From positions 434,001 to 498,000 of the forward strand of contig NZ_BMCU01000001.1 in NCBI RefSeq assembly GCF_014635345.1: DNA of 64,000 nucleotides, read 5' to 3'. Below, piece after piece: positions 1 to 64,000 of this stretch. Below the pieces are notes generated by a model that saw nothing but the letters and a program-made list of their open reading frames with translations, did no database searches and was not told the origin of the DNA. The position numbers were made by a program, and so were the translations under genes. Position 1 is the first letter of the stretch. Every line of letters begins with the position of its first letter. The DNA is from Rhodococcoides trifolii. Its GTDB lineage: Bacteria > Actinomycetota > Actinomycetes > Mycobacteriales > Mycobacteriaceae.

Positions 1-1291
1 CGCCGATGTTTCCGGCCACGGCCAACCCGGCCGACACACCGATTCCGATGTCGAGACCGTCGATCTCGGCCAGCGCAACCCGCAGTTCTCGGGCCGCGGA
101 CAGAGCGGCGGTCGGAGCGTCGGGCCGGTCGAGCGGAGCTCCGAAGATGGCCAGCGCGGCGTCGCCCACGAACTTGTTGACGAACCCGTGATGTCGGTCG
201 ACCACGTCGACCACGACGCGAAAGAATTCGTTGAGCAGGTCGACCACCTCGGACGGTGGGCGCTCCGATGCGGCTGCGGTGGAGCCGACCATGTCGACGA
301 ACAGGACGGCGACGAACCTCGTCTCGCCGCCGAGTTCGGTCCCGAACTGCAACGCGCGACGAGCGACGTCCTCGCCGACATGCTGGCCGAACAGCTCTCG
401 CAACACCCGACGTTCGGACGCTTCCTCCATCATTCGGTTGAAACCGACCTGCAGCCGGCCGATCTCGCTACCGTCGAACACCTCGACCTGGATCTCGGTG
501 TCACCTCGGGCGACCCGTTCGATGGCCTTGCGCAGCTGCCGGATCGGGTCGGAGATCTGGCTCGCCGTCAGCATCGACAGTGCGAACGCCTGCACGATGG
601 CCATGACGCAGAGCAGGATGATGGCGATTGCCAGCGAGTTCGGGGAGAACACCAGGTCGGTGGTCAGCTGCGTCGCGCACAGCAACACGATGCCGATCAC
701 CGGGATGAGAGTGCCCAGCCCCCAGGTCATCGCCATGCGGGTACCGACGCCAGGTGTGAAGGTGCGATCGAACCGCCCCTCACTCAACGCCTGCGCGGCC
801 ACCGGGCGCAGGATCCTCTCGCCCAACATGTAGGTGAACCCAAAGGTGATGGCGGCCGCCATCGCGACGGTGACGATCACGGCCACGGCCAACGAGGGCA
901 TCTCCTGGACCGTCAGCGCAACGAAGATGATGCCGCCGATGAACCACAGCACCAGGTGCACGATGGCTTGCCTCAACGGTGCGTGCAGGGCCGCCATCTG
1001 CTCCGATCTGGTGGGCGCGCCACCTCGGAGCTGCCAGCGGATGACGTTCTTGAGCATGTACGCGGCGGTGCCCACACTCACCGCACCCGCGCACGCCAGA
1101 TAGATGCCGAAAATGATGATGTTGCGAGTTCGGTCCTCCACCACGGACGCCTGCTCCGGAATGGGTAGTCCGTACCGAACGAACGCGAAAACCAGGACGG
1201 CACCGAAGAAGTTGGCCAGCAATGTGGACCCGAGGTACAGCGGCCACCGACTTCGCAGGGTCATCGACACCGCACGCAGGAGGACGAGCAC
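1..1291 (-). CDS. Membrane-anchored class III adenylate/guanylate cyclase with HAMP domain (3' end cut by window edge)
   Basis: Makes a cyclic nucleotide (probably cAMP) from the triphosphate at the inner membrane face. Read on the minus strand, the product has about six hydrophobic segments in the first 240 residues. A HAMP linker follows (SDPIRQLRKAIERVARGD), then a cyclase domain. The two metal-binding Asp motifs are visible as FVDMVGST and NKFVGDAALAIFG, and the frame is still open at GIGVSAGLAVAGNIG where the window ends, so roughly the last 60-80 residues are missing. A TAA at 1301-1303 limits the start. GTG at 1291, GTG at 1270 and ATG at 1264 are all in frame and none has a strong ribosome site, so the start is uncertain. 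It is divergent from the AI-2E gene. Whether the product is cAMP or cGMP cannot be read here. Confidence 0.85.
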   Translation of the reverse strand, partial: MLVLLRAVSMTLRSRWPLYLGSTLLANFFGAVLVFAFVRYGLPIPEQASVVEDRTRNIIIFGIYLACAGAVSVGTAAYMLKNVIRWQLRGGAPTRSEQMAALHAPLRQAIVHLVLWFIGGIIFVALTVQEMPSLAVAVIVTVAMAAAITFGFTYMLGERILRPVAAQALSEGRFDRTFTPGVGTRMAMTWGLGTLIPVIGIVLLCATQLTTDLVFSPNSLAIAIILLCVMAIVQAFALSMLTASQISDPIRQLRKAIERVARGDTEIQVEVFDGSEIGRLQVGFNRMMEEASERRVLRELFGQHVGEDVARRALQFGTELGGETRFVAVLFVDMVGSTAAASERPPSEVVDLLNEFFRVVVDVVDRHHGFVNKFVGDAALAIFGAPLDRPDAPTAALSAARELRVALAEIDGLDIGIGVSAGLAVAGNIG

Positions 1292-1378
1292 GTGACGAAC
1301 TTACCGGTGAACTTGCGGCCCGGTCGCAAGCAGTGCACAACTCGATCACACGCAATCGAAAACGGTTAGGCTCCCTCG

Positions 1379-2620
1379 GTGACAGGCAATGGTTCGGCGG
1401 ACGACGCGAGCGCCGCAAGCGTCTACGCCGCAAGCGGCCGGCACCCCGCCGATTCGGTACACCCCATCGTTCGTATCGGCGCCGCATGGACGTGGCGACT
1501 GCTCGTCCTCGCCGCCGGCGTGGCCGTTCTCGTCTATCTGGTCGGCAAGCTCGATACCGTTCTCATCCCCATCGGACTCGCCCTGCTGGCGTCGGGACTG
1601 CTGTCGCCGCTCGTGGACTGGATGCATCGGCGAGGCATCCCGCGGGTCGTCGCCGTCGTGGTGGCGCTGCTCGGCAGCATCGGTGTCGTCGCCGGGATTC
1701 TCACGTTCGTCGTGCAGCAGTTCGTCGAAGGCGTACCCCAGCTCGGGGATCAGTTCACCGAGAGCATCCAGACCGTTCAGACCTGGCTGACCGACGGCCC
1801 GTTCCACTTCAGCGAGGACCAGATTCGCTCCGCGGGCGATTCCGTCGTGCGATCCATCCAGTCGAACCAGGAAGCGCTGACCAGCGGCGCCCTCACCACC
1901 GCAGCCGTCATCGGTGAAATATTCACCGGGCTGGCACTCATGCTGTTCACCCTGATCTTCTTCCTGTACGGCGGAAACCAGATCTGGCAGTTCGTCACTC
2001 GGCTCGCACCCACGCAGGCGCGTCGACGGATTCGGCTCGCGGGGGCTCAGGCGTTCGGTTCGCTCGTCGGCTACATCCGCGCCACCGTGGCCGTCGCCGC
2101 GGTCGACGCGATCGGCATCGGTGCCGGTCTCGCTATCCTCGGTGTGCCGCTTGCGCTCCCACTTGCCTCCCTGGTGTTCATCGGTGCGTTCATACCCATC
2201 GTCGGCGCGTTGCTCACCGGGTTCGTGGCGGTCTTCATCGCCCTGGTGACGAAGGGTCTGATCACCGCGGTCATCGCGCTGGCCATCGTCGTCGGGGTGA
2301 TGCAGATCGAAGGCCACATCCTGCAGCCGCTCTTCCTCGGACGTGCCGTCCGGTTGCACCCGTTGGCCGTCGTCGTCGCCATCGCGACCGGAATCGTGTT
2401 GGCAGGCATCATCGGTGGACTACTGGCCGTACCGATCGTCGCGATGGTGAACACCGCTGTCCGGTCGCTGCTCGCGGACGATCCGGAAGCCGCATACGAG
2501 GGCATCGACCAGTCGGACCCGATGTTCCCGGCCGACCCGGACAGCCCACACCCGTCGACAGGAATGCTCGAGGCGGGAACGATCACACCGGCGACGCGTA
2601 AAGATGACCACGTCGACTGA
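1379..2620 (+). CDS. AI-2E family (PerM-like) transporter
   Basis: Polytopic membrane protein of 413 residues. After a polar N-terminus of about 30 residues come paired hydrophobic segments (about 35-100), a soluble stretch and a cluster of C-terminal helices containing the family-typical LPLASLVFIGAFIPIVGALL and the QIEGHILQPLFLGRAVRLHP block. The family includes permeases linked to AI-2 or cation export, and the substrate here is unknown. Its position near mmpL3 matches Rv0205, the M. tuberculosis PerM-like gene beside mmpL3. GTG start. The last 17 bp overlap the following histidine kinase gene in another frame, so the two are probably co-transcribed. Confidence 0.85.
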   Translation: MTGNGSADDASAASVYAASGRHPADSVHPIVRIGAAWTWRLLVLAAGVAVLVYLVGKLDTVLIPIGLALLASGLLSPLVDWMHRRGIPRVVAVVVALLGSIGVVAGILTFVVQQFVEGVPQLGDQFTESIQTVQTWLTDGPFHFSEDQIRSAGDSVVRSIQSNQEALTSGALTTAAVIGEIFTGLALMLFTLIFFLYGGNQIWQFVTRLAPTQARRRIRLAGAQAFGSLVGYIRATVAVAAVDAIGIGAGLAILGVPLALPLASLVFIGAFIPIVGALLTGFVAVFIALVTKGLITAVIALAIVVGVMQIEGHILQPLFLGRAVRLHPLAVVVAIATGIVLAGIIGGLLAVPIVAMVNTAVRSLLADDPEAAYEGIDQSDPMFPADPDSPHPSTGMLEAGTITPATRKDDHVD

Positions 2621-3737
2621 CGACCCCGACGCACCACTGTGGCGGGCCGCGAGCGCTTTTCGGCTCGCAACCGTGGTCTACGCCGTCGGATTCCAACTCG
2701 TCGTCGCCGACAGCTACCGCTCCACCCGGCTCAGCTGGGTGCTGGTGTCCATGGTCGTCGTGTGGTCCGGTCTCGCGGGCAGTCTGCTCCTGCGTCGGTC
2801 GAACCGACTGCCCGTCGTCGTCGCCGACCAGGTGGTGGTTCTGGCCGCAATGGCGTCGACCCGCCTGGTTGCCGGCCCGGAGTGGTACACCGTTCACCAG
2901 GTCCTGCCCACCACCCTCTGGGTCACGAACGCGGTCATCTCGGCGGCGATCCTCTGGGGGCCGGCGGCCGGAATCGGATCGGGCGCCGTGATGTCCGTCG
3001 GCGTCGCGGTGACGAAAGGCGAACTGAGCGTGGACCTGTGGCGCGATGCGACCGCGCCGATCCTGCTGTCCGTGGGACTGGCTCTCGGTGTCGCCTCGCG
3101 CGCAGCCAGGCGAGGCCGCCAGCAGCTCGAACGTGCCATCGGGCTCGCCGCCGCCACCGCGGAGCGCGAACGTTTGGCTCGCGAAGTGCACGACGGAGTT
3201 CTGCAGGTCCTCGCGATGGTGAAGCGCCGCGGGTCCGAAATCGGCGGCGACGCAGTCGAACTGGCCACGTTGGCCGGTCAGCAGGAAATTGCGTTACGCA
3301 CCCTGATCTCCGAATCCCGCGTTCCCGCGCGCGAGCACGGACCGCTCGTCGACCTCCGGCCCGGTCTGCAGTCGCGGGAGTCGGTGACGGTCTCGGTCTC
3401 GACACCCGGAGAACCGGTACTTCTCGACCGCGCCGTCGCCGCCGAAGTGGAGGCCGCGACCCGCAGCGCGCTCGGCAACGTCGCCGAGCACGCCGGTCCC
3501 GGCGCGCGCGCCTTCGTGCTGCTCGAGGAGCTGCCGGACACCATCGTCGTCAGCGTTCGCGACGACGGAGTCGGCATCCCCGCGGGACGCATCGCCGACG
3601 CGGAGAGCGAGGGGAGAATGGGAGTGTCGAAGTCGATCATCGGGCGTATTCGATCGGTGGGCGGCACCGCTGCCGTCGAATCCTGGCCCGGCGACGGCAC
3701 CGAGTGGGAGTTCCGTATTCCGAGAGGGCACCGATGA
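2604..3737 (+). CDS. Sensor histidine kinase, MacS/DesK-like
   Basis: Sensor of a two-component system, 377 residues. Residues 20-165 hold about five hydrophobic segments forming the membrane sensor. The HisKA_3 dimerisation helix carries the phospho-acceptor His196 in RLAREVHDGVLQ, preceded by a short coiled coil (RRGRQQLERAI). The C-terminal ATPase domain shows an N-box-like ALGNVAEHA and a G-box VRDDGVGIPAG. Only four bases are shared with the downstream LuxR-type regulator (ATGA), the classic coupling of a kinase to its cognate regulator. It resembles the MacS kinases of Corynebacteriales, but the signal is unknown. ATG start inside the end of the AI-2E gene. Confidence 0.88.
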   Translation: MTTSTDDPDAPLWRAASAFRLATVVYAVGFQLVVADSYRSTRLSWVLVSMVVVWSGLAGSLLLRRSNRLPVVVADQVVVLAAMASTRLVAGPEWYTVHQVLPTTLWVTNAVISAAILWGPAAGIGSGAVMSVGVAVTKGELSVDLWRDATAPILLSVGLALGVASRAARRGRQQLERAIGLAAATAERERLAREVHDGVLQVLAMVKRRGSEIGGDAVELATLAGQQEIALRTLISESRVPAREHGPLVDLRPGLQSRESVTVSVSTPGEPVLLDRAVAAEVEAATRSALGNVAEHAGPGARAFVLLEELPDTIVVSVRDDGVGIPAGRIADAESEGRMGVSKSIIGRIRSVGGTAAVESWPGDGTEWEFRIPRGHR

Positions 3738-4375
3738 CCGTTCGAATCATGGTGGTCGACGACCACCCGATGTGGCGTGACGGCGTGGCGCGCGACCTCA
3801 CCGCCCGCGGGTTCGAGGTGGTGGCGACGGCCGACGCGATGGCGTCGGCAACCCGTCGAGCGGCGGCGACGCGTCCCGCGGTGGTGCTGATGGACATGGA
3901 GCTGCCCGACGGGAACGGTGCCGAGGCCACGGCCGCGGTACTCGAGGTATCGCCGGAGTCTCGGGTGCTGATTCTGTCCGCGTCGGCCGAGCGCGACGAC
4001 GTTCTCGACGCCGTCAAGGCCGGGGCGACGGGATACCTCGTCAAGAGCGCATCGGCCGACGAACTGGTGGCGGCCGTCGAGGCCACGAACGCCGGGCAGG
4101 CGGTGTTCACGCCGGGCTTGGCCGGTCTGGTGCTCGGGGAGTACCGGCGCATCGCCGCCGGGCCGGACGCGGGACCCGCCTCGCCCACGCTCACCGACCG
4201 CGAGACCGACGTGCTGCGTCTGGTCGCAAAGGGGTTGAGCGCCAAGCAGATTGCCACCCGTCTGTCCCTCAGCCATCGCACCGTCGAGAACCATGTGCAA
4301 GCAACGCTGCGCAAGCTGCAGCTGGCGAACCGAGTCGAGTTGACGAGGTACGCGATCGAACGTGGCATCGAGTAG
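3734..4375 (+). CDS. NarL/LuxR-family response regulator
   Basis: Cognate regulator of the preceding kinase, 213 residues. The receiver domain (1-120) has the acidic pair in MVVDDHP, the phospho-acceptor Asp54 in VLMDMELPDG and the conserved Lys in GYLVKSASADE. After a short linker a LuxR-type helix-turn-helix covers about 148-210 (LTDRETDVLRLVAKGLSAKQ, then SHRTVENHVQ). The start is the ATG of the ATGA overlap with the kinase stop, and the longer frame upstream is antiparallel noise. Targets are not visible, but the next two genes (DUF1707 and DUF2339 envelope proteins) are reasonable candidates because they follow on the same strand with short gaps. Confidence 0.9.
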   Translation: MTVRIMVVDDHPMWRDGVARDLTARGFEVVATADAMASATRRAAATRPAVVLMDMELPDGNGAEATAAVLEVSPESRVLILSASAERDDVLDAVKAGATGYLVKSASADELVAAVEATNAGQAVFTPGLAGLVLGEYRRIAAGPDAGPASPTLTDRETDVLRLVAKGLSAKQIATRLSLSHRTVENHVQATLRKLQLANRVELTRYAIERGIE

Positions 4376-4397
4376 ACCCGGCGGTATCCTGATCGGC

Positions 4398-4991
4398 ATG
4401 GATGCGAAGGATCTGCGCGTCAGCGATGCCGAACGCGAACACGTCGGCGGTCTGCTCCAGCGAGCCGTCGGCCAGGGGATGCTTTCGCTCGGCGAATTCA
4501 CCGAGCGGATGGACACCACGATGGCCGCCAAGACCCGCGGTGAGCTGAACTCCGTCCTGATCGACCTACCGGGAATGCAGATTGCCGACAAGGAACTGCC
4601 ACAACAGCTTCCGCCGTCCCCGAGTGCGCCCACCTCGATCACGGGCACCATGTCGAACGTCCACCGAAAAGGTGAGTGGCACGTGCCGTCCCACCTGCGA
4701 CTGAAGACGAAGATGTCGAACACGACGTTGGACTTCACGGCTGCGCACCTCGACGCGTCGGTCGTGGAAATCGACGTCGACGACTACTGCAGCACCCTCA
4801 CCCTGGTGGTGCCCGACGACGCCACCGTCGACATGAACGGCCTCGAAACCGTGGGCGGCACCGCCAGCAACTCCGTCAAGACCGGCCCTCCCCGCGGACG
4901 AGTGCACGTCGTCGTGCGCGGCAAGACGAGATTCGGGACGGTCAAGGCGAAGCACCCCTTCGGCTCGGTGTTCAAGAAGATGGGCTTCTGA
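4398..4991 (+). CDS. DUF1707 (SHOCT-like) protein with LiaF-type C-terminal domain
   Basis: 197-residue protein without a signal peptide. Residues 1-58 form a DUF1707 domain (MDAKDLRVSDAEREHVGGLL), a short helical module common in actinobacteria near envelope-stress genes. The remainder is beta-rich with repeated strands (LRLKTKMSNTTLDFTAAHLD and following), as in the C-terminal domain of LiaF-like envelope-stress proteins. The start is the ATG at 4398 because the DUF1707 motif begins there; an in-frame upstream ATG at 4362 lies inside the regulator gene. The position just behind a two-component system suggests an envelope-sensing or response role. The exact function is unknown. Confidence 0.8.
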   Translation: MDAKDLRVSDAEREHVGGLLQRAVGQGMLSLGEFTERMDTTMAAKTRGELNSVLIDLPGMQIADKELPQQLPPSPSAPTSITGTMSNVHRKGEWHVPSHLRLKTKMSNTTLDFTAAHLDASVVEIDVDDYCSTLTLVVPDDATVDMNGLETVGGTASNSVKTGPPRGRVHVVVRGKTRFGTVKAKHPFGSVFKKMGF

Positions 4992-5063
4992 GGCGGGAAA
5001 CCCCCGCCGCACTCGAGTAGCACTACTCATCCGGTACGAGCCGGATCGGCCGACGATCGATCC

Positions 5064-7025
5064 ATGACATCCCCGACTGATTCCGGCCGGCCTCCGGCCT
5101 TCCCGACTGACTCCGGCCGGCCTCCGGCCTTCCCGACTGACTCCGGCCGGCCTCCGGCCTTCCCGACTGACTCCGGCCGGCCTCCGGCCTTCCCGCCTGA
5201 CTCCGGCCGGCCTCCGGCCTTCCCGCCGCAGATCGACCCACGCCTCGTCCACACCCTGTCCACCGAAGTCGCCTCCCTGCAGCAGCACCTGCACAAGGTG
5301 GGCACCGACCTCGAAGTACTGCGCAACCAGCTGACGTTCACACCCCCGCCGATGCCGGTACAGCAGCCCATTCCCGTGCCCCGTCCGATGCCGATGCCGG
5401 TGCCGATGCAGCAGCGTCCCCCGTACCGGCCTCCCGCCCCGACTCCTCCACGTGAGCCCTGGTGGCAGCGCGACGGAATGGTCAGCCGCATCCTGGCGGT
5501 CGCCGGTGCCGGCGTGACCCTGGTGGGCGTCGTGATGCTCTTGGTGCTCGCCATCAACGCCGGGTGGTTCGGGGCGGTGCCTCGGGTTGCCGGTGGAGCC
5601 GGCCTCTGCGCCGCGCTCGTGGTTGCCGGGCACCGCATGATCTCGCGGCCCGGTGGCCGAGTCGGCGCCATCGCCCTGGCCGCAACCGGCTTTGCCGGCC
5701 TGTACCTCGACGTTGCTGCAGTGACCGTGATCTACGACTGGATCGCACCGGTGATCGGCGCGATCGTCGGCCTCGGTGTGGCCGCACTGGGCATCGGCGT
5801 GGCTCTCGCGTGGAAGTCCGAACGCCTCGCGGTGATCGTCACGATCGGCGCGGCCGTTCTGGCCCCTGTCGTCACCGGCGAATTTTCGCTCACGCTGCTC
5901 GTGTTCCTCTTCGTTCTTCAGGTGGCCGCGGCGCCCGTCGACATCGACCGCGACTGGCCGATGCTGCGAGCCGCGCGCACGGTGCCGGTCGTGGGCGCAC
6001 TCTTTCTGGCGACGTTCGCAGCCTCGTTCCACAGCGCCGGCCTCGCCGAGCGCGCACAACTGCTCGCTCTTGCGGTGGCCGTTCTCGCTGTCGCGGTCTC
6101 GTCGTCGCTCGTCGTTCTGCGCCGGCACGCGGACGTCGTGTCCCTGGCCGTCCTGGCCACCACCTGGCTACCGGTGCTCGGCATCGCGACGCTGTTCGAG
6201 CCGCGCATCGCGGCATCGATCGACGGGGCCGTGATCATCGCTGCCGGCGCTGTCGCCTACTGCGCGCGCCGGGTCGACGCGCCGGTGCACACCGTGCTCG
6301 TCATGATCGCGAGTCTTGCTGCACTCCAGGCGTGTTCGCAGGTATCGGTCGACAGCCTCCGCACCATCGCACTGCTCGCCATCGCGGTGGCGCTGATGGT
6401 GGCCGCGCATCGCTCCGCGTCGGTAGCGGCGTGGTGGACGGGATCCGCGTTCGGTGTGATCGGCGCCTTCGACCTGTCGGTGTCGACCCCGGTGGAAGCG
6501 CTGATCGATCGCACCTTCTCCGACGAACTGAGCTGGGGCTCGGTGGTCGCGTCGCTGACGCTCGTGTGCTTCGCGGCGGCCGCGACACTGTCGTCGACCG
6601 TCGTCGATGCCCTGCGTCCGCTGCGTGAGCAGATCGTGATCGTGGCGTCGTTGGTCGGCCTCTACGGCGTGAGCGCCGCAGCAGTCTCGTTCGGTGTGCT
6701 GCTCGGCGACGATCGGTCCGGCTTCGTTGCAGGGCACTGCGTCTCGACGGTCATCTGGATGGCAGGAGCGGCCGTTCTCCTGCTCCGCGGGTTGTCGAGC
6801 CGAGACCACGCGCACGCGCTTCTCACCAGTGGGCTGCTTCTCGCCGGCGCAGCGACGGCCAAGCTGTTCCTGTTCGATCTGGTCGCTCTCGACGGAATTG
6901 CCCGCGCGGCAGCGTTTTTGATCGTCGGCGTGATGCTGCTCGCTACGGGCACCCGCTACGCCCGAGCGTTCGCCGAACGACCGACGCCCGTTACGACCGA
7001 CGCTGACGCGCCAGCAACTCGCTGA
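5064..7025 (+). CDS. DUF2339 multi-spanning membrane protein with repeat-coded N-terminus
   Basis: 653 residues. The first 52 residues are five tandem copies of a decapeptide (PTDSGRPPAF) encoded by 30-bp DNA repeats. A short coiled-coil-like stretch follows (STEVASLQQHLHKVGTDLEV), then a Pro/Met-rich linker, then about 16-18 hydrophobic helices to the end. DUF2339 proteins are large integral membrane proteins of unknown function. The 3' end overlaps the 3' end of mmpL3 by 35 bp tail to tail. If the repeat is a late insertion, translation could also be viewed as starting near residue 55, but no good alternative start codon with a ribosome site is evident there. Confidence 0.8.
   Translation: MTSPTDSGRPPAFPTDSGRPPAFPTDSGRPPAFPTDSGRPPAFPPDSGRPPAFPPQIDPRLVHTLSTEVASLQQHLHKVGTDLEVLRNQLTFTPPPMPVQQPIPVPRPMPMPVPMQQRPPYRPPAPTPPREPWWQRDGMVSRILAVAGAGVTLVGVVMLLVLAINAGWFGAVPRVAGGAGLCAALVVAGHRMISRPGGRVGAIALAATGFAGLYLDVAAVTVIYDWIAPVIGAIVGLGVAALGIGVALAWKSERLAVIVTIGAAVLAPVVTGEFSLTLLVFLFVLQVAAAPVDIDRDWPMLRAARTVPVVGALFLATFAASFHSAGLAERAQLLALAVAVLAVAVSSSLVVLRRHADVVSLAVLATTWLPVLGIATLFEPRIAASIDGAVIIAAGAVAYCARRVDAPVHTVLVMIASLAALQACSQVSVDSLRTIALLAIAVALMVAAHRSASVAAWWTGSAFGVIGAFDLSVSTPVEALIDRTFSDELSWGSVVASLTLVCFAAAATLSSTVVDALRPLREQIVIVASLVGLYGVSAAAVSFGVLLGDDRSGFVAGHCVSTVIWMAGAAVLLLRGLSSRDHAHALLTSGLLLAGAATAKLFLFDLVALDGIARAAAFLIVGVMLLATGTRYARAFAERPTPVTTDADAPATR
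5071..5220 (+). repeat. Five tandem 30-bp repeats at the 5' end of the DUF2339 gene
   Basis: Five units of exactly 30 bp (5071, 5101, 5131, 5161 and 5191). The middle three are identical, while the first has one C-to-T change and the fifth one A-to-C change. Each contains the 19-mer CCGGCCTCCGGCCTTCCCG. The reverse complement of this 19-mer occurs twice more at 22788-22806 and 22821-22839, inside a different gene. The unit length is a multiple of three, so copy number can change without breaking the frame. Confidence 0.95.
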
Positions 7026-10000
7026 CGCTGATGGCCTGCCCGGAACGTCCACCGTGTCGTCCACTGCCGCCGGCGTCGTCGCCGTCCGACCCCTGCTCGG
7101 GTTCGGCGCGACGGCGTCGGCCGCCGGTTTCCCTGGGCCGCTGTGGTTCTGGGAACGGCTGTGGTTCTGGGAACGGCTGTGCTTCTGGGGCCGACTGTGC
7201 TTCTGGGAGAGGCTGCGGCTGGGGGGCAGGCCGTGCTTCCTGCACAACCCGCGTCTCGGGCACCTCGGGCACCGGGGGAGACGGTCGGCGTTCGGGCTGC
7301 GGTTCCGGGACCGGGTCGGTCAGAGGATCCGGCCGCGGAGCAACACGCCCCGCTTCCCCGGGAACGGATGGAGCAGAAGGGGTTTCGGTTCGGTACGTCG
7401 GCTCTGCGCGGCGCCGTGTCGACGGAGGATCCGCGACCGGCTGCGCCGCTGGTGCATCCGCAGGAACCTGCGCGGAACCGTTCCGTTCCGCTTCGCTTGC
7501 CGAACCACGTTGCGCGGGGCCCCGTAGCTCCGCGAACCACTGGTCCATCGAATGGTTGTCACGCTGCATCGCCGGCTCCGGTCGACGCGCCGGTCGCACG
7601 GCGGGAACGGGTCGAACAGGAGACCCGTTGCCAGTGCCAGTGCCAGTGCCGTTGCCAGTGCCAGTGCCGTTGCCAGTGCCGTTGCCGTTCACATCGGCGC
7701 TGCTCCGCCGACCGTTCGGTGCAGGAGTCGGCGCCTCCGAATCAGGTTGCGCGAGGGGCCTTCTCGGCTCGGCGTCCGACTTCTTGGCAGTGGGTGATCG
7801 CAGCTCCGCGAGCCAGCTCTCGATGGGCCGCGGTTCCGGGGTGCCCGCGTCCTGGAAGTTCGAACGATCGGACTTGGAACGCTCGGACTTGGAACGATCG
7901 GACTGCGAATTATCGGGTCGGGAGTTGTCCGACTCGGCGCGGACCGCGGAGCGCCGACGGTTCGGCTCGATCGGGGGCTCGGGGCGAACGGGCCTGTCGT
8001 CTCCGGGTGCGACGGCGGGACGCCCGGTCGCGGACCGGCGCGGTTCCTCGACCCGGCTTCGGGCTCCGCCCGCTGCACCCGCGCTCGGTCGAACGGCGGG
8101 TACGTGCGGTGCGATACGCGGTATGGGTGTCGTGAGAGGTTCGCTCGCGCTTCCGGCGAACATCGGAACACCGCTGACCGACAGTTCCGGAACGTCGTCG
8201 GGCATCAGTTCGGCTTCGAGAACCGGTTCGCCGAGGCCCAGCTTTTCCTGAATGCGCTTCATCCACGCCGGCGCCCACCAGCAGTCGTCGCCGAGCAGCT
8301 TCATGATCGACGGGACGAGGAACATTCGGATGAGGGTGGCGTCGATGACGAGCGCGGCGATCATGCCGTAGGCGATGTACTTCATCATCACCAGGTCGGA
8401 GAACGCGAACGCTCCGGTCACGACGATCAGAATCAGCGCGGCGGCGGTGATGATGCGTCCGGTGTGCGAGGTGCCGACGCGGATCGCCTCGGAGGTACTG
8501 GCCCCCCGCGCTCGCGCTTCGACCATGCGGGAGAGGAGGAACACCTCGTAGTCCGTGGACAGTCCGAAGATGATCGCGATGATCAACACCAGGATCGGCG
8601 CCATGATCGGTCCGGGACTGAAGTCCAGCAGGCCCGCGCCGTTTCCGTCGATGAAGATCCACGTCAGGATGCCCAGCGTTGCGCCGAGGCCCAGCGTCGT
8701 CATCAGAATCGCCTTGATGGGCAGCACCAGTGAACCGAAGGTCAAGAACATCAGCAGTGTCACCACAAGGACCACGAGCACGGCCATCAGCGGTAATCGA
8801 TCCACCAGTGCCGCGATGCTGTCCTGCTCCAGCGTCGGCGTGCCGCCCACGGACATCGTGACGCCGTCGGGAACGTCGAGCGAGCGGACGTACTCGATCG
8901 CGGGCTTGGAATCGTTGCGATCGACCAGACCGGCGGACAGCACTGCCACGCCGTTCTGGTTCTGCGTGAGGGAGAACTTCTCGACGAGCCCGGGAGCGTT
9001 GGAGGCCTCGCGAAGGAGCGTGCCGATCTGCGGACCCTGCGCGTTCTGCAGCACGATCTTGAGCGGCTCGGTGCGGTACGACGGGAAGTTGGCGTCGAAC
9101 TCGTTCTGCGCCACGCGGGTCGGGTTGTCCGGCGGAAGGTACGACTCGTTGATGCCACCGAACTTGATGTTGCCGACGGGCAGCGTCAGCAGAAGCAGGC
9201 CCAGCACGATGGGAACGGCGACCTTGAGCGGGTTTCGCATGACCCAGCGGGTGAGGCGACCCCACGGACCGTTCTCGATCTCCTCGGACGACTTGGTCTT
9301 GCGCATGAACTTCAGGCCGAGCGCGTCGACGCGCGGGCCCAGGATCGCGAGGATTGCCGGCAGCACGGTGATCGAGGTCAGGGCAGCGAGAGCGACGGTC
9401 GCGATGGCGCCGAACGCCACCGACTTCAGGAAGCCCTGGGGGAACAGCAAGAGACCGCCGAGGCTCGCGACGATCATCGTGGCGGAGAAGACGACGGTGC
9501 GCCCCGCGGTCATGACCGAACGACGCACGGCCTGCTTCGTGGAGTAACCGTCGCCCAGTTCCTCCCGGAAGCGACTGACGATGAACAGTCCGTAATCGAT
9601 GGCCAGACCCAGCCCTACGAGTGAGACCACGGGCGCGACGAACGTGTTGACCTCGACGAAGTTGGTGATGAACCGCACCACGCCGTTGGCGGCGACCACG
9701 GTCAGGCCGCCGATGATCAGCGGCAGCGCCGCGGCGACGATGCCGCCGAAGATGAAGAACAGCAGCACACCCACGACCGGAATGGCCAGCAGCTCCATCC
9801 GGTGGACGTCACTGGCGAGCGTGTCGTTGAGAGCGCCGGCGATGGGTTGAAGACCCGCCAGTTGGACGTCGACTCCGTCGATGGCGAAGGCGTTCTTGAC
9901 CTCGCGGAAGTTCGACGCGAGCTCGGTGTCGTTGTCGCCGACGATCGCGAAGGTGGCGATGGCCTTGGTCTTGTCCGGCGTCGTGAGCGCGGGCAGTTTC

Positions 10001-10344
10001 CCGGTGAAGTAGCTGGCGTTGATCTTGGCGATCTGGTCCGGATGGTCGGCGACCAACTTGCTCTGCGCGGCGGCGACGGTGTCGTAGAACGGTTGGCTGT
10101 CGACCGTCTGACCGGCGGGGGCGGTGTAGAGCGCGACGACGTCACCGTTCGCGTCGCGACCGAAGGTGCCGTCGGCGAGCTTCGACGCGCGAACGGATTC
10201 CGAACCCGGATCGTCGAAACCGCTCTGGCTCAGGTGGTCGTTCAGGCTCAGCCCGTACCCGGCCAGGCCGAGCAGAAGAGCGACCATCACACCGATCACC
10301 GTGAACCGGAGTCGGTGTACCAGGTCTCCCCAACGTGCGAACAC
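6991..10344 (-). CDS. mmpL3: MmpL3-type RND transporter, trehalose monomycolate exporter
   Basis: Flips trehalose monomycolate across the inner membrane for outer-membrane assembly, driven by protons. The 1117 residues include a transmembrane helix near 15-35, a large periplasmic loop, helices at 185-350, a second loop at 400-510 and helices at 515-700. Both Asp-Tyr pairs of the proton relay are present: D250/Y251 in LAIDYGLFIVSRF and D598/Y599 in LSTDYEVFLLSRM. After about residue 710 comes a 400-residue cytoplasmic tail rich in Pro, Arg and Ser, with GNGTGTGT, RSKSDRSK and PEPQPFPEPQ repeats. This makes it longer than the M. tuberculosis protein (944 residues as I recall). The GTG start lies directly after the NYN gene stop. 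Identification rests on the relay motifs plus the trmB-NYN-mmpL3 order. Confidence 0.93.
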   Translation of the reverse strand: MFARWGDLVHRLRFTVIGVMVALLLGLAGYGLSLNDHLSQSGFDDPGSESVRASKLADGTFGRDANGDVVALYTAPAGQTVDSQPFYDTVAAAQSKLVADHPDQIAKINASYFTGKLPALTTPDKTKAIATFAIVGDNDTELASNFREVKNAFAIDGVDVQLAGLQPIAGALNDTLASDVHRMELLAIPVVGVLLFFIFGGIVAAALPLIIGGLTVVAANGVVRFITNFVEVNTFVAPVVSLVGLGLAIDYGLFIVSRFREELGDGYSTKQAVRRSVMTAGRTVVFSATMIVASLGGLLLFPQGFLKSVAFGAIATVALAALTSITVLPAILAILGPRVDALGLKFMRKTKSSEEIENGPWGRLTRWVMRNPLKVAVPIVLGLLLLTLPVGNIKFGGINESYLPPDNPTRVAQNEFDANFPSYRTEPLKIVLQNAQGPQIGTLLREASNAPGLVEKFSLTQNQNGVAVLSAGLVDRNDSKPAIEYVRSLDVPDGVTMSVGGTPTLEQDSIAALVDRLPLMAVLVVLVVTLLMFLTFGSLVLPIKAILMTTLGLGATLGILTWIFIDGNGAGLLDFSPGPIMAPILVLIIAIIFGLSTDYEVFLLSRMVEARARGASTSEAIRVGTSHTGRIITAAALILIVVTGAFAFSDLVMMKYIAYGMIAALVIDATLIRMFLVPSIMKLLGDDCWWAPAWMKRIQEKLGLGEPVLEAELMPDDVPELSVSGVPMFAGSASEPLTTPIPRIAPHVPAVRPSAGAAGGARSRVEEPRRSATGRPAVAPGDDRPVRPEPPIEPNRRRSAVRAESDNSRPDNSQSDRSKSERSKSDRSNFQDAGTPEPRPIESWLAELRSPTAKKSDAEPRRPLAQPDSEAPTPAPNGRRSSADVNGNGTGNGTGTGNGTGTGTGNGSPVRPVPAVRPARRPEPAMQRDNHSMDQWFAELRGPAQRGSASEAERNGSAQVPADAPAAQPVADPPSTRRRAEPTYRTETPSAPSVPGEAGRVAPRPDPLTDPVPEPQPERRPSPPVPEVPETRVVQEARPAPQPQPLPEAQSAPEAQPFPEPQPFPEPQRPRETGGRRRRAEPEQGSDGDDAGGSGRHGGRSGQAISVSELLARQRRS

Positions 10345-11025
10345 TTATGACACTCCTTGACGCCCGACGAGCAGTGCGGACAGTGGTCGGAACGGTTGCA
10401 GCCAGGCGCCCTCGTCGGGCAGGGTGTCCAGGCTCACGCGCGGCAGCGGCTCGCGGAAGACGCCGGTGATGTCCTCGAGGTCGACGAATTCCAGTGTCTC
10501 CGACGACACCGCCCAGCTCGCGTGCTCCCGAAATCCGAGCACCTGGACCGGCACGCCGGCAGCCGCAATGGCCTCGAGCGGCTCGCGAAACGCCTGGCCG
10601 TCGGCGGAGGCGACCATGACTCCCGCCAGACCGGTGAGCCGGCGCGCCTCGATGTGGGCGAGCATGTCCGAGTCGACGTCACTGTCCTCGTCGACCTTCG
10701 GTTTTGCGAAGACCGCGAAACCCACGTTGCGCAGCGCCTCGACCCACGGCCGGACGACGTCGGCGCTGCCGTGCGCGATGTTGGTGAACACGGTCGCTTC
10801 GGGTTCGAGGGTCCCGGTGTACGACTCGGACAACTGCGCAGTGCGTCCGAGAAGCCACCGGCCGAGGGCGTCGAAACGCGGTCGGTAGGCAGCGGTCGGC
10901 CGACCGCCGAGGATGGCACCGAGTCCCATGTCGAGATTCGGCGCATCCCAGACGAGCAGGACTCGCTTGCTTCGACGAGAGTCGTCGATGTCGCCCGCTC
11001 CGACGATGTCCTGAGTGACGGTCAT
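10345..11025 (-). CDS. NYN-domain (PIN-like) protein of the mmpL3 operon
   Basis: 226 residues, related to Rv0207c, which sits in the same place in mycobacteria. The N-terminal motif VLLVWDAPNLDMGLGAIL and the later Asp-rich KPKVDEDSDVDSDMLAHIEA fit a NYN/PIN-like ribonuclease fold, in which clustered Asp residues bind metal. The end of the fold is seen in GVMVASADGQAFREPLEAIA. RNase activity is an inference from the family. Its ATG overlaps the trmB stop by four bases and its TAA abuts the mmpL3 GTG with no gap, so the three genes are translationally coupled. A role tied to MmpL3 or tRNA processing is possible but not shown. Confidence 0.82.
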   Translation of the reverse strand: MTVTQDIVGAGDIDDSRRSKRVLLVWDAPNLDMGLGAILGGRPTAAYRPRFDALGRWLLGRTAQLSESYTGTLEPEATVFTNIAHGSADVVRPWVEALRNVGFAVFAKPKVDEDSDVDSDMLAHIEARRLTGLAGVMVASADGQAFREPLEAIAAAGVPVQVLGFREHASWAVSSETLEFVDLEDITGVFREPLPRVSLDTLPDEGAWLQPFRPLSALLVGRQGVS

Positions 11026-11714
11026 GCTTCGATCTTCCCCCACACCCAGTCCGTGACGGTGCTTCCCACCCGATGTGCTTTGTGCTCGAACTTGGTGACG
11101 GGACGTTCGAGGCCGATCGGTGACCGTTCCCGGTCGAGGGTGGCGAGCGCGGGCTCGGCGTTTCCGGTTTCGTCGATCCACTCGGCGTAGTCGGCGTGGT
11201 CGGTGGCGACGTGCAGGACGCCGCCCGTCTTCAGCCGGCTCGCGATCAGCGAGAACGTGGGTGCGCTGAGGAGGCGGCGCTTGTGGTGACGAGCCTTCGG
11301 CCACGGATCGGGGAAGAAGACGCGAACACCGGTCAGCGACTCCGGCTCGACCATGTTTTCCAGCACGTCCACGGCGTCGCCGCGCAGCACCCGCACGTTG
11401 GGGATGGAGTCACGCTCGATCTGTTGGAGCAACTGGGCCAATCCGGGCCGGTAGACCTCGATGGCGACGAGGTTCACATCGGGCTCGGCGAGCGCCATGG
11501 CCGATGTGGCGGTTCCGGTTCCCGAACCGATCTCCAGCACGAGCGGAGCGCTGCGGCCGAACCAGGTGTCGGCGTCGAGCGGCTCGTCGGCGACGTCGCG
11601 GCCGATGGTGGGCCACTGGCGATCCCACGATGCCTGCTGCGGTTCGGTCAGGGCACCACGCCGGGACCGAAAACTCGTCACGCGCGGGTACAGGCGCGAC
11701 GCAGACTCGTTCAT
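11022..11714 (-). CDS. trmB: tRNA (guanine-N7-)-methyltransferase
   Basis: Methylates G46 in the variable loop of tRNAs using S-adenosylmethionine. The 230 residues contain the SAM-binding LVLEIGSGTGT, the acidic strand end LVAIEVYRPG, and the family signature VFFPDPWPKARHHKRR used for guanine recognition. The C-terminus TKFEHKAHRVGSTV matches the TrmB substrate loop. ATG at 11714 has a weak GGA upstream, and an in-frame ATG at 11732 would add six residues. It is the first gene of the trmB-NYN-mmpL3 operon and diverges from the GTPase pair. Confidence 0.92.
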   Translation of the reverse strand: MNESASRLYPRVTSFRSRRGALTEPQQASWDRQWPTIGRDVADEPLDADTWFGRSAPLVLEIGSGTGTATSAMALAEPDVNLVAIEVYRPGLAQLLQQIERDSIPNVRVLRGDAVDVLENMVEPESLTGVRVFFPDPWPKARHHKRRLLSAPTFSLIASRLKTGGVLHVATDHADYAEWIDETGNAEPALATLDRERSPIGLERPVTKFEHKAHRVGSTVTDWVWGKIEA

Positions 11715-11853
11715 CGGTCCATTGTCGCGCATGAACGCGCCGAGGCACACACGAGCCTGAAGTAGTGGTCGAGACTTTGGGGCACGACGGAACAGTACTG
11801 CACCTGTTTGTGCGGACTATGTGAGAATTTCGCCGATCGAACGGGGGGTTCGA

Positions 11854-12435
11854 ATGCGCGACGCACTGGCTCGGTTGGGGTCCGCCACCGTCGGTACGCC
11901 TGGTGGCGAACGGGTCGCAGGGTCGATCGCCCGGTGGACGGCACCCCTGCGCGTCGGTGTCGCCGGACGCCCCGGTGTCGGGAAGTCCGCAGTCGCCCGC
12001 GCGCTCGGTCAGGTGTCCGGCGTCACGCCTGTCGAAGTGCACGTAGTGGATTCACCCGACATCCCGGACGCAATTCTCGACGCCGACCTTGTCCTCTACG
12101 TGATCGTACGAACACCGCACCCGGCCGACCTCGAGGCCCTGTCCGGCCGACACGCCACCGACACCGTCGTCGTCCTGGCGAAGGCCGACACGCTCGTCGA
12201 CCGAGACACTGCGGCGGCGCAGGCGCAGGCATCGACGTCGTTGCCGGTGGTGGCTATCGACACCGGTGACGAAGCCGACGCGTCGACCCTGCGCGCGGTC
12301 GTGGAAGCCGCGTTCGAGGGGGTGGCGAGTCGACGTTCGCGGGCGTTGCTCGCCGAACTGGAGGCTGCCGGCGCCGCCGAGCCGTCGGTGTGCGAAGCGG
12401 TCGAGGCTTTTCTGCGGGATCGGGCGCGGACGTGA
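11854..12435 (+). CDS. Small P-loop GTPase-like protein (Rv0209 position)
   Basis: 193 residues. A clear Walker A motif (VGVAGRPGVGKSAVAR), a G3-like VVDSPDIPDA and a G4-like VVVLAKADTLVD show a GTPase or ATPase fold. The C-terminal 40 residues are Ala/Glu-rich helices. ATG at 11854 is chosen because a GGGGGG tract lies 6 nt upstream; an in-frame GTG at 11821 is weaker. It shares GTGA with the next gene, so the two are one operon, and the order before pckG matches Rv0209-Rv0210-Rv0211. Function unknown. Pairing with a membrane-anchored partner suggests a dynamin-like or membrane-associated GTPase system. Confidence 0.75.
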   Translation: MRDALARLGSATVGTPGGERVAGSIARWTAPLRVGVAGRPGVGKSAVARALGQVSGVTPVEVHVVDSPDIPDAILDADLVLYVIVRTPHPADLEALSGRHATDTVVVLAKADTLVDRDTAAAQAQASTSLPVVAIDTGDEADASTLRAVVEAAFEGVASRRSRALLAELEAAGAAEPSVCEAVEAFLRDRART

Positions 12436-13862
12436 CCGCCATCGGAACCGAGTTCGCTCGGGTTCTGACCCGATGGAATCCGTCGGGGATCACTCGGCTG
12501 CGCGCCGCGCTCGACGCTCCCGATCCGTACCCTCGGATTCGGGTCGTCGCCGATCACGGAGTCGATGTCGACGGTGTTCTGGGTCGGTTGGCCGACAGTT
12601 GCCCAGACCCTCATCACACTGATGCCCCCGCTGGGATCGCCCTCGTGCTGCTCGACGCGTCGGCCCCGATCGGCCGTGCGATGTTGACGCGGCTCCGGCA
12701 GGTGCCCGACTCGACGCGGGTGGTGATCGTGCTGGACGGCATCGATCGTCATCAGGACTGGGACGTCGTCGCCGCTCGCAACAGGACGCTGCTGGCGGAG
12801 TACGTGCCGCGGCTGGCGACGGTCCCGATCAGGCCCGCCGCGTCGAGGGTGGTCGACGACAGGTCCGAGATCGCCACCGACCTTGCCGCCGCCGCCGCGG
12901 GCACGGCAGCCGAATGGGAATCGCGGAATCTGCTCTGCCTGGTGGACGAGGTGGTCGGTGAGGCCCGCCGATCTCTCGCCGCGCATGCCCGAACCGCCGC
13001 TGCGGATGCGAACCTCGCTGCGGCGAGGTCGGAGCGAGGTGACCTGATCGCCGAGCGGGCACGTGCGGGTGCGGACCGAAGTTCGTTGGTACGCAGTCGT
13101 ATTCAGCGAGTTCGACTGGACGCGCTGCACGACGTCGGATCCGAGATCAGGGCGGTGTCGACGGCCGCGACGCACGCGATCGACCGCGCCGGGACGGCGG
13201 CGATGCGGACTTTCCCCGTCGACTTCGCCCGCGAGATCGATTCGGCGGCATCACGATTGGATCGGTCCGTCGGCGGCAGACTCGATTCGGTTCGGAACGA
13301 GATCGGCGGACCGGACGTCGCGTCCACGGCCGTCGTCGCACCCACCGACATCGACACCGTTCCTGCCGCCCGGTCCCGCGGCGCCGACGAGTGGCTGGCC
13401 GGGTTGGTCGGGCTCTCGGCGGGTGCGGGATTCGCGCGGCTGATCGGAGCGCTGACGGGACCGACGCCGGTGCTGTCGTGGATTCTGACGACGGTTCTCG
13501 CCCTGGCGGTCGGAGGGACGACGGTGGCCGTGCGTCGCCGGGCGGCGGATCGAGCGACGCTGCGGCGGTGGGCCACGGAAATCGTCGCGGACGTGCGACC
13601 GCGGTGGGAGCAGTCCATTCTCTCGGCCCTGCTCGACGCCGAAGCGACCATCACCGCATCGCTGACGGCGGCGGCTCGTGACCGGACGAAGGCGGTGGAT
13701 CGCCTGATGGTCGGCGTCGACGATCGAATTCGCGCGGGCGCCGCGGAGGTCGCCGGTCGCAACGCGGCGTACGAGCGCGATCTCGCTGCGTTGGAGCGCG
13801 GTGCGGACGCCGTTCGGCGGGCGGTGGAACCGCGGACGGCCGGCGTGCGTCCAAGCCCCTGA
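12432..13862 (+). CDS. Membrane-anchored partner of the GTPase-like protein (Rv0210 position)
   Basis: 476 residues. The N-terminal 150 residues look like a GTPase domain without its P-loop (RIRVVADHGVDVDGVLGRL, then VVIVLDGIDRHQDWDV). A long Ala/Arg/Glu helical region follows (about 165-260, likely coiled coil), then a hydrophobic hairpin (LAGLVGLSAGAGFARLIG, WILTTVLALAVGGTTVAV) and a final helical segment. The GTG start overlaps the preceding stop by four bases. This arrangement of degenerate G domain, helices and membrane hairpin recalls bacterial dynamin-like proteins, but sequence alone does not prove it. Confidence 0.72.
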   Translation: MTAIGTEFARVLTRWNPSGITRLRAALDAPDPYPRIRVVADHGVDVDGVLGRLADSCPDPHHTDAPAGIALVLLDASAPIGRAMLTRLRQVPDSTRVVIVLDGIDRHQDWDVVAARNRTLLAEYVPRLATVPIRPAASRVVDDRSEIATDLAAAAAGTAAEWESRNLLCLVDEVVGEARRSLAAHARTAAADANLAAARSERGDLIAERARAGADRSSLVRSRIQRVRLDALHDVGSEIRAVSTAATHAIDRAGTAAMRTFPVDFAREIDSAASRLDRSVGGRLDSVRNEIGGPDVASTAVVAPTDIDTVPAARSRGADEWLAGLVGLSAGAGFARLIGALTGPTPVLSWILTTVLALAVGGTTVAVRRRAADRATLRRWATEIVADVRPRWEQSILSALLDAEATITASLTAAARDRTKAVDRLMVGVDDRIRAGAAEVAGRNAAYERDLAALERGADAVRRAVEPRTAGVRPSP

Positions 13863-13890
13863 AGGCGCTTTTCTCGTGGAGGTGGCAGTG

Positions 13891-14187
13891 ATGGCCGATT
13901 TCTCGGATCCGGTGGGTCCACCGACTCATGTCGGCGTGGTCGATCCGGATCAGGATCTGAACGGCGACGGTGTGCCGGACACGGTGGTCGTCCACCCGGG
14001 ATCGCCGATGAGCGAGATGCTGCACGGGTTTCTGGACGAGCCGTCGACGGCAGTCGTCTCGGATTTCGACGGCGACGGGATCGCCGATCACATCACGGCG
14101 TTCGAGGACGACGGCGGCTACTCGGCGTGGCAGCTCGTCTCGGGCGACGATGCGGGGTGGACGGTGACCGACAGGGGGTCGTTGTGA
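13891..14187 (+). CDS. Small acidic protein with two Asp-rich calcium-type repeats
   Basis: 98 residues, no signal peptide. Two motifs, DQDLNGDGVPDTVVV and DFDGDGIADHITAF, have the DxDxDG spacing of EF-hand, dockerin or thrombospondin-type calcium loops. The spacing of the two repeats and the beta-prone residues after each are like FG-GAP or VCBS units. The start is the ATG at 13891 with a good GGAGG 8 nt upstream. It lies 28 bp behind the GTPase pair and ahead of pckG. I do not recognise a function; calcium binding is an inference from the motif only. Confidence 0.7.
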   Translation: MADFSDPVGPPTHVGVVDPDQDLNGDGVPDTVVVHPGSPMSEMLHGFLDEPSTAVVSDFDGDGIADHITAFEDDGGYSAWQLVSGDDAGWTVTDRGSL

Positions 14188-14390
14188 TTGCCTTTTTGTC
14201 CTGACAAACGGCCTGGTACAACAGGTTTGCTGAATCGGTTTTGTGACAGATCGGACAGGCCCCGATTGTTTCATAATGTATTCACAGAGTTAATCTGTGA
14301 ACCCCAGGGCACTCGGTTCGTGTCCTCCACAGGCGTACGTATGTCCGGTTCGTGGGCGCCGCCCCGTTATTGCAGCACCAGGAGACTTTC
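14188..14390 (+). promoter_or_regulatory. pckG leader with 8-bp inverted repeat
   Basis: 203 nt between the acidic-protein gene and pckG. A perfect inverted repeat TTCACAGA-N5-TCTGTGAA occupies 14281-14301, next to an AT-rich CATAAT (14272-14277) that could be a -10 element; no good -35 lies at the usual spacing. The repeat is a candidate operator for a carbon-source regulator of gluconeogenesis. It is not the usual CRP/GlxR order (TGTGA-N6-TCACA) but its inversion. AGGAGA precedes the pckG ATG. Confidence 0.5.
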
Positions 14391-16217
<1,827 letters not shown>

Positions 16218-16230
16218 GCATCTCTTTCCC

Positions 16231-16281
16231 GACTCAGGGGCACACTCACGTCGACAGATCGACTGAAAGTGCCCCTGAGTC
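16231..16281. terminator. Bidirectional hairpin between pckG and the CDF gene
   Basis: Arms GACTCAGGGGCAC (16231-16243) and GTGCCCCTGAGTC (16269-16281) are perfectly complementary over 13 bp with a 25-nt loop, placed between two convergent stops. There is no U-tract, which is common for actinobacterial terminators. Confidence 0.75.
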
Positions 16282-16296
16282 CGTTTCCGGGTGCCC

Positions 16297-17208
16297 TCAC
16301 CCCAGCGTCAGCATCGCCCGCACGACGTACTGGTTCTCCTCCAGCCGCCGTTCCAGCGAATGCAGCGTCTCCGCCACGCGCGATTCCGCGTAGTCGCCGA
16401 CCAGATCGATACCGGCGATCAGGTACACCCTGCGCGGCCCCACGTATTCCATGCGCAGGAACGACACGCTCTGTACCTCGACGAACTCGGTGAGTGTTGC
16501 CGTGGCTCCCTCGCGGAGCTGCGGTGACGCCGCCTCGCCCAGCAGGAACCGTCGGTTGCGGTCGATGAGGATGACGGCGACGACCGCGAGGAGGATGCCG
16601 ACGAGGATCGAGCCGATGGCGTCCGGAATGGGCGATCCGGTGATCTGGTGCAGCAAAATGCCGACGAACGCGATCACAAGGCCCACGAGGGCTGCCGCAT
16701 CCTCGGCGAAGACCGCCCGGACCGTGGGGTCCGACGTTGCCAGTGCTTGCTCCATCACATCGCGGTGTGCACGCTTCGCTTCGCCCCGCAGCTGTTTGTA
16801 CGCCTGCCGGAACGAGATCGCTTCCAGTACGAACGCGACTGCCAGGACGATGTACGCCACCAGGAAGTCACCCGCCGGTTCGGCGTTCGAGAGTTCTTGG
16901 ACGCCGTGGGTGATCGAGACTCCGGCACCGAGAGCGAACAACCCGAGCGCGGCGAACATCGACCAGACGTACGCCTCTCGGCCGTAACCGAACGGGTGGA
17001 CGTCGTCCGGTTCGCGCCGGGACCGCTTGTTGGCGATGAGCAGCAGCACCTCGTTCCCGGTGTCCGCCCAGGAGTGGGCGGCCTCGGCGACCATCGAGGC
17101 CGATCCGGTGAACAGTGCCGCGCCTGTTTTCGCCACGGCGACGAGAGCGTTGGCGCCGAACGCCAGAACGACGGTGAGCGTGCTCTCGTCCGTCTTCTCC
17201 TCGGCCAT
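16297..17208 (-). CDS. Cation diffusion facilitator family metal exporter
   Basis: Exports divalent cations (Zn, Fe, Mn or Co) by proton exchange. 303 residues with six hydrophobic segments. Family residues are visible in the second helix (AEAAHSWADTGNEVLLL, with the His and Asp metal ligands) and the fifth (VFAEDAAALVGLVIAFVG). The C-terminal cytoplasmic domain (about 210-303) resembles the CDF dimerisation domain. The Ser/Arg/His-containing loop SRREPDDVHPFGYGRE matches the conserved HPFGYGR. The start ATG overlaps the stop of the ROK gene (TGATG), so they are co-transcribed. Metal specificity cannot be read. Confidence 0.9.
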   Translation of the reverse strand: MAEEKTDESTLTVVLAFGANALVAVAKTGAALFTGSASMVAEAAHSWADTGNEVLLLIANKRSRREPDDVHPFGYGREAYVWSMFAALGLFALGAGVSITHGVQELSNAEPAGDFLVAYIVLAVAFVLEAISFRQAYKQLRGEAKRAHRDVMEQALATSDPTVRAVFAEDAAALVGLVIAFVGILLHQITGSPIPDAIGSILVGILLAVVAVILIDRNRRFLLGEAASPQLREGATATLTEFVEVQSVSFLRMEYVGPRRVYLIAGIDLVGDYAESRVAETLHSLERRLEENQYVVRAMLTLG

Positions 17209-18104
17209 CACGCGCTCACCAGCGCCGCTGCTCCGGTGAGTGTGCCCAGGCCGCCGAGCTCGGCGGGCACCACCCGCAAGCCGCTCAGGAAATTGAGCTT
17301 CGCGTGCAACTCCACCGACTGCAGCAACGGATCCCACAACGGCGGACCGGCTTGGGAGAATCCACCGCCGACGACCGCGAGCTGGATGTCGAGCAGAGCC
17401 GCAGTCGACGCGATGGCCTGACCGATCGCAGCACCGGCTCGCTGCAGAGCTGCCGCGGCGATCGGGTGGCCGTCGGCTGCGGCGCGGGCGAGCGCAATTC
17501 CGTCGTCGCCCTCCCAGCCCTGCGACTGAGCCCACCGGACGGCATTGGGACCACTCGCCACGGTCTCGACGCACCCCACCCCGCCGCAGGTGCAGGGGTC
17601 GGTGGACCCGGGGACGACGACGTGTCCGATGTGACCGGCATTCCCCGACCGACCGCGCACGATCTTCCCGCCGAGGACCAGCCCACCACCGATGCCGGTC
17701 GAGACGGTCATTCCCACCAGGTCGGCGACGCCGCGGCCCGCGCCGAATCGATGTTCCGCCAGTGCGACGCATGCGCCGTCGAGAGCCAGGGTGATGGCGG
17801 CGTCGGGGAAGAGCGATCGGACGGCGTCGACGATGGGAAAACCCTCGTACCACTCGGCGATGTTGATGGGGGACACGATGCCCGCGGTGGTGTCGACGGG
17901 ACCCGCCGACGCGATGCCGACCTCGGTGACCTGTGCGACCTCGACGTTCGCGGAGGCCAGCACGTCGTAGAGCAGTTGCTCGCACGCGTCCCAGACGTTC
18001 TCGGTCGGTGTGGGGGTGATCTTCGCGTCGACAGGCCGGCCGTTGGCGCCGACCATGGCCGCCGCGAACTTGGTTCCCCCGATGTCGAGTGCGAGCGCCG
18101 TCAT
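17208..18104 (-). CDS. ROK-family sugar kinase (glucokinase-like)
   Basis: Phosphorylates glucose or a related hexose with ATP. 298 residues. The phosphate-binding motif LALDIGGTKFAAAMV is at the N-terminus. The ROK zinc site and active-site His are in GHIGHVVVPGSTDPCTCGG followed by VGCVE (CxCGGxGCxE pattern). It has no helix-turn-helix, so it is an enzyme rather than a NagC-type repressor. ATG at 18104 is the first residue of the fold. It is coupled to the CDF gene downstream; the methyltransferase gene upstream ends only 4 bp away. It could also act on mannose or N-acetyl sugars. Confidence 0.88.
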   Translation of the reverse strand: MTALALDIGGTKFAAAMVGANGRPVDAKITPTPTENVWDACEQLLYDVLASANVEVAQVTEVGIASAGPVDTTAGIVSPINIAEWYEGFPIVDAVRSLFPDAAITLALDGACVALAEHRFGAGRGVADLVGMTVSTGIGGGLVLGGKIVRGRSGNAGHIGHVVVPGSTDPCTCGGVGCVETVASGPNAVRWAQSQGWEGDDGIALARAAADGHPIAAAALQRAGAAIGQAIASTAALLDIQLAVVGGGFSQAGPPLWDPLLQSVELHAKLNFLSGLRVVPAELGGLGTLTGAAALVSA

Positions 18105-18108
18105 CGCT

Positions 18109-18912
18109 TCACCGTACTGCGCGCAGTACGAGAACGACGTTGCTGACGAGCAGCTCGCGCACGACGGGGACGCGCACCAGCCACCACGCCCACCGCGGAT
18201 GGTAGCGAGGAAACGCGGACAGTAGTTCTCCGTTCGGAGTGGTTGTGGCCCAACGCAATCCGTCCGAAGCGCCGACTGCGAACAGGGACTTTCCGTACCT
18301 GTTCTTAGGCTCGTGACCGTGTGTGCGCGCGTACCGCCGGGCCGCACGCTCGCCGCCCAGGAAGTGCCACGGTCCGGTTTCGTGACCACCGAACGGACCC
18401 CACCACAGGGTGTAGGAGAGCACGACGATGCCGCCGGGTGCGGTCACACGCAGCATTTCCTCGGCCATCGCCCAGGGGTCCCGTACGTGCTCGGCAACGT
18501 TGGACGACATGCAGACGTCGACGCTCGACGTGCGGAAGGGCAACGCGGTCCCCGAGCCGCGGACGCTTCCGTGGACCTGCAGATCGGCCGCGTGCATCTC
18601 GGCCGGGTCCGGCTCCACCGACAGGTACCGGGCCCCGACCCTTGCGAACGCGTCCGCGAAGTAGCCGGGCCCACCGCCGACGTCGAGGATGACCGCACCG
18701 TCGAGGGCGCGTCCGGTGGCGCCGACGTAGACGTCGTCGACGAGGGCGGCGGTATCGACCGCGAGGTTGCCGTAGAAGAGGGCGGGATCGGTCTGCTCGT
18801 ACCGAAAGTCGGACGCGAGCGCCACCGATCTGCGCAAGGTGGCGCGGCGTGCGAGCCGTGCCGTCACCGCTGAATCGAACTTCGGCGCGTCGAACCTCGC
18901 TCCCCCCACCAC
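18109..18912 (-). CDS. Class I SAM-dependent methyltransferase (Rv0224c-like)
   Basis: 267 residues. The SAM motif VILDVGGGPGYFADAF, acidic YLSVEPDP and post-motif SSNVAEHVRDPWAM define a class I methyltransferase of the type near mycobacterial cell-wall glycan genes. The GTG at 18912 gives the longest form. An in-frame GTG at 18867 would start just before the conserved ARRATLRRSVALASDFRYEQ, as I recall for the mycobacterial protein, so the true start may be there. The neighbouring GT4 and PMT-like genes suggest a lipid or glycan substrate, but none is shown. Confidence 0.85.
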   Translation of the reverse strand: MVGGARFDAPKFDSAVTARLARRATLRRSVALASDFRYEQTDPALFYGNLAVDTAALVDDVYVGATGRALDGAVILDVGGGPGYFADAFARVGARYLSVEPDPAEMHAADLQVHGSVRGSGTALPFRTSSVDVCMSSNVAEHVRDPWAMAEEMLRVTAPGGIVVLSYTLWWGPFGGHETGPWHFLGGERAARRYARTHGHEPKNRYGKSLFAVGASDGLRWATTTPNGELLSAFPRYHPRWAWWLVRVPVVRELLVSNVVLVLRAVR

Positions 18913-18939
18913 GGGGTGAACCTTAACGTGCGGGCAGCA

Positions 18940-19758
18940 CTAGCCCGCGAACTGCAGCACCGTCGTGCACGGGCGGAGATCGCGAAGTCGGGGGAGATCG
19001 GAGAGCACGCGGTTGGTCATGAACTTGGACATGCCGTGCGCGGACGGGAACAGCTTCTCGGTGGCCGACACGACGCCCGGGATCTCGGAGGCGAGGAGCC
19101 GTGCGCGCGACGTGCTCATCGAGAACGGCATGGCCGGGATGGTGTAATGATCGCTCATCGCGACGCCCTTGATCGTCTTCTTCGACACCCACGTCGGGAT
19201 GGAATCGAAGATCATGCCGCCACCGGGGAACCGTGCTGCGCATTCGGCGATCAGGGCCATTGCGCTCGCCTCGTCGAAGTACATCAGCAGACCCTCCGCG
19301 GTGACGAATACCTTCTCGCCTTGCGGAATGCTCGACATCCATGCGGTGTCGAAGGCGGACTCGGCGAGGTGGGTGATCTCCTGCTCGTCGGGCAGGACGC
19401 GGCTCCGCAGGTCCATGACCGGCTCGAGGTCGATGGAGAACCACGGGTTGTGCGGCCTCCCGAGCCGCCAGTAGCTCGTTTGCAGTCCTTCACCGAGCGC
19501 GACGATCGTGGCGCGGGGATTCAGCGCAAGGAAGTCGCGGGTGGCGCGGTCGAACGTGCGTGACCGCAAGGCCGCGGCAGGGTCGGCTTTGCCGAACTTC
19601 GACCAGTCGTAGTCGATGCTGTCGAAGATGCGCAGTGCCATAGGATCGTCGACGACGCGACGGTCGCCCGCGGCGAAAGTCGCCCGGTTGTACAGCGTGT
19701 AGAGAGTGGTGGACGACACGCCCTCGAGGGCGTTTCCGTCGATAGTTTGTCCGAGCAT
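18940..19758 (-). CDS. Leucine-carboxyl-methyltransferase-fold SAM methyltransferase
   Basis: 272 residues of the PPM1/LCMT-like family, which in actinobacteria includes many O-methyltransferases of unknown target. Visible signatures are ARATIVALGEGLQTSYWRLG (SAM loop), SIDLEPVMDLRSRVLPD and KVFVTAEGLLMYFDEASAMA. ATG at 19758 has a GGGA about 8 nt upstream; an in-frame start at 19794 would add 12 residues. It lies 28 bp upstream of the other methyltransferase on the same strand and diverges from the GT4 gene. Confidence 0.83.
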   Translation of the reverse strand: MLGQTIDGNALEGVSSTTLYTLYNRATFAAGDRRVVDDPMALRIFDSIDYDWSKFGKADPAAALRSRTFDRATRDFLALNPRATIVALGEGLQTSYWRLGRPHNPWFSIDLEPVMDLRSRVLPDEQEITHLAESAFDTAWMSSIPQGEKVFVTAEGLLMYFDEASAMALIAECAARFPGGGMIFDSIPTWVSKKTIKGVAMSDHYTIPAMPFSMSTSRARLLASEIPGVVSATEKLFPSAHGMSKFMTNRVLSDLPRLRDLRPCTTVLQFAG

Positions 19759-19842
19759 GATGTTGTCCCATCGAGGTGTCCGTCGAACGGACATTTATCG
19801 GGTGATTCGCATGATCTCACCCCGAGGATGGGTCGGAACATC

Positions 19843-19857
19843 GTTCGATCGAATGAA
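19843..19857. promoter_or_regulatory. TTCGATCGAA-centred palindrome upstream of the GT4 gene
   Basis: The sequence TTCGATCGAA is an exact 10-bp palindrome in the divergent intergenic region (19759-19889). The same core occurs within a longer 18-bp palindrome at 41126-41143. It could bind a shared regulator; nothing else supports this. Confidence 0.35.
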
Positions 19858-19889
19858 AACGGTCGACAAGAAGGGTTAGGGGAATCGTC

Positions 19890-21083
19890 GTGCAGCACGT
19901 TCTGCTTCTGTGCTGGCGCGATTCCGGACACCCGCAGGGCGGAGGCAGCGAGCGCTACCTCGAACACGTCGGCGCCGGCCTCGCGGCCCGCGGCATCCAG
20001 GTGACCCTCCGAACGTCGTCCTACCGAGGGGCGCCGAAGGAGGAATGGCGGGACGGAATGCGCATCACGCGCGGCGGGGGTCGCTTCTCGGTTTACCCCC
20101 GTGCACTCGGAGCCATTGCCGCGGCTCGTCTCGGCATCGGCCCCCTCGCCGGCCGCAAGGTCGACGCCGTGATCGACACCCAGAACGGCATTCCGTTCTT
20201 CGCCCGCGTGGTGACGTCGGCCCCGGTGACCGTCCTTGTTCACCACTGCCACCGGGAGCAGTGGCCGGTGGCAGGCCGGCTGTTCTCGCGCGTGGGGTGG
20301 TTGATCGAATCCCGAATCTCACCTCGACTGCACCGCGGCGACCAGTATCTGACGGTGTCGCTGCCGTCGGCCGACGAGTTGGTATCACTCGGTGTCGATC
20401 GTCATCGTATTGCTGTGGTGCGCAACGGGATCGACAAGATCCCGGACGGCGCCGCCGCGCCTCGCGCGAGCACTCCCACATTGTCCGTGCTCTCGCGCCT
20501 CGTCCCGCACAAACAGATCGAAGACGCGATCGACGCGCTGGCCACCCTTCGCTCGACAATCCCCGCCCTGCATCTGGACGTCATCGGTGGCGGATGGTGG
20601 GAGGACAACCTCCGTCACTACAGCCGCGAGCGTGGCGTGGAGGGCGCGGTCACCTTTCACGGACACGTCTCCGAAGTCGAGAAGCATCGTCTGCTCGCCG
20701 CGTCGTGGGTGCATCTGCTTCCGTCGCGCAAGGAGGGGTGGGGTCTCGCCGTCGTCGAGGCGGCCCAGCACGGCGTCCCCACAGTCGGCTACCGACATTC
20801 GCGAGGTCTGACCGACTCGATCGTCGACGGTGTGACCGGGCTGTTGGTCGGCGGCGACACCCGCGCCGAGGACGTTGCCACCCTGACTGCCGCGGCCGGT
20901 GAGTTGCTGGTCGACGACGAATTCCGCGAGTTCCTGGGGACGAAGGCGCGCCTGCGCACCCGTGAGTTCTCCTGGCGACAGTGCGCAGACGGGGTTCGCA
21001 CGGTCCTGGAACAGCGGGCGTCGGGCGCCCTGGTGTCAGGCCTCGTCAGTGCTCCTCTCGCGTCGGACCATCCGACGCCATAG
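19890..21083 (+). CDS. GT4-family glycosyltransferase (Rv0225-like)
   Basis: Transfers a sugar from a nucleotide donor to an unknown envelope acceptor. 397 residues with two Rossmann domains. The N-terminal acceptor loop is HPQGGGSERYLEHVG. The C-terminal donor site shows PTLSVLSRLVPHKQIEDAI and the E-x7-E retaining motif in SRKEGWGLAVVEAAQHGVP. The GTG start has AGGGGA 5 nt upstream. The last 48 bp overlap the opposite-strand PMT-like membrane gene. Position and type match Rv0225, assigned to envelope glycan synthesis. Confidence 0.88.
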   Translation: MQHVLLLCWRDSGHPQGGGSERYLEHVGAGLAARGIQVTLRTSSYRGAPKEEWRDGMRITRGGGRFSVYPRALGAIAAARLGIGPLAGRKVDAVIDTQNGIPFFARVVTSAPVTVLVHHCHREQWPVAGRLFSRVGWLIESRISPRLHRGDQYLTVSLPSADELVSLGVDRHRIAVVRNGIDKIPDGAAAPRASTPTLSVLSRLVPHKQIEDAIDALATLRSTIPALHLDVIGGGWWEDNLRHYSRERGVEGAVTFHGHVSEVEKHRLLAASWVHLLPSRKEGWGLAVVEAAQHGVPTVGYRHSRGLTDSIVDGVTGLLVGGDTRAEDVATLTAAAGELLVDDEFREFLGTKARLRTREFSWRQCADGVRTVLEQRASGALVSGLVSAPLASDHPTP

Positions 21084-22727
21084 GCCCACCGCTGCCGCAA
21101 CCAGTACGACACCTGCCCAGACGAGGTGGGCGACGGCCGTGATCGCTCGGTCGGATGTGGTCGCTCGGACGATCGTCGCGTCGGGAACTACGTAGAGAGC
21201 CAGATCCGCATCGGAGAACACCGCTTCGAGCCCGTCGAGCGTGCGCGCCGAGTCGCCGAGGGCCCCCGGCGTGCCACGTTCGACGAGCACCCATCCCACG
21301 CCGAGAGCGGCGAGTTCGGCCGGACTGCCGCCCGCGAGCAGCACCGACTCGACGGCAGTCGCGCGCGTTCCCTCACCGCGGACCAGCCCTCCGGCCACCG
21401 GCAGATCACCCGTCGCGACCACGTCCGCGTGAAGCAGCCTCGGCGCCGGATCCAGAACCGGGGCGCTTCCGGACCAATCGAATCTCCGAAACGTTCCGGT
21501 CGGCAGGACGGCGACGTCTCCGTGATCGTCGTCCACCCGCTGCGCGACGGTTTCCCACGACGACGGGTAGGTGACCGGTGCGAGACTCCACGCGAGGTCG
21601 GGCAAGGCAATCAACAGCGTGACGACGGCAACGGCCGCGTGGGCTCGGGGGCGACCGAACCGCCGTGTCCCCGCCGCCGCGGCCAGAGCCAGGGCGGGCA
21701 TCCACAGCGCGACCCATTTCTGCCCGTCGCGGGTCAGTCCGGCACCGGGGATCGCGCGCGCGGCCCACTCTCCGACGCTCAGCCCCCACGGTGTTGCCGC
21801 GAGGGTGATGACGGCGACAGTCGACGCGCCGACGACAATCACCGCGGTGAGCACAGGGTTCCGTCGACGCCTCCACAGGTACGACGCTCCCGCGGCGGCC
21901 ACGAGGAGCAGAAGGATTGTTCCGACGGCGGCAAAGGCCGTCGTGCGCGACGTCGGAACCGCAGCGGAGTTCCAGATTCCACCGAGGCCGACGAGGCTGC
22001 CCACCGTGCCGAGGCCCGGTTCTGCCCGAGCGGCAAATGCTGTCACCCCAGCCGGGTCCGACCCGGCCGACCCAGACCCGCCCATCGCCGTCGCGACGAG
22101 CCACGGCGCCGAGACGACGACGACAAGGGCGAGTGTCCCGAGAAGCCGACGCCCCCGCCGGATGCCCCCGGGTGCGAAGAGAACAGACAGGGCGAGCACG
22201 GCGACGAGCAGGACACCCGTCGGCGTGATGCCCGCCGCGCCCGCACAGAGCGCAAGGGGCCACCAGGTACCCGACTGCCTGAGCGACACCGCAGCGACCA
22301 CCGTCCACGGGAGTGCCGCATATCCGATCAGCAACGACCAATGGCCCTGCAGCAGGCGCTCCGCCACATAGGGGTTCCACACGGCTAGCGTCGCGGCCAC
22401 GACTTCTCCCGAAGTTCGAATTCCGGGAAGCACTCGTCGCACCAGGGCGGCCGCGCCCCACCCCGCACCCCACAGGGCGGCGACAAGGAGGATTTTCACC
22501 ACGACGCCGCCGTCGACGACGGAGGAGAGCACTGCGATGGCAGCGTCCTGCGGGACGGCACGAGGTGCGGCGTCGGACAGACCGAGAGCGGAGTCGGTGA
22601 GGTACGAACGAGGCGTGCTGACGGCGTCGCGAAGAAGTAGGTATCCGTTGCCGAGGAGCGGGCCGACGGCGAGCACGGCCAAGGCGAGGGACCAGGCAGG
22701 CGCGACGACCCGGCCACGCATGCGCAT
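21036..22727 (-). CDS. Large polytopic membrane protein (Rv0226c-like)
   Basis: 563 residues with about 12 hydrophobic helices and a C-terminal soluble stretch (YPSSWETVAQRVDDDHGDVA). The layout resembles GT-C (PMT-like) glycosyltransferases or their non-catalytic relatives. The conserved WNPYVAERLLQGHWSLLIGY loop recalls the corresponding M. tuberculosis protein next to Rv0225. Function is unknown; a part in arabinan or lipomannan assembly is inferred from neighbours. ATG at 22727 is chosen; a TTG at 22736 would add three residues. The 3' end overlaps the GT4 gene by 48 bp. Confidence 0.8.
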   Translation of the reverse strand: MRMRGRVVAPAWSLALAVLAVGPLLGNGYLLLRDAVSTPRSYLTDSALGLSDAAPRAVPQDAAIAVLSSVVDGGVVVKILLVAALWGAGWGAAALVRRVLPGIRTSGEVVAATLAVWNPYVAERLLQGHWSLLIGYAALPWTVVAAVSLRQSGTWWPLALCAGAAGITPTGVLLVAVLALSVLFAPGGIRRGRRLLGTLALVVVVSAPWLVATAMGGSGSAGSDPAGVTAFAARAEPGLGTVGSLVGLGGIWNSAAVPTSRTTAFAAVGTILLLLVAAAGASYLWRRRRNPVLTAVIVVGASTVAVITLAATPWGLSVGEWAARAIPGAGLTRDGQKWVALWMPALALAAAAGTRRFGRPRAHAAVAVVTLLIALPDLAWSLAPVTYPSSWETVAQRVDDDHGDVAVLPTGTFRRFDWSGSAPVLDPAPRLLHADVVATGDLPVAGGLVRGEGTRATAVESVLLAGGSPAELAALGVGWVLVERGTPGALGDSARTLDGLEAVFSDADLALYVVPDATIVRATTSDRAITAVAHLVWAGVVLVAAAVGLWRRMVRRERSTDEA

Positions 22728-22770
22728 GAGCGACAACTTAGCGGGCTGCTGCGGATGTCATAGTGATCGC

Positions 22771-24015
22771 ATGCGGGGAGTGGTCGGCGGGAAGGCCGGA
22801 GGCCGGTCGGGAGTGGTCGGCGGGAAGGCCGGAGGCCGGTCGGGAGTGGTCGGCGGTGTCGCTGTGGTGACGGCAGGTTCGATGGTTGCGAACATCGCGT
22901 CCTACCTCCTGCATCTGCCGGCCAGTCGCTGGCTCGGCCCGCTCGGGTACAGCGAGTTCGCGACGCTGCTGGCGGCGCAGCTGGTGCTGGCCGTGCCCGC
23001 GCTGGCGCTGCAGACCGTGATTGCGCGAGACACCGTTCGAGGCCGGTCCAGGGCAGAGCTCCGGCGGTTGGCGGCGCGGTGCGCCGCGGTGGTTGCTGTG
23101 TTGGCGCTGCTGCTCGTACCGATCCTCGCGTACGTTCTCGACATCGCGGTGCTCACCACGGCTGCGGCCCTGGTCACGGCACCGGTGCTGGTGTTCCTTT
23201 CCGCGGAACAAGGCTTGCTGCAAGGTGGTTCGAGATTCGGCGCGCTGAGCGCGGTGCTCGCCGGCAGCGGCTTGGCCAAGGTGGCTCCCGCGCTGATCGT
23301 GTTGGCGTTCGGCGGGTCCGCCGGTCCGGCGTTGATCGCGAGTGCACTCGGGACGCTGGTCATGGCGATCGTGGCCCGTGCGGTGACGGGGTCGTCCACT
23401 CCCGGTCCTGCGCCGACGTCGAGTTGGACGTCTGTTCTGGCGGCGTCGCAGGTGCAGCTGGTCATCGTCGGGTTGTCGTCCGTCGATCTCGTTCTCGCCC
23501 GCGCCGTCCTGACGAAGGAGGACGCGGGGCTGTACGCGCTCGGTGCAGTCGCCACGAAGGCCGCGTTCTGGTTACCGCAGGCGGTGGGTGTGGTGTTCTA
23601 TCCGGCGCTGTCCGACCCGGTCCGATCCACCGCGGCCGTTCGGACCGTTCTTCTGGTGCTGGTCGCCATCGGAACTTCTCTCGTGGTGGGGGTGGCCGCC
23701 GTGTCCCCGTTTGCGTCCTTGGTGGTGGGCGACGCATACGCACCCGTGCAGGGTCTACTGTGGGTGTTCGCCCTGCAGGGGGCTGCGTTGGCTGTGATGC
23801 AGGGGGCGTTGCTGTCGTCGGTGGCGAGAGACCGCACCAGGCTTGCGGCGGCGGCGTGGGTGGGACTGACCGTCGAGGTTGTCGTGGTGCTGGTCGTGGG
23901 TAGCTCGGTGGCGCGGGTCGTCACGGTTGCAGCGTCGTGTGCGGTCGTCACCACCGCGGCGGTGTGGCTGCAGTTGTACGCGGCCGAGCGTTCGGCGCAA
24001 TCCGCCCGCCTATAG
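22771..24015 (+). CDS. Polysaccharide/lipid flippase-like membrane protein (Wzx/MATE fold)
   Basis: 414 residues with about 12 hydrophobic helices in the pattern of oligosaccharide flippases. Examples are the early SMVANIASYLLHLPASRWLG and the mid-protein DAGLYALGAVATKAAFWLPQ, typical of Wzx and MOP superfamily proteins. Residues 3-27 are 2.3 copies of an 11-residue repeat (GVVGGKAGGRS) encoded by 33-bp repeats. If these are an insertion, the functional start could be a GTG just after them. It diverges from the PMT-like gene with a 43-bp gap. A glycan-lipid substrate is inferred from context. Confidence 0.78.
   Translation: MRGVVGGKAGGRSGVVGGKAGGRSGVVGGVAVVTAGSMVANIASYLLHLPASRWLGPLGYSEFATLLAAQLVLAVPALALQTVIARDTVRGRSRAELRRLAARCAAVVAVLALLLVPILAYVLDIAVLTTAAALVTAPVLVFLSAEQGLLQGGSRFGALSAVLAGSGLAKVAPALIVLAFGGSAGPALIASALGTLVMAIVARAVTGSSTPGPAPTSSWTSVLAASQVQLVIVGLSSVDLVLARAVLTKEDAGLYALGAVATKAAFWLPQAVGVVFYPALSDPVRSTAAVRTVLLVLVAIGTSLVVGVAAVSPFASLVVGDAYAPVQGLLWVFALQGAALAVMQGALLSSVARDRTRLAAAAWVGLTVEVVVVLVVGSSVARVVTVAASCAVVTTAAVWLQLYAAERSAQSARL
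22777..22857 (+). repeat. 33-bp tandem repeat at the 5' end of the flippase gene
   Basis: Two full and one partial unit of 33 bp. Each full unit holds CGGGAAGGCCGGAGGCCGG (22788-22806 and 22821-22839), the exact reverse complement of the core repeated five times at 5087-5225. It is in frame and begins right after the start codon, as in the other gene. Confidence 0.9.
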
Positions 24016-24118
24016 TGGCTCGGGACTGTTCGATCTGCTCAGTTCGTAGTGCGCCGCTTGCGCATGATGCTCGATGTTGGTTGTGTGGTCCAGGACACAC
24101 GAGACGAAGGGCCCACGC

Positions 24119-25378
24119 ATGAGCACAGTCAGCACCTTCCGACTTCCGGATCTCGGCGAAGGCCTGACCGAGGCCGAACTGGTGTCGTGGACGGTTGCGG
24201 TGGGCGACACGGTCGAGCTGAATCAGATCATCGCCGAGGTCGAAACGGCCAAGGCCCTCGTCGAACTGCCCTCGCCCTACGCGGGCGTCGTGTCCGCGCT
24301 CAAGGCGGAGGCGGGGGACACCGTCGACGTCGGGGCCGAGATCATCGACATCACAACCGGGACTGCGGAACCAGCGGTATCGGTGGACGCTGCGGAGCCG
24401 GTCTCGGAACCAGAAGCTACGGAACCAGAAGCTGCGGAACCGGAGCGTGTCCCCGTTCTCGTCGGCTACGGGGTGGCGGGAGACGCGCCGAGCCGGCGCC
24501 GGCCCGGTGCGGCTGCGCCCACCGCCGCCCCCGCTCACAGTGACCGCCCCCTGGCGTCGCCGCCGGTCAGGCACGCGGCTCGCCAGAACGGCATCGATCT
24601 CGCGCAGATTCCCGCGACGGGACTACACGGCAACGTGACGCGTGACGATCTGAACGGTTTCGGGCTCGGTCGCCGCGAGGGCGAAACCCGCACGCCCATC
24701 AAGGGAGTGCGCAAACACACCGCCGACGCCATGGTGCGCAGCGCGTTCACTGCACCGCACGTCACGGAATTCCTGGCGGTCGACGTGACGCCGACACTCG
24801 AACTGATCGAGACTCTGCGCGCCTCGACATATTTCACCGATGTTCGGCTCACGCCCCTCGCCCTGGTCGCGAAGGCGCTGCTGCTGTCGCTGCGCACGAA
24901 CCCGTCGCTGAACTCCACCTGGGACGAGGACGCGCAGGAAGTGGTGACCAAGTCGTACGTCAATCTGGGCATCGCCGCTGCCACGCCCCGCGGACTCATG
25001 GTGCCCAACATCAAGGATGCTCACACACTCGGATTACGCGATCTGGCAACACGATTGCAGTCGCTGACGTCGACCGCGAAGGACGGTAAGACCGGTCCGG
25101 CCGATCTTGCGGACGGCACCATCACCATCACCAACGTCGGTGTGTTCGGCGTCGACGCGGGTACGCCGATTCTCAACCCCGGCGAAGCGGCCATCCTGTG
25201 CTTCGGAGCCGTGCGGCGTCAGCCGTGGGAATACAAGGGCGACATCGCATTACGATCGGTCACCACGTTGAGCCTGTCGTTCGATCATCGTCTGGTCGAC
25301 GGAGAACAGGGGTCGCGCTTCCTCGCCGACATCGGCCGGTTGCTCGCCGACCCGATCGGGCTGACCGCCCTGGGGTAA
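24119..25378 (+). CDS. Dihydrolipoamide acyltransferase (E2) of a branched-chain 2-oxo-acid dehydrogenase complex
   Basis: Moves acyl groups from the E1 subunit through its lipoyl arm to CoA. 419 residues. One lipoyl domain (1-80) has the lipoylated Lys45 in EVETAKALVELPSP. A variable linker with EPEATEPEAAEPE repeats follows, then an E3-binding domain (about 155-192: RHAARQNGIDLAQIPATG). The catalytic domain ends in SFDHRLVDGEQGSRF, carrying the HxxxDG active site. ATG at 24119 begins the lipoyl domain with GAAGGG upstream. No E1 or E3 genes adjoin it, unlike usual bkd operons. Substrate (branched-chain acids versus pyruvate) is uncertain. Confidence 0.9.
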   Translation: MSTVSTFRLPDLGEGLTEAELVSWTVAVGDTVELNQIIAEVETAKALVELPSPYAGVVSALKAEAGDTVDVGAEIIDITTGTAEPAVSVDAAEPVSEPEATEPEAAEPERVPVLVGYGVAGDAPSRRRPGAAAPTAAPAHSDRPLASPPVRHAARQNGIDLAQIPATGLHGNVTRDDLNGFGLGRREGETRTPIKGVRKHTADAMVRSAFTAPHVTEFLAVDVTPTLELIETLRASTYFTDVRLTPLALVAKALLLSLRTNPSLNSTWDEDAQEVVTKSYVNLGIAAATPRGLMVPNIKDAHTLGLRDLATRLQSLTSTAKDGKTGPADLADGTITITNVGVFGVDAGTPILNPGEAAILCFGAVRRQPWEYKGDIALRSVTTLSLSFDHRLVDGEQGSRFLADIGRLLADPIGLTALG

Positions 25379-25402
25379 AAGGGGATCGGGTAGACATGGG
25401 CC

Positions 25403-26365
25403 ATGCGCGCAGTGGTCATCGACGAATTCGGCCGTCCCGGAACGGTGCGGGACATCCCACGACCTGATCCCGCCCCGGACGGCGCCGTCGTTCAGGTGAT
25501 GTCCACCGGCGTCTGCCGTAGCGACTGGCACGCCTGGCAGGGACACGACAGCGGCGTCCGTTTGCCGTTCGTTCCGGGCCACGAGTTCGCGGGTGTCGTT
25601 GTCTCCGTTGGCTCCTCGGTGAGTGCAGGATGGATCGGGAGGCGGGTGACGACGCCCTTCGTCTGTGCGTGCGGCTCGTGCGACGAGTGTCGTCGCGGCG
25701 ACGAGCAGGTGTGCTCACGGCAGGAGCAGCCTGGCTTCACGCACGATGGGTCCTTCGCCGAATTCGTTGCGGTCCGCTATGCCGAGCACAACCTCGTACA
25801 CCTGCCCGATGACATTTCCTTCGACGTCGCCGCCACCCTCGGTTGCCGGTACGCGACGGCGTGGCGGGCTGTGCATCGCCGCGCTGTGGTCCGGCCCGGC
25901 GAACATGTCGCGGTGTACGGGTGCGGAGGTCTGGGGCTGTCGGCGGTCATCGTCGCGGTCGAGGCCGGCGCGAGTGTGAGTGTGGTCGACTCGTCCGCTG
26001 CCGCAATCGAACTGGCGCTGTCCCTGGGCGCGTCGGCATCCGTCGAGGGCGCTCCCCACGTGACGCTCGAATGCTCGGGAAGCGTCGAGCTGGTCTCGGA
26101 TGCGGTACGCGCACTTCGGACGCGAGGCCGGCATGTGCAGATCGGGCTCTTGCCGAACGGGGCGCAGGTTCCGATGGACCGGGTGATCGCTCGCGAGCTC
26201 GATCTTCTCGGAAGCCACGGCCTCGCCGCTCACGATTACCCGGAGCTCTTGAGCGGCTTGCCCGTCCAGAAGGTCGGCCGTTTGATCGCCCGGCACATCG
26301 AGTTGGACGACGTGGTCGGTGCGTTGGCATCGATGGGGCCAGGCGTGACGATGGTGAATCCGTAG
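25403..26365 (+). CDS. Zinc-dependent alcohol dehydrogenase
   Basis: Oxidises an alcohol with NAD(P). 320 residues, slightly short for the medium-chain dehydrogenase family. Catalytic zinc ligands are in STGVCRSDWHAW and GHEFAGVVV (Cys and His). The structural zinc loop CACGSCDECRRGDEQVC is complete. The NAD-binding GCGGLGLSAVIVAVEAG follows, then the acidic VVDSSAAAIELALSLGA. It starts 24 bp after the E2 gene and may be in the same transcript. The substrate cannot be told; aldehydes from branched-chain metabolism are one guess from its neighbour. Confidence 0.87.
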   Translation: MRAVVIDEFGRPGTVRDIPRPDPAPDGAVVQVMSTGVCRSDWHAWQGHDSGVRLPFVPGHEFAGVVVSVGSSVSAGWIGRRVTTPFVCACGSCDECRRGDEQVCSRQEQPGFTHDGSFAEFVAVRYAEHNLVHLPDDISFDVAATLGCRYATAWRAVHRRAVVRPGEHVAVYGCGGLGLSAVIVAVEAGASVSVVDSSAAAIELALSLGASASVEGAPHVTLECSGSVELVSDAVRALRTRGRHVQIGLLPNGAQVPMDRVIARELDLLGSHGLAAHDYPELLSGLPVQKVGRLIARHIELDDVVGALASMGPGVTMVNP

Positions 26366-26393
26366 GGCTCCGGTTCGATCGCGAACCAGGCCC
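26365..26393. terminator. Hairpin between alcohol dehydrogenase and DUF3068 gene
   Basis: GGTTCG (26372-26377) pairs with CGAACC (26382-26387) around a 4-nt loop, extended by GGGC (26365-26368) and GCCC (26390-26393). It lies between convergent stops. Adjacent 16-bp imperfect direct repeats (26401-26433) cover the DUF3068 stop codon. Confidence 0.6.
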
Positions 26394-26417
26394 CACAGTC
26401 CTTACTGTTGAGGCGGC

Positions 26418-27554
26418 TTACTGCTGAGGTGGTTTACGCAGATCGGTACGCGGGATCTCTTCGGTGCGTTCGTCGCCGAAGTCACGGTTCTCGCCGCGCG
26501 CGGGCCGTGCGGCGGACGGAGGCGCCGTGGACGTGCGCGGTCCCGACGCCGTAGCCGGAGTGCCGCGTCCCTTGCGGAAGAACAGCAGGAACAGGCCTAC
26601 CAGGAGCGAGATGAGACCGACGATGGCGGCGATGATGGGAATGGTGCGGCTGATCAAGGAAATCTGATCGATGCCTTCACGGGCCTTGCCGAGTTGGAAG
26701 TCGACCGAGTTGTCGTCGAAGCCGATGGTGGCGTTGAGAACGTCGACGTCGGGTGTCTCGGCGCGGCGTGCGTAGTACTGATGCACTGCCTCTTCACCCT
26801 TGACGATGACACCGGTCTTGGGCTCGACGTAGATGTTGCGGGTGTTCTCGTAGAACCGTGTCATCGTGATCGGGACCGAACCACCGGGTACGCCCCACGT
26901 GTCGGCCGGAAGTGCGAGCTTGTTGGTCGGAAGGTTCACGACCGTCGAGAGGTCGACCGGGGCGATCGTCTGCGTGTAGTGGTAGACGGGCAGACCGTTG
27001 ATCTCGGTCTCCTCGACGAAATTCATGTCGAACGACTGACGCGCGACCGTGTCGAAGAACGGGTACGTCTTCTGCTCCGCACCGAACGGGAACTTGTACT
27101 GCAGACCCGTGTGGGGGACCTCCTCGGCCGGCTTGTCGCCCTGCGCCTGGATGGTGCCGACCGGATCGACGGGCATGGCCGTCTTGCGGTCTGCGGATAC
27201 GCGGTCGACGAGCGCGGTGAGCAAGCCGGTGTCGCCCTGCTTGTCGGTACGACGCAGCGTGGAACCGGCCTGCACGGTGATGGTGTCGGAATCCGACGGC
27301 TCCTCGGTGGTGACGAAGCGCTGCGACACGAGAGGAACGTTCTGATCGATCTGCGCGCGCCCGGCGGTGAGCGACGCGGCGTTCAGCACGGTGCCGGTGC
27401 CCGTGGACACCGTCGTGATCTCGAGGTCGAGTGGCGTCTTCTCGAGCCGACCGGTCATGTACGTGGGCATGAGGATGGCCACGACCAGCAGGAAAACGCC
27501 CAAGCCTACGAGCACGAGCGGAACGATGGGCCTCGGTTCGGACCGATCCGCCAT
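26418..27554 (-). CDS. DUF3068 (PorA-family) membrane protein (Rv0227c-like)
   Basis: 378 residues. An N-terminal helix (VPLVLVGLGVFLLVVAILMP) is followed by a large extracytoplasmic domain and a second helix near 300-325 (IPIIAAIVGLISLLVGLFLL). A cytoplasmic tail rich in Arg, Pro and Glu ends the protein. This topology is that of the DUF3068 family found next to TmaT-type acyltransferases in Corynebacteriales. The second of two nearby ATGs (27554) is preferred because GAGGAGA lies 8 nt away. It diverges from the acyltransferase gene. Function is unknown, with an envelope role inferred from position. Confidence 0.82.
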   Translation of the reverse strand: MADRSEPRPIVPLVLVGLGVFLLVVAILMPTYMTGRLEKTPLDLEITTVSTGTGTVLNAASLTAGRAQIDQNVPLVSQRFVTTEEPSDSDTITVQAGSTLRRTDKQGDTGLLTALVDRVSADRKTAMPVDPVGTIQAQGDKPAEEVPHTGLQYKFPFGAEQKTYPFFDTVARQSFDMNFVEETEINGLPVYHYTQTIAPVDLSTVVNLPTNKLALPADTWGVPGGSVPITMTRFYENTRNIYVEPKTGVIVKGEEAVHQYYARRAETPDVDVLNATIGFDDNSVDFQLGKAREGIDQISLISRTIPIIAAIVGLISLLVGLFLLFFRKGRGTPATASGPRTSTAPPSAARPARGENRDFGDERTEEIPRTDLRKPPQQ

Positions 27555-27693
27555 TGTCATTCTCCTCTGGAAGTCGACGAGGGCGATGGCGCGGGGAATG
27601 ACACGAGCTTCCCCCGGTTACCGAACGTCCCTACTCGTTGGTCGGAACAGTAACAGTCGTATGGGACACACCGTGGTGCACACTGAGATCAGG

Positions 27694-28860
27694 ATGAGCA
27701 CCGATTCGACACAGCGCCAGTTCCTGCCTGCGCTGGAAGGTATGCGAGGGCTGGCTGCGCTCGGGGTGCTCGTCACCCACGTGGCTTTCCAGACCGCGAC
27801 GACCGACGTCCCTGTCGTCGGGCGCGTGCTGGGCCGGTTCGACCTGGCCGTCGCGTTGTTCTTCGGGCTGTCCGGGTTTCTGTTGTGGCGTCCGCACGCT
27901 GCCGCGGCGCGCGGGTTGCGGCAGTCGCCACCCGTCGGCCGCTACTTTCTTTCCCGCGCGGTCCGCATTCTGCCCGCGTACTGGGTGGTCGTGTGCGTGG
28001 TGCTCCTGCTGCTTCCGCAGGCGGGCGGTGGAGCGCGGGTGTGGTTCGCCAACCTCACTCTCACGCAGGTGTTCTTCCCGCTGACGTTGACGCAGGGAAT
28101 GACGCAGATGTGGTCGCTGTCGGTCGAGGTTGCGTTCTACCTCGTGTTGCCGCTCGCCGCGGCATCCATCGCGGGACTCCGGGGCAGACGGGTGACGCTA
28201 CGAATTCCCCTGTTGTGCGGGGTGTCCGTGCTGGCGCTCGGATGGGCGTTTCTTCCCATCCGCACCGCGGAGGCCACCAACATCCAGAATTGGATGCCCG
28301 GTTATCTGCCGTGGTTTCTCACCGGTGCGGTGATCGCCGAGCTCGCCTCGTCGGCGGCGGTCGACGGGCCCGGGCGACTCCAGCGCTGGGGCGAACGACG
28401 CGGAATCATGTCGGCTGTCGCGGCGGTCGCTTTCCTCCTGTCGACGACGGATCTCGCGGGGCCGGAGGGTCTGGTCACCCCCGCCCCGTGGCAGTACGCC
28501 GTCAAGATCGCCCTGGGCTCGATCGTCGCCTTCGGACTGCTGGCGCCGTTGGTGTTCGCCGACGGTCACCGCCGGTATCGCTACCTCGACAGCCCCGTCG
28601 GCCTGATGCTGGGTCGTTGGTCCTACGGGCTGTTCATCTGGCATCTCGCCGTGCTCGCGATCGTCTTCCCGGTGTTCGGCATCATCCCGTTCACCGGGCA
28701 CTTCCTCCTTGTCACCGCAGTGACCGCGGTGCTCTCCGTCCTCGTCGCGTCCGCGAGCTACGCCTTGGTGGAAGAGCCTGCGCGAGTGGCGTTCGCACGC
28801 TGGGAGCTGGGTAGGGCAGCAACTGCGAGACAGAGAACCGAGACCAACGCGCAGAACTGA
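27694..28860 (+). CDS. Acyltransferase-3 family membrane protein, likely trehalose mycolate acetyltransferase (TmaT type)
   Basis: 388 residues with about ten hydrophobic helices. Acyltransferase-3 signatures are visible as FLPALEGMRGLAALGVLVTH (catalytic His), YFLSRAVRILPAYW and MWSLSVEVAFYLVLP. It occupies the position of Rv0228, whose corynebacterial counterpart acetylates trehalose monomycolate before MmpL export, as I recall. Here mmpL3 lies 17 kb away. ATG at 27694 with AGG upstream is chosen, and an ATG at 27661 is also possible. The last 103 bp overlap the end of aftD tail to tail. Confidence 0.83.
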   Translation: MSTDSTQRQFLPALEGMRGLAALGVLVTHVAFQTATTDVPVVGRVLGRFDLAVALFFGLSGFLLWRPHAAAARGLRQSPPVGRYFLSRAVRILPAYWVVVCVVLLLLPQAGGGARVWFANLTLTQVFFPLTLTQGMTQMWSLSVEVAFYLVLPLAAASIAGLRGRRVTLRIPLLCGVSVLALGWAFLPIRTAEATNIQNWMPGYLPWFLTGAVIAELASSAAVDGPGRLQRWGERRGIMSAVAAVAFLLSTTDLAGPEGLVTPAPWQYAVKIALGSIVAFGLLAPLVFADGHRRYRYLDSPVGLMLGRWSYGLFIWHLAVLAIVFPVFGIIPFTGHFLLVTAVTAVLSVLVASASYALVEEPARVAFARWELGRAATARQRTETNAQN

Positions 28861-31800
28861 ATCGACGCCGAGTGGCCGACGTATCCGTCCACCGATCGCC
28901 ACGGTCCCTTCGACAACAACGCGGCCGCAGCTGCGAACGACAGTCCAGCGACAACGACCAGCGACTTGGCTGCCGCGGCCCGACCGCAGCGTGAGCGAAC
29001 GGCCACCACCGACGTCAGAAGTGCTACTGCGACAACGACACCGACGATCCCGGACAAGGCCCAGGCCGCGGCCAGGGTCAGAGAAACGCCGACGGTTCGG
29101 CTTCGCCACGGGCGCGGTGTCTCGTCGTGCGACGTGGTTTGTCGACGGATCGCGGCGAGTAGCAGTAGCGGCAGCAGCAGTACGAGACCGCCGAAGATGC
29201 CGAGGCGGTACCCCCTGTCGGAGGGGTAGGTCATCGTGACCTCGCCCGACGTGTCGGCGGGCAGGACCCACCCCTGCTGCCACCCGCTCACGACGACGGG
29301 GGTCAAGGTGCGTCCGTCGGAGTCGGTCGCGGTCCATCCGGGGTTGGTGCTCTCGGGTACCACCAGGATTCGGTCCGAATTCGATTCGCCCACAGTGACT
29401 GTGCGCTCGTCCGCGGACCACACCGACGAGGGCGCGGCGACCGGTTGCGGGCCGACCGCCGCCGTGGCCTTCAACGGTGCCGAGCGCAGGTGGACACTGT
29501 CGACGAAGAACGACGGACCCGGGTCGACGGTCACCTCCTGCTCCCCGCGCGGGAGGGGTACCGGATTCGAGACGTCGGCGGCGACGGGTGTGTCGCCCGC
29601 GCAGATGGTCGCCCGCACGGGGGCTCCGGACAGCAACTTCTCCGCCGTGGTGATGACGGCCGTTCGGGTCTGTTGCCCCGCGATGGTCAGTGTGGGCCCG
29701 AATCCGCATCCCAGTGTGACGATGCGGTTGGGGTCGGGTGCGATGGGTGTCGTGATCGAGTCACCGCTGCGCACGGCCACTTCGGCGAGACCCGGCGGTT
29801 GCTGTTGGGCGAACCCGAGTGCGGTCTGGTCGAGAACCTCGTCCCAGGCCACGACGCTCAGCACGATGGTGGAGGTGACGGTCGGCGTCAGCGAGACGGT
29901 GGAGGTGTCCGATCCGACCTCCCGAACCTGCGGCCCTGTGCCGAGGTTGACGGCAATTCTCGTCGGATGCGCGGGCAGGTCGCCGAGGCTCTGCGTGATG
30001 TCGAGACCGGTCACCAGTGTCGGTGCGGGGAGGGTGATCGTCACGGTCGGTTGGGTGCCTGCGCGTGTGTCGATCGAGTCGGCGGACGCTGTCCAGGCTG
30101 TGCGCGGGTCACCGTCGGTCAGGGCGTACGCAGAACCCTGGAGGTCGCCGACGGCCGAGTCTCCTTGCACAACAGGACGATCAGGCTCGGTCACGAGTGA
30201 CTGCAGTGACGGCGACTGGCGGGGTCGCACCCACAATTCGGGCGTCACCGCGGTGCCGGTCGGAACGTTCAGTGTGCGTTCGAAGGTGCCCAGTTCCTCC
30301 GGTTCCAGCGCGATTCCGTTGGCACACCGCACGCGATCGGGGGTGTCGATACAGCCGGATCGTCCCGGAAGCTCCTGTGCCAGATCCCATCCCGTGACGC
30401 GTGCGCCGGGCGCGGACGCGGGCAACACCGTGTGGTGACGGATGACGACCGGAACGGGATGGTCGAAGTCGGAGTAGTCGTCGAGGGAAAGCTCGCTGAT
30501 GCCGAATTGAGCTCCCCCGGAATCGTTCTCGGTCTGCGTTGCGGTGATCCGCACCCACGGTGTCTCACCGCCGGGCAGCGAGACCGTGATGGGATCACCG
30601 GGCGCTCCGATGCGCGCTGCGGTCGTCCCGTTCGGTGTGCTGATCTCCAGCCATTTCACCGGTGACCCGATGGCCGCCGCGCTGGTGGTCAGTCGAAGCA
30701 GGCCGGAGGTGATCGGTTTGTCGAGATCGAGCTGAAGCCATTGTCCGACAGCAGCTTCGAGACCATTGCTCAACCAGCTCGTCGCACGATCGGAGTCGAC
30801 GGTCGCCGGCGGTCCGCTACCCGGGGCCGATCCACCGAGCTGGGTGGCGTCGGATGCCGCACTGGAGACAGTGATGTGGGCGCCCGACCACTCACCCGAC
30901 ACCAGTGGCTCACGGTCGACGGGATAATCCGGTACCAGGTTCAGCGTGCGCCTCGGATCGTCCTGCGCCCGGACGGACGAGCTGTGGTTGTCGACCTGAC
31001 CGAAGTCGGTCTCACGGTTCACCGGGGTATCGGTGACGAGGAGATCGTCGACGGGCAGTCCGGCGGCGCGGGCGTCTCCGTCGAGCAGGATCGGGCCTGC
31101 CGGAACGGGATCCAGACCCCCGCGCGCCCGTTCCTCGTTCAATCGCGCCGCCACTTCGGGGCCACCCTGCACACGCGGGACGGTGTCCGCGTCGACGGTG
31201 TACGGGCCGGTGACACCGGGATCGGTGAGAGAACGCACGGCGTAGATCTCGATGGCCGGATACCGCGGACGCAGGTCGGCGTCGGCCACGATTCCGTCGA
31301 TGTGGCGTGGGCCGAGTTCCTCGCCGAACTCGGCCACCTTGGTCAGACCCGGCGAGTTGTCGACGCTCTGGTGTACCAGGGCCGGGCGCGTCGACCTGCT
31401 CACCTCGGCGTCGAGATCGTTGCGTACCACCAGGAACCGAATGTTCTGACCCAGCAGGGTGTCGGCGAGACCGTCGGACGGTCGACCGTCGGCGAAGAGC
31501 CGCTGCACCGAGTCGAGCGCTCGGATCGCCCCCGGTGGGACGAGCGGCACCGCGTCGCGCACCGCCCACGGAGTGGTGGCCAGGGCCTGAAGCGGTTCGT
31601 CGCGGGTCAGCCCCCACACCTGCGCGGCCAACGGCGCGCCGGGTACGACCAGGGCCCGCGCCTGCTCGGCCGGGTCGGCAGGGTTGTTCGACAGCCCGGC
31701 TGGGTCGTTCCGCAGGCTCCACTCCTGCAACCATTGCGCGGCACTGGTCCAGTAGTCGGGAACGTCGTCGTAGGCGCCGCGGGGCGCAAGCTTTCCGGTC

Positions 31801-33083
31801 CAGGCCAAAGACGTCGACACCAGCAGTGCCACCAGAACCAACGAGGTCAGGGCGACGCGAGGTTCACGTTCGGGATGGGCGAGCGCGCGCCGCCACCGAG
31901 CGGCGGGCACGGCGCCGGGCAACGGCACTCGCGCCAGCAGGTGGGCCAGCCCGAGGACGAGCGGAACGCGCACCAGCGGTTCGAGTTTGTGCACGTTGCG
32001 CAGGGGGGCGCCCGCTGCGTCGAGGAAGGTACGGACGGTGTCGGCGACCGGCGACCCGAGCCCGCCGACGTACCCGACGCCCATGCCGACGAGACCGACG
32101 AGAAGCACGATCGCGAGGCGCCCTCGCGCCGGCATCGACCGCATGCAGAGCCCCGTGAGGCCAGCTGCTGCAACGACTCCCGTCGCGACGACGGCCGCCG
32201 GTTGTGTCACCAGCACGGCGCCCGCGATGCGCTCGGGCGAGACGAACGGAGTCCAACTACCGGCGCCCCGAAGGACTTCGGTCAGCGAGGTCCACTGCGT
32301 CGTGGTGCCGGACGATTCGATGTAGTCGAGGAAGGGTGGACTGACCCCGCCGAGCAAGAGCAGCGGGACGATCCACCACAGCGTCGCCAACAGCAGACAC
32401 GGAATCCACCAGGCCGTGAAACGCCACCAGCTACGGTTCGGTCGATACGAGATCCACCAGATGACGGCGACCAGGGTGGCGGCTGCGGTGGCGACGGCGT
32501 TGACGGCGCCCATCAGGGCAACCGCGACGGCGGACGCCGCGGCAGCCGCGCGGTAATTCTGTTTCGACGAACCGAACACCCGCACCAGCGGAATCAGCAC
32601 CCAGGGCGCCAACATCATCGGAAGCGACTCCGAGCTGATGGACCCGAGCGTCGTCAGAACTCGGGGGGCCAGCGCGAACGCCAGTCCGGCCACGATGCGA
32701 GAGCTGCGACTGCCCACGCCGAGGGCTTCGGCGAGGCGCACGATTCCCCAGAACCCCGCGAACAGCAACAACGCCCACCACAGACGTTGGGTGATCCAGG
32801 CGGGCACGCTCAGGAGGTCACCGAGGGCGAAGAACGCTCCGTGCGGAAAGAAGTAGCCGTAGGCCTGATTCTGGACCTGCCCGAGAGTGGCCTGGCTGGT
32901 CCAGAGGTGCGATGCGCGATCGAGGAAGCCGAGCGGATTCTGCGTCAGGTCGTACTTGGTGTCGGCGACGACGTAGCCGGGGCTCTGCGCGAACGACAGC
33001 AGAAGGGCGATCAGGGCCGACGCGGCGAGCCACCGTCGACCGAGGGTGTCGGTCCTCGGGCTTTCGTGGTTCAGGAGGGTCAG
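28758..33083 (-). CDS. aftD: Alpha-(1->3)-arabinofuranosyltransferase AftD, probable CTG start
   Basis: Adds arabinofuranose branches from decaprenyl-phosphoarabinose in arabinogalactan and lipoarabinomannan synthesis. With the CTG at 33083 the product has 1441 residues. It contains an N-terminal GT-C helix bundle with the conserved VADTKYDLTQNPLGFLDRAS and VQNQAYGYFFPHGAFF, then long carbohydrate-binding beta modules (LDLDKPITSGLLRLTTSAAA), then C-terminal helices. No ATG, GTG or TTG is in frame between the upstream TAA (about 33127) and GTG 32807, which falls after these conserved residues. CTG 33083 overlaps the DUF2613 stop as CTGA. The stop lies 103 bp inside the acyltransferase gene. 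Confidence 0.88.
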   Translation of the reverse strand: MTLLNHESPRTDTLGRRWLAASALIALLLSFAQSPGYVVADTKYDLTQNPLGFLDRASHLWTSQATLGQVQNQAYGYFFPHGAFFALGDLLSVPAWITQRLWWALLLFAGFWGIVRLAEALGVGSRSSRIVAGLAFALAPRVLTTLGSISSESLPMMLAPWVLIPLVRVFGSSKQNYRAAAAASAVAVALMGAVNAVATAAATLVAVIWWISYRPNRSWWRFTAWWIPCLLLATLWWIVPLLLLGGVSPPFLDYIESSGTTTQWTSLTEVLRGAGSWTPFVSPERIAGAVLVTQPAAVVATGVVAAAGLTGLCMRSMPARGRLAIVLLVGLVGMGVGYVGGLGSPVADTVRTFLDAAGAPLRNVHKLEPLVRVPLVLGLAHLLARVPLPGAVPAARWRRALAHPEREPRVALTSLVLVALLVSTSLAWTGKLAPRGAYDDVPDYWTSAAQWLQEWSLRNDPAGLSNNPADPAEQARALVVPGAPLAAQVWGLTRDEPLQALATTPWAVRDAVPLVPPGAIRALDSVQRLFADGRPSDGLADTLLGQNIRFLVVRNDLDAEVSRSTRPALVHQSVDNSPGLTKVAEFGEELGPRHIDGIVADADLRPRYPAIEIYAVRSLTDPGVTGPYTVDADTVPRVQGGPEVAARLNEERARGGLDPVPAGPILLDGDARAAGLPVDDLLVTDTPVNRETDFGQVDNHSSSVRAQDDPRRTLNLVPDYPVDREPLVSGEWSGAHITVSSAASDATQLGGSAPGSGPPATVDSDRATSWLSNGLEAAVGQWLQLDLDKPITSGLLRLTTSAAAIGSPVKWLEISTPNGTTAARIGAPGDPITVSLPGGETPWVRITATQTENDSGGAQFGISELSLDDYSDFDHPVPVVIRHHTVLPASAPGARVTGWDLAQELPGRSGCIDTPDRVRCANGIALEPEELGTFERTLNVPTGTAVTPELWVRPRQSPSLQSLVTEPDRPVVQGDSAVGDLQGSAYALTDGDPRTAWTASADSIDTRAGTQPTVTITLPAPTLVTGLDITQSLGDLPAHPTRIAVNLGTGPQVREVGSDTSTVSLTPTVTSTIVLSVVAWDEVLDQTALGFAQQQPPGLAEVAVRSGDSITTPIAPDPNRIVTLGCGFGPTLTIAGQQTRTAVITTAEKLLSGAPVRATICAGDTPVAADVSNPVPLPRGEQEVTVDPGPSFFVDSVHLRSAPLKATAAVGPQPVAAPSSVWSADERTVTVGESNSDRILVVPESTNPGWTATDSDGRTLTPVVVSGWQQGWVLPADTSGEVTMTYPSDRGYRLGIFGGLVLLLPLLLLAAIRRQTTSHDETPRPWRSRTVGVSLTLAAAWALSGIVGVVVAVALLTSVVAVRSRCGRAAAAKSLVVVAGLSFAAAAALLSKGPWRSVDGYVGHSASIQFCALVSVLCLAVAALPSSQRANATRAGSSTKA

Positions 33084-33250
33084 CGACTGCCGTACTCGAC
33101 CTGGTTGAGCAGCGAGGAATCGGCGTTACCGGAGCGGTCGATGTCGGGGCGGGTGTTGTTCGACGCCGCAGCGGTGGCTCCGAAGATGACGACGGCTCCG
33201 AGAACTGCACCGATCACAGCACTGATGGCGGTGGGAACAGCGAGCTTCAT
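33080..33250 (-). CDS. DUF2613 small membrane peptide (Rv0236A-like)
   Basis: 56 residues. A single hydrophobic segment (AISAVIGAVLGAVVIFGATA) follows MKLAVPT, with a short polar tail ending NQVEYGSR. Small proteins of this kind sit directly before aftD in mycobacteria and are described as small secreted or membrane proteins. The ATG at 33250 has GGAG about 7 nt upstream. Its TGA overlaps the proposed CTG start of aftD, so ribosome re-initiation would couple the two. Function is unknown. Confidence 0.8.
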   Translation of the reverse strand: MKLAVPTAISAVIGAVLGAVVIFGATAAASNNTRPDIDRSGNADSSLLNQVEYGSR

Positions 33251-33305
33251 CGCGGACTCCAGAGGTGGGTACGGGCAGGACTGGAGTCAAACTATCACTG
33301 AACGG

Positions 33306-33773
33306 CTACTTGCCCGGAGGCACGATGAGGACCGGCCGATGACTGTGCTTGAGCACATGGTCCGCGACCGACGATTGAAGTAGGGAACGAAGGCCGGTGC
33401 GTCCACGGGTTCCCGTGACGATGATGTCGGCATTCACCTCGTCGGCTGCCTCGACGATCGTGGTCCAGATGGTGGACTGCGATTCCTCGCACCGGCCGTC
33501 GGCGTTGAGTCCGGCCCGCATGGCCAGTTCGAGACCTTCGGCGTTGGTGACCTTGGCGTCGGCCAGGGCGACGTCCTCGATGGACTCGTCGGGCAGCCAT
33601 TCCTGCCCCATCACGCCGGACAGCCCGGACATCCGCGCGGCCTGCCGGACCATCGGTTCCCAGGCAGTCAGCACGATTGCCCTCTTGGCCTGCAGGAAAC
33701 GGCCCGAGTATTCGACGGCGCGCCGCGCGTTGTCCGAACCGTCGTACGCGATCAGCATCACGTCACATGCCAT
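33306..33773 (-). CDS. Universal stress protein (UspA family)
   Basis: 155-residue cytoplasmic protein with a single Usp domain. The N-terminal strand is MLIAYDGSDNARRAVEYSGR. The ATP-binding loop pattern G-x2-G-x9-G(S/T) is approximated in VTGTRGRTGLRSLLQSSV, followed by PVLIVPPGK. Such proteins accumulate under starvation or oxygen limitation. ATG at 33773 is used because GGAAGAG precedes it. It diverges from lpqI across 69 bp and ends 55 bp before the DUF2613 gene on the same strand. Confidence 0.88.
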   Translation of the reverse strand: MACDVMLIAYDGSDNARRAVEYSGRFLQAKRAIVLTAWEPMVRQAARMSGLSGVMGQEWLPDESIEDVALADAKVTNAEGLELAMRAGLNADGRCEESQSTIWTTIVEAADEVNADIIVTGTRGRTGLRSLLQSSVADHVLKHSHRPVLIVPPGK

Positions 33774-33842
33774 GGTGAGCTCTTCCGACAATGGAGCACG
33801 GGCAGGATGTGCCTGCACTCTAGCCCTGTAGCGTCGCTGATC

Positions 33843-35027
33843 ATGCGGATCCGAAGAATGTCCTCGGTACTTGCCGCGACGGTCATTCTGGCCGCAGCGT
33901 GCAGCAGCAGCGACGGATCGGTCGAGCAGAGTCCGGTTGCGAGCACGTCGGTCGCTCCGCTCGCCACCTCCGCCCCGCCGGCCACGTCCGCCCCGGCCGC
34001 TGCCACGCAGTCGGCAGATTCCTGCACCCAGTTCCTGACGACGTTGACGCTCCGGCAGAAACTCGCCCAGTTGCTCACGGTCGGCGTGACGGGCACCGCC
34101 GACGCAGTCCAGGTGGCGTCGGCGGAAGGCGTCGGCGGCATCTTCGTCGGCAGTTGGACGGATCAGACGATGCTCACCAGCGGCGGTGTCGCGCAGGCGC
34201 AGGCGGCGTCGGCGGTGCCGATGATGGTCACCATCGACGAGGAGGGCGGCCGCGTCTCACGCGTCGCCGATCTGCTCGGCGAGGACCCGTCGGCCCGAGT
34301 CACCGCCGGCACGATGACGCCCGAGCAAACCTACGAGATGGCCCTCGAGCGGGGCCGCGGGCTGAAGAACTTCGGTATCACCGTCGACTTCGCCCCGGTT
34401 GTCGACGTCAGCGCGCAGGACGACGACGAGGTGATCGGCGACCGGTCCTATTCCGACGATCCCGCCGTCGTGACGCAGTACGCCGACGCCTATGCCCGTG
34501 GACTGCGCGACGCGGGAATCTTCCCCGTTCTCAAGCACTTTCCCGGCCACGGATCTAGTTCCGGTGATTCGCACACCGGTGCTGTCAGCGTGCCCCCGCT
34601 CGACGAATTGAAGACGAAGGACCTAATCCCTTACCGCACCTTGGTGACGTCGGGTGCCGGTGTCATGGTCGGGCACCTCGACGTTCCCGGACTGACGACC
34701 GAGGGCGTCCCCGCCAGCATCAGCCCCGAGGCGATGGCGCTACTGCGAGACGGAACCGGCTATGGCGCACCGCCGTTCACCGGACCCATCTTCACCGACG
34801 ACCTCAGCGGCATGGCTGCGATCACCAGCCGTCTCGGTATCGATCGGGCCGTCGAAGCGGCGTTGGTGGCAGGTGCCGACGTAGCGTTGTGGTTGACCAC
34901 CGACGACGTTCCTCAGGTTCTCGATCACCTGGAACAGGTGGTGGCGTCGGGCGAGCTGACGCCGGAGCGGGTGGACGCTGCGGTCCTGACGAACGCACGA
35001 GCCAAGGGCGTCGTGCAAGGTTGCTGA
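33843..35027 (+). CDS. lpqI: Lipoprotein LpqI, glycoside hydrolase family 3 beta-N-acetylhexosaminidase
   Basis: Cell-surface enzyme that removes N-acetylglucosamine from muropeptides in cell-wall recycling. 394 residues. The lipobox VILAAAC puts the lipidated Cys at residue 20, followed by a Ser/Ala/Pro linker. The GH3 barrel shows VTIDEEGGRVSRVADL, the NagZ-type dyad loop KHFPGHGSSSGDSHTG and the nucleophile motif FTDDLSGMAA. ATG at 33843 starts a typical signal peptide (MRIRRMSSVLAATV). With murQ, anmK and a sugar kinase at 58-62 kb it forms a recycling route. It stands next to the TetR regulator, as in mycobacteria. Confidence 0.92.
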   Translation: MRIRRMSSVLAATVILAAACSSSDGSVEQSPVASTSVAPLATSAPPATSAPAAATQSADSCTQFLTTLTLRQKLAQLLTVGVTGTADAVQVASAEGVGGIFVGSWTDQTMLTSGGVAQAQAASAVPMMVTIDEEGGRVSRVADLLGEDPSARVTAGTMTPEQTYEMALERGRGLKNFGITVDFAPVVDVSAQDDDEVIGDRSYSDDPAVVTQYADAYARGLRDAGIFPVLKHFPGHGSSSGDSHTGAVSVPPLDELKTKDLIPYRTLVTSGAGVMVGHLDVPGLTTEGVPASISPEAMALLRDGTGYGAPPFTGPIFTDDLSGMAAITSRLGIDRAVEAALVAGADVALWLTTDDVPQVLDHLEQVVASGELTPERVDAAVLTNARAKGVVQGC

Positions 35028-35031
35028 CAAG

Positions 35032-35053
35032 GATCTTACCGTCGAGTAAGATC
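35032..35053. promoter_or_regulatory. Inverted-repeat operator upstream of the TetR gene
   Basis: GATCTTAC (35032-35039) and GTAAGATC (35046-35053) are perfect 8-bp arms with a 6-bp spacer, 28 bp before the TetR start. The inner CTTAC-N6-GTAAG is repeated in the fabG4/fadA2 intergenic region, which points to autoregulation and a shared regulon. Confidence 0.75.
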
Positions 35054-35081
35054 GGAGATCGTTGATTGGCTGGAGGGTTCG

Positions 35082-35666
35082 ATGGCGGGTGGTACCAAAC
35101 GGTTGCCTCGCGCCGTCCGCGAGCAGCAGATGCTCGATGCCGCAGTGGACGTATTCTCGGAGAACGGTTTTCACGACACGTCGATGGACTCCATCGCAGC
35201 CCGTGCCGAGATCTCGAAGCCGATGCTGTACTTGTATTACGGCTCCAAGGACGAACTGTTCGCTGCGTGTATCGCGCGTGAGGGAATCAAGTTCGTCGAG
35301 GCGATGACGCCCGCAGGTGACCCCACCTTGTCTCCGCGTGAGCAGCTGAGTATCGCACTGGCCGGTTTTCTGCGGTTCGTCGACGAACATCGTTCGTCCT
35401 GGATGGTGTTGTACCGCCAGGCAATCGGTCAGCAGGCGTTCGCTGGGCAGGTGCAGAGCAGCCGCGACCGGTTGATCGACCTGACCGCGGGTCTGCTGGA
35501 GACGAGTACGAAGGATCCGGGCCCGGACCACAATTTTCCGTTGATGGCGGTCGCCCTGGTCGGGGCGGGCGAAGCCGTCGCGGACCGGGTGGCGGGTGGA
35601 GAGATCGACGTCGACGCGGCGGTCGATCTGCTCGAGAAGCTGGCGTGGAGAGGTCTGAGGGCCTAG
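35082..35666 (+). CDS. TetR-family regulator (Rv0238-like), likely controls htdX-fabG4 and fadA2
   Basis: 194 residues. The N-terminal helix-turn-helix (about 10-55) is clear: REQQMLDAAVDVFSENGFHD, then MDSIAARAEISKPMLYLYYG. The C-terminal ligand domain (60-190) is helical (REQLSIALAGFLRFVDEHRS). A perfect inverted repeat lies in front of the gene and a near-identical one between fabG4 and fadA2, supporting control of acyl-chain metabolism genes. The ligand may be an acyl-CoA, by analogy with FadR-like TetR proteins. It follows lpqI by 54 bp. Confidence 0.87.
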   Translation: MAGGTKRLPRAVREQQMLDAAVDVFSENGFHDTSMDSIAARAEISKPMLYLYYGSKDELFAACIAREGIKFVEAMTPAGDPTLSPREQLSIALAGFLRFVDEHRSSWMVLYRQAIGQQAFAGQVQSSRDRLIDLTAGLLETSTKDPGPDHNFPLMAVALVGAGEAVADRVAGGEIDVDAAVDLLEKLAWRGLRA

Positions 35667-35672
35667 CGGCCT

Positions 35673-35714
35673 CGGGTGTGGAAAAGAGTCCTGGAACACT
35701 CTTTTCCACACCCG
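35673..35714. terminator. 17-bp perfect hairpin between TetR gene and htdX
   Basis: Arms 35673-35689 and 35698-35714 are exact complements (CGGGTGTGGAAAAGAGT and its reverse) around an 8-nt loop. The convergent stops at 35666 and 35721 make it a bidirectional terminator. Confidence 0.85.
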
Positions 35715-35720
35715 GGTGCG

Positions 35721-36605
35721 TCAGCGCAAAGTGCCCGTCAGGTACGGGTACCCCTTCTTCGGGTGCTTCATGGCCAGGTCCCACGACCCCGGACCGGTCT
35801 TGTCGCCCACTCGCTCGGCGTACACGTTGATCTTGGCCGGCAGCACGATCGGCTTGCCGAACTTGAGCGTGTAGGTCACCGAGTCGGGAATTTTGCCGCT
35901 GACGGTGCTGAGAACCGCAGCGCCACTCCACATTCCGTGCGCGATGGTGCGCGGGAAACCGAACGCCTTCGCGCCGAGCGACGACACGTGAATCGGATTG
36001 CGGTCACCGGAGACGGCCGCGTACCGGCTGATGGTCTTCTGATCCACCGACAGCGTCGAGGTGGGGGGCGGCGGCACCTCGTCTGCCGGAGGAGCTTCGC
36101 GCGGTCCGCCGGACAGCGACGTCTTCTGCAGGGAGAGGAACGTCGAGGTCTGACGCCACACCAGTTCCCGTCCGACGCTGACGTCACTGATCACGTCGAT
36201 CATGAGGCCTTTGCGGTGCTCGCGCAGGTTCTCCGCGTGCACCCTGATGTCGAGTGGTTCGGAGAACGAGATCGGACGCAGCGACTCGATGACGTTCTCC
36301 GCATGCACCGAACCGATTGCGGCGAAAGGAAAGTCGTCACCGACCATCAGCTTCATCACCGTGGGGAACACCAGGGTGAACGGGTACGTGATGGGGAGGG
36401 CGTCGGCGAACCGCAGCCCGGTGACCTTGGCGTACGCGCCCAGGTTCTCCCGGTCGACGCGGACATCCTTCAGCTCGAGCGTCGTGGTCGGCACACTCTT
36501 CGTGCGCGACCCACCGACGATCGGAAGCGCAGCGAGGGCCGCCTTGGCGTAGATGTCTCGGATCTTCGGCGGTTCGGTCAGCGTGACGACCTTGCTCACG
36601 CTCAT
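35721..36605 (-). CDS. htdX: MaoC-like (3R)-hydroxyacyl-thioester dehydratase
   Basis: Dehydrates (3R)-hydroxyacyl-CoA or -ACP in fatty-acid metabolism. 294 residues with two hot-dog halves: a substrate half (1-150) and a catalytic half. The latter contains the hydratase-2 motif [18 protein letters not shown] followed by IAHGMWSGA, giving the Asp/His pair. The start overlaps the fabG4 stop by four bases (ATGA), so the genes are coupled. Position matches Rv0241c in the htdX-fabG4 pair. The reaction may serve a mycolate-type or beta-oxidation-like cycle. The exact pathway is an inference. Confidence 0.9.
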
Positions 36606-37945
36606 GCGCCGATCAGCGACTGGCCGCAGACGCGAACGATCTGTCCCGTCACGGCATTGGAGGCCGGGCTGGCGAAGAATGCGATGGTCTCCGCCACGTC
36701 GACGGTCTGGCCGCCCTGCAGCAACGAGCTCATCCGGCGGCCGCCCTCACGGGTGACGAACGGGATGGCGGCGGTCATGGCCGTCTCGATGAATCCTGGC
36801 GCGACGGCGTTGATCGTGATGCCCTTCTTCGCGAGCACCGGAGCTTCGGCGTGAACGAGGCCGATGACGCCGGCCTTGGACGTGCCGTAGTTGGTCTGAC
36901 CGCGGTTGCCGGCAATACCGGCGATCGACGAGACGTCGATGACGCGGCCGCCTTCACGGAGAGCGCCCGACTCGACGAGTGCCTCCGTGATGCGCTGCGG
37001 CGACGCAAGATTGACGTTGATGACCGAATCCCACCGACCCTCGTCCATGTTGGCGAGCGTCTTGTCGCGGGTGATGCCGGCGTTGTGCACGATGATGTCG
37101 AGACCGCCGTGACGTTCCTTGACGAAGTTCGACAGCGTCTCGCCGGCGTCGGGCGCCGTGACGTCGAGAGCGAGGGACGTTCCGCCGACCTTGTTCGCGG
37201 TCTGCGACAAGGCTTCGCCGGCGGCCGGGATGTCGGCGCAGATGACGGTGGCGCCGTCACGCGCGAAGACCTCGGCGATCGTCGCACCGATGCCGCGGGC
37301 GGCTCCCGTGACGACGGCGACCTTGCCCTCGAGGGGCCGGTCCCACGACTTGGGTGCCACGGAGTCGTCGGCACCGACGGCGATGACCTGGCCGTCGACG
37401 AAGGCGGACTTGGCCGAGAGCAGGAATCGCATCGTCGACTCGACGCCCGAGAGCCCCGTCTTCGCGTTGGCGGAGACGTAGACCAGCTGAGCCGTGGAGC
37501 CGTGCTTGATCTCCTTGCCGACACTGCGGGTGAAGCCTTCGAGTGCGCGCTGGGCGATGTGCTCGTCGACGCTCGACGTCTCTTCGGGGGTGGTGCCGAG
37601 GACGACCACCCGAGCCGAACGCGCCAGGTTGCGAATCACCGGCTGGAAGAACGTGAACAGCTGATCGAGTTCGTCGACCTTGGTGATGCCGGTGGCGTCG
37701 AACACGAGGGCGCCGAACTTGTCGTCGTGCGCTTCCGCGACGGGGTAGTCGGCGAGCAGTGCCCGCAGCGGCTCGACCAGCCGTCCGCTTCCGCCGAAGA
37801 GGACCGGTCCCGCCAGGGGCGGCTCGCCGGCCTTGTATCGACGCAGATCCTCGGGCTTCGGCAGGCCGGCCTGCTTGGCGATGAAAGCGCCGGGCGCGGA
37901 CGACAGAAACTGTGAGTAGAGGTCTGGGGCTCCTGAGGCTGCCAC
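36602..37945 (-). CDS. fabG4: High-molecular-weight FabG4-type 3-oxoacyl reductase
   Basis: NADH-dependent 3-oxoacyl-CoA/ACP reductase of 447 residues, about twice the usual FabG length. The N-terminal half is a degenerate flavodoxin-like Rossmann domain ([20 protein letters not shown]). The C-terminal half is a full short-chain dehydrogenase with [20 protein letters not shown], the NAG motif in [12 protein letters not shown], and catalytic Ser and YGTSKAGV (YxxxK). The GTG start has AGGTAGGA three nt upstream. It is divergent from fadA2 across an operator-like palindrome. Orthologue of Rv0242c by order and architecture. Confidence 0.93.
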
Positions 37946-37989
37946 TGTTCCTACCTTCGTGTCGGGTTTGAAGCGGTATCGACAAGCAA

Positions 37990-38005
37990 CTTACTCGTGA
38001 GTAAG
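37990..38005. promoter_or_regulatory. Operator-like palindrome between fabG4 and fadA2
   Basis: CTTACTCGTGAGTAAG is a perfect inverted repeat (7-bp arms, 2-bp centre) in the 108-bp divergent region. It shares the outer CTTAC-N6-GTAAG, plus ATC on the right, with the repeat before the TetR gene, so that regulator may bind both. Confidence 0.75.
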
Positions 38006-38053
38006 ATCAGTGTCCACGAGACCGCCTCGCTAACTAACTTGGAGTGAGCAAAA

Positions 38054-39349
38054 GTGACCAAGCAGCAACGTCCCGTCGCCATTCTCGGCGGTAACCGCAT
38101 CCCGTTCGCACGCTCGGACAAGGCGTACGCGAGTGCGTCCAACCAGGACATGCTGACCGCCGCGGTCGATGGTCTGGTCAGCCGCTTCAATCTGCAGGGC
38201 GAGCGACTCGGACTCGTCGCCGCCGGTGCGGTCCTCAAGCACAGCCGCGATTTCAACCTCACCCGCGAGGTCGTCCTGGGCAGCGCGCTCAGCCCGTACA
38301 CCCCAGCCTTCGACATGGGCCAGGCGTGCGGAACCGGCCTGCAGACGGTCATCGCCGTCGGCGACGGCATCGCGGCCGGACGCATCGACGCCGGTGTCGG
38401 CGGCGGCGTCGACACGACGTCGGACGCGCCCATCGGCGTGAACAACGAACTGCGGGAATTCCTGCTCTCGCTCAACCGCGCGAAGACCACGCCCGATCGC
38501 CTCAAGCTCCTCGCCAACGTGCGGCCGTCGATGCTCGGAATCGAGATCCCGCGCAACGGCGAGCCCCGTACGGGACTGTCGATGGGCGAGCACGCCGCCA
38601 TCACGTCCAAGGAATTCGGCATCCGCCGCGAGGATCAGGACGAGCTGGCCGCGGCCAGCCACAAGAACATGGCGGCTGCGTACGACCGCGGGTTCTTCGA
38701 CGATCTGGTGACGCCCTACCTCGGGCTCACTCGCGACGACAATCTGCGCCCCGGATCGACGGTGGAGAAGCTGTCGACGCTCAAGCCCGTGTTCGGCGCC
38801 AAGCTGGGCGACGCGACGATGACGGCCGGCAACTCGACGCCGCTGACCGACGGCGCGTCCGCCGTTCTGCTGTCGACCGACGAGTGGGCCGATGAGCGCA
38901 AGCTGCCCGTGCTGGCGCACCTCGTCGACTCCGAAACCGCAGCGGTCGACTACGTCCACGGCAACACCGCATTCAAGGACGGACTGCTCATGGCGCCGAC
39001 ATACGCGATCCCGCGTCTGCTGGCCCGCAACGGCCTGAAACTGCAGGACTTCGACTTCTACGAATTCCACGAGGCGTTCGCCTCCGTGGTGCTCGCGACG
39101 CTGCAGGCGTTCGAGAGCGACGAGTACTGCAAGTCGCGTCTCGGCCTCGACAGCGCGCTGGGATCGATCGATCGCAGCAAGCTCAATGTCAACGGAAGCT
39201 CGCTCGCAGCGGGCCACCCATTTGCTGCCACCGGCGGGCGCATCGTCGCATCGCTCGCGAAGATGCTGGCGGAGAAGGGGTCCGGCCGCGGACTCATTTC
39301 CATCTGCGCGGCCGGTGGACAGGGCGTCACGGCGATCATCGAGCGCTAG
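38054..39349 (+). CDS. fadA2: Acetyl-CoA acetyltransferase/thiolase FadA2
   Basis: Cleaves 3-oxoacyl-CoA with CoA, or condenses acetyl-CoA. 431 residues. The nucleophile Cys is in FDMGQACGTGLQTVIA. The His of the active site is in FYEFHEAFASVVL, and the second Cys in SICAAGGQGVTA; NGSSLAAGHPFAATGGRIV is the GHP loop. The GTG start has GGAGTGAG 7 nt upstream. It is divergent from the fabG4-htdX operon, as in Rv0242c/Rv0243. The end is followed after 6 nt by a long imperfect hairpin and then by the retron cassette. Confidence 0.94.
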   Translation: MTKQQRPVAILGGNRIPFARSDKAYASASNQDMLTAAVDGLVSRFNLQGERLGLVAAGAVLKHSRDFNLTREVVLGSALSPYTPAFDMGQACGTGLQTVIAVGDGIAAGRIDAGVGGGVDTTSDAPIGVNNELREFLLSLNRAKTTPDRLKLLANVRPSMLGIEIPRNGEPRTGLSMGEHAAITSKEFGIRREDQDELAAASHKNMAAAYDRGFFDDLVTPYLGLTRDDNLRPGSTVEKLSTLKPVFGAKLGDATMTAGNSTPLTDGASAVLLSTDEWADERKLPVLAHLVDSETAAVDYVHGNTAFKDGLLMAPTYAIPRLLARNGLKLQDFDFYEFHEAFASVVLATLQAFESDEYCKSRLGLDSALGSIDRSKLNVNGSSLAAGHPFAATGGRIVASLAKMLAEKGSGRGLISICAAGGQGVTAIIER

Positions 39350-39355
39350 GACGCA

Positions 39356-39430
39356 CACAGGGTTGGGGCGAACGGTCGGCGGATCCGTCTTGTACGAGGG
39401 GTGCGGATCTGCCGATCGCCCACAACTGTG
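39356..39430 (+). terminator. Long imperfect hairpin after fadA2, likely terminator
   Basis: Segments 39356-39371 and 39416-39430 pair with small bulges. After a short internal loop (39372-39376 opposite A39415), 39377-39387 (CGGCGGATCCG) pairs with 39404-39414 over 11 bp with one G-U. It begins 6 nt after the fadA2 stop, and a run of four T lies at 39444-39447. A role in the retron RNA is less likely because it is upstream of the predicted promoter. Confidence 0.6.
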
Positions 39431-39445
39431 GCTGCTGTGCTCCTT

Positions 39446-39476
39446 TTGTCCGAAAACTCGTTCGTGCCGGTAAGCT
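39446..39476 (+). promoter_or_regulatory. Predicted promoter of the retron RNA
   Basis: TTGTCC (39446-39451) and TAAGCT (39471-39476, TANNNT type) are separated by 19 nt. A start about 7 nt after the -10 falls at 39483, exactly the first base of the a1 strand of the predicted RNA. The long spacer makes this tentative. Confidence 0.5.
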
Positions 39477-39482
39477 TGCCCC

Positions 39483-39651
39483 GTGCAGCGGATGCGGGGC
39501 GAGAGCGGGTCTGCCACCATCGAGGCCCATCTCAGGGGTAACCCCTGGGGCGAACATCTTCATCGGTCACTGCGTCCGAAGCAGGAGTGCACGCTCCGCG
39601 TGCTGCGCTGCTCCGCGGACGGAAGAAGCAGGTCGCCCCGCACCGCTGTGC
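39483..39651 (+). ncRNA. Retron msr-msd non-coding RNA
   Basis: Template and primer RNA for msDNA synthesis by the downstream reverse transcriptase. The 5' strand a1 (39483-39502) pairs with a2 (39633-39651) in a 19-bp helix with one bulged A (39492) and two G-U pairs, the longest being a 10-bp run. Right after a1 is GAGAGC, giving an AGC (39504-39506) whose G39505 is the candidate 2'-branching nucleotide. The msr part has a hairpin CAGGGG-TAA-CCCCTG (39533-39547) extended by GCCC/GGGC (39525-39551). The msd part has a three-tier hairpin: 39573-39578 with 39616-39621, 39581-39584 with 39608-39611, and GCACGC-TCC-GCGTGC at 39589-39603. Order, size and distance to the RT follow known retrons. 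Exact msDNA ends are unknown. Confidence 0.8.
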
Positions 39652-39661
39652 ATCGCGTGCC

Positions 39662-40903
39662 GTGAACCCGTGGTGGAAAGCGTTCGCGCCCAGGATCGCT
39701 CGCATGCTTGTCGACGCCCGATGGACTCGGTCCGGGCTCGAGGAAGCACTGGAGTCCTTCTCTCACCGGCACGACGTGGATGCGCTCGTCACCCGGCTGC
39801 TCGACCTCATGCCGTCGGCGCCGCTGGACGTCGAGAGTGGGCTGTCGCTCCTGCGCGGGATGCCCGTACTGCCGATGTACCTGCCGCCACGGCCGAAGCC
39901 GCCGTCATGGCATTTCGACGTTCCCCGATACTCGAGCAACATCGACCTTGCGAGGTCCCTCGACGTGACCCCGTGGGAACTCGAGTGGTTCGCTGACCTC
40001 GGCGGATGGTTGAGAACCAAACCGTATCCGTTGCAGCACTACCGAACTCGTACGATCGACAAGCGTGACGGCCACCGACTCCTGGAGGTTCCGAAACCTC
40101 GACTGCGTGAGATGCAACGGCGGTTGCTGACCCGGATACTGGACCGGATCCCACCGCACGATGCCGCGCACGGTTTCGTGCGCGGCCGCAGCGCGGTGAC
40201 GTTCGCGCGGCCGCACGAGTACGCCGACGTCGTGATCCGGATGGATCTTGCCGACTTCTTCACCTCGATCCGCCGACCTCGAGTGGCCGCGATCTTCGCG
40301 TCGGCCGGGTATCCGCGAACCGTGGCCCGTACCTTGGCCGGAATCTGTACCACCGAAACTCCGGCGGAGCGGTTGTCCGGATTGCCTCACGATCGGGCGG
40401 TGGCGCTGCGTGCGCCGCACCTGCCGCAGGGCGCTCCCACCTCACCTGCCCTCGCCAATCTGGTTGCGCGCAGGCTCGATCGGAGACTCGCAGGGTTCGC
40501 GCGTAAGAACGGGCTGACGTACACCCGATATGCGGACGATCTCGCGTTCTCCGGTTCGGCGGACGTACGGGTGGACAAGCTGATCACTGTCGTGACGACA
40601 ATCGTTCGGGCGGAGGGCTTTTCGGTCAACGTCCGAAAGACGCGGATCCGACGCGCACATCGCCGACAGGTCCTGGCCGGACTGGTGGTGAACGAGTCCG
40701 CCGCCGTACCGAGAGCACGCTACGACGCTCTGCGCGCGTTGCTGCACAACTGCTCGATCACGGGTGCATCCGAGCAGAACCGCGACGGACTCCCGGACTT
40801 TCGCAGTCACGTCTACGGGGTGATTGCGTGGATCGGGGAATCGAACGAGGTGCGACGAGCTGTTCTGCACGATCTCGCGGCTCGGGTCGACTGGGACTCG
40901 TGA
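39662..40903 (+). CDS. Retron-type reverse transcriptase
   Basis: Synthesises msDNA from the upstream RNA. From GTG 39662 the product has 413 residues. About 130 N-terminal residues (WWKAFAPRIARMLVDARW) precede the RT core. RT motifs are AHGFVRGRSAVTFARPH (169-185), VIRMDLADFFTSI (about 192-204), LPQGAPTSPALANL (about 254-267) and the catalytic YADD (290-293). After it, QVLAGLVVN (336-344) stands where retrons carry a VTG motif. The long N-terminus and the VRGRS/TFAxPH form recall myxobacterial retrons such as Mx162 (from memory). The frame is open back to GTG 39587, but that part overlaps the msd and a2, so a later start is preferred; ATG 39704 with AGGA upstream is another option. No maturase, HNH or fused nuclease domain is visible. 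Confidence 0.9.
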   Translation: MNPWWKAFAPRIARMLVDARWTRSGLEEALESFSHRHDVDALVTRLLDLMPSAPLDVESGLSLLRGMPVLPMYLPPRPKPPSWHFDVPRYSSNIDLARSLDVTPWELEWFADLGGWLRTKPYPLQHYRTRTIDKRDGHRLLEVPKPRLREMQRRLLTRILDRIPPHDAAHGFVRGRSAVTFARPHEYADVVIRMDLADFFTSIRRPRVAAIFASAGYPRTVARTLAGICTTETPAERLSGLPHDRAVALRAPHLPQGAPTSPALANLVARRLDRRLAGFARKNGLTYTRYADDLAFSGSADVRVDKLITVVTTIVRAEGFSVNVRKTRIRRAHRRQVLAGLVVNESAAVPRARYDALRALLHNCSITGASEQNRDGLPDFRSHVYGVIAWIGESNEVRRAVLHDLAARVDWDS

Positions 40904-41125
40904 GAAATCCTTTTCGCTCGCGGTGATCGCATCTCTTCACGTGCGACTTCGAGTCGTGCATCGTCGAACCCATGATCGGCGTCGACCACCGGAGATCCAC
41001 CCGCCAATCGTGTAATGGACCGGCGATCGGACGATTTCCATGCCGCAGAATGGTCACGAATCTGCCTTCCGACCTGCAATCAGGCCATTTCCGAACGAGT
41101 CGCGGAGCACCTCGACGTGCCGCGG

Positions 41126-41143
41126 TTCATTCGATCGAATGAA
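41126..41143. repeat. 18-bp perfect palindrome TTCATTCGATCGAATGAA
   Basis: Exactly self-complementary, in the gap downstream of the retron. It shares TTCGATCGAATGAA with the site near 19844-19857. It may be an operator for the VanW gene or an unrelated recombination site. Confidence 0.7.
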
Positions 41144-41203
41144 TAGCGCCATTCAGCGACATTCGACTTGTAACAGTTCCCAAAGGCAGGCGATACTTCC
41201 AGT

Positions 41204-41254
41204 GGCTCCGCACTTCTGCCTGACCCCCGACCCGGTAGAGGTGCGGAGCCTTTT
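41204..41254 (+). terminator. Hairpin with T-tract upstream of the VanW gene
   Basis: GGCTCCGCAC (41204-41213) pairs with GTGCGGAGCC (41241-41250), followed by TTTT. It lies 62 nt before the VanW ATG, so it could be an attenuator rather than a retron terminator. AGGCAG (41184-41189) and CTGCCT (41216-41221) form a second pairing that would cross this stem. Confidence 0.65.
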
Positions 41255-41315
41255 CACACCTCGCGGCCGAACCGGTCGAACGTCGGGTCCTCGGTCCAGC
41301 AGATACTCTGGATGC

Positions 41316-43088
41316 ATGGAGCGGGGTAACGAGAACGACGAGAAACCGACCCCGAACACCGAACAGGACACGCAGGTGCTTGCCGGCGTGACGCCGTCCA
41401 ACGGTGGCTCGCGGTCGGGCGACGTCCCGTGGCGCAAGATCGCCCTGGGTGCCGGTGCCGTTGTTCTACTCGGCGCGGCTGCCTACGCGGTGGATTGGGT
41501 CAGCTCCTCCGAGCGAGTGCCGCGTGGAGTGTCGGTCGCCGGTGTCCAGGTCGGGGGTAAGAGCTTCGACGATGCCGAGTCGCAGCTGCGCTCGACACTC
41601 GGTCCGCGCGCGGACCAGCCGGTGGCCGTCCGCGCCGGGGATGCGACCGCGGAGGTCGTTCCGTCGGTGGCCGGCCTGCAGGTCGACTGGACTGCAACGC
41701 TCGATCGCGCTGGTGCGCAACCTCTTTCGCCGTTCACGCGGATCGCGTCGCTGTTCACGCATCGAGAGATAGGGGTCGCGTCCACCGTCGACGACGCTGC
41801 GCTGGCTGCCGCGGTGGACGGTTTACGGCCGGTCACCGACCGCGAACCGGTCGAAGGTTCCATCGTCTTCGACGGAGCGGTACCACGGGTCGTGGACCCC
41901 GAAGACGGTCAGATCCTCGACGCCGCGGGCGCAGCCGACGCACTCTCGGCGGACTGGGCATCCGGCTCTCCCGTCGACCTCCCGGTCTCGAGCACTCCGG
42001 TGTCGGTGACGAGGGACGGCATCGAGTCGGCCCTCACGGACGTCGCGCAACCTGCCGTCTCGGGGCCGATCACGATCACCGGCGAGAACAATGCGATCGC
42101 GACGCTCGCCCCCGAGCAGGTCGGCGCGGTTCTGTCCTTCGCCCCGAACGGCGACGGCGGTCTCATGCCGTCGTACGACATCGATGCGGCGACGTCGATT
42201 CTGGCTCCTCAGCTGGTCGGAAGCGAGCGCAGACCCGTCGACGCACGATTCACTCTCGCCACCGGCAGACCGACCGTCGTCGCCGGTGTCGACGGGTACA
42301 CGGTGCAGTGGCCGGCGACGCTCGAAGCGCTTCCCGACCTCTTGACCACCGAGAATCGTTCTGCGCCCGCGCAGTACGGCACGACCCCGCCCGCGCTCAC
42401 CACGGCCGCTGCAGAAGGTCTGGGGGTGAACGAGGTCATCGGCGAGTACACGACGGGCGGCTTCGAATACGCGTCGGGTGTGAACATCGGGTTGGCCGCG
42501 CAGCTCATCAACGGAGCGCTCGTCCTGCCGGGCACCACCTTCTCGTTCAACGACTACACCGGTCCCCGCGGCACGGATCGCGGGTTCGTCGAATCGGGAA
42601 TCATCGACGACGGGCGGCCGCAGCGCGCGGTGGGCGGCGGTATCTCACAGCTCGCGACGACGCTCTACAACGCCGGGTATTTCGCGGGGATGGACGACGT
42701 CGAACACACCGAGCACAGCTACTACATCAGCCGCTACCCGGAGGCGCGCGAGGCGACCATCTTCGAAGGCGCCATCGACCTGAAATTCCGCAACCCGGGC
42801 ACGACCGGTGTGCTGATCGACGCCGTCGCGACGTCGTCGAACGTGACGGTGCGGTTGTGGGGAACCAAGACCGTCGACGTGGAATCGATCACCGGCGACC
42901 GCACGCTTCCGACGACACCGGAGACGATCCGGTTGCCGCGAGGCGAGCAGTGCGTGGCGTCGAGTGGCGCAAACGGCTTCACCGCCAGCGACACTCGGGT
43001 CGTGTCCGACGCCGCGAGTGGCGCAGAACTGTCCAGGAACACCCGCACCGTGAAGTACGACCCGGTGCCCGTAGTGCAGTGCCAATAA
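41316..43088 (+). CDS. VanW-domain envelope protein
   Basis: 590 residues. The polar N-terminus is followed by one transmembrane anchor (IALGAGAVVLLGAAAYAVDW, about 38-57). Two peptidoglycan-binding-type repeats come next (VPRGVSVAGVQVGGKSFDDA begins the first). The VanW domain begins near 370 (GEYTTGGFEYASGVNIGLAA, GTTFSFNDYTGPRG, QRAVGGGISQLATTLYNAGY). VanW proteins are surface-anchored and implicated in wall remodelling or glycopeptide response, with activity unproven. ATG at 41316 is chosen; the longer upstream frame runs through the hairpin leader. A 12-bp repeat (GCAGTGCCAATA) lies around the stop codon. Confidence 0.85.
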   Translation: MERGNENDEKPTPNTEQDTQVLAGVTPSNGGSRSGDVPWRKIALGAGAVVLLGAAAYAVDWVSSSERVPRGVSVAGVQVGGKSFDDAESQLRSTLGPRADQPVAVRAGDATAEVVPSVAGLQVDWTATLDRAGAQPLSPFTRIASLFTHREIGVASTVDDAALAAAVDGLRPVTDREPVEGSIVFDGAVPRVVDPEDGQILDAAGAADALSADWASGSPVDLPVSSTPVSVTRDGIESALTDVAQPAVSGPITITGENNAIATLAPEQVGAVLSFAPNGDGGLMPSYDIDAATSILAPQLVGSERRPVDARFTLATGRPTVVAGVDGYTVQWPATLEALPDLLTTENRSAPAQYGTTPPALTTAAAEGLGVNEVIGEYTTGGFEYASGVNIGLAAQLINGALVLPGTTFSFNDYTGPRGTDRGFVESGIIDDGRPQRAVGGGISQLATTLYNAGYFAGMDDVEHTEHSYYISRYPEAREATIFEGAIDLKFRNPGTTGVLIDAVATSSNVTVRLWGTKTVDVESITGDRTLPTTPETIRLPRGEQCVASSGANGFTASDTRVVSDAASGAELSRNTRTVKYDPVPVVQCQ

Positions 43089-43130
43089 AAGCGCGCAGTG
43101 CCAATAGAAACAGATGGGCGAATGATCTCC

Positions 43131-43625
43131 ATGCCACTGACCAACACCGACCTCGACCCGATCTCTCTGCGTGAGGCGTACGGAACGTTCCCGACGGGCG
43201 TCGTCGCGATCGCCGCGCTGATCGACGGTGTCCCCGTGGGTCTTGCCGCGAGCAGCTTCGTCCCGGTGTCCATCGACCCTCCGCTGGTGGCGTTCTGCGT
43301 TCAGAACACCTCCAACACGTGGCCGAAGTTCGCCTCCGCCAGCAACATCGGGGTGAGCGTGCTCGGTGAATCCCACGACGTCGCCGTACGCACCCTCGCC
43401 TCCAAGACCGGCGACCGGTTCGAAGGCCTCACCACGGAGACGACGCCCGAGGGGGCCATCTTCATCGGCGGCGCCGGTGCGTGGCTCGACACGACCGTGA
43501 CCCGTGAAGTGCCGGCCGGCGACCACGCGATCGTGCTGCTGCAGATCAACGCGCTGTCGGTGTCGACGGAGATCGACCCGATCGTGTTCCACGGCAGCAA
43601 GTTGCGCAGGCTGCTCGAAGACTGA
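43131..43625 (+). CDS. Flavin reductase family protein
   Basis: 164-residue FMN-binding split-barrel protein. Visible are the substrate strand LREAYGTFPTGVVAIAALID, GLAASSFVPVSIDPPLVAFC (FMN phosphate loop) and the C-terminal HAIVLLQINALSV. Such enzymes supply reduced FMN or FAD to monooxygenases, or act as general NAD(P)H:flavin reductases. No monooxygenase gene adjoins. ATG at 43131 is chosen; ATG at 43122, with GGG three nt upstream, would add three residues. Confidence 0.85.
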   Translation: MPLTNTDLDPISLREAYGTFPTGVVAIAALIDGVPVGLAASSFVPVSIDPPLVAFCVQNTSNTWPKFASASNIGVSVLGESHDVAVRTLASKTGDRFEGLTTETTPEGAIFIGGAGAWLDTTVTREVPAGDHAIVLLQINALSVSTEIDPIVFHGSKLRRLLED

Positions 43626-43642
43626 CGGCGGCTGAGTGCGAC

Positions 43643-44626
43643 TCAGTCCCGCACCAACAGCGTTGCCGCACTGAGGTCGTCGATCACGAGGTCGGTGATC
43701 AGGCCCCCGGCGAGGGCGGCGCGGAGCGCGGTGACCTTGTTCTCGCCCGCCACGATGCACAGCCTGCGCGGTACGGCTTTGAGCCGATCGAGGCTCGGTC
43801 CGCTCGACCGCTCGTTCAGCGCGATACCGCCGTAACTGCCGTCGGCGCGCAGGAACACGGTGGCGATGTCCCCGACGACACCGTCGCGGGCCAATTCTTC
43901 GAGATCCTTCTGTTCGAGGTAACCGGCGCTGTGAACGTGGCTGGGCACCGGTCCGCCGTGGACGCCGATGCCGAAGACCGCGAGGTCCATCCGATCCTGC
44001 AGGTCGAGTACGCGTTTGATGCTGCGTTCGCGCCAGAGCATCCGCCGGGTCTCGGGATAGTCGAAGAAGGCCGGAACCGGAAAGCCCTGCGGCAGAGCGC
44101 CGTACGCGTCGGCGACTGCGCGCACGATGTCCGTCGCGTACGACACTCCGGTCGTGCGCGTGTTCGCTGCCCCGTTCAGTTGCACGACGTGCGAATTGTA
44201 CGTCCTCTTCGGGGCCAACTGCCTGCTCATCGCGCTGATCGTCGTGCCCCAGGCGACGCCCATCACCATGTCGGATCCGAAGAACGTGGTGAGGAGTCGG
44301 CCGGCGAACATCGTGACGCGATCGAGCGTCTCGATGTCGCTGACGGTCTCGGCGACGGGCACGACGTGCGCGCGCACTCCGTATCGGTCGGCGAATGCCC
44401 GTTCGATTCCCGGAGCCTGACCGAGTGCTGTGCTGATCTTGATCTCGACGAGACCGGATGTGCGCGCGTAGGTGATCAGTCGCGAGACGGTGGATCGGGA
44501 CACCCCGAGTTCGCGGCCGATCGCGGCCATGGTCAGGTCCTGGAAGAAGTAGAGCCTGGCCGCTCGAAGTGCGTCTGCCGTGCGCGGATCGGTGGCGTTC
44601 GGTGCGTCGTGATCCTGTGCCGGCAT
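43643..44626 (-). CDS. SorC/DeoR-type sugar-responsive regulator
   Basis: 327 residues. The N-terminal helix-turn-helix is MAAIGRELGVSRSTVSRLIT (about 33-52). The large SorC sugar-binding domain follows (LDRVTMFAGRLLTTFFGSDM; MVMGVAWGTTISAMSRQL), with the phosphate-site region GQAPGIERAF and a Lys/Asp-rich end. It diverges from glpF, and two similar half-palindromic sites lie in the 156-bp gap, so it probably controls glycerol uptake and use. The effector may be glycerol-3-phosphate or a related sugar phosphate; this is inference. Confidence 0.87.
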   Translation of the reverse strand: MPAQDHDAPNATDPRTADALRAARLYFFQDLTMAAIGRELGVSRSTVSRLITYARTSGLVEIKISTALGQAPGIERAFADRYGVRAHVVPVAETVSDIETLDRVTMFAGRLLTTFFGSDMVMGVAWGTTISAMSRQLAPKRTYNSHVVQLNGAANTRTTGVSYATDIVRAVADAYGALPQGFPVPAFFDYPETRRMLWRERSIKRVLDLQDRMDLAVFGIGVHGGPVPSHVHSAGYLEQKDLEELARDGVVGDIATVFLRADGSYGGIALNERSSGPSLDRLKAVPRRLCIVAGENKVTALRAALAGGLITDLVIDDLSAATLLVRD

Positions 44627-44680
44627 GGGGTCACGCTAAACCACACGCGAGAGCACACAGTGTTGAGTTCCGTCACATTC

Positions 44681-44728
44681 TGCACATACGTGCACAACTG
44701 TTGTGTAAACGTGCAGGCCGCCTAGCAT
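44681..44728 (+). promoter_or_regulatory. Two 14-bp operator-like sites and promoter of glpF
   Basis: TGCACATACGTGCA (44681-44694) and TGTGTAAACGTGCA (44702-44715) start 21 bp apart, two helical turns. The second overlaps a possible -35 TTGTGT (44701-44706), with TAGCAT (44723-44728) as -10 at a 16-bp spacing. The layout suggests repression or activation by the adjacent SorC-type regulator. Confidence 0.65.
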
Positions 44729-44782
44729 GGGTTTCGGTCCAGCGTATGGCCTGGATCACATGCTGAGGGAAGAGGAAAGACT

Positions 44783-45646
44783 ATGGCGACGAAGGTCGCG
44801 AAATGGGGTCTGCCCGCCGAGATGGCAGCAGAGTTCGCGGGAACGTTGATCTTGATTCTGTTCGGAGCGGGCGTTGTCGCTCAGGTCGTGTCGGGCGGCG
44901 AGGCCGGCAGCCTCGGCGGACACGATTCGATCGCGTGGGCCTGGGGACTCGGCGTCATGTTCGGCGTCTACGTGGCCGGTCGCGCCACCGGCGCCCACTT
45001 GAATCCGGCGGTCACGTTCTCGCTCGCGTTGTTCCGCGGGTTCTCGTGGTCGAAGGTCGCGCCGTACGTGGTCGCGCAGTTCGTCGGCGCGTTCGTCGCC
45101 GCCCTCATCGTGCGCTGGAACTACAACGACATGATCAACGCCATCGACCCCGGCCACACCACCGCGACCCAGACCATCTTCTCGACGCTGCCCGGCAACG
45201 GCACTCTGCCCGTCAGCCTCCAGTCGGCGCTGATCGACCAGATCATCGGCACGGCGATCCTCCTTTTCCTGATCGTGGCCGTCACCGACACGCGCAACAG
45301 TCCTCCGCTGGCCAACATGGCCCCGCTGATCATCGGCCTCATCGTCGTCGCCATCGGTTTCGCGTGGGGCACCAATGCCGGGTACGCCATCAACCCGGCT
45401 CGTGATCTCGGACCTCGCCTCGCGTCGTACATCACGGGATACGGTGGGGCATGGCGCGATCAGTACGGCAGCCTCTACTTCTGGGTTCCCATCGTCGGAC
45501 CGTTGATCGGCGGCCCCATCGGCGTGCTGTTGTACGACAATCTGGTGGGCCGATTCCTGCCATCTGAAGACGAATCCGACGAAGACCAAGAGCCGGGCCG
45601 ACTTCCGGCCGAGAAGACCACAGCTACCGACAAGGGGACACACTGA
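44783..45646 (+). CDS. glpF: Glycerol facilitator (aquaglyceroporin)
   Basis: Channel for glycerol uptake, 287 residues. Six transmembrane segments with two half-helix motifs: [18 protein letters not shown] and [17 protein letters not shown]. The Asp after the second NPAR is typical of glycerol-transporting members rather than pure water channels. The C-terminal tail is charged ([13 protein letters not shown]). A GAGGAAAG site precedes the ATG. It is the first gene of glpF-glpK-glpD, coupled by TGATG and ATGA overlaps, and faces the SorC-type regulator. Confidence 0.95.
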
Positions 45647-47157
45647 TGACCGAGACTCGTTACGTCGCAGCGATCGACCAGGGCACCACGTCGTCGCGGT
45701 GCATGATCTTCGACCACAAGGGCACCGTGGTGGCCGTCGACCAGAAGGAACATCAGCAGATCTTCCCGCAGGCCGGGTGGGTCGAGCACGACGCCGTCGA
45801 GATCTGGGAGAACGTCCGCAGCGTCACCGCAGCTGCCCTCGCCAAGGCCGACCTGCGGCCGAGCGACATCGCCGCTGTCGGCATCACCAACCAGCGCGAG
45901 ACCGCATTGGTATGGGAGCGCGCGACGGGTAAGCCCGTCTACAACGCCATCGTGTGGCAGGACACCCGCACCGACCGCATCGTCACCAAGCTCGGCGGCG
46001 GCGACGCCAACAAGTACACCGCCACAACAGGATTGCCGTTGGCGACGTACTTCTCGGGGCCCAAGGTCAAGTGGATTCTGGACAACGTGGACGGCGCGCA
46101 GGCCAAGGCCGACGCGGGCGAGCTGTGCTTCGGAAACATGGACACCTGGGTGCTGTGGAACATGACCGGCGGCGTCGACGGCGGTCTGCACTACACCGAC
46201 CCGACCAACGCATCGCGCACACTGCTCATGGACCTCGACACCCTGAGCTGGGACGAGAGCATCTGCGCCGACATGGGCATCCCGACGTCGATGCTCCCGG
46301 AGATTCGTAGCTCCTCCGAGGTCTACGGCAACGTGCGCGAGCGGGGTGCCCTCAGCGGCGTTCCCATCGCCGGCATCCTCGGCGATCAGCAGGCAGCGAC
46401 GTTCGGTCAGGCGTGTCTGTCTCCGGGTGAGGCGAAGAACACATACGGCACAGGCAATTTCGTGTTGCTGAACACCGGCACCGAGAAAGTCATGAGCAAG
46501 AACGGTCTCCTGACCACGGTCTGCTACAAGATCGGTGACCAGCCGACGGTCTACGCCCTCGAGGGGTCCATCGCCGTCACCGGTTCGTTGGTCCAGTGGC
46601 TGCGTGACAACCTCGGAATGATCTCCACCGCAGCCGATATCGAGACCGACGCCAAGACCGTCGACGACAACGGCGGCGCCTACTTCGTGCCGGCGTTCTC
46701 CGGCCTCTTCGCTCCGCACTGGCGTAGTGACGCCCGCGGTGCCATCGTCGGACTGACCCGATTCGTCAACAAGGGTCACCTGGCACGCGCCGTACTCGAG
46801 GCCACGGCCTATCAGACGCGCGAGGTGATCGAGGCAATGAACGCCGATTCGGGCGTCGACCTCGAAGTGCTCAAGGTCGACGGAGGTATGGTGGTGAACG
46901 AGCTGCTCATGCAGTTCCAGTCCGACATCTTGAACGTCGACGTAGTCAGGCCCGTCGTTGCCGAAACCACGGCACTCGGCGCCGCGTACGCCGCGGGGCT
47001 TGCCGTCGGCTTCTGGGCGAGCGAAGACGACATTCGCGAGAACTGGGCCGAAGACAAGACGTGGACTCCGTCCATGGACGAGGGCCAGCGCGAGAAGCTC
47101 TACGCCGGCTGGAAGAAAGCCGTCACACGAACACTCGATTGGGTCGATGCCGAATGA
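45646..47157 (+). CDS. glpK: Glycerol kinase
   Basis: Phosphorylates glycerol to sn-glycerol-3-phosphate with ATP. 503 residues, standard length. FGGY-family features include the N-terminal [34 protein letters not shown], the substrate loop [11 protein letters not shown] and the C-terminal ATP site [18 protein letters not shown]. The ATG overlaps the glpF stop by one base. Together with glpF and glpD this is a full glycerol-to-dihydroxyacetone-phosphate module. Confidence 0.97.
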
Positions 47158-48863
47158 ATTCCACCACAACAGCTCTCAGTCCCGAAGCCCGTAGCGAAGC
47201 ACTCCGCCGCCTTGCGTCCGAGGAGATGGACGTTCTCGTCATCGGTGGTGGCGTCGTCGGCACCGGCGCTGCCCTCGACGCGGTCACCCGCGGACTCAAG
47301 ACCGGTCTGGTCGAAGCACGGGACTACGCCGCCGGAACGTCGAGCCGCTCCAGCAAGCTCTTCCACGGCGGCCTGCGCTACCTCGAGCAGTTCAACTTCG
47401 CGCTGGTGTTCGAGGCGCTCAAGGAGCGGTCGCTGGTCTTGAACGACCTGTGCCCACACCTCGCGCGCCCGGTTCCGTTCATCTACCCGCTGGAGAAGCT
47501 GATCGACCGCCCGTACGTGGGGCTGGGTATCGGCGTCTACGACGTGATGGGCGCCGGCCGGGGTGTCCCGTCGCACCACAAGCACCTGGGTAAGAAGAAG
47601 ACGCTCGAGTCGTTCCCGTCGGGCAAGCGGTCCGCCATTCGTGGTGCCGTGCGCTTCTACGAGGGCCAGGTCGACGACGCCCGCCACACCATGATGATCG
47701 CCCGCACGGCGGCGTCCTACGGGGCGTTGTGCGCCAACAGCGTTCGCGTGACGGGCTTCCTTCGGGAAGAGGATCGTGTGGTCGGTGTCGTCGCGACGGA
47801 TCTCGAGTCCGGTGATTCCTTCGAGATCCGCGCCAAGCAGGTCATCAACGCAGCGGGTGTCTGGACCGACGAAATTCAGCAGATGGTCGGTGGGCGGGGG
47901 CAGTTTCAGGTCCGCGCGTCCAAGGGCGTGCACCTGGTGATCCCGCGCAATCGCATCAACTCCTCCACCGGCATCATCACGCGCACCGAGAAGTCACTGC
48001 TGTTCGTGATTCCGTGGGGAAGCCACTGGATCATCGGCACCACCGACACCGACTGGAAGCTCGACCTGGCGCATCCCGCGGCCAGCAAGAGCGATATCGA
48101 CTACATCCTGTCGCACGTCAACAAGCTGTTGCAGGATCCGTTGGACCACAAGGACGTCGTCGGTGTCTACGCCGGGCTTCGTCCGCTGTTGTACGGCGAA
48201 TCCGACTCGACGAGCACGCTGTCGCGTGAGCACGCGGTGTCCTCACCGGTCCGTGGGCTGACCGTCATCGCCGGTGGCAAATACACGACGTACCGTGTGA
48301 TGGCCAAGGACGCAGTCGATTCCGCGGTGCACAACCTGGACCGCCGAGTCCCGGAATGTGTGACCGAGAAGATTCCGCTCGTCGGGGCCGACGGGTACTA
48401 CGGGGCGTGGAACGCGCGTCAGCTCGCCGCCGAGCGTGCGGGCATCCGCGTCGGACGCATGGAACATCTGCTGGGCCGGTACGGAACGCTGACCGGTGAG
48501 GTTCTCGGTCTGATCGACGCGGATCCGTCACTGGGACAGCCGTTGTCGAGTGCGCCGGACTATCTCAAGGCCGAAGCCGTGTACGCGGCGAGCCACGAGG
48601 GCGCGCAGCATCTCGACGACATCCTGACCCGTCGTATCCGAGTGTCGATCGAGCTTGCCGACCGCGGCGAAGCCGCTGCTGCCGAAGTGGCTGCGCTGGT
48701 TGCTCCAGTGCTCGGTTGGTCGGACGAACACATCGCCGACGAAGTCGAGCACTACCGCAAGCGCGTTGCGGCCGAACGTGATTCGCAGTCGCAGCCCGAC
48801 GACGAGACCGCCGACGCCGCCCGGCTCGGTGCGCCGGACGTGCGGGTGGGTGTCGGCGGATAG
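47154..48863 (+). CDS. glpD: Glycerol-3-phosphate dehydrogenase (FAD-dependent, GlpD type)
   Basis: Oxidises glycerol-3-phosphate to dihydroxyacetone phosphate, passing electrons to the quinone pool. 569 residues. FAD motif [19 protein letters not shown] (about 25-43), [20 protein letters not shown] for substrate and FAD, and [11 protein letters not shown] mid-protein. The C-terminal domain ([18 protein letters not shown] onward) is the helical DAO_C fold. Its ATG overlaps the glpK stop by four bases; the longer frame upstream runs inside glpK. The acidic tail ends VGVGG. Confidence 0.96.
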
Positions 48864-48872
48864 GCCCTGTTC

Positions 48873-48925
48873 CGTTCCCGAGAGCCTTCTGTGAGGGTGC
48901 GAGCCCTGCAGGGCTCTCGGGAACG
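48873..48925 (+). terminator. Terminator hairpin after glpD
   Basis: CGTTCCCGAGAGCC (48873-48886) and GGCTCTCGGGAACG (48912-48925) are exact complements, 14 bp, 9 nt after the glpD stop. A further partial copy of the arm (GGCTCTC) lies at 48931. Confidence 0.8.
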
Positions 48926-49006
48926 TGAACGGCTCTCATATACGTTGACGATTCGACGGCCCCGCTCGTGGGTACCCGTCGACTCGTCTACGAGAGGACA
49001 TGATTG

Positions 49007-49708
49007 ATGACGAACCTGCTGTTCGCGGTAACCGGCGCCGACCACTGGACGCTGAAGGACGGGTCGAAGCACCCCACCGGATTCTGGGCCGAAGAATTGG
49101 TCGAATCGCACCGCACGTTCACCGACGCGGGCTGGAATGTCACCGTTGCCACACCCGGCGGCGTCAAGCCGACGGTCGACCAGGGTTCCCTGGCGGTCGA
49201 TGCCAACGGTGGTGACCAGGCCAAGGTCGACGATCAGAAGGCGTACCTCGAGAAGATCGATTCGATTCTGTCGAGCCCGCAGAAGCTGGAGGACCAGAAG
49301 GCGTCGGACTTCGACGTCGTCTTCGTCCCCGGTGGACACGGCCCGATGGAAGACCTCGCAGTGTCGAAGGAATTCGGCGCGCTCGTCGTCGACTTCCTCG
49401 ACAGCGACAAGGTCGTCTCTGCGGTCTGTCACGCTCCGGCGGCGTTGCTGCCGGCGACGCGTACGGATGGCTCGTGGGCGTTCTCCGGTTACGACGTCAC
49501 CGGGTTCACCAACGAGGAAGAGACGCAGGCAGGACTCGCCGACAAGGCGCCGTGGCTCCTCGAGACGCGTCTGCGCGACGGGGGCGGTTCGTTCTCCTCG
49601 GGTGAGGCGTGGGGGCCGCACATCGTCGTCGACCGCACGGTCTACACCGGGCAGAACCCGGCGTCGACGAAGCCCTTGGCCGAGCGTCTGGTTGCCGACC
49701 TCGGCTGA
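49007..49708 (+). CDS. DJ-1/PfpI family protein (Hsp31-like)
   Basis: 233 residues. The nucleophile elbow is SAVCHAPAAL, with Cys and a neighbouring His, and the glutamate handle is in VVFVPGGHGPMEDLAVS. Such proteins act as chaperones, deglycases or glyoxalases in stress protection. The precise activity is debated in the family. ATG at 49007 is in frame with AGAGGA upstream; a TTG at 49004 is less likely. It converges with the permease gene 7 bp away and has no partner in an operon. Confidence 0.87.
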   Translation: MTNLLFAVTGADHWTLKDGSKHPTGFWAEELVESHRTFTDAGWNVTVATPGGVKPTVDQGSLAVDANGGDQAKVDDQKAYLEKIDSILSSPQKLEDQKASDFDVVFVPGGHGPMEDLAVSKEFGALVVDFLDSDKVVSAVCHAPAALLPATRTDGSWAFSGYDVTGFTNEEETQAGLADKAPWLLETRLRDGGGSFSSGEAWGPHIVVDRTVYTGQNPASTKPLAERLVADLG

Positions 49709-49715
49709 GTCCCCT

Positions 49716-50954
49716 TCACCGAGCTCCGAGGTCGGGCCGCGGACGGGCCCCTCGGGCGAAGTAGGCAATAGCGCCGACCGCCAGGACCGCGAGCCCGGCC
49801 AGCACGGACGACACGGGCAGGTACACCGCCAGCATCACGCACCCGAGCGCACCGACCGCCGGCACCACGCGATTGCGTACGCGTCCGGACAGTGTCCACG
49901 CCGACGCGTTCGCGACCAGGTAGTAGGTCAACACCGCGAAGGACGAGAAGCCGATCGCCTGACGTACGTCGACGGTCGCCGCGACAACGGCGACGACGAT
50001 CCCGATCGCCAGCTCCGCATGGTGCGGTCCGCCGAACCGGGCGTGCACAGAAGAGAGCGTGCGCGGCAGATGCCCGTCCCTGGCCATGGCGAACGTCGTG
50101 CGCGAGACCCCCAGCAGCAGCGACAACAACGACCCGACAGCAGCCACCACCGCTCCGACACGCACGACCGACTCGGCCCAGCCGAATCCTGCCGACCGTA
50201 CGGCCAGGGCGAGCGGATCCGTCGCCGCGGCGAGGACGTCGATGCCCAGGACATGAACGACGGCCGCCGTGACCGCGGCGTAGACGACGAACGTGATGGC
50301 CAGGGCAGTCGGAATCGCGCGCGGAATGGTGCGCTCGGGGTCGCGCACCTCCTCGCCGAGTGTGGCGATACGCGCATACCCGGCGAACGCGAAGAACAGC
50401 AACCCGGCGCCCTGCACGACCCCGCTGACACCGTACGACTGGGCCGACGAGGAGGGCGCGCTGGTACCTATCACGCTCAGCACGACCACCACGGCGAGCA
50501 CCGCGAGGACGATCGCGAGGATGATGCGGGCGAACACGGCCGACTTCTGCACCCCCACGTAGTCGACGGCCGTCACCAGCAGAACCGCCGCCACGGCAAC
50601 GAGATTCGCGTGCTGAGGCCAGGCGTAGCTTCCGACGGTCAGCGCCATCGCAGCACACGAAGCCGTCTTGCCGACGACGAAACCCCACCCGGCCAGGTAG
50701 CCCCAGAACGGGCCCAGGCGTTCACGTCCGTAGACGTACGTACCGCCGGAGGACGGGTACAGCGCTGCGAGGCGAGCCGACGAGTCGGCGTTGCAGTAGG
50801 CGATCACGGCCGCGACAGCGAGCGCGGCGAACACATAGCTGCCCGCCGCGGCTGCCGCAGGCCCGAGGGCGACGAAGATGCCGGAGGCGACCATCGCGCC
50901 CAGCCCGATGACGACCGAGTCGAGAACCCCCAACCGCCTCTGCAGCGCAGGCAT
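49716..50954 (-). CDS. APC-family amino-acid permease
   Basis: 412 residues with about 12 hydrophobic segments. The unwound first helix motif is SVVIGLGAMVASGIFVALGP (G(A/S)xIGSGIF type). Helix 3 follows as GTYVYGRERLGPFWGYLAGW. The ATG overlaps the stop of the hydroxybutyryl-CoA dehydrogenase gene (TGATG), so it is co-transcribed with the fatty-acid genes. Substrate is unknown; cationic or branched-chain amino acids are possible. Confidence 0.85.
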   Translation of the reverse strand: MPALQRRLGVLDSVVIGLGAMVASGIFVALGPAAAAAGSYVFAALAVAAVIAYCNADSSARLAALYPSSGGTYVYGRERLGPFWGYLAGWGFVVGKTASCAAMALTVGSYAWPQHANLVAVAAVLLVTAVDYVGVQKSAVFARIILAIVLAVLAVVVVLSVIGTSAPSSSAQSYGVSGVVQGAGLLFFAFAGYARIATLGEEVRDPERTIPRAIPTALAITFVVYAAVTAAVVHVLGIDVLAAATDPLALAVRSAGFGWAESVVRVGAVVAAVGSLLSLLLGVSRTTFAMARDGHLPRTLSSVHARFGGPHHAELAIGIVVAVVAATVDVRQAIGFSSFAVLTYYLVANASAWTLSGRVRNRVVPAVGALGCVMLAVYLPVSSVLAGLAVLAVGAIAYFARGARPRPDLGAR

Positions 50955-51799
50955 CAGTAGGTGTAGAAGCCTCGCCCGGTCTTGCGGCCCAGGTAGCCCG
51001 CATCGACCATGCGCTGCAACAAGACCGGCGGGGCGTACTGCTGCTCGCGGAACTCCGCGTACAGCGATTCGGCGACGGCCAGGGTGACGTCGAGGCCGAC
51101 CGTGTCCGTCAGACGCAGCGGTCCCATCGGGTGGGCGCAGCCACTGACCATGCCCTCGTCGATGTCCTCGGCGCTGGCGAAGCCGGATTCGAACATGCGG
51201 ATTGCCGAGCACAGGTAGGGGATCAGCAGCGCGTTGACGATGAAGCCTGCCTGGTCCTTGGACTGGATCGTCTTCTTGCCCAACGTGTCCCGAGCGAACG
51301 ACGTGACCTTGTCGACAACGGTGGGATCCGTCTTGAGCGAGACGACGATCTCGACGAGCGGCAACACGGGCACCGGGTTGAAGAAGTGCACGCCCACCAC
51401 TCGCTGCGGGTTCTTCGTCGCGTTCGCGAGCTTGATGACGGGGATCGACGACGTGTTCGTTGCGAGAATGGTGTCCGGTCCGACGATCGCGTCGAGTTTG
51501 GAGAAGAAATCGACCTTCAACTCGAGAATTTCCGGCGCGGCTTCGATCACGAGCTCGCGATCGGCGAAGTCCTCGATGGTGGTGGTCACGGTGATGCGCC
51601 CGATGGCGTCGGCGGACGCGTCCTTGTCGAGCCGACCCGACTTCACAGCGCGGGCAAGCGATTTCTCGATGCGCGCCACTGCTGCGTCGGCTGCTTCCTC
51701 GTCCCGTTCGAGGACCAGCACGGTCGACCTTGCCCGGGCAGCGACCTCCGCGATACCTGCGCCCATGGTTCCGCCGCCGATGACTCCGAGCTTGTTCAA
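50954..51799 (-). CDS. 3-hydroxybutyryl-CoA dehydrogenase
   Basis: NAD(P)-dependent oxidation of 3-hydroxyacyl-CoA in beta-oxidation or butanoate metabolism. 281 residues. The dinucleotide motif LGVIGGGTMGAGIAEVAA starts at residue 4. The catalytic His is in VVGVHFFNPVPVLPLVEIV, and the C-terminal domain has KDQAGFIVNALLIPYLCSAI. It resembles FadB2 of mycobacteria. It lies 30 bp downstream of fadD and overlaps the permease by one base. Confidence 0.93.
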   Translation of the reverse strand: MNKLGVIGGGTMGAGIAEVAARARSTVLVLERDEEAADAAVARIEKSLARAVKSGRLDKDASADAIGRITVTTTIEDFADRELVIEAAPEILELKVDFFSKLDAIVGPDTILATNTSSIPVIKLANATKNPQRVVGVHFFNPVPVLPLVEIVVSLKTDPTVVDKVTSFARDTLGKKTIQSKDQAGFIVNALLIPYLCSAIRMFESGFASAEDIDEGMVSGCAHPMGPLRLTDTVGLDVTLAVAESLYAEFREQQYAPPVLLQRMVDAGYLGRKTGRGFYTY

Positions 51800-51829
51800 C
51801 CGTGCTCCTTCGTAGTGGGTGAAGTGATT

Positions 51830-53422
51830 TTAGCCCTGGATGCGGGACTCACTCGCAGACCACTCGGCGTCGCGCAGTTCCTTCTTGCGGATCTTCCCCG
51901 TCGACGTCTTCGGCAGCTCCACGATGAATTCGACCGCACCGGGCGCCTTGTACGACGCAATCTTCGACTTCACGTGAGCGACCAGGTCGTCACCGGTGAC
52001 GTCCGATCCGGCCACCAGCACCACGAAGGCCTTGGGGCGCTCGCCCCATTTCTCGTCCGGCACACCGACAACGGCGACGTCCGCGACCGCGGGGTGGCTG
52101 GCCAGTGCCTGCTCGACCTCGATCGTCGAAATGTTCTCGCCGCCGGAGATGACGACGTCCTTGGCGCGGTCGAGGAGTTGAACGTATCCGTCGGGGTGCA
52201 TCACGCCGAGGTCGCCCGAGTGGAACCACCCGCCGGCGAAAGCTGTTGTGGTGCCGTCCACGTCGTCGTAGTACCCCTTCATGACGTTGTTTCCGCGCAT
52301 GACGATCTCACCCATCTCGACACCGTCGGGGGCGACGTCGACGAGGGGTAGTTCGTCCTGGCGGACGACGCGGAGATGGTCGGCGGTGAGGAAGCCGACG
52401 CCCTGACGTGCCAGTCGGGTGGCCTGCTCGTCGGGGTCGAGATCGTTCCATGCGGCTTTGGCCTCGCACACCGAGTAGGGGCCGTACGTCTCGGTGAGGC
52501 CGTAGACGTGCACGAGAGTGGCACCGAGAGAACGGATCTTGCCGATGACCGTCGGGCTGGGGGGAGCGCCGGCGGTGGCGATGGTGAGCGGTCGATCCAG
52601 CGTGTGCGCTTCGGACGCCGTCGCCAAGGTGGTGAGTACCGTCGGCGCACCGCACAGATGGTCGACGCCGAGCGTGTCGATCAACTCCCACATGACGTCA
52701 CCTCGAACGGCGCGCAGACACACTTGGGTGCCCGATGCGGCGGTCACGGCCCAGGTGGTGCACCACCCATTGCAGTGGAACATCGGCAGCGACCACAGGT
52801 ACTTCGTGTCGACACCGAAACCCTGGTGGTGCAGTTCACCCAACGAGTTCAGGTAGGCGCCGCGGTGGGTGTACATCACTCCCTTGGGCCTCCCCGTGGT
52901 GCCGGACGTGTAATTGATGGTGATCGTGGCGGTCTCGTCGTCGACTTCCCAGGGGATCACCTCGTCGGATCCGCGGCTCAGAACGTCCGCGAACGGTACG
53001 GCTGCGCCAGTGAATTCTCCTGCCACACTCGGTGTTTCGACGATCTCGCGAACGGTCGCGAAGGGCACGTCGGGAAGGAGGGCGGCGTCGCCGATCAGCA
53101 TCACGGCGCCGGAGTGATCGCAGATGTACTGCACTTCTTCCGCGGACAGGCGGGTGTTGATGGCCACCAGTACGCCCTTCGCCAGGGGAACGGCGTAGTG
53201 CGCGGCCAAGAGTTCGGCGGAGTTGGCGGCAATGAACGCGACACGGTCACCCACATCGATACCCGACGCGTGCAGCGCGCGGGCGAACCGCGTGACCAAC
53301 GCAGCGAACTCGGTGTACGTGAAGGTCCGCTCGCCGTCGACGACGGCGACCTTGTCCGGGTACACCTCCGCGGCGCGGCCGAGGAAGCGAAGAGGAGTCA
53401 GCGGTGTGTCGAGGCCTGCCAT
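51830..53422 (-). CDS. Fatty-acyl-CoA synthetase (FadD-type, AMP-forming)
   Basis: Activates a carboxylic acid to its CoA thioester via an acyl-adenylate. 530 residues. Signature motifs are INYTSGTTGRPKGVMYTHRG (P-loop), VHVYGLTETYGPYSV, the Asp/Gly GGWFHSGDLGVMHPDGY and the C-terminal PKTSTGKIRKKELRD with the catalytic Lys. The sequence resembles medium- and short-chain synthetases (AlkK-like) more than very-long-chain ones. It precedes the dehydrogenase and permease genes on the same strand. Chain length specificity is inferred only. Confidence 0.9.
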   Translation of the reverse strand: MAGLDTPLTPLRFLGRAAEVYPDKVAVVDGERTFTYTEFAALVTRFARALHASGIDVGDRVAFIAANSAELLAAHYAVPLAKGVLVAINTRLSAEEVQYICDHSGAVMLIGDAALLPDVPFATVREIVETPSVAGEFTGAAVPFADVLSRGSDEVIPWEVDDETATITINYTSGTTGRPKGVMYTHRGAYLNSLGELHHQGFGVDTKYLWSLPMFHCNGWCTTWAVTAASGTQVCLRAVRGDVMWELIDTLGVDHLCGAPTVLTTLATASEAHTLDRPLTIATAGAPPSPTVIGKIRSLGATLVHVYGLTETYGPYSVCEAKAAWNDLDPDEQATRLARQGVGFLTADHLRVVRQDELPLVDVAPDGVEMGEIVMRGNNVMKGYYDDVDGTTTAFAGGWFHSGDLGVMHPDGYVQLLDRAKDVVISGGENISTIEVEQALASHPAVADVAVVGVPDEKWGERPKAFVVLVAGSDVTGDDLVAHVKSKIASYKAPGAVEFIVELPKTSTGKIRKKELRDAEWSASESRIQG

Positions 53423-53451
53423 GGCCCGAGTCTAGGCACCGCCGAACGACG

Positions 53452-53484
53452 CGAGCCGCACCTTCGAGAAGAAGGTGCGGCTCG
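53452..53484 (-). terminator. 14-bp hairpin between fadE5 and fadD
   Basis: CGAGCCGCACCTTC (53452-53465) and its exact complement (53471-53484) flank a 5-nt loop, in the 94-bp gap after the fadE5 stop. Direct copies of GGGTCGGA follow at 53497-53518. It should end fadE5 transcription and separate it from fadD. Confidence 0.8.
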
Positions 53485-53516
53485 AGGGTCGATCTGAGGG
53501 TCGGAGGGTCGGAGGG

Positions 53517-55352
53517 TCAGAAGGCGGCTTCGTCGAGCTCCATGATGTCGTTCTCGATGTTGGACAGGATGTTCCGCGTAGCCGTCAGCTTGGGCAGCTG
53601 GTTCTTCGCGAAGAACGACGCCACGGCAATCTTGCCCTCGTAGAAGGACTTGTCCTTGCCCGTGTCACCGGCGTCGAGCGCGGCGATGGCAACCTCGGAC
53701 TGGCGCAGAAGCAGCCAGCCGATCATCAGCTCTCCGACGCTCATGAGCAGACGCACGGAACCGAGGCCGATCTTGTACAGCTCGGACGGCTGTTCCTGTG
53801 CGCCCATGAGGTGCTGAGTGAGCGTGGCGACCATGCCCTGCACATCCTCGAGAGCAGTGGCGAGAAGTGCGCGCTCGGTCTTGAGCCGACCGTTGCCCGC
53901 TTCGCTGTCGATGAACGACTTGATCTGGCCTGCGATGTGCGCGAGTGCCACCCCGCGGTCACGGGCGATCTTGCGGAAGAAGAAGTCCTGGGCCTGGATG
54001 GCCGTGGTGCCCTCGTACAGCGAGTCGATCTTGGCGTCACGGATGTACTGCTCGATCGGGTAGTCCTGCAGGTAACCCGACCCGCCGAGGGTCTGCAGGC
54101 TTTGCGCGAGCTGCTCGTACGCGTTCTCGCTGCCGCATCCCTTGACGATGGGGAGAAGCAGGTCGTTCACGCGGAACGCGGTGTCCTTGTCGGCTCCCGA
54201 CACCTGCATCGCGGTCTGCTCGTTCTGGTGCGAGGCGGTGAAGAGGTAGATGGCGCGCATGCCCTCGGCGTACGCCTTCTGCGTCATGAGGCTGCGACGG
54301 ACATCGGGGTGGTGCGTGATGGTGACGCGGGGCGCGGCCTTGTTCGTGTTGTTCACCAGGTCGGCGCCCTGGACGCGCTGCTTCGCATAGTCGAGTGCGG
54401 TGAGGTAGCCGGTGGACAGGGTGGAGATGGCCTTGGTGCCGACCATCATGCGAGCGTGCTCGATGACGTCGAACATCTGGGCGATGCCGTTGTGGACGTC
54501 GCCGACCAACCAGCCCTTGGCGGGCACCCCGTGCCCACCGAGGGTGAGCTCGCAGGTCGCGGAGACTTTGAGGCCCATCTTGTGCTCGACGTTGGTGACG
54601 AAGACGCCGTTACGCTCACCCAGTTCGCCGGTCTCGGAATCGAAGTGGAACTTCGGTACGAAGAACAACGAGAGGCCCTTGGTGCCCGGCTTGCCGCCCT
54701 CGGGGCGTGCCAAGACGAGGTGGAAGATGTTCTCGAACAGATCGTCGGAGTCGGCCGAGGTGATGAAGCGCTTCACGCCCTCGATGTGCCACGTTCCGTC
54801 GGACTGCTCGATGGCCTTGGTGCGGCCTGCGCCGACGTCCGATCCGGCGTCGGGCTCGGTGAGCACCATCGTGGCGCCCCAGCCGCGCTCGGAAGCCATT
54901 GCGGCCCACTTCTTCTGCTGCTCGTTGCCGTTGTCGGCGAGGATCTGCGCGAAGCTCGGGCCCGCGGCGTAGAAGAAGGCGGCGGGGTTGGATCCGAGAA
55001 TCATCTCGGCGATGGACCAGAGCAGCATGCGGGGGACCGGGATACCGCCGAGTTCTTCGCTGACGCCGAGGTGGTCCCAGCCGGCTTCCTGGTAGGCGCG
55101 GTACGCCTTCTTGAACGATTCCGGGAGCGTCACCGTATGCGTTTCGGGGTCGAATGTGGGGGGATTGCGGTCGGCGTCCGCGAACGACTCGGCAAGCGGG
55201 CCTTCGGTCAGGCGACGAACCTCGGTCAGCATGTCTTTCGCGGTGTCGACGTCCAGGTCACCGAACTGACCGGACTCGAGCGTCTTGCCCAGGCCGAACA
55301 ACTCGAACAGGTTGAATTCGATGTCTCGCAGATTGCTCTTGTAATGGCCCAT
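53517..55352 (-). CDS. fadE5: Acyl-CoA dehydrogenase FadE5
   Basis: FAD-dependent first step of beta-oxidation. 611 residues, the long AcdA/FadE5 type. Flavin and substrate motifs include [20 protein letters not shown] and the helical region [20 protein letters not shown] at the N-terminus. The active-site region is [20 protein letters not shown], and the extended C-terminal helical domain is complete. The order after fadA2 in mycobacteria is kept, but here about 14 kb of other genes lie between. GCTAC-N6-GTAAC about 95-110 bp upstream is a weak match to the TetR operator. Confidence 0.92.
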
Positions 55353-55471
55353 GGTGATGCGTTCTCCGTCTCAGATGGTGCGGTCTCTTGTGTTCCGAGT
55401 ACCGCCGCTACGGTCGAAACCGACGTCGGTCCAGCCGACCAAAAGCTACTGGCCGGTAACATAGGGCTATA

Positions 55472-56110
55472 TTACGCCGGAATGGTCGCGCTGCCAACAT
55501 CTGTTTTACGTGCGAACACCACTGCATCCAGGGCGGATCCTTCTGCAAGGTCACGGCGCCGCGTCTCGGCCGTTCGAACGTCCAGTCGTCCGTCGATGTC
55601 GTTCACGAGATCGGCTGGCGTGTAGAGGATTTGGGGATCCTGCGGACCGCCGACGCCATCGGTGAGGTTGGCCGAATCGTGCCCGCAAATCACGAGGATT
55701 CCCTCAGGTTTCAACGCCGAAATTGCCGTGTCGACGACCTGTTTCCGTGCCCCGGGTTGCAGGTGAAGGTAAAGAACCAGCACCAAGTCATAGTTCGGCT
55801 CGACTATGAGCTCGGTCACGTCTTTGCGTACCCACCTCAGCCGGCTCTGAATGGCGTTCGTGGCCGTCCGCGCCACCGCTACACCCTTGCGCAGCCCCTC
55901 TGCACTGAAGTCGACGGCGTCGACGGTCCACCCACGCGTCGCAAGCCACAGAGCGTTGCGTCCCTCACCGCACGCGAGGTCGAGTGCTCGGCCCGGCGGG
56001 AGTGACGTGGTGAACTCCACGACGAACTGGTTGGGCGGCGATCCCCACTTCAGTTCCTGCCCAGCGTATTTGGTATCCCACACAGTTGCATCCCAGTCGG
56101 CGGCGTCCAT
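55472..56110 (-). CDS. Class I SAM methyltransferase, TehB-like
   Basis: 212 residues. Motif I RALDLACGEGRNALWLA, the acidic VDAVDFSAEG and motif IV-like LVLVLYLHLQPGARKQVV show a small-molecule methyltransferase similar to tellurite- or thiol-methylating proteins. It overlaps the CaiB-type gene by one base (TGATG), so it is its operon partner. The substrate is unknown. It lies 120 bp upstream of fadE5 on the same strand. Confidence 0.83.
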   Translation of the reverse strand: MDAADWDATVWDTKYAGQELKWGSPPNQFVVEFTTSLPPGRALDLACGEGRNALWLATRGWTVDAVDFSAEGLRKGVAVARTATNAIQSRLRWVRKDVTELIVEPNYDLVLVLYLHLQPGARKQVVDTAISALKPEGILVICGHDSANLTDGVGGPQDPQILYTPADLVNDIDGRLDVRTAETRRRDLAEGSALDAVVFARKTDVGSATIPA

Positions 56111-57198
56111 CAGCGCCAGAGTGTCTCGGGATCCGCCGCGGTGCGCGGCGGCGACGACGGAACATCGGCGGCGGTACGGGAGAACCGCGGCGCCGGTGCG
56201 TGCTGGGTAACGCCGTCGATGTCCACCAACGACTCTCGCGCCGCGAGATGCGCGTGCCGAGGAGCTTCACCGAAAGTCAGCACCGGCGACACGCACGCAT
56301 CGGTGCCGTCGAAGATCGCTGCCCACTCGTCGCGAGTCTTCGATGCGAAGGTCTCGGTGAACGTCGTTCGCAGACTGTCCCATCGAGCTACGTCGTTCTG
56401 ATCCGGCAGCGAGGCGGGATCGAGTTCGAGACCCTTCAGCAGAAGCGCGTAGAACTGGGGCTCGATGGCGCCGACGGCTACATACTTGCCGTCGGACGTC
56501 TCGTAGGTGTCGTAGTACGGCGCACCGGTGTCCAGCATGTTCGTCCCGCGCTCGTCCGACCACAGGCCCTGCCCGCGGAAACCCCAGATCATGTGCGAGA
56601 GAGCGACGGTCCCGTCGACCATCGCTGCGTCGACCACCTGTCCCTCTCCCGACGTCTGACGCTCGACGAGGGCGGCGAGAATACCGAACACGAGGAACAT
56701 CGAGCCACCTCCGAAGTCGCCGACCATGTTCATCGGCGGGACCGGGCGCTCACCTTTGCGGCCGATGGCATGGAGCACGCCGGTGACCGAGATGTAGTTG
56801 ATGTCGTGACCTGCGACGGACGACCACGGCCCGTCCTGGCCCCACCCGGTCATGCGGCCGTAGACGAGCTTCGGGTTCCGAGCGTGGACGTCGTCCGGGC
56901 CCAGTCCCATCCGCTCGGTGACCCCCGGCCGGAAGCCTTCGATCAGCACATCGGCGCGGTCGATGAGCCCGAGCACCTTCTCCAGGTCGGCGGGGTCCTT
57001 CAAATTGGCTTCGACGACGGTCTTGCCGCGCTGTTGCTGATCTGCGGGCGCGCCCTCGGGTGGGACGCCGCCGGGGCGTTGCACCCGCACCACGTCTGCC
57101 CCGAGGTCGGCCAGCAGCAGCGATGCATGGGGGGCCGGCCCGAGGCCGGCGAGCTCGACGACGCGGATACCGGCAAGAGGACCGTGTGAACTCGACAT
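56110..57198 (-). CDS. mcr: CaiB/BaiF family CoA transferase, alpha-methylacyl-CoA racemase-like
   Basis: Epimerises 2-methylacyl-CoA thioesters needed for beta-oxidation of branched chains such as those from sterols. 362 residues. The N-terminal [20 protein letters not shown] is typical. Catalytic residues of the racemase subgroup are in [13 protein letters not shown] (His, Asp) and [20 protein letters not shown] (Glu). This set fits Mcr of M. tuberculosis, although transfer between CoA acids remains possible. It diverges from purT. Confidence 0.88.
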
Positions 57199-57264
57199 GG
57201 ATCACAACCCTACTGACGCCGGCGTCAGCAGTGAATGACCGAAACGGGCAGGTCCCGTGACACG

Positions 57265-58452
57265 ATGATCGACGTGAGAATCGGAACTCCGCTCAGTCCC
57301 AGTGCGACCAAGGTGATGCTGCTCGGGTCGGGTGAGCTGGGCAAGGAAGTGATCATCGCGTTCCAGCGCCTCGGCGTCGAGGTGATCGCCGTCGACCGGT
57401 ACGACAACGCTCCCGGGCACCAGGTTGCCCACCGCGCGTTCACGATCGACATGAGCGATCCGACGGCGCTTCTCGCCCTCATCGAGGCCGAGCGGCCGGA
57501 CTTCGTCGTCCCCGAGATCGAAGCCATCGCCACGGACGCGCTGGGAACGGTCGAAGAACGTGGACTCGCCACTGTCATTCCGAACGCGCGAGCCACGCAG
57601 TTGACCATGAACCGCGAGGGAATTCGGCGCCTGGCTGCGGAAGAGCTAGGTCTGCCGACATCGCCGTACGCCTTTGCCGATTCGCTCTCGGACGTACAGG
57701 AGGCGTTGTCGCGCATCGGTTTTCCCGCAGTGATCAAACCGGTCATGTCGTCGTCGGGCAAGGGTCAGTCCGTCGTTCGGTCGGACGACGACGTATCGAG
57801 CGCGTGGGACTACGCCCTGTCCGGTTCGCGCGTGGACTTCGGCCGCGTCATCGTCGAAGGGTTTGTCGACTTCGATTACGAGATAACGTTGTTGACCGTC
57901 CGCGGTGCGGAGGGGACGTACTTCTGCGAACCGATCGGGCATCTGCAGCAGTCCGGTGACTACGTCGAATCGTGGCAACCGCAACCGATGTCGCCCACCG
58001 CCTTGGACGGCGCCCGTGACGTCGCTCGGAAGGTGACCGATGCGCTGGGCGGACGCGGCATCTTCGGCGTCGAGCTGTTCGTGAAGGGGGACGAGGTGTA
58101 CTTCTCCGAGGTGAGCCCCCGCCCGCACGACACCGGGCTGGTGACGCTTCGCACGCAACGACTGTCGGAGTTCGAACTGCACGCTCGCGCCATCCTGAGC
58201 CTGCCGATCGACACGACTTTGCTGTTTCCGGGCGCGTCCGCGGTGATCTACGGCGGGGTGGACGCCGCCGGGATCGTGTTCGACGGTGTCGAGAAGGCAT
58301 TGGAAGTGCCGGAGACGGATGTGAGGCTGTTCGGCAAGCCGGAGAGTTTCCTGAAACGGCGTATGGGCGTGGCGGTCTCGACCGGGCCGTCGGTCGAGGT
58401 TGCGCGGGAGCGGGCGCGGCAGGCGGCGGGGTCGGTGCGGCCCGTGGGCTGA
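57265..58452 (+). CDS. purT: Formate-dependent phosphoribosylglycinamide formyltransferase
   Basis: Makes formyl-GAR from GAR, formate and ATP in purine synthesis, the folate-independent alternative to PurN. 395 residues from ATG 57265; an in-frame ATG at 57235 adds ten. The N-terminal preATP-grasp is [20 protein letters not shown]. The ATP-grasp core includes [20 protein letters not shown], and [20 protein letters not shown] holds metal ligands. [19 protein letters not shown] follows. No strong ribosome site precedes either start. A 17-bp tandem repeat begins at its stop codon. Confidence 0.94.
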
Positions 58453-58551
58453 AGGGCGCTATCGGTTGAAGGGCGCTATCGGTTGAAGGGCGCTATCGGT
58501 TGAAGGGCGCTATCGGTTGAAGGGCGCTGTCGGCTGAAGGATGCTGTCGGC
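58450..58551. repeat. Six tandem 17-bp repeats between purT and murQ
   Basis: Unit TGAAGGGCGCTATCGGT. Units 1-4 (58450-58517) are identical, while 5 and 6 differ at 2-3 sites (GTCGGC endings, GGATGC in the sixth). The first unit includes the purT stop. The stretch separates convergent stops and holds no obvious hairpin. Confidence 0.95.
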
Positions 58552-58558
58552 TGATGGA

Positions 58559-59488
58559 CTAGGACTCGGCGCGCGACAACAACTCCAACGCCTTCCGCAC
58601 TGCCCCGCCCGCCCTCTCGAGGGCGTCGGCGGCGCGGGAGGCGGGAACCCCGGCGAGCAGCGAGACCACTGCCACTTTGGTGCTTCCGCTCGCGTCGGCA
58701 AGTGCGGCGCGGGCTTCGGCTGCCTCGACACCCGTCGCCTCCGCCACTATTCGCTCCGCTCGGTCCACAAGCTTTTCGTTGGTGGGCCGCACGTCGATCA
58801 TGAGGTTCTCGTAGACCCGCCCGGTGCGTACCATCGCGGCGGTCGAGATCATGTTGCACACCAGCTTCTGCGCGGTGCCGGCCTTGAGTCTGGTCGAACC
58901 CGTCAACACCTCGGGGCCCGTCGCAACTTCGATGGCGACATCTGCTTCGGCGCTGATCGGCGATCCCACATTGCACGCGATGGAAACCGTTGCTGCACCA
59001 AGCGTTCGGGCCGTGCGCAGCCCGGTGATCACGTACGGCGTTCGTCCGCTGGCGGCGATACCGACGACGGTGTCGAGCGGTCCGACCGAGGCCAGGGAAA
59101 CGTCGTCACGGGCGCGTTGTTCGTCGTCCTCCGCACCTTCGATCGCCTCGGTCAAAGCGGTCTGCCCGCCGGCGATGATTGCAATGACACGGGAGGGGTC
59201 GGTGTCGAAGGTCGGCGGGCACTCGGCTGCATCCAGCGTCCCGATGCGACCGCTCGTGCCGGCGCCCAGGTAGACCAATCTGCCTCCGCCCGACAGCGAT
59301 CGGGCAACAAGTTCCACTGCGTCGGCAATGTCGGGGAGTACGCGCTCGACCTGTTCCGGAACCGTCCGGTCGGCCGCGTTCATCATCTGCAGCACTTCCA
59401 GCACTGATACCGTGTCGAGGTCCCGAGTGGCCGGATTCCTCGTCTCGGTGCCGAGTTCGCCGAGTCGCATGTCTTCCTTCTCTGTCAT
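58559..59488 (-). CDS. murQ: N-acetylmuramic acid 6-phosphate etherase
   Basis: Splits MurNAc-6-phosphate into GlcNAc-6-phosphate and D-lactate in wall recycling. 309 residues. A SIS domain carries RLVYLGAGTSGRIGTLDAAE, with the Glu and Ser of the active site, followed by IAASGRTPYVITGLRTA and KLVCNMISTAAMVRTGRVYE. The Glu equivalents of the known catalytic pair fall in DAAECPPTF. ATG overlaps the murR stop by four bases. Standard length for the family. Together with anmK this closes the route to GlcNAc-6-phosphate. Confidence 0.94.
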   Translation of the reverse strand: MTEKEDMRLGELGTETRNPATRDLDTVSVLEVLQMMNAADRTVPEQVERVLPDIADAVELVARSLSGGGRLVYLGAGTSGRIGTLDAAECPPTFDTDPSRVIAIIAGGQTALTEAIEGAEDDEQRARDDVSLASVGPLDTVVGIAASGRTPYVITGLRTARTLGAATVSIACNVGSPISAEADVAIEVATGPEVLTGSTRLKAGTAQKLVCNMISTAAMVRTGRVYENLMIDVRPTNEKLVDRAERIVAEATGVEAAEARAALADASGSTKVAVVSLLAGVPASRAADALERAGGAVRKALELLSRAES

Positions 59489-60339
59489 CGTCGTCGCGGC
59501 TGAACCGCACGGTAGGTGTCGGCAAGTTTCACCGAAGCGTCGTCGAATCGGCTTTGGACGACACCGATGAAGAGGGCATCGATCACCGCCAACTGGGCGA
59601 TTCGGCTTGCGGTGGCTCCGGAGCGAAACGTGGTCTCGCGTGCGGCGGTCGTCAGTAGAATGTCGGCGTCGTCAGCGATCGGTGAACCGGAAAAGTTGGT
59701 CAGGGCAATCGTGGTCGCACCACGGCTTCTGGCGGCGGTCAACGGGTCGATCGTGTCGAGAGTTGCTCCGGAGTGCGAAATTCCGATCGCGACATCCCGT
59801 GCGTCGAGGAGCGCGGCACCGGTCAGTGCGGCGTGGATGTCGGACCAGACGAACGAGACGAGTCCGATTCGGTGCAACTTCTGCTGCAGGTCCGCCGCGA
59901 CGAATCCGCTGGCTCCGCTGCCGATCACGTCGATTCGACGAGCGCCTGCTATGGCGTCGACCGCACGCTGGAGTGCCTCGATGTCGAGCCCAGCTCGCGT
60001 GTCTTCCAATGCGAGGGTCTCGCTGTGGACGATTTTGTCCACCACTTTCGACAGCGTGTCCGACACGTCGATGTCACCCTCGCCGGGACCACCCCACACC
60101 GCTTCTCGCGCGGCAGCAGCGGCAAGAGCCAATCGCAGTTGTGGATAGCTGGTCAGGCCGAGAGTGCGGCAGAAGCGCATCACGGTCGTTTCCGACGTCG
60201 TCGCACGGGTCGCGAGCATGGTGATCGACAGTTCGGACGACGCGCTCGGGTCGGCCAGGACTGCGTCCGCCACGCGGCGTTCCGCCGGTTGCAGACCCGG
60301 TAACGCGTCGCGCACGCGGACCAAGATATCTCCACTCAC
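59485..60339 (-). CDS. murR: MurR/RpiR-family transcriptional regulator
   Basis: 284 residues. An RpiR helix-turn-helix occupies 1-75 (LPGLQPAERRVADAVLADPS; ATTSETTVMRFCRTLGL). A SIS phosphosugar-sensing domain follows (RRIDVIGSGASGFVAADLQQ; VAIGISHSGATLDTIDPLTA). It is coupled to murQ, so MurNAc-6-phosphate is the likely effector. It diverges from the sugar kinase gene across a 96-bp region with inverted repeats. Confidence 0.92.
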   Translation of the reverse strand: MSGDILVRVRDALPGLQPAERRVADAVLADPSASSELSITMLATRATTSETTVMRFCRTLGLTSYPQLRLALAAAAAREAVWGGPGEGDIDVSDTLSKVVDKIVHSETLALEDTRAGLDIEALQRAVDAIAGARRIDVIGSGASGFVAADLQQKLHRIGLVSFVWSDIHAALTGAALLDARDVAIGISHSGATLDTIDPLTAARSRGATTIALTNFSGSPIADDADILLTTAARETTFRSGATASRIAQLAVIDALFIGVVQSRFDDASVKLADTYRAVQPRRR

Positions 60340-60381
60340 CGTTGGAGCTTAACCCGCGAGGTTGGAAAGCAACATGAGAAT

Positions 60382-60429
60382 CTATTTAGCGGATAGTTAT
60401 TGACATCCGCGGCTGGAGGTTCGCATACT
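60382..60429 (+). promoter_or_regulatory. Promoter of the amino-sugar kinase operon, leaderless
   Basis: TTGACA (60400-60405) and CATACT (60424-60429) are 18 bp apart, and the start site expected 7 nt later falls on the A of the kinase ATG at 60436. CTAT/ATAG arms (60382-60385 and 60393-60396) overlap the -35 and could be an operator for MurR. Confidence 0.65.
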
Positions 60430-60435
60430 CGACCG

Positions 60436-61365
60436 ATGGCCACAGTCCTCGCCGTCGATCTCGGAAAGACCAGCTGCCGCATGGCAGCGTGGTCCACGGA
60501 TCTGACGGCACCCCTGGCCGAATCCACCGGGCACGGTGCACCGGGTCTGGCCGAAGCGGGCGGAGTGACGGCCGCGGAGGCGTCGATCGTGCGGACGTTC
60601 GGTGATTTCTCCGCAGTGCCGCCGCCGACCATGGTGGGTGTCGGGGTGCCGGGGGTCTCCGCTGCACCGACCGCCGCGAGGGAGCTTGCCGATCGTCTGC
60701 GGAATGTGTGGCCGAATGCGGAGATAGTGGTCGCGGGCGACGCAGCGACCTCGCATGCCGGTGCGCTGGCCGGCGGTCCAGGGGTAGTGCTCGCAGTCGG
60801 CACCGGCATGGCGGTTGTCGCAGTGTCACAGGGCGGCGATGTCTTTCACGTGGACGGCTGGGGCCCGTGGCTCGGCGACGATGGCAGCGGCGCCTGGATC
60901 GGCCGCGCTGGATTGCACGCTGCTCTTGCCTCGTACGACGGGCGCGGCCCGGCAACGGCATTGTCGGAGGCGGCGCGTGAAGCCTTCGGTCCACTCGACC
61001 GACTCCCATCGGCGATCGGCGGCGACGACCATCCGGTTCGCGCAATGGCGACCTTCGCTCCCGTCGTAGCCGATCACGCGGGATCCGGCGACGAAGTAGC
61101 AGGCACGATCATCGATTCTGCTGCGACGATGTTGGCCTCAGCTGTTCTCACCGGAGTGCGCAAGCTCGGCACCGGCCGCGTCGACGTGGCACTGACCGGA
61201 GGATTGCTGAAGCTGGGGGACCGTTTGACGAAACCCCTGGTCGAACACCTCCGACTCGAGGTCGACCTCGTTCCTGCACAGGGGAATTCGCTCGACGGCG
61301 CTCGCCTGCTCGCCGAGCGATCGGACACCCTGCACGAGGCTGCTCTGATCAGGGTGGCACCGTGA
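60436..61365 (+). CDS. BadF/BadG-family N-acetylglucosamine or N-acetylmuramate kinase
   Basis: ATP-dependent amino-sugar kinase, 309 residues. Phosphate motif 1 is VLAVDLGKTSCRMAAW, the second phosphate region VLAVGTGMAVVAVS, the sugar-side DGWGPWLGDDGSGAWIGRAG, and the adenosine motif VDVALTGGLLKLGDRL. The WGPWLGDDGSG motif is the typical GlcNAc-kinase form of this superfamily. The anmK start (GTGA overlap) follows immediately. It stands opposite murR, so it likely phosphorylates free GlcNAc or MurNAc from muropeptide hydrolysis. Confidence 0.85.
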   Translation: MATVLAVDLGKTSCRMAAWSTDLTAPLAESTGHGAPGLAEAGGVTAAEASIVRTFGDFSAVPPPTMVGVGVPGVSAAPTAARELADRLRNVWPNAEIVVAGDAATSHAGALAGGPGVVLAVGTGMAVVAVSQGGDVFHVDGWGPWLGDDGSGAWIGRAGLHAALASYDGRGPATALSEAAREAFGPLDRLPSAIGGDDHPVRAMATFAPVVADHAGSGDEVAGTIIDSAATMLASAVLTGVRKLGTGRVDVALTGGLLKLGDRLTKPLVEHLRLEVDLVPAQGNSLDGARLLAERSDTLHEAALIRVAP

Positions 61366-62534
61366 TCGTCGTCGGGGTCATGTCGGGAACCTCGATGGAT
61401 GGACTCGACGTCGCGGTCGGCGATTTCACCCTCGACGGAACAGATGTCATCGTCGATCCCCTGTTCGACACCGGCATCCCGTGGCCGGAACCGCTCCGCG
61501 CCCGGCTGCTTTCCGTTCTTCCCCCCGCTCGGACCACCGTCGACGAGATGTGCGCGCTCGATACCGAGATCGGGCAGTCAACCGCGCGAGCAGTCGCGGA
61601 TGTTCTCGCTGACAACGGGGTGAAGGCCGATCTCGTTGCGTCACATGGTCAGACGGTCTTTCACTGGGTGGACGGCGTCAGGGCCCTCGGTACATTGCAG
61701 CTCGGACAACCTGCGTGGATCGTCGAGGCAACCGGACTCCCGGTCGTATCCGACATCCGGGCCCGTGACATCGCCGCAGGTGGGCAGGGCGCGCCATTGG
61801 CCTCCACACTCGATGCGCTCTGGCTCGCGGGTGACTCGCGACGTGCGGCACTCAATCTCGGGGGAATCGCGAACGTGACCGTGGTCGGAGCGCCCGGCGA
61901 ACCTGTCGTTGCCTTCGATACCGGACCCGCCAACTGCTTGCTCGACGTCGCTGCCGAGAGAATTCTCGGCTGCGGTTTCGACGAAGACGGGCGCATCGCT
62001 GCCACCGGCACGGTCCGTGACGACGTCCTCGAATTGCTGCTTGCGGAACCGTATTACGGTCTGGACGCGCCGAAGTCGACGGGGCGTGAGCTGTTCGACC
62101 GTTCGTACGTGGCCGACAGACTTGTCGGCGTGGGAGTCGACGGACCGGATCTACTGGCCACTCTCACCGAGCTCACGGCGGTGACCGTGGCCGACGCTGT
62201 GCGCCGGCTCGACGTCACCGAGGTGGTGGTGTCCGGTGGTGGTGTACGCAACTCGACCCTGATGTCCGCGCTGCGCCGCCGGCTTGCACCCACTGCGGTG
62301 GTCACCAGCGCTGAGCGTGGTCTGCCGCCGCTCAGCAAAGAGGCGTATCTCGTTGCGCTGCTCGGCTTTCTGACGTGGAATCAGATTCCCGGGGTGGTTC
62401 CCGGAGCGACCGGCTCGCCGCAGCCGCGCGTGCTGGGCCGCATCAGTCCGGGCGACGCACCGATGCGACTTCCGGAACCGTCCGAGCCACCGCGTCGACT
62501 CGTCGTTCGCAGAAAACCCCTGAGGAGAACCTGA
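61362..62534 (+). CDS. anmK: Anhydro-N-acetylmuramic acid kinase
   Basis: Opens 1,6-anhydro-MurNAc and phosphorylates it to MurNAc-6-phosphate, the substrate of MurQ. 390 residues. VVGVMSGTSMDGLDVAVGDF is the defining ATP-site signature. VASHGQTVFHWVDG carries the catalytic Asp region, with DIAAGGQGAPLAS and LNLGGIANVTVVG further on. The C-terminus (from PGVVPGATGSPQPRVLG) is Arg-rich. GTG start overlaps the kinase stop by four bases. Anhydro sugars arise from lytic transglycosylases. Confidence 0.95.
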   Translation: MIVVGVMSGTSMDGLDVAVGDFTLDGTDVIVDPLFDTGIPWPEPLRARLLSVLPPARTTVDEMCALDTEIGQSTARAVADVLADNGVKADLVASHGQTVFHWVDGVRALGTLQLGQPAWIVEATGLPVVSDIRARDIAAGGQGAPLASTLDALWLAGDSRRAALNLGGIANVTVVGAPGEPVVAFDTGPANCLLDVAAERILGCGFDEDGRIAATGTVRDDVLELLLAEPYYGLDAPKSTGRELFDRSYVADRLVGVGVDGPDLLATLTELTAVTVADAVRRLDVTEVVVSGGGVRNSTLMSALRRRLAPTAVVTSAERGLPPLSKEAYLVALLGFLTWNQIPGVVPGATGSPQPRVLGRISPGDAPMRLPEPSEPPRRLVVRRKPLRRT

Positions 62535-62536
62535 CC

Positions 62537-64000
62537 ATGCGTGAACTCGATCTTGTTGTCGTGGTGGTGTATCTGATCGCCATCGCGGTGATCGGTCTCA
62601 AGCTCTCCGGCAAGCAGAAGACGTCGACAGATTACTTCGTCGGGGACCGCAGCCTCCCCTGGTGGACTGTGTGCTTCTCGGTGGTCGCCACCGAGACCAG
62701 CGTGCTCACGGTGATCAGCGTTCCCGGTGGCGCTTACACCACACAGGGTTTCGGCAACGTCGAGTTGGCGATCGGCTACATCATCGGCCGCGTGATCGTC
62801 GCGACGGTGCTCATTCCGCTGTACAAGAGAGGCGGATTCGTCAGCGCATACCAATACTTGGCCGCACGTTTCGGTATCAAGCTGCAGGGCTTGGCGTCGG
62901 TGACATTCGTCTTCACTCGGTTGTTGGCAGAAGGGGTTCGACTCTTTGCCTCCGCAATTCCGATCAAGCTGCTTCTCGACGAGTTGGGTATCGGCGTCGG
63001 TTACACCACCATCATCGTCGTGTTGACCATCATCACCGTCGTATATACCTACCTCGGCGGTATCAAGGCCGTGATTTGGACGGACGCCATCCAAATGGTG
63101 CTCTACGTCGGCGGTGCGCTCATCGCAATCGCTGTGCTGTTCGGCCACGTCGGCACATCGGGGGTGTCCGATGCGTTCGAGGCGGGCAAGTTCAAGCTTT
63201 TCGACACGAACTTCGACCTGGCACATATCGCGACGAGTGCATTCGCCCTTCCCACCGCGATCATCGGCGGCGCCATCTTCGCGATGGCGAGCCACGGCTC
63301 GGATCAGCTTATCGTTCAACGCATCCTGTCGACGAAGACTCTGCGCGACGGGCAGAAGGCGATGATCGGATCAGGCATCTTCGTGGCCATCCAGTTCGCG
63401 GCCTTCTCGTTGGTCGGAGCACTTCTGTGGTCCTACAACGACGGCAAGACGTTCAAGGAACTGGGCCTGTCCAGCTCGGACAATCTATACCCCAACTTCA
63501 TTCTGCACGGACTTCCCGTCGTCGTCTCGGGTCTGCTCGTCGCCGGAATCCTGGGTGCAGCAATGGGTTCGCTGTCGTCTGCTTTGAACTCGATGTCCAA
63601 TTCCACCGTGTCCGACATCATCCATTCCTTCTCCTCGAAGACGCCGGACGACGCGACGATGTTGCGTCTTGCAAGAATCATGACGCTTGTCTGGGCTGTC
63701 CTGATGGCCGTCTTCGCAAGCGCCTTCTCCACGAGTACGGGCAACGTGTACTTGACCGGGCTGGCCATCGCCGGATACACCTACGGAGCACTGCTCGGCG
63801 CATTCCTGTTGGGACGGCTGGTCCGACGAGCCAATCAAACCGACGCGCTCATCGCGTTCGTGGTCACCATCGTCGTGATGACGTACATCGTTCGGTTCGT
63901 CAAAATCGACATCACCACGGCGGGCGTCACTACAGCGACGTCCGTCGCTCCGCAGTGGCTCGTGCCGATCGGGGTGGTGATCACCCTGCTTACGGGCGTG
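62537..64000 (+). CDS. Sodium:solute symporter (SSS family), 3' end cut by window edge
   Basis: At least 488 residues of a multi-helix sodium-coupled transporter, still open at the right edge. The first helix is LVVVVVYLIAIAVIGLKLSG, then TDYFVGDRSLPWWTVCFSVV, with the SSS-type VYTYLGGIKAVIWTDAIQMV and the sodium-site region GSLSSALNSMSNSTVSD. GAGGAG lies 9 nt before the ATG, and the gene is only 2 bp behind anmK. In this cluster it likely imports amino sugars such as MurNAc, anhydro-MurNAc or GlcNAc; sialic acid is another known substrate class. Confidence 0.9.
   Translation, partial: MRELDLVVVVVYLIAIAVIGLKLSGKQKTSTDYFVGDRSLPWWTVCFSVVATETSVLTVISVPGGAYTTQGFGNVELAIGYIIGRVIVATVLIPLYKRGGFVSAYQYLAARFGIKLQGLASVTFVFTRLLAEGVRLFASAIPIKLLLDELGIGVGYTTIIVVLTIITVVYTYLGGIKAVIWTDAIQMVLYVGGALIAIAVLFGHVGTSGVSDAFEAGKFKLFDTNFDLAHIATSAFALPTAIIGGAIFAMASHGSDQLIVQRILSTKTLRDGQKAMIGSGIFVAIQFAAFSLVGALLWSYNDGKTFKELGLSSSDNLYPNFILHGLPVVVSGLLVAGILGAAMGSLSSALNSMSNSTVSDIIHSFSSKTPDDATMLRLARIMTLVWAVLMAVFASAFSTSTGNVYLTGLAIAGYTYGALLGAFLLGRLVRRANQTDALIAFVVTIVVMTYIVRFVKIDITTAGVTTATSVAPQWLVPIGVVITLLTGV

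Follow-up and report, generated by a model that had tools for sequence, protein, structure and literature searches.

A retron-like msr-msd RNA and reverse transcriptase with no recognisable adjoining effector in Rhodococcoides trifolii and related actinomycetes

RESULTS AND DISCUSSION

Organization of the locus

In this study, we describe a retron-like locus in a window of 64,000 nt of the Rhodococcoides trifolii genome (GCF_014635345.1, NZ_BMCU01000001.1, positions 434,001 to 498,000, forward strand), to which all coordinates below refer. A thiolase gene, which we take to be fadA2, is followed on the plus strand by a 169-nt RNA (39483-39651), a reverse transcriptase (RT) gene, a match to the F6 sRNA and a gene for a VanW-domain protein. 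The features are as follows.

38054-39349, plus strand: thiolase gene, fadA2-like (Pfam Thiolase_N and _C)
39471-39476, plus strand: TAAGCT, a -10-like box of the predicted retron promoter (read from the sequence; putative function)
39483-39502, plus strand: a1 strand of the closing helix (fold, duplex rarity, covariation)
39505, plus strand: candidate branch guanosine within GAGC 39503-39506 (invariant in alignment; 2'-5' priming presumed from retron biology)
39507-39528, plus strand: msr hairpin 1 (fold, covariation)
39530-39550, plus strand: msr hairpin 2, TCTCAGGGGTAACCCCTGGGG (fold, covariation; same hairpin in the proteobacterial alignment)
39565-39632, plus strand: msd, presumed msDNA template, with approximate ends
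39589-39603, plus strand: msd apical hairpin, GCACGCTCCGCGTGC (pattern found upstream of relatives' RTs)
39633-39651, plus strand: a2 strand of the closing helix (fold, duplex rarity, covariation)
39662-40903, plus strand: retron RT, 413 aa (PADLOC RT_other/RT_outgroup, Pfam RVT_1, PDB Ec86 RT)
40202-40216, plus strand: region X, FARPH, the retron NAxxH with its N replaced
40529-40540, plus strand: YADD catalytic motif (sequence; alignments of relatives)
40673-40693, plus strand: region Y, LAGLVVN, a variant of the retron VTG
41199-41255, plus strand: F6 sRNA (Rfam RF01791, 50.4 bits), between the fadA2-like and VanW genes

The composition of the RT region is near that of its surroundings. Pfam searches of nine neighbours in the window returned MaoC, short-chain reductase, thiolase, VanW, flavin reductase, sugar-binding regulator, MIP channel, FGGY kinase and glycoside hydrolase 3 domains.

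A reverse transcriptase of the retron type

The first-pass annotation had described a YADD RT of the retron type at this position, and the profile searches bear it out. In PADLOC, the protein matched RT_other (1.1e-173) and RT_outgroup (2.7e-163) above all typed retron RTs, the next being RT_XIII (2.1e-96). The two profiles (RT_outgroup / RT_other, PDLC03740 and PDLC02949) cover residues 11-411 and 6-412, a near full-length match that includes the N-terminal part; they are protein profiles only and carry no description of an RNA or a function. Pfam found RVT_1 (2.8e-20) and no second domain in the RT. The nearest solved chains are retron RTs, with the Ec86 RT as the top PDB match (1.1e-34, residues 126-370), and the NCBIfam retron models match under their cut-offs (retron_St85_RT, 185.4 of 235 bits).

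YADD is present at all 110 loci compared, where the open frames had been chosen by the pattern Y[AVCM]DD. Region X reads FAxPH at 38 and NAxxH at five of the 53 loci (out of 110) at which the search expression matched, and region Y reads VTG at 36, LAG at 31, LTG at 23 and VAG at two of the 92 matched by its own expression. In an alignment of 37 RTs (A3), the region X histidine and the region Y glycine are invariant and the region X alanine is at least 90% conserved. Among 16 validated retron RTs, 14 have NAxxH, the exceptions being Mx65 and Ec48, and 14 have VTG (Simon 2019, PMC6868368); in a set of 102 retron RTs, 26% have I or L as the first residue of region Y (Toro 2014). The RTs of relatives are under purifying selection: for 21 loci, among which the window's RT is not counted, the 105 pairs with dS<1.2 have a median dN/dS of 0.10.

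An in-frame GTG also occurs at 39587, inside the msd, and we consider the GTG at 39662 the likelier start. Some relatives' RTs are shorter at the N-terminus (320-353 aa), as judged from mechanically chosen starts that leave the spread of the extension uncertain.

The msr-msd RNA

Immediately upstream of the RT gene lies the RNA that the first-pass annotation had proposed from base pairing read by eye, namely a 19-bp imperfect helix joining 39483-39502 to 39633-39651 with msr and msd hairpins between its strands. These coordinates proved right, as did the distance of 10 nt between the end of a2 and the RT start, and the helix contains a single bulged A at 39492. The minimum free energy of the RNA is -91.9 kcal/mol, against -74.0 +/- 4.3 in 200 dinucleotide shuffles (z -4.2), none of which folded as well. 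The a1/a2 duplex alone reaches -37.8 kcal/mol, which was equalled at none of 1595 control positions across this GC-rich 64 kb, each represented by the best of 11 spacings of 140-160 nt; the best of them gave -35.3. The folded msr-msd RNA next to an RT, as first observed, is thus confirmed. Searches with the Rfam retron RNA families gave no match at the gathering threshold over the window and none at E<=10 over 39300-41300.

The msd hairpin spans 39573-39621 and is closed by a stem formed by 39573-39578 and 39616-39621, inside which the inner stems covary. When 39565-39632 was folded as single-stranded DNA, it was weakly better than its shuffles, with a z of -1.5 and 15 of the 200 shuffles folding equally well. 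The pattern of the apical hairpin was found upstream of the RT at each of the 36 loci L001-L036 and at 40 of 110 loci overall. The retron copy is the only exact match in its own genome, and the idea that the hairpin serves as a decoy for genomic sites was rejected, two further sites having one mismatch and a reversed-pattern control giving six. The GGGG..ACCCC motif of the second msr hairpin, counted by eye and with chance left uncontrolled, occurs upstream of the RT at 91 of 110 loci.

With regard to transcription, a TANNNT promoter that would start it at the first base of a1 had been put forward. TAAGCT at 39471-39476 is at a fitting distance for a predicted start near 39483. The TANNNT form itself did not generalize: at roughly this spacing from a1, 32 of 34 relatives carry CANNNT by our count by eye, one locus (L036) has TANNNT, and another (L049) has neither.

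Covariation of the RNA among relatives

The upstream regions of the window and of 34 relatives from Rhodococcus and others of the genus, Nocardia, Antrihabitans and Saccharothrix were aligned (alignment A2). RNAalifold predicted 41 pairs in this alignment, 20 of them with compensatory double changes, which are distributed over all six helices (5, 3, 4, 3, 4 and 1 pairs). Overall, 97.8% of 1435 cells are paired, against 91.8 +/- 0.4 in shuffles, and the covariation score is 0.224 against 0.115; on each of five measures, all 500 shuffles fell below the observed value. These shuffles ignore relatedness. When the partner strand was slid by 1-3 columns, a control that keeps relatedness and that an alignment-derived structure nevertheless tends to beat, pairing fell to 34.7-44.7%. 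Loss of a1/a2 pairing among homologues had been named as the observation that would count against a retron, and the pairing is kept: over the 35 regions, pairing is 96.3% in one a1/a2 helix and 98.1% in the other, and eight of their 16 pairs show compensatory changes. The rows of A2 had been cut out with the msd-hairpin pattern, and the conservation of the msd hairpin there therefore comes partly from selection.

A branch candidate directly after a1 was also part of the original proposal; the motif reads GAGC (39503-39506), and G39505 is invariant in all 35 rows, while L028 and L030 have T in place of the preceding A, and the following C is usually T. Three relatives (L016, L020 and L022) have an insertion of about 33 nt between both msr hairpins, indicating that the msr tolerates extra sequence there.

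The architecture extends beyond the actinomycetes. Thirteen proteobacterial RNAs, which were found with a covariance model of the RNA (R1; 10 of them with at most moderate scores) and then folded independently of that model, gave the same helix order, with 43 pairs, 22 of which show double changes, and AAGC adjoins a1 in 11 of the 13 rows as judged by eye.

Linkage of the RNA to the RT

A covariance search with homologous upstream regions, as recommended in the first-pass annotation, linked the RNA to the RT. In the genus, the RT was found at E<=1e-20 in 32 of 37 genomes, that of R. trifolii included, and R1, whose E-values are rough owing to a short calibration, detected the RNA at E<=0.01 in the same 32 and in none of the five genomes without the RT. 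In a family sample of 251 genomes, evenly drawn from a larger group and containing members of the genus, the RT matched at E<=1e-80 in 80 genomes, 17 of them from the same genus, and the RNA at E<=0.01 in 81, among which were all 80 with the RT. Comparison of the tables by eye showed that both elements share contig and strand in each of the 80, the RNA preceding the RT match by no more than 430 nt and in one genome overlapping it by 16 nt; in the 81st genome (G046), RT remnants adjoin the RNA. Additional weak R1 matches were seen in G172 (partial, on another contig) and G022 (same place, opposite strand). The RT matched once each in 48 of 200 genomes of an order sample that overlaps the family sample (1e-80), and RT_outgroup at 1e-80 matched none of 14 named control genomes.

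R1 was also applied to 73 genome-contig loci that had not been used in building it. At E<=0.01 it detected the RNA in 40 of them, on the upstream side of the RT at a distance of up to about 0.9 kb and in one case overlapping the start of the RT match, and it gave no other match at this threshold in 779,376 bases. Microbacteriaceae, Pseudonocardiaceae and Burkholderia are represented among these 40, as are metagenome bins labelled Acidobacteria, Planctomycetes and Labilithrix. The other 33 gave no match at E<=0.01, and in 12 of these a weaker signal (E 0.012-0.51) occurs where the RNA would be expected. The order expected of a retron, that is a1, branch G, msr, msd, a2 and RT, thus holds by covariation and by RT linkage.

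Chromosomal sites, decay and inheritance

The retron is present in a single copy in its own genome, where it sits between fadA2 and F6. In G028, G036 and G030, and by eye in G005, fadA2, a downstream hairpin and F6 lie close together without a retron. The fadA2 locus, given at the outset as the retron's location, is correct for the window and is one of several sites in the genus: sorted by common upstream neighbours, the 32 genus loci form sets of 21, 6 (the set that contains the window), 4 and 1, which rules out a single conserved chromosomal site.

Several copies are damaged. G032 has a partial RT about 10.5 kb away from a weaker RNA match (70.9 bits), the RT of G006 is split into two pieces that lie in different frames, the RT matches of G029 and G033 have one in-frame TGA each, and RT matches are partial in G083, G084, G145, G214 and G248 of the family sample. 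Retrons in decay, with the RNA still recognisable and the RT partial or in pieces, were seen at L203 (G032), L204 (G046) and L205 (G214), and by eye the msd half of L203 looks replaced. In Rhodococcus rhodnii (L049) the RT frame has 317 aa, the tblastn match extends further and the msr-msd is recognisable, which suggests a broken copy. Given the broken or partial RTs in some genomes and the absence from five of 37 genus genomes, the retron is dispensable.

The window's RT, which is flagged as a long branch, groups in the RT tree with other fadA2-site RTs (100/99). By its fadA2, the host is closer to species that carry the retron elsewhere (up to 92%) than to the other fadA2-site species (86-87%), and in the fadA2 tree, which has a midpoint root only, it stands beside the former; on these grounds, there may have been lateral exchange at the fadA2 site. 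The RT and fadA2 trees agree when unrooted, which fits our view that descent in the actinomycete lineage was probably mostly vertical, the retron having moved to another chromosomal site at least once. Vertical inheritance has likewise been proposed for the myxobacterial Mx162 and Sa163 (Simon 2019, PMC6868368). Carriage by plasmids or phages was rejected: among 45 plasmid records that match the RT at 1e-20, one (Tsukamurella, 47.3%) covers at least 80% of it, none of nine matching phage records exceeds 80%, and the RNA was not found in plasmids.

Search for an effector

Genes lying up to 3.5 kb from the RT were screened at 112 loci (80 other loci, 31 genus loci and the window), and no recurring effector gene was seen. 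The screen was heuristic, since it relied on a rough GC3-based gene picker that yields some wrong frames and could miss a small or fast-changing partner. The 14 largest clusters of neighbours, inspected by one example each, look generic (e.g., ABC-transporter ATPases), and PADLOC gave no match at 1e-10 to the nine window neighbours. Neither a linked effector gene nor a fused effector domain was encountered by Pfam on the RT, by the neighbour screen or by PADLOC on the neighbours.

Interpretation

These findings support reading the RNA and the RT as a retron. We consider it highly probable (about 0.86) that this is a working retron, in which an RNA of about 169 nt serves the RT in making branched msDNA and which has no recognisable adjoining effector. 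We infer transcription, branch priming, the msDNA and its ends, and the function from retron biology. Transcription would proceed from a promoter ending near 39476, with a start at about 39483, and the transcript would fold so that a1 pairs with a2 and G39505 is presented. The RT, made from the same unit, would bind the msr hairpins, prime at the 2'-OH of G39505 and copy the msd from about 39632, the a2-side end of the template, to about 39565, giving a hairpin msDNA that is branched and joined to the RNA. The RT-msDNA complex would then most likely sense a phage or DNA-metabolism signal, either alone or with a distant partner.

Close parallels are retrons of another phylum, compared here by their described traits. 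The myxobacterial Mx65, Mx162, Sa163 and Ne144 have an N-terminally extended RT as found here, and the validated Mx65 further resembles the present candidate in its GAGC branch motif and its replaced region X N, and would be similar to it in size if our msd ends are right (PMC6868368). A working effector-less retron comparable to the myxobacterial ones is the most likely reading. It has been noted that some retrons apparently lack linked effectors and were perhaps recruited for other functions (PMC8867640).

Retrons of known function use effectors (PMC12548924), and it is quite possible, while falling short of even odds, that the locus belongs to an anti-phage retron of the tripartite type, with an effector that is encoded in trans or that escaped the screen through partners differing between lineages. 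The reach of the neighbour screen, with its 3.5-kb limit, rough picker and single examples of the 14 largest clusters, leaves room for such a partner; against it stand the generic look of those clusters in 112 loci, the absence of PADLOC matches among the window neighbours, and the fact that the RT-RNA pair stands among differing neighbours at different sites. Retron-Eco1, whose Ec86 RT is the top PDB sequence match, has an effector partner, in contrast to the present locus where none was seen. We regard as tentative, and on the whole rather unlikely, a more far-reaching proposal: that the retron is near-core and single-copy, lacks any effector, is kept by purifying selection in actinomycetes and has an RNA architecture common to proteobacterial, acidobacterial and planctomycete relatives. 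The working product would then be the msDNA-RT particle itself, together with the extended N-terminus of the RT or the near-invariant msd hairpin, and it would act in physiology or stand-alone defence rather than as a toxin-antitoxin system.

The departures from canonical motifs, FARPH and LAG, together with a strong RNA structure directly upstream of a start codon that would also fit translational control, could be taken to mean that msDNA is no longer made, the RT having been domesticated for another task and the RNA being a 5' regulatory structure in place of a template. We find this improbable in view of the a1-branch-msr-msd-a2 order kept in actinomycetes and proteobacteria, the covariation in every A2 helix and the YADD at all 110 loci (in frames picked by the pattern Y[AVCM]DD). 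Moreover, in the family sample the RNA without a full RT occurs solely beside partial or decayed RTs, and the substituted region X N and the GAGC branch motif also occur in Mx65, a validated retron (PMC6868368). Far less probable still is a fragment of a group II intron or of a defence RT (DRT) beside a chance hairpin: NCBIfam does give weak matches to the group II RT and to Drt2, Drt3a and Drt4, but these are far under their cut-offs (59.1 of 300 bits and 35.4 of 390), and the reading is contradicted by the much higher scores of the PADLOC retron profiles, the rarity of the a1/a2 helix (0 of 1595) and the covariation of the RNA.

Relation to earlier reports and significance

According to the first-pass annotation, no retron is known to have been described from this fadA2 locus in Rhodococcus. 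Our search covered titles and abstracts and likewise found no description of an msr-msd from Rhodococcus; one may nevertheless exist. The novelty has nevertheless to be narrowed, given that the RT class is already in PADLOC and actinobacterial retrons have been mentioned as putative, with a Rhodococcus ruber genome as the citation (Simon 2019, PMC6868368). In that genome paper a retron-type RT is named in a figure legend beside gentisate-pathway genes, with no msr-msd there, and the main text contains no occurrence of 'msDNA'. The new elements appear to be the anatomy of the msr-msd in this lineage, with its covariation and close RT linkage, and the presence of the retron in most genus genomes searched with an architecture common to other phyla.

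Retrons of known function act via an effector, and the role of those without one is the question on which this locus bears. It supplies a covarying RNA model, exact coordinates and, in a group of actinomycetes that can be cultured, species with natural losses as well as empty sites, which makes msDNA production and phenotype directly testable. A GC-rich actinobacterial RT-RNA pair may also help in making single-stranded DNA in such hosts.

Other features of the intergenic regions

A hairpin at 39373-39418 with a GAGGGGT loop lies immediately 3' of fadA2, and a similar one follows fadA2 in seven other species compared. It was rejected as a part of the retron and left out of it because these seven species have no retron there in the stretch compared; it is probably a fadA2 terminator or a 3' regulatory element. 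The F6 sRNA, which in the window is parted from fadA2 by the retron, was detected at six of ten relatives' loci scanned. Upstream of F6 lies a perfect palindrome of 18 bp, TTCATTCGATCGAATGAA, at 41126-41143, which is possibly an operator, and TTCATTCAAGTGAATGAA precedes F6 in L175 and L197.
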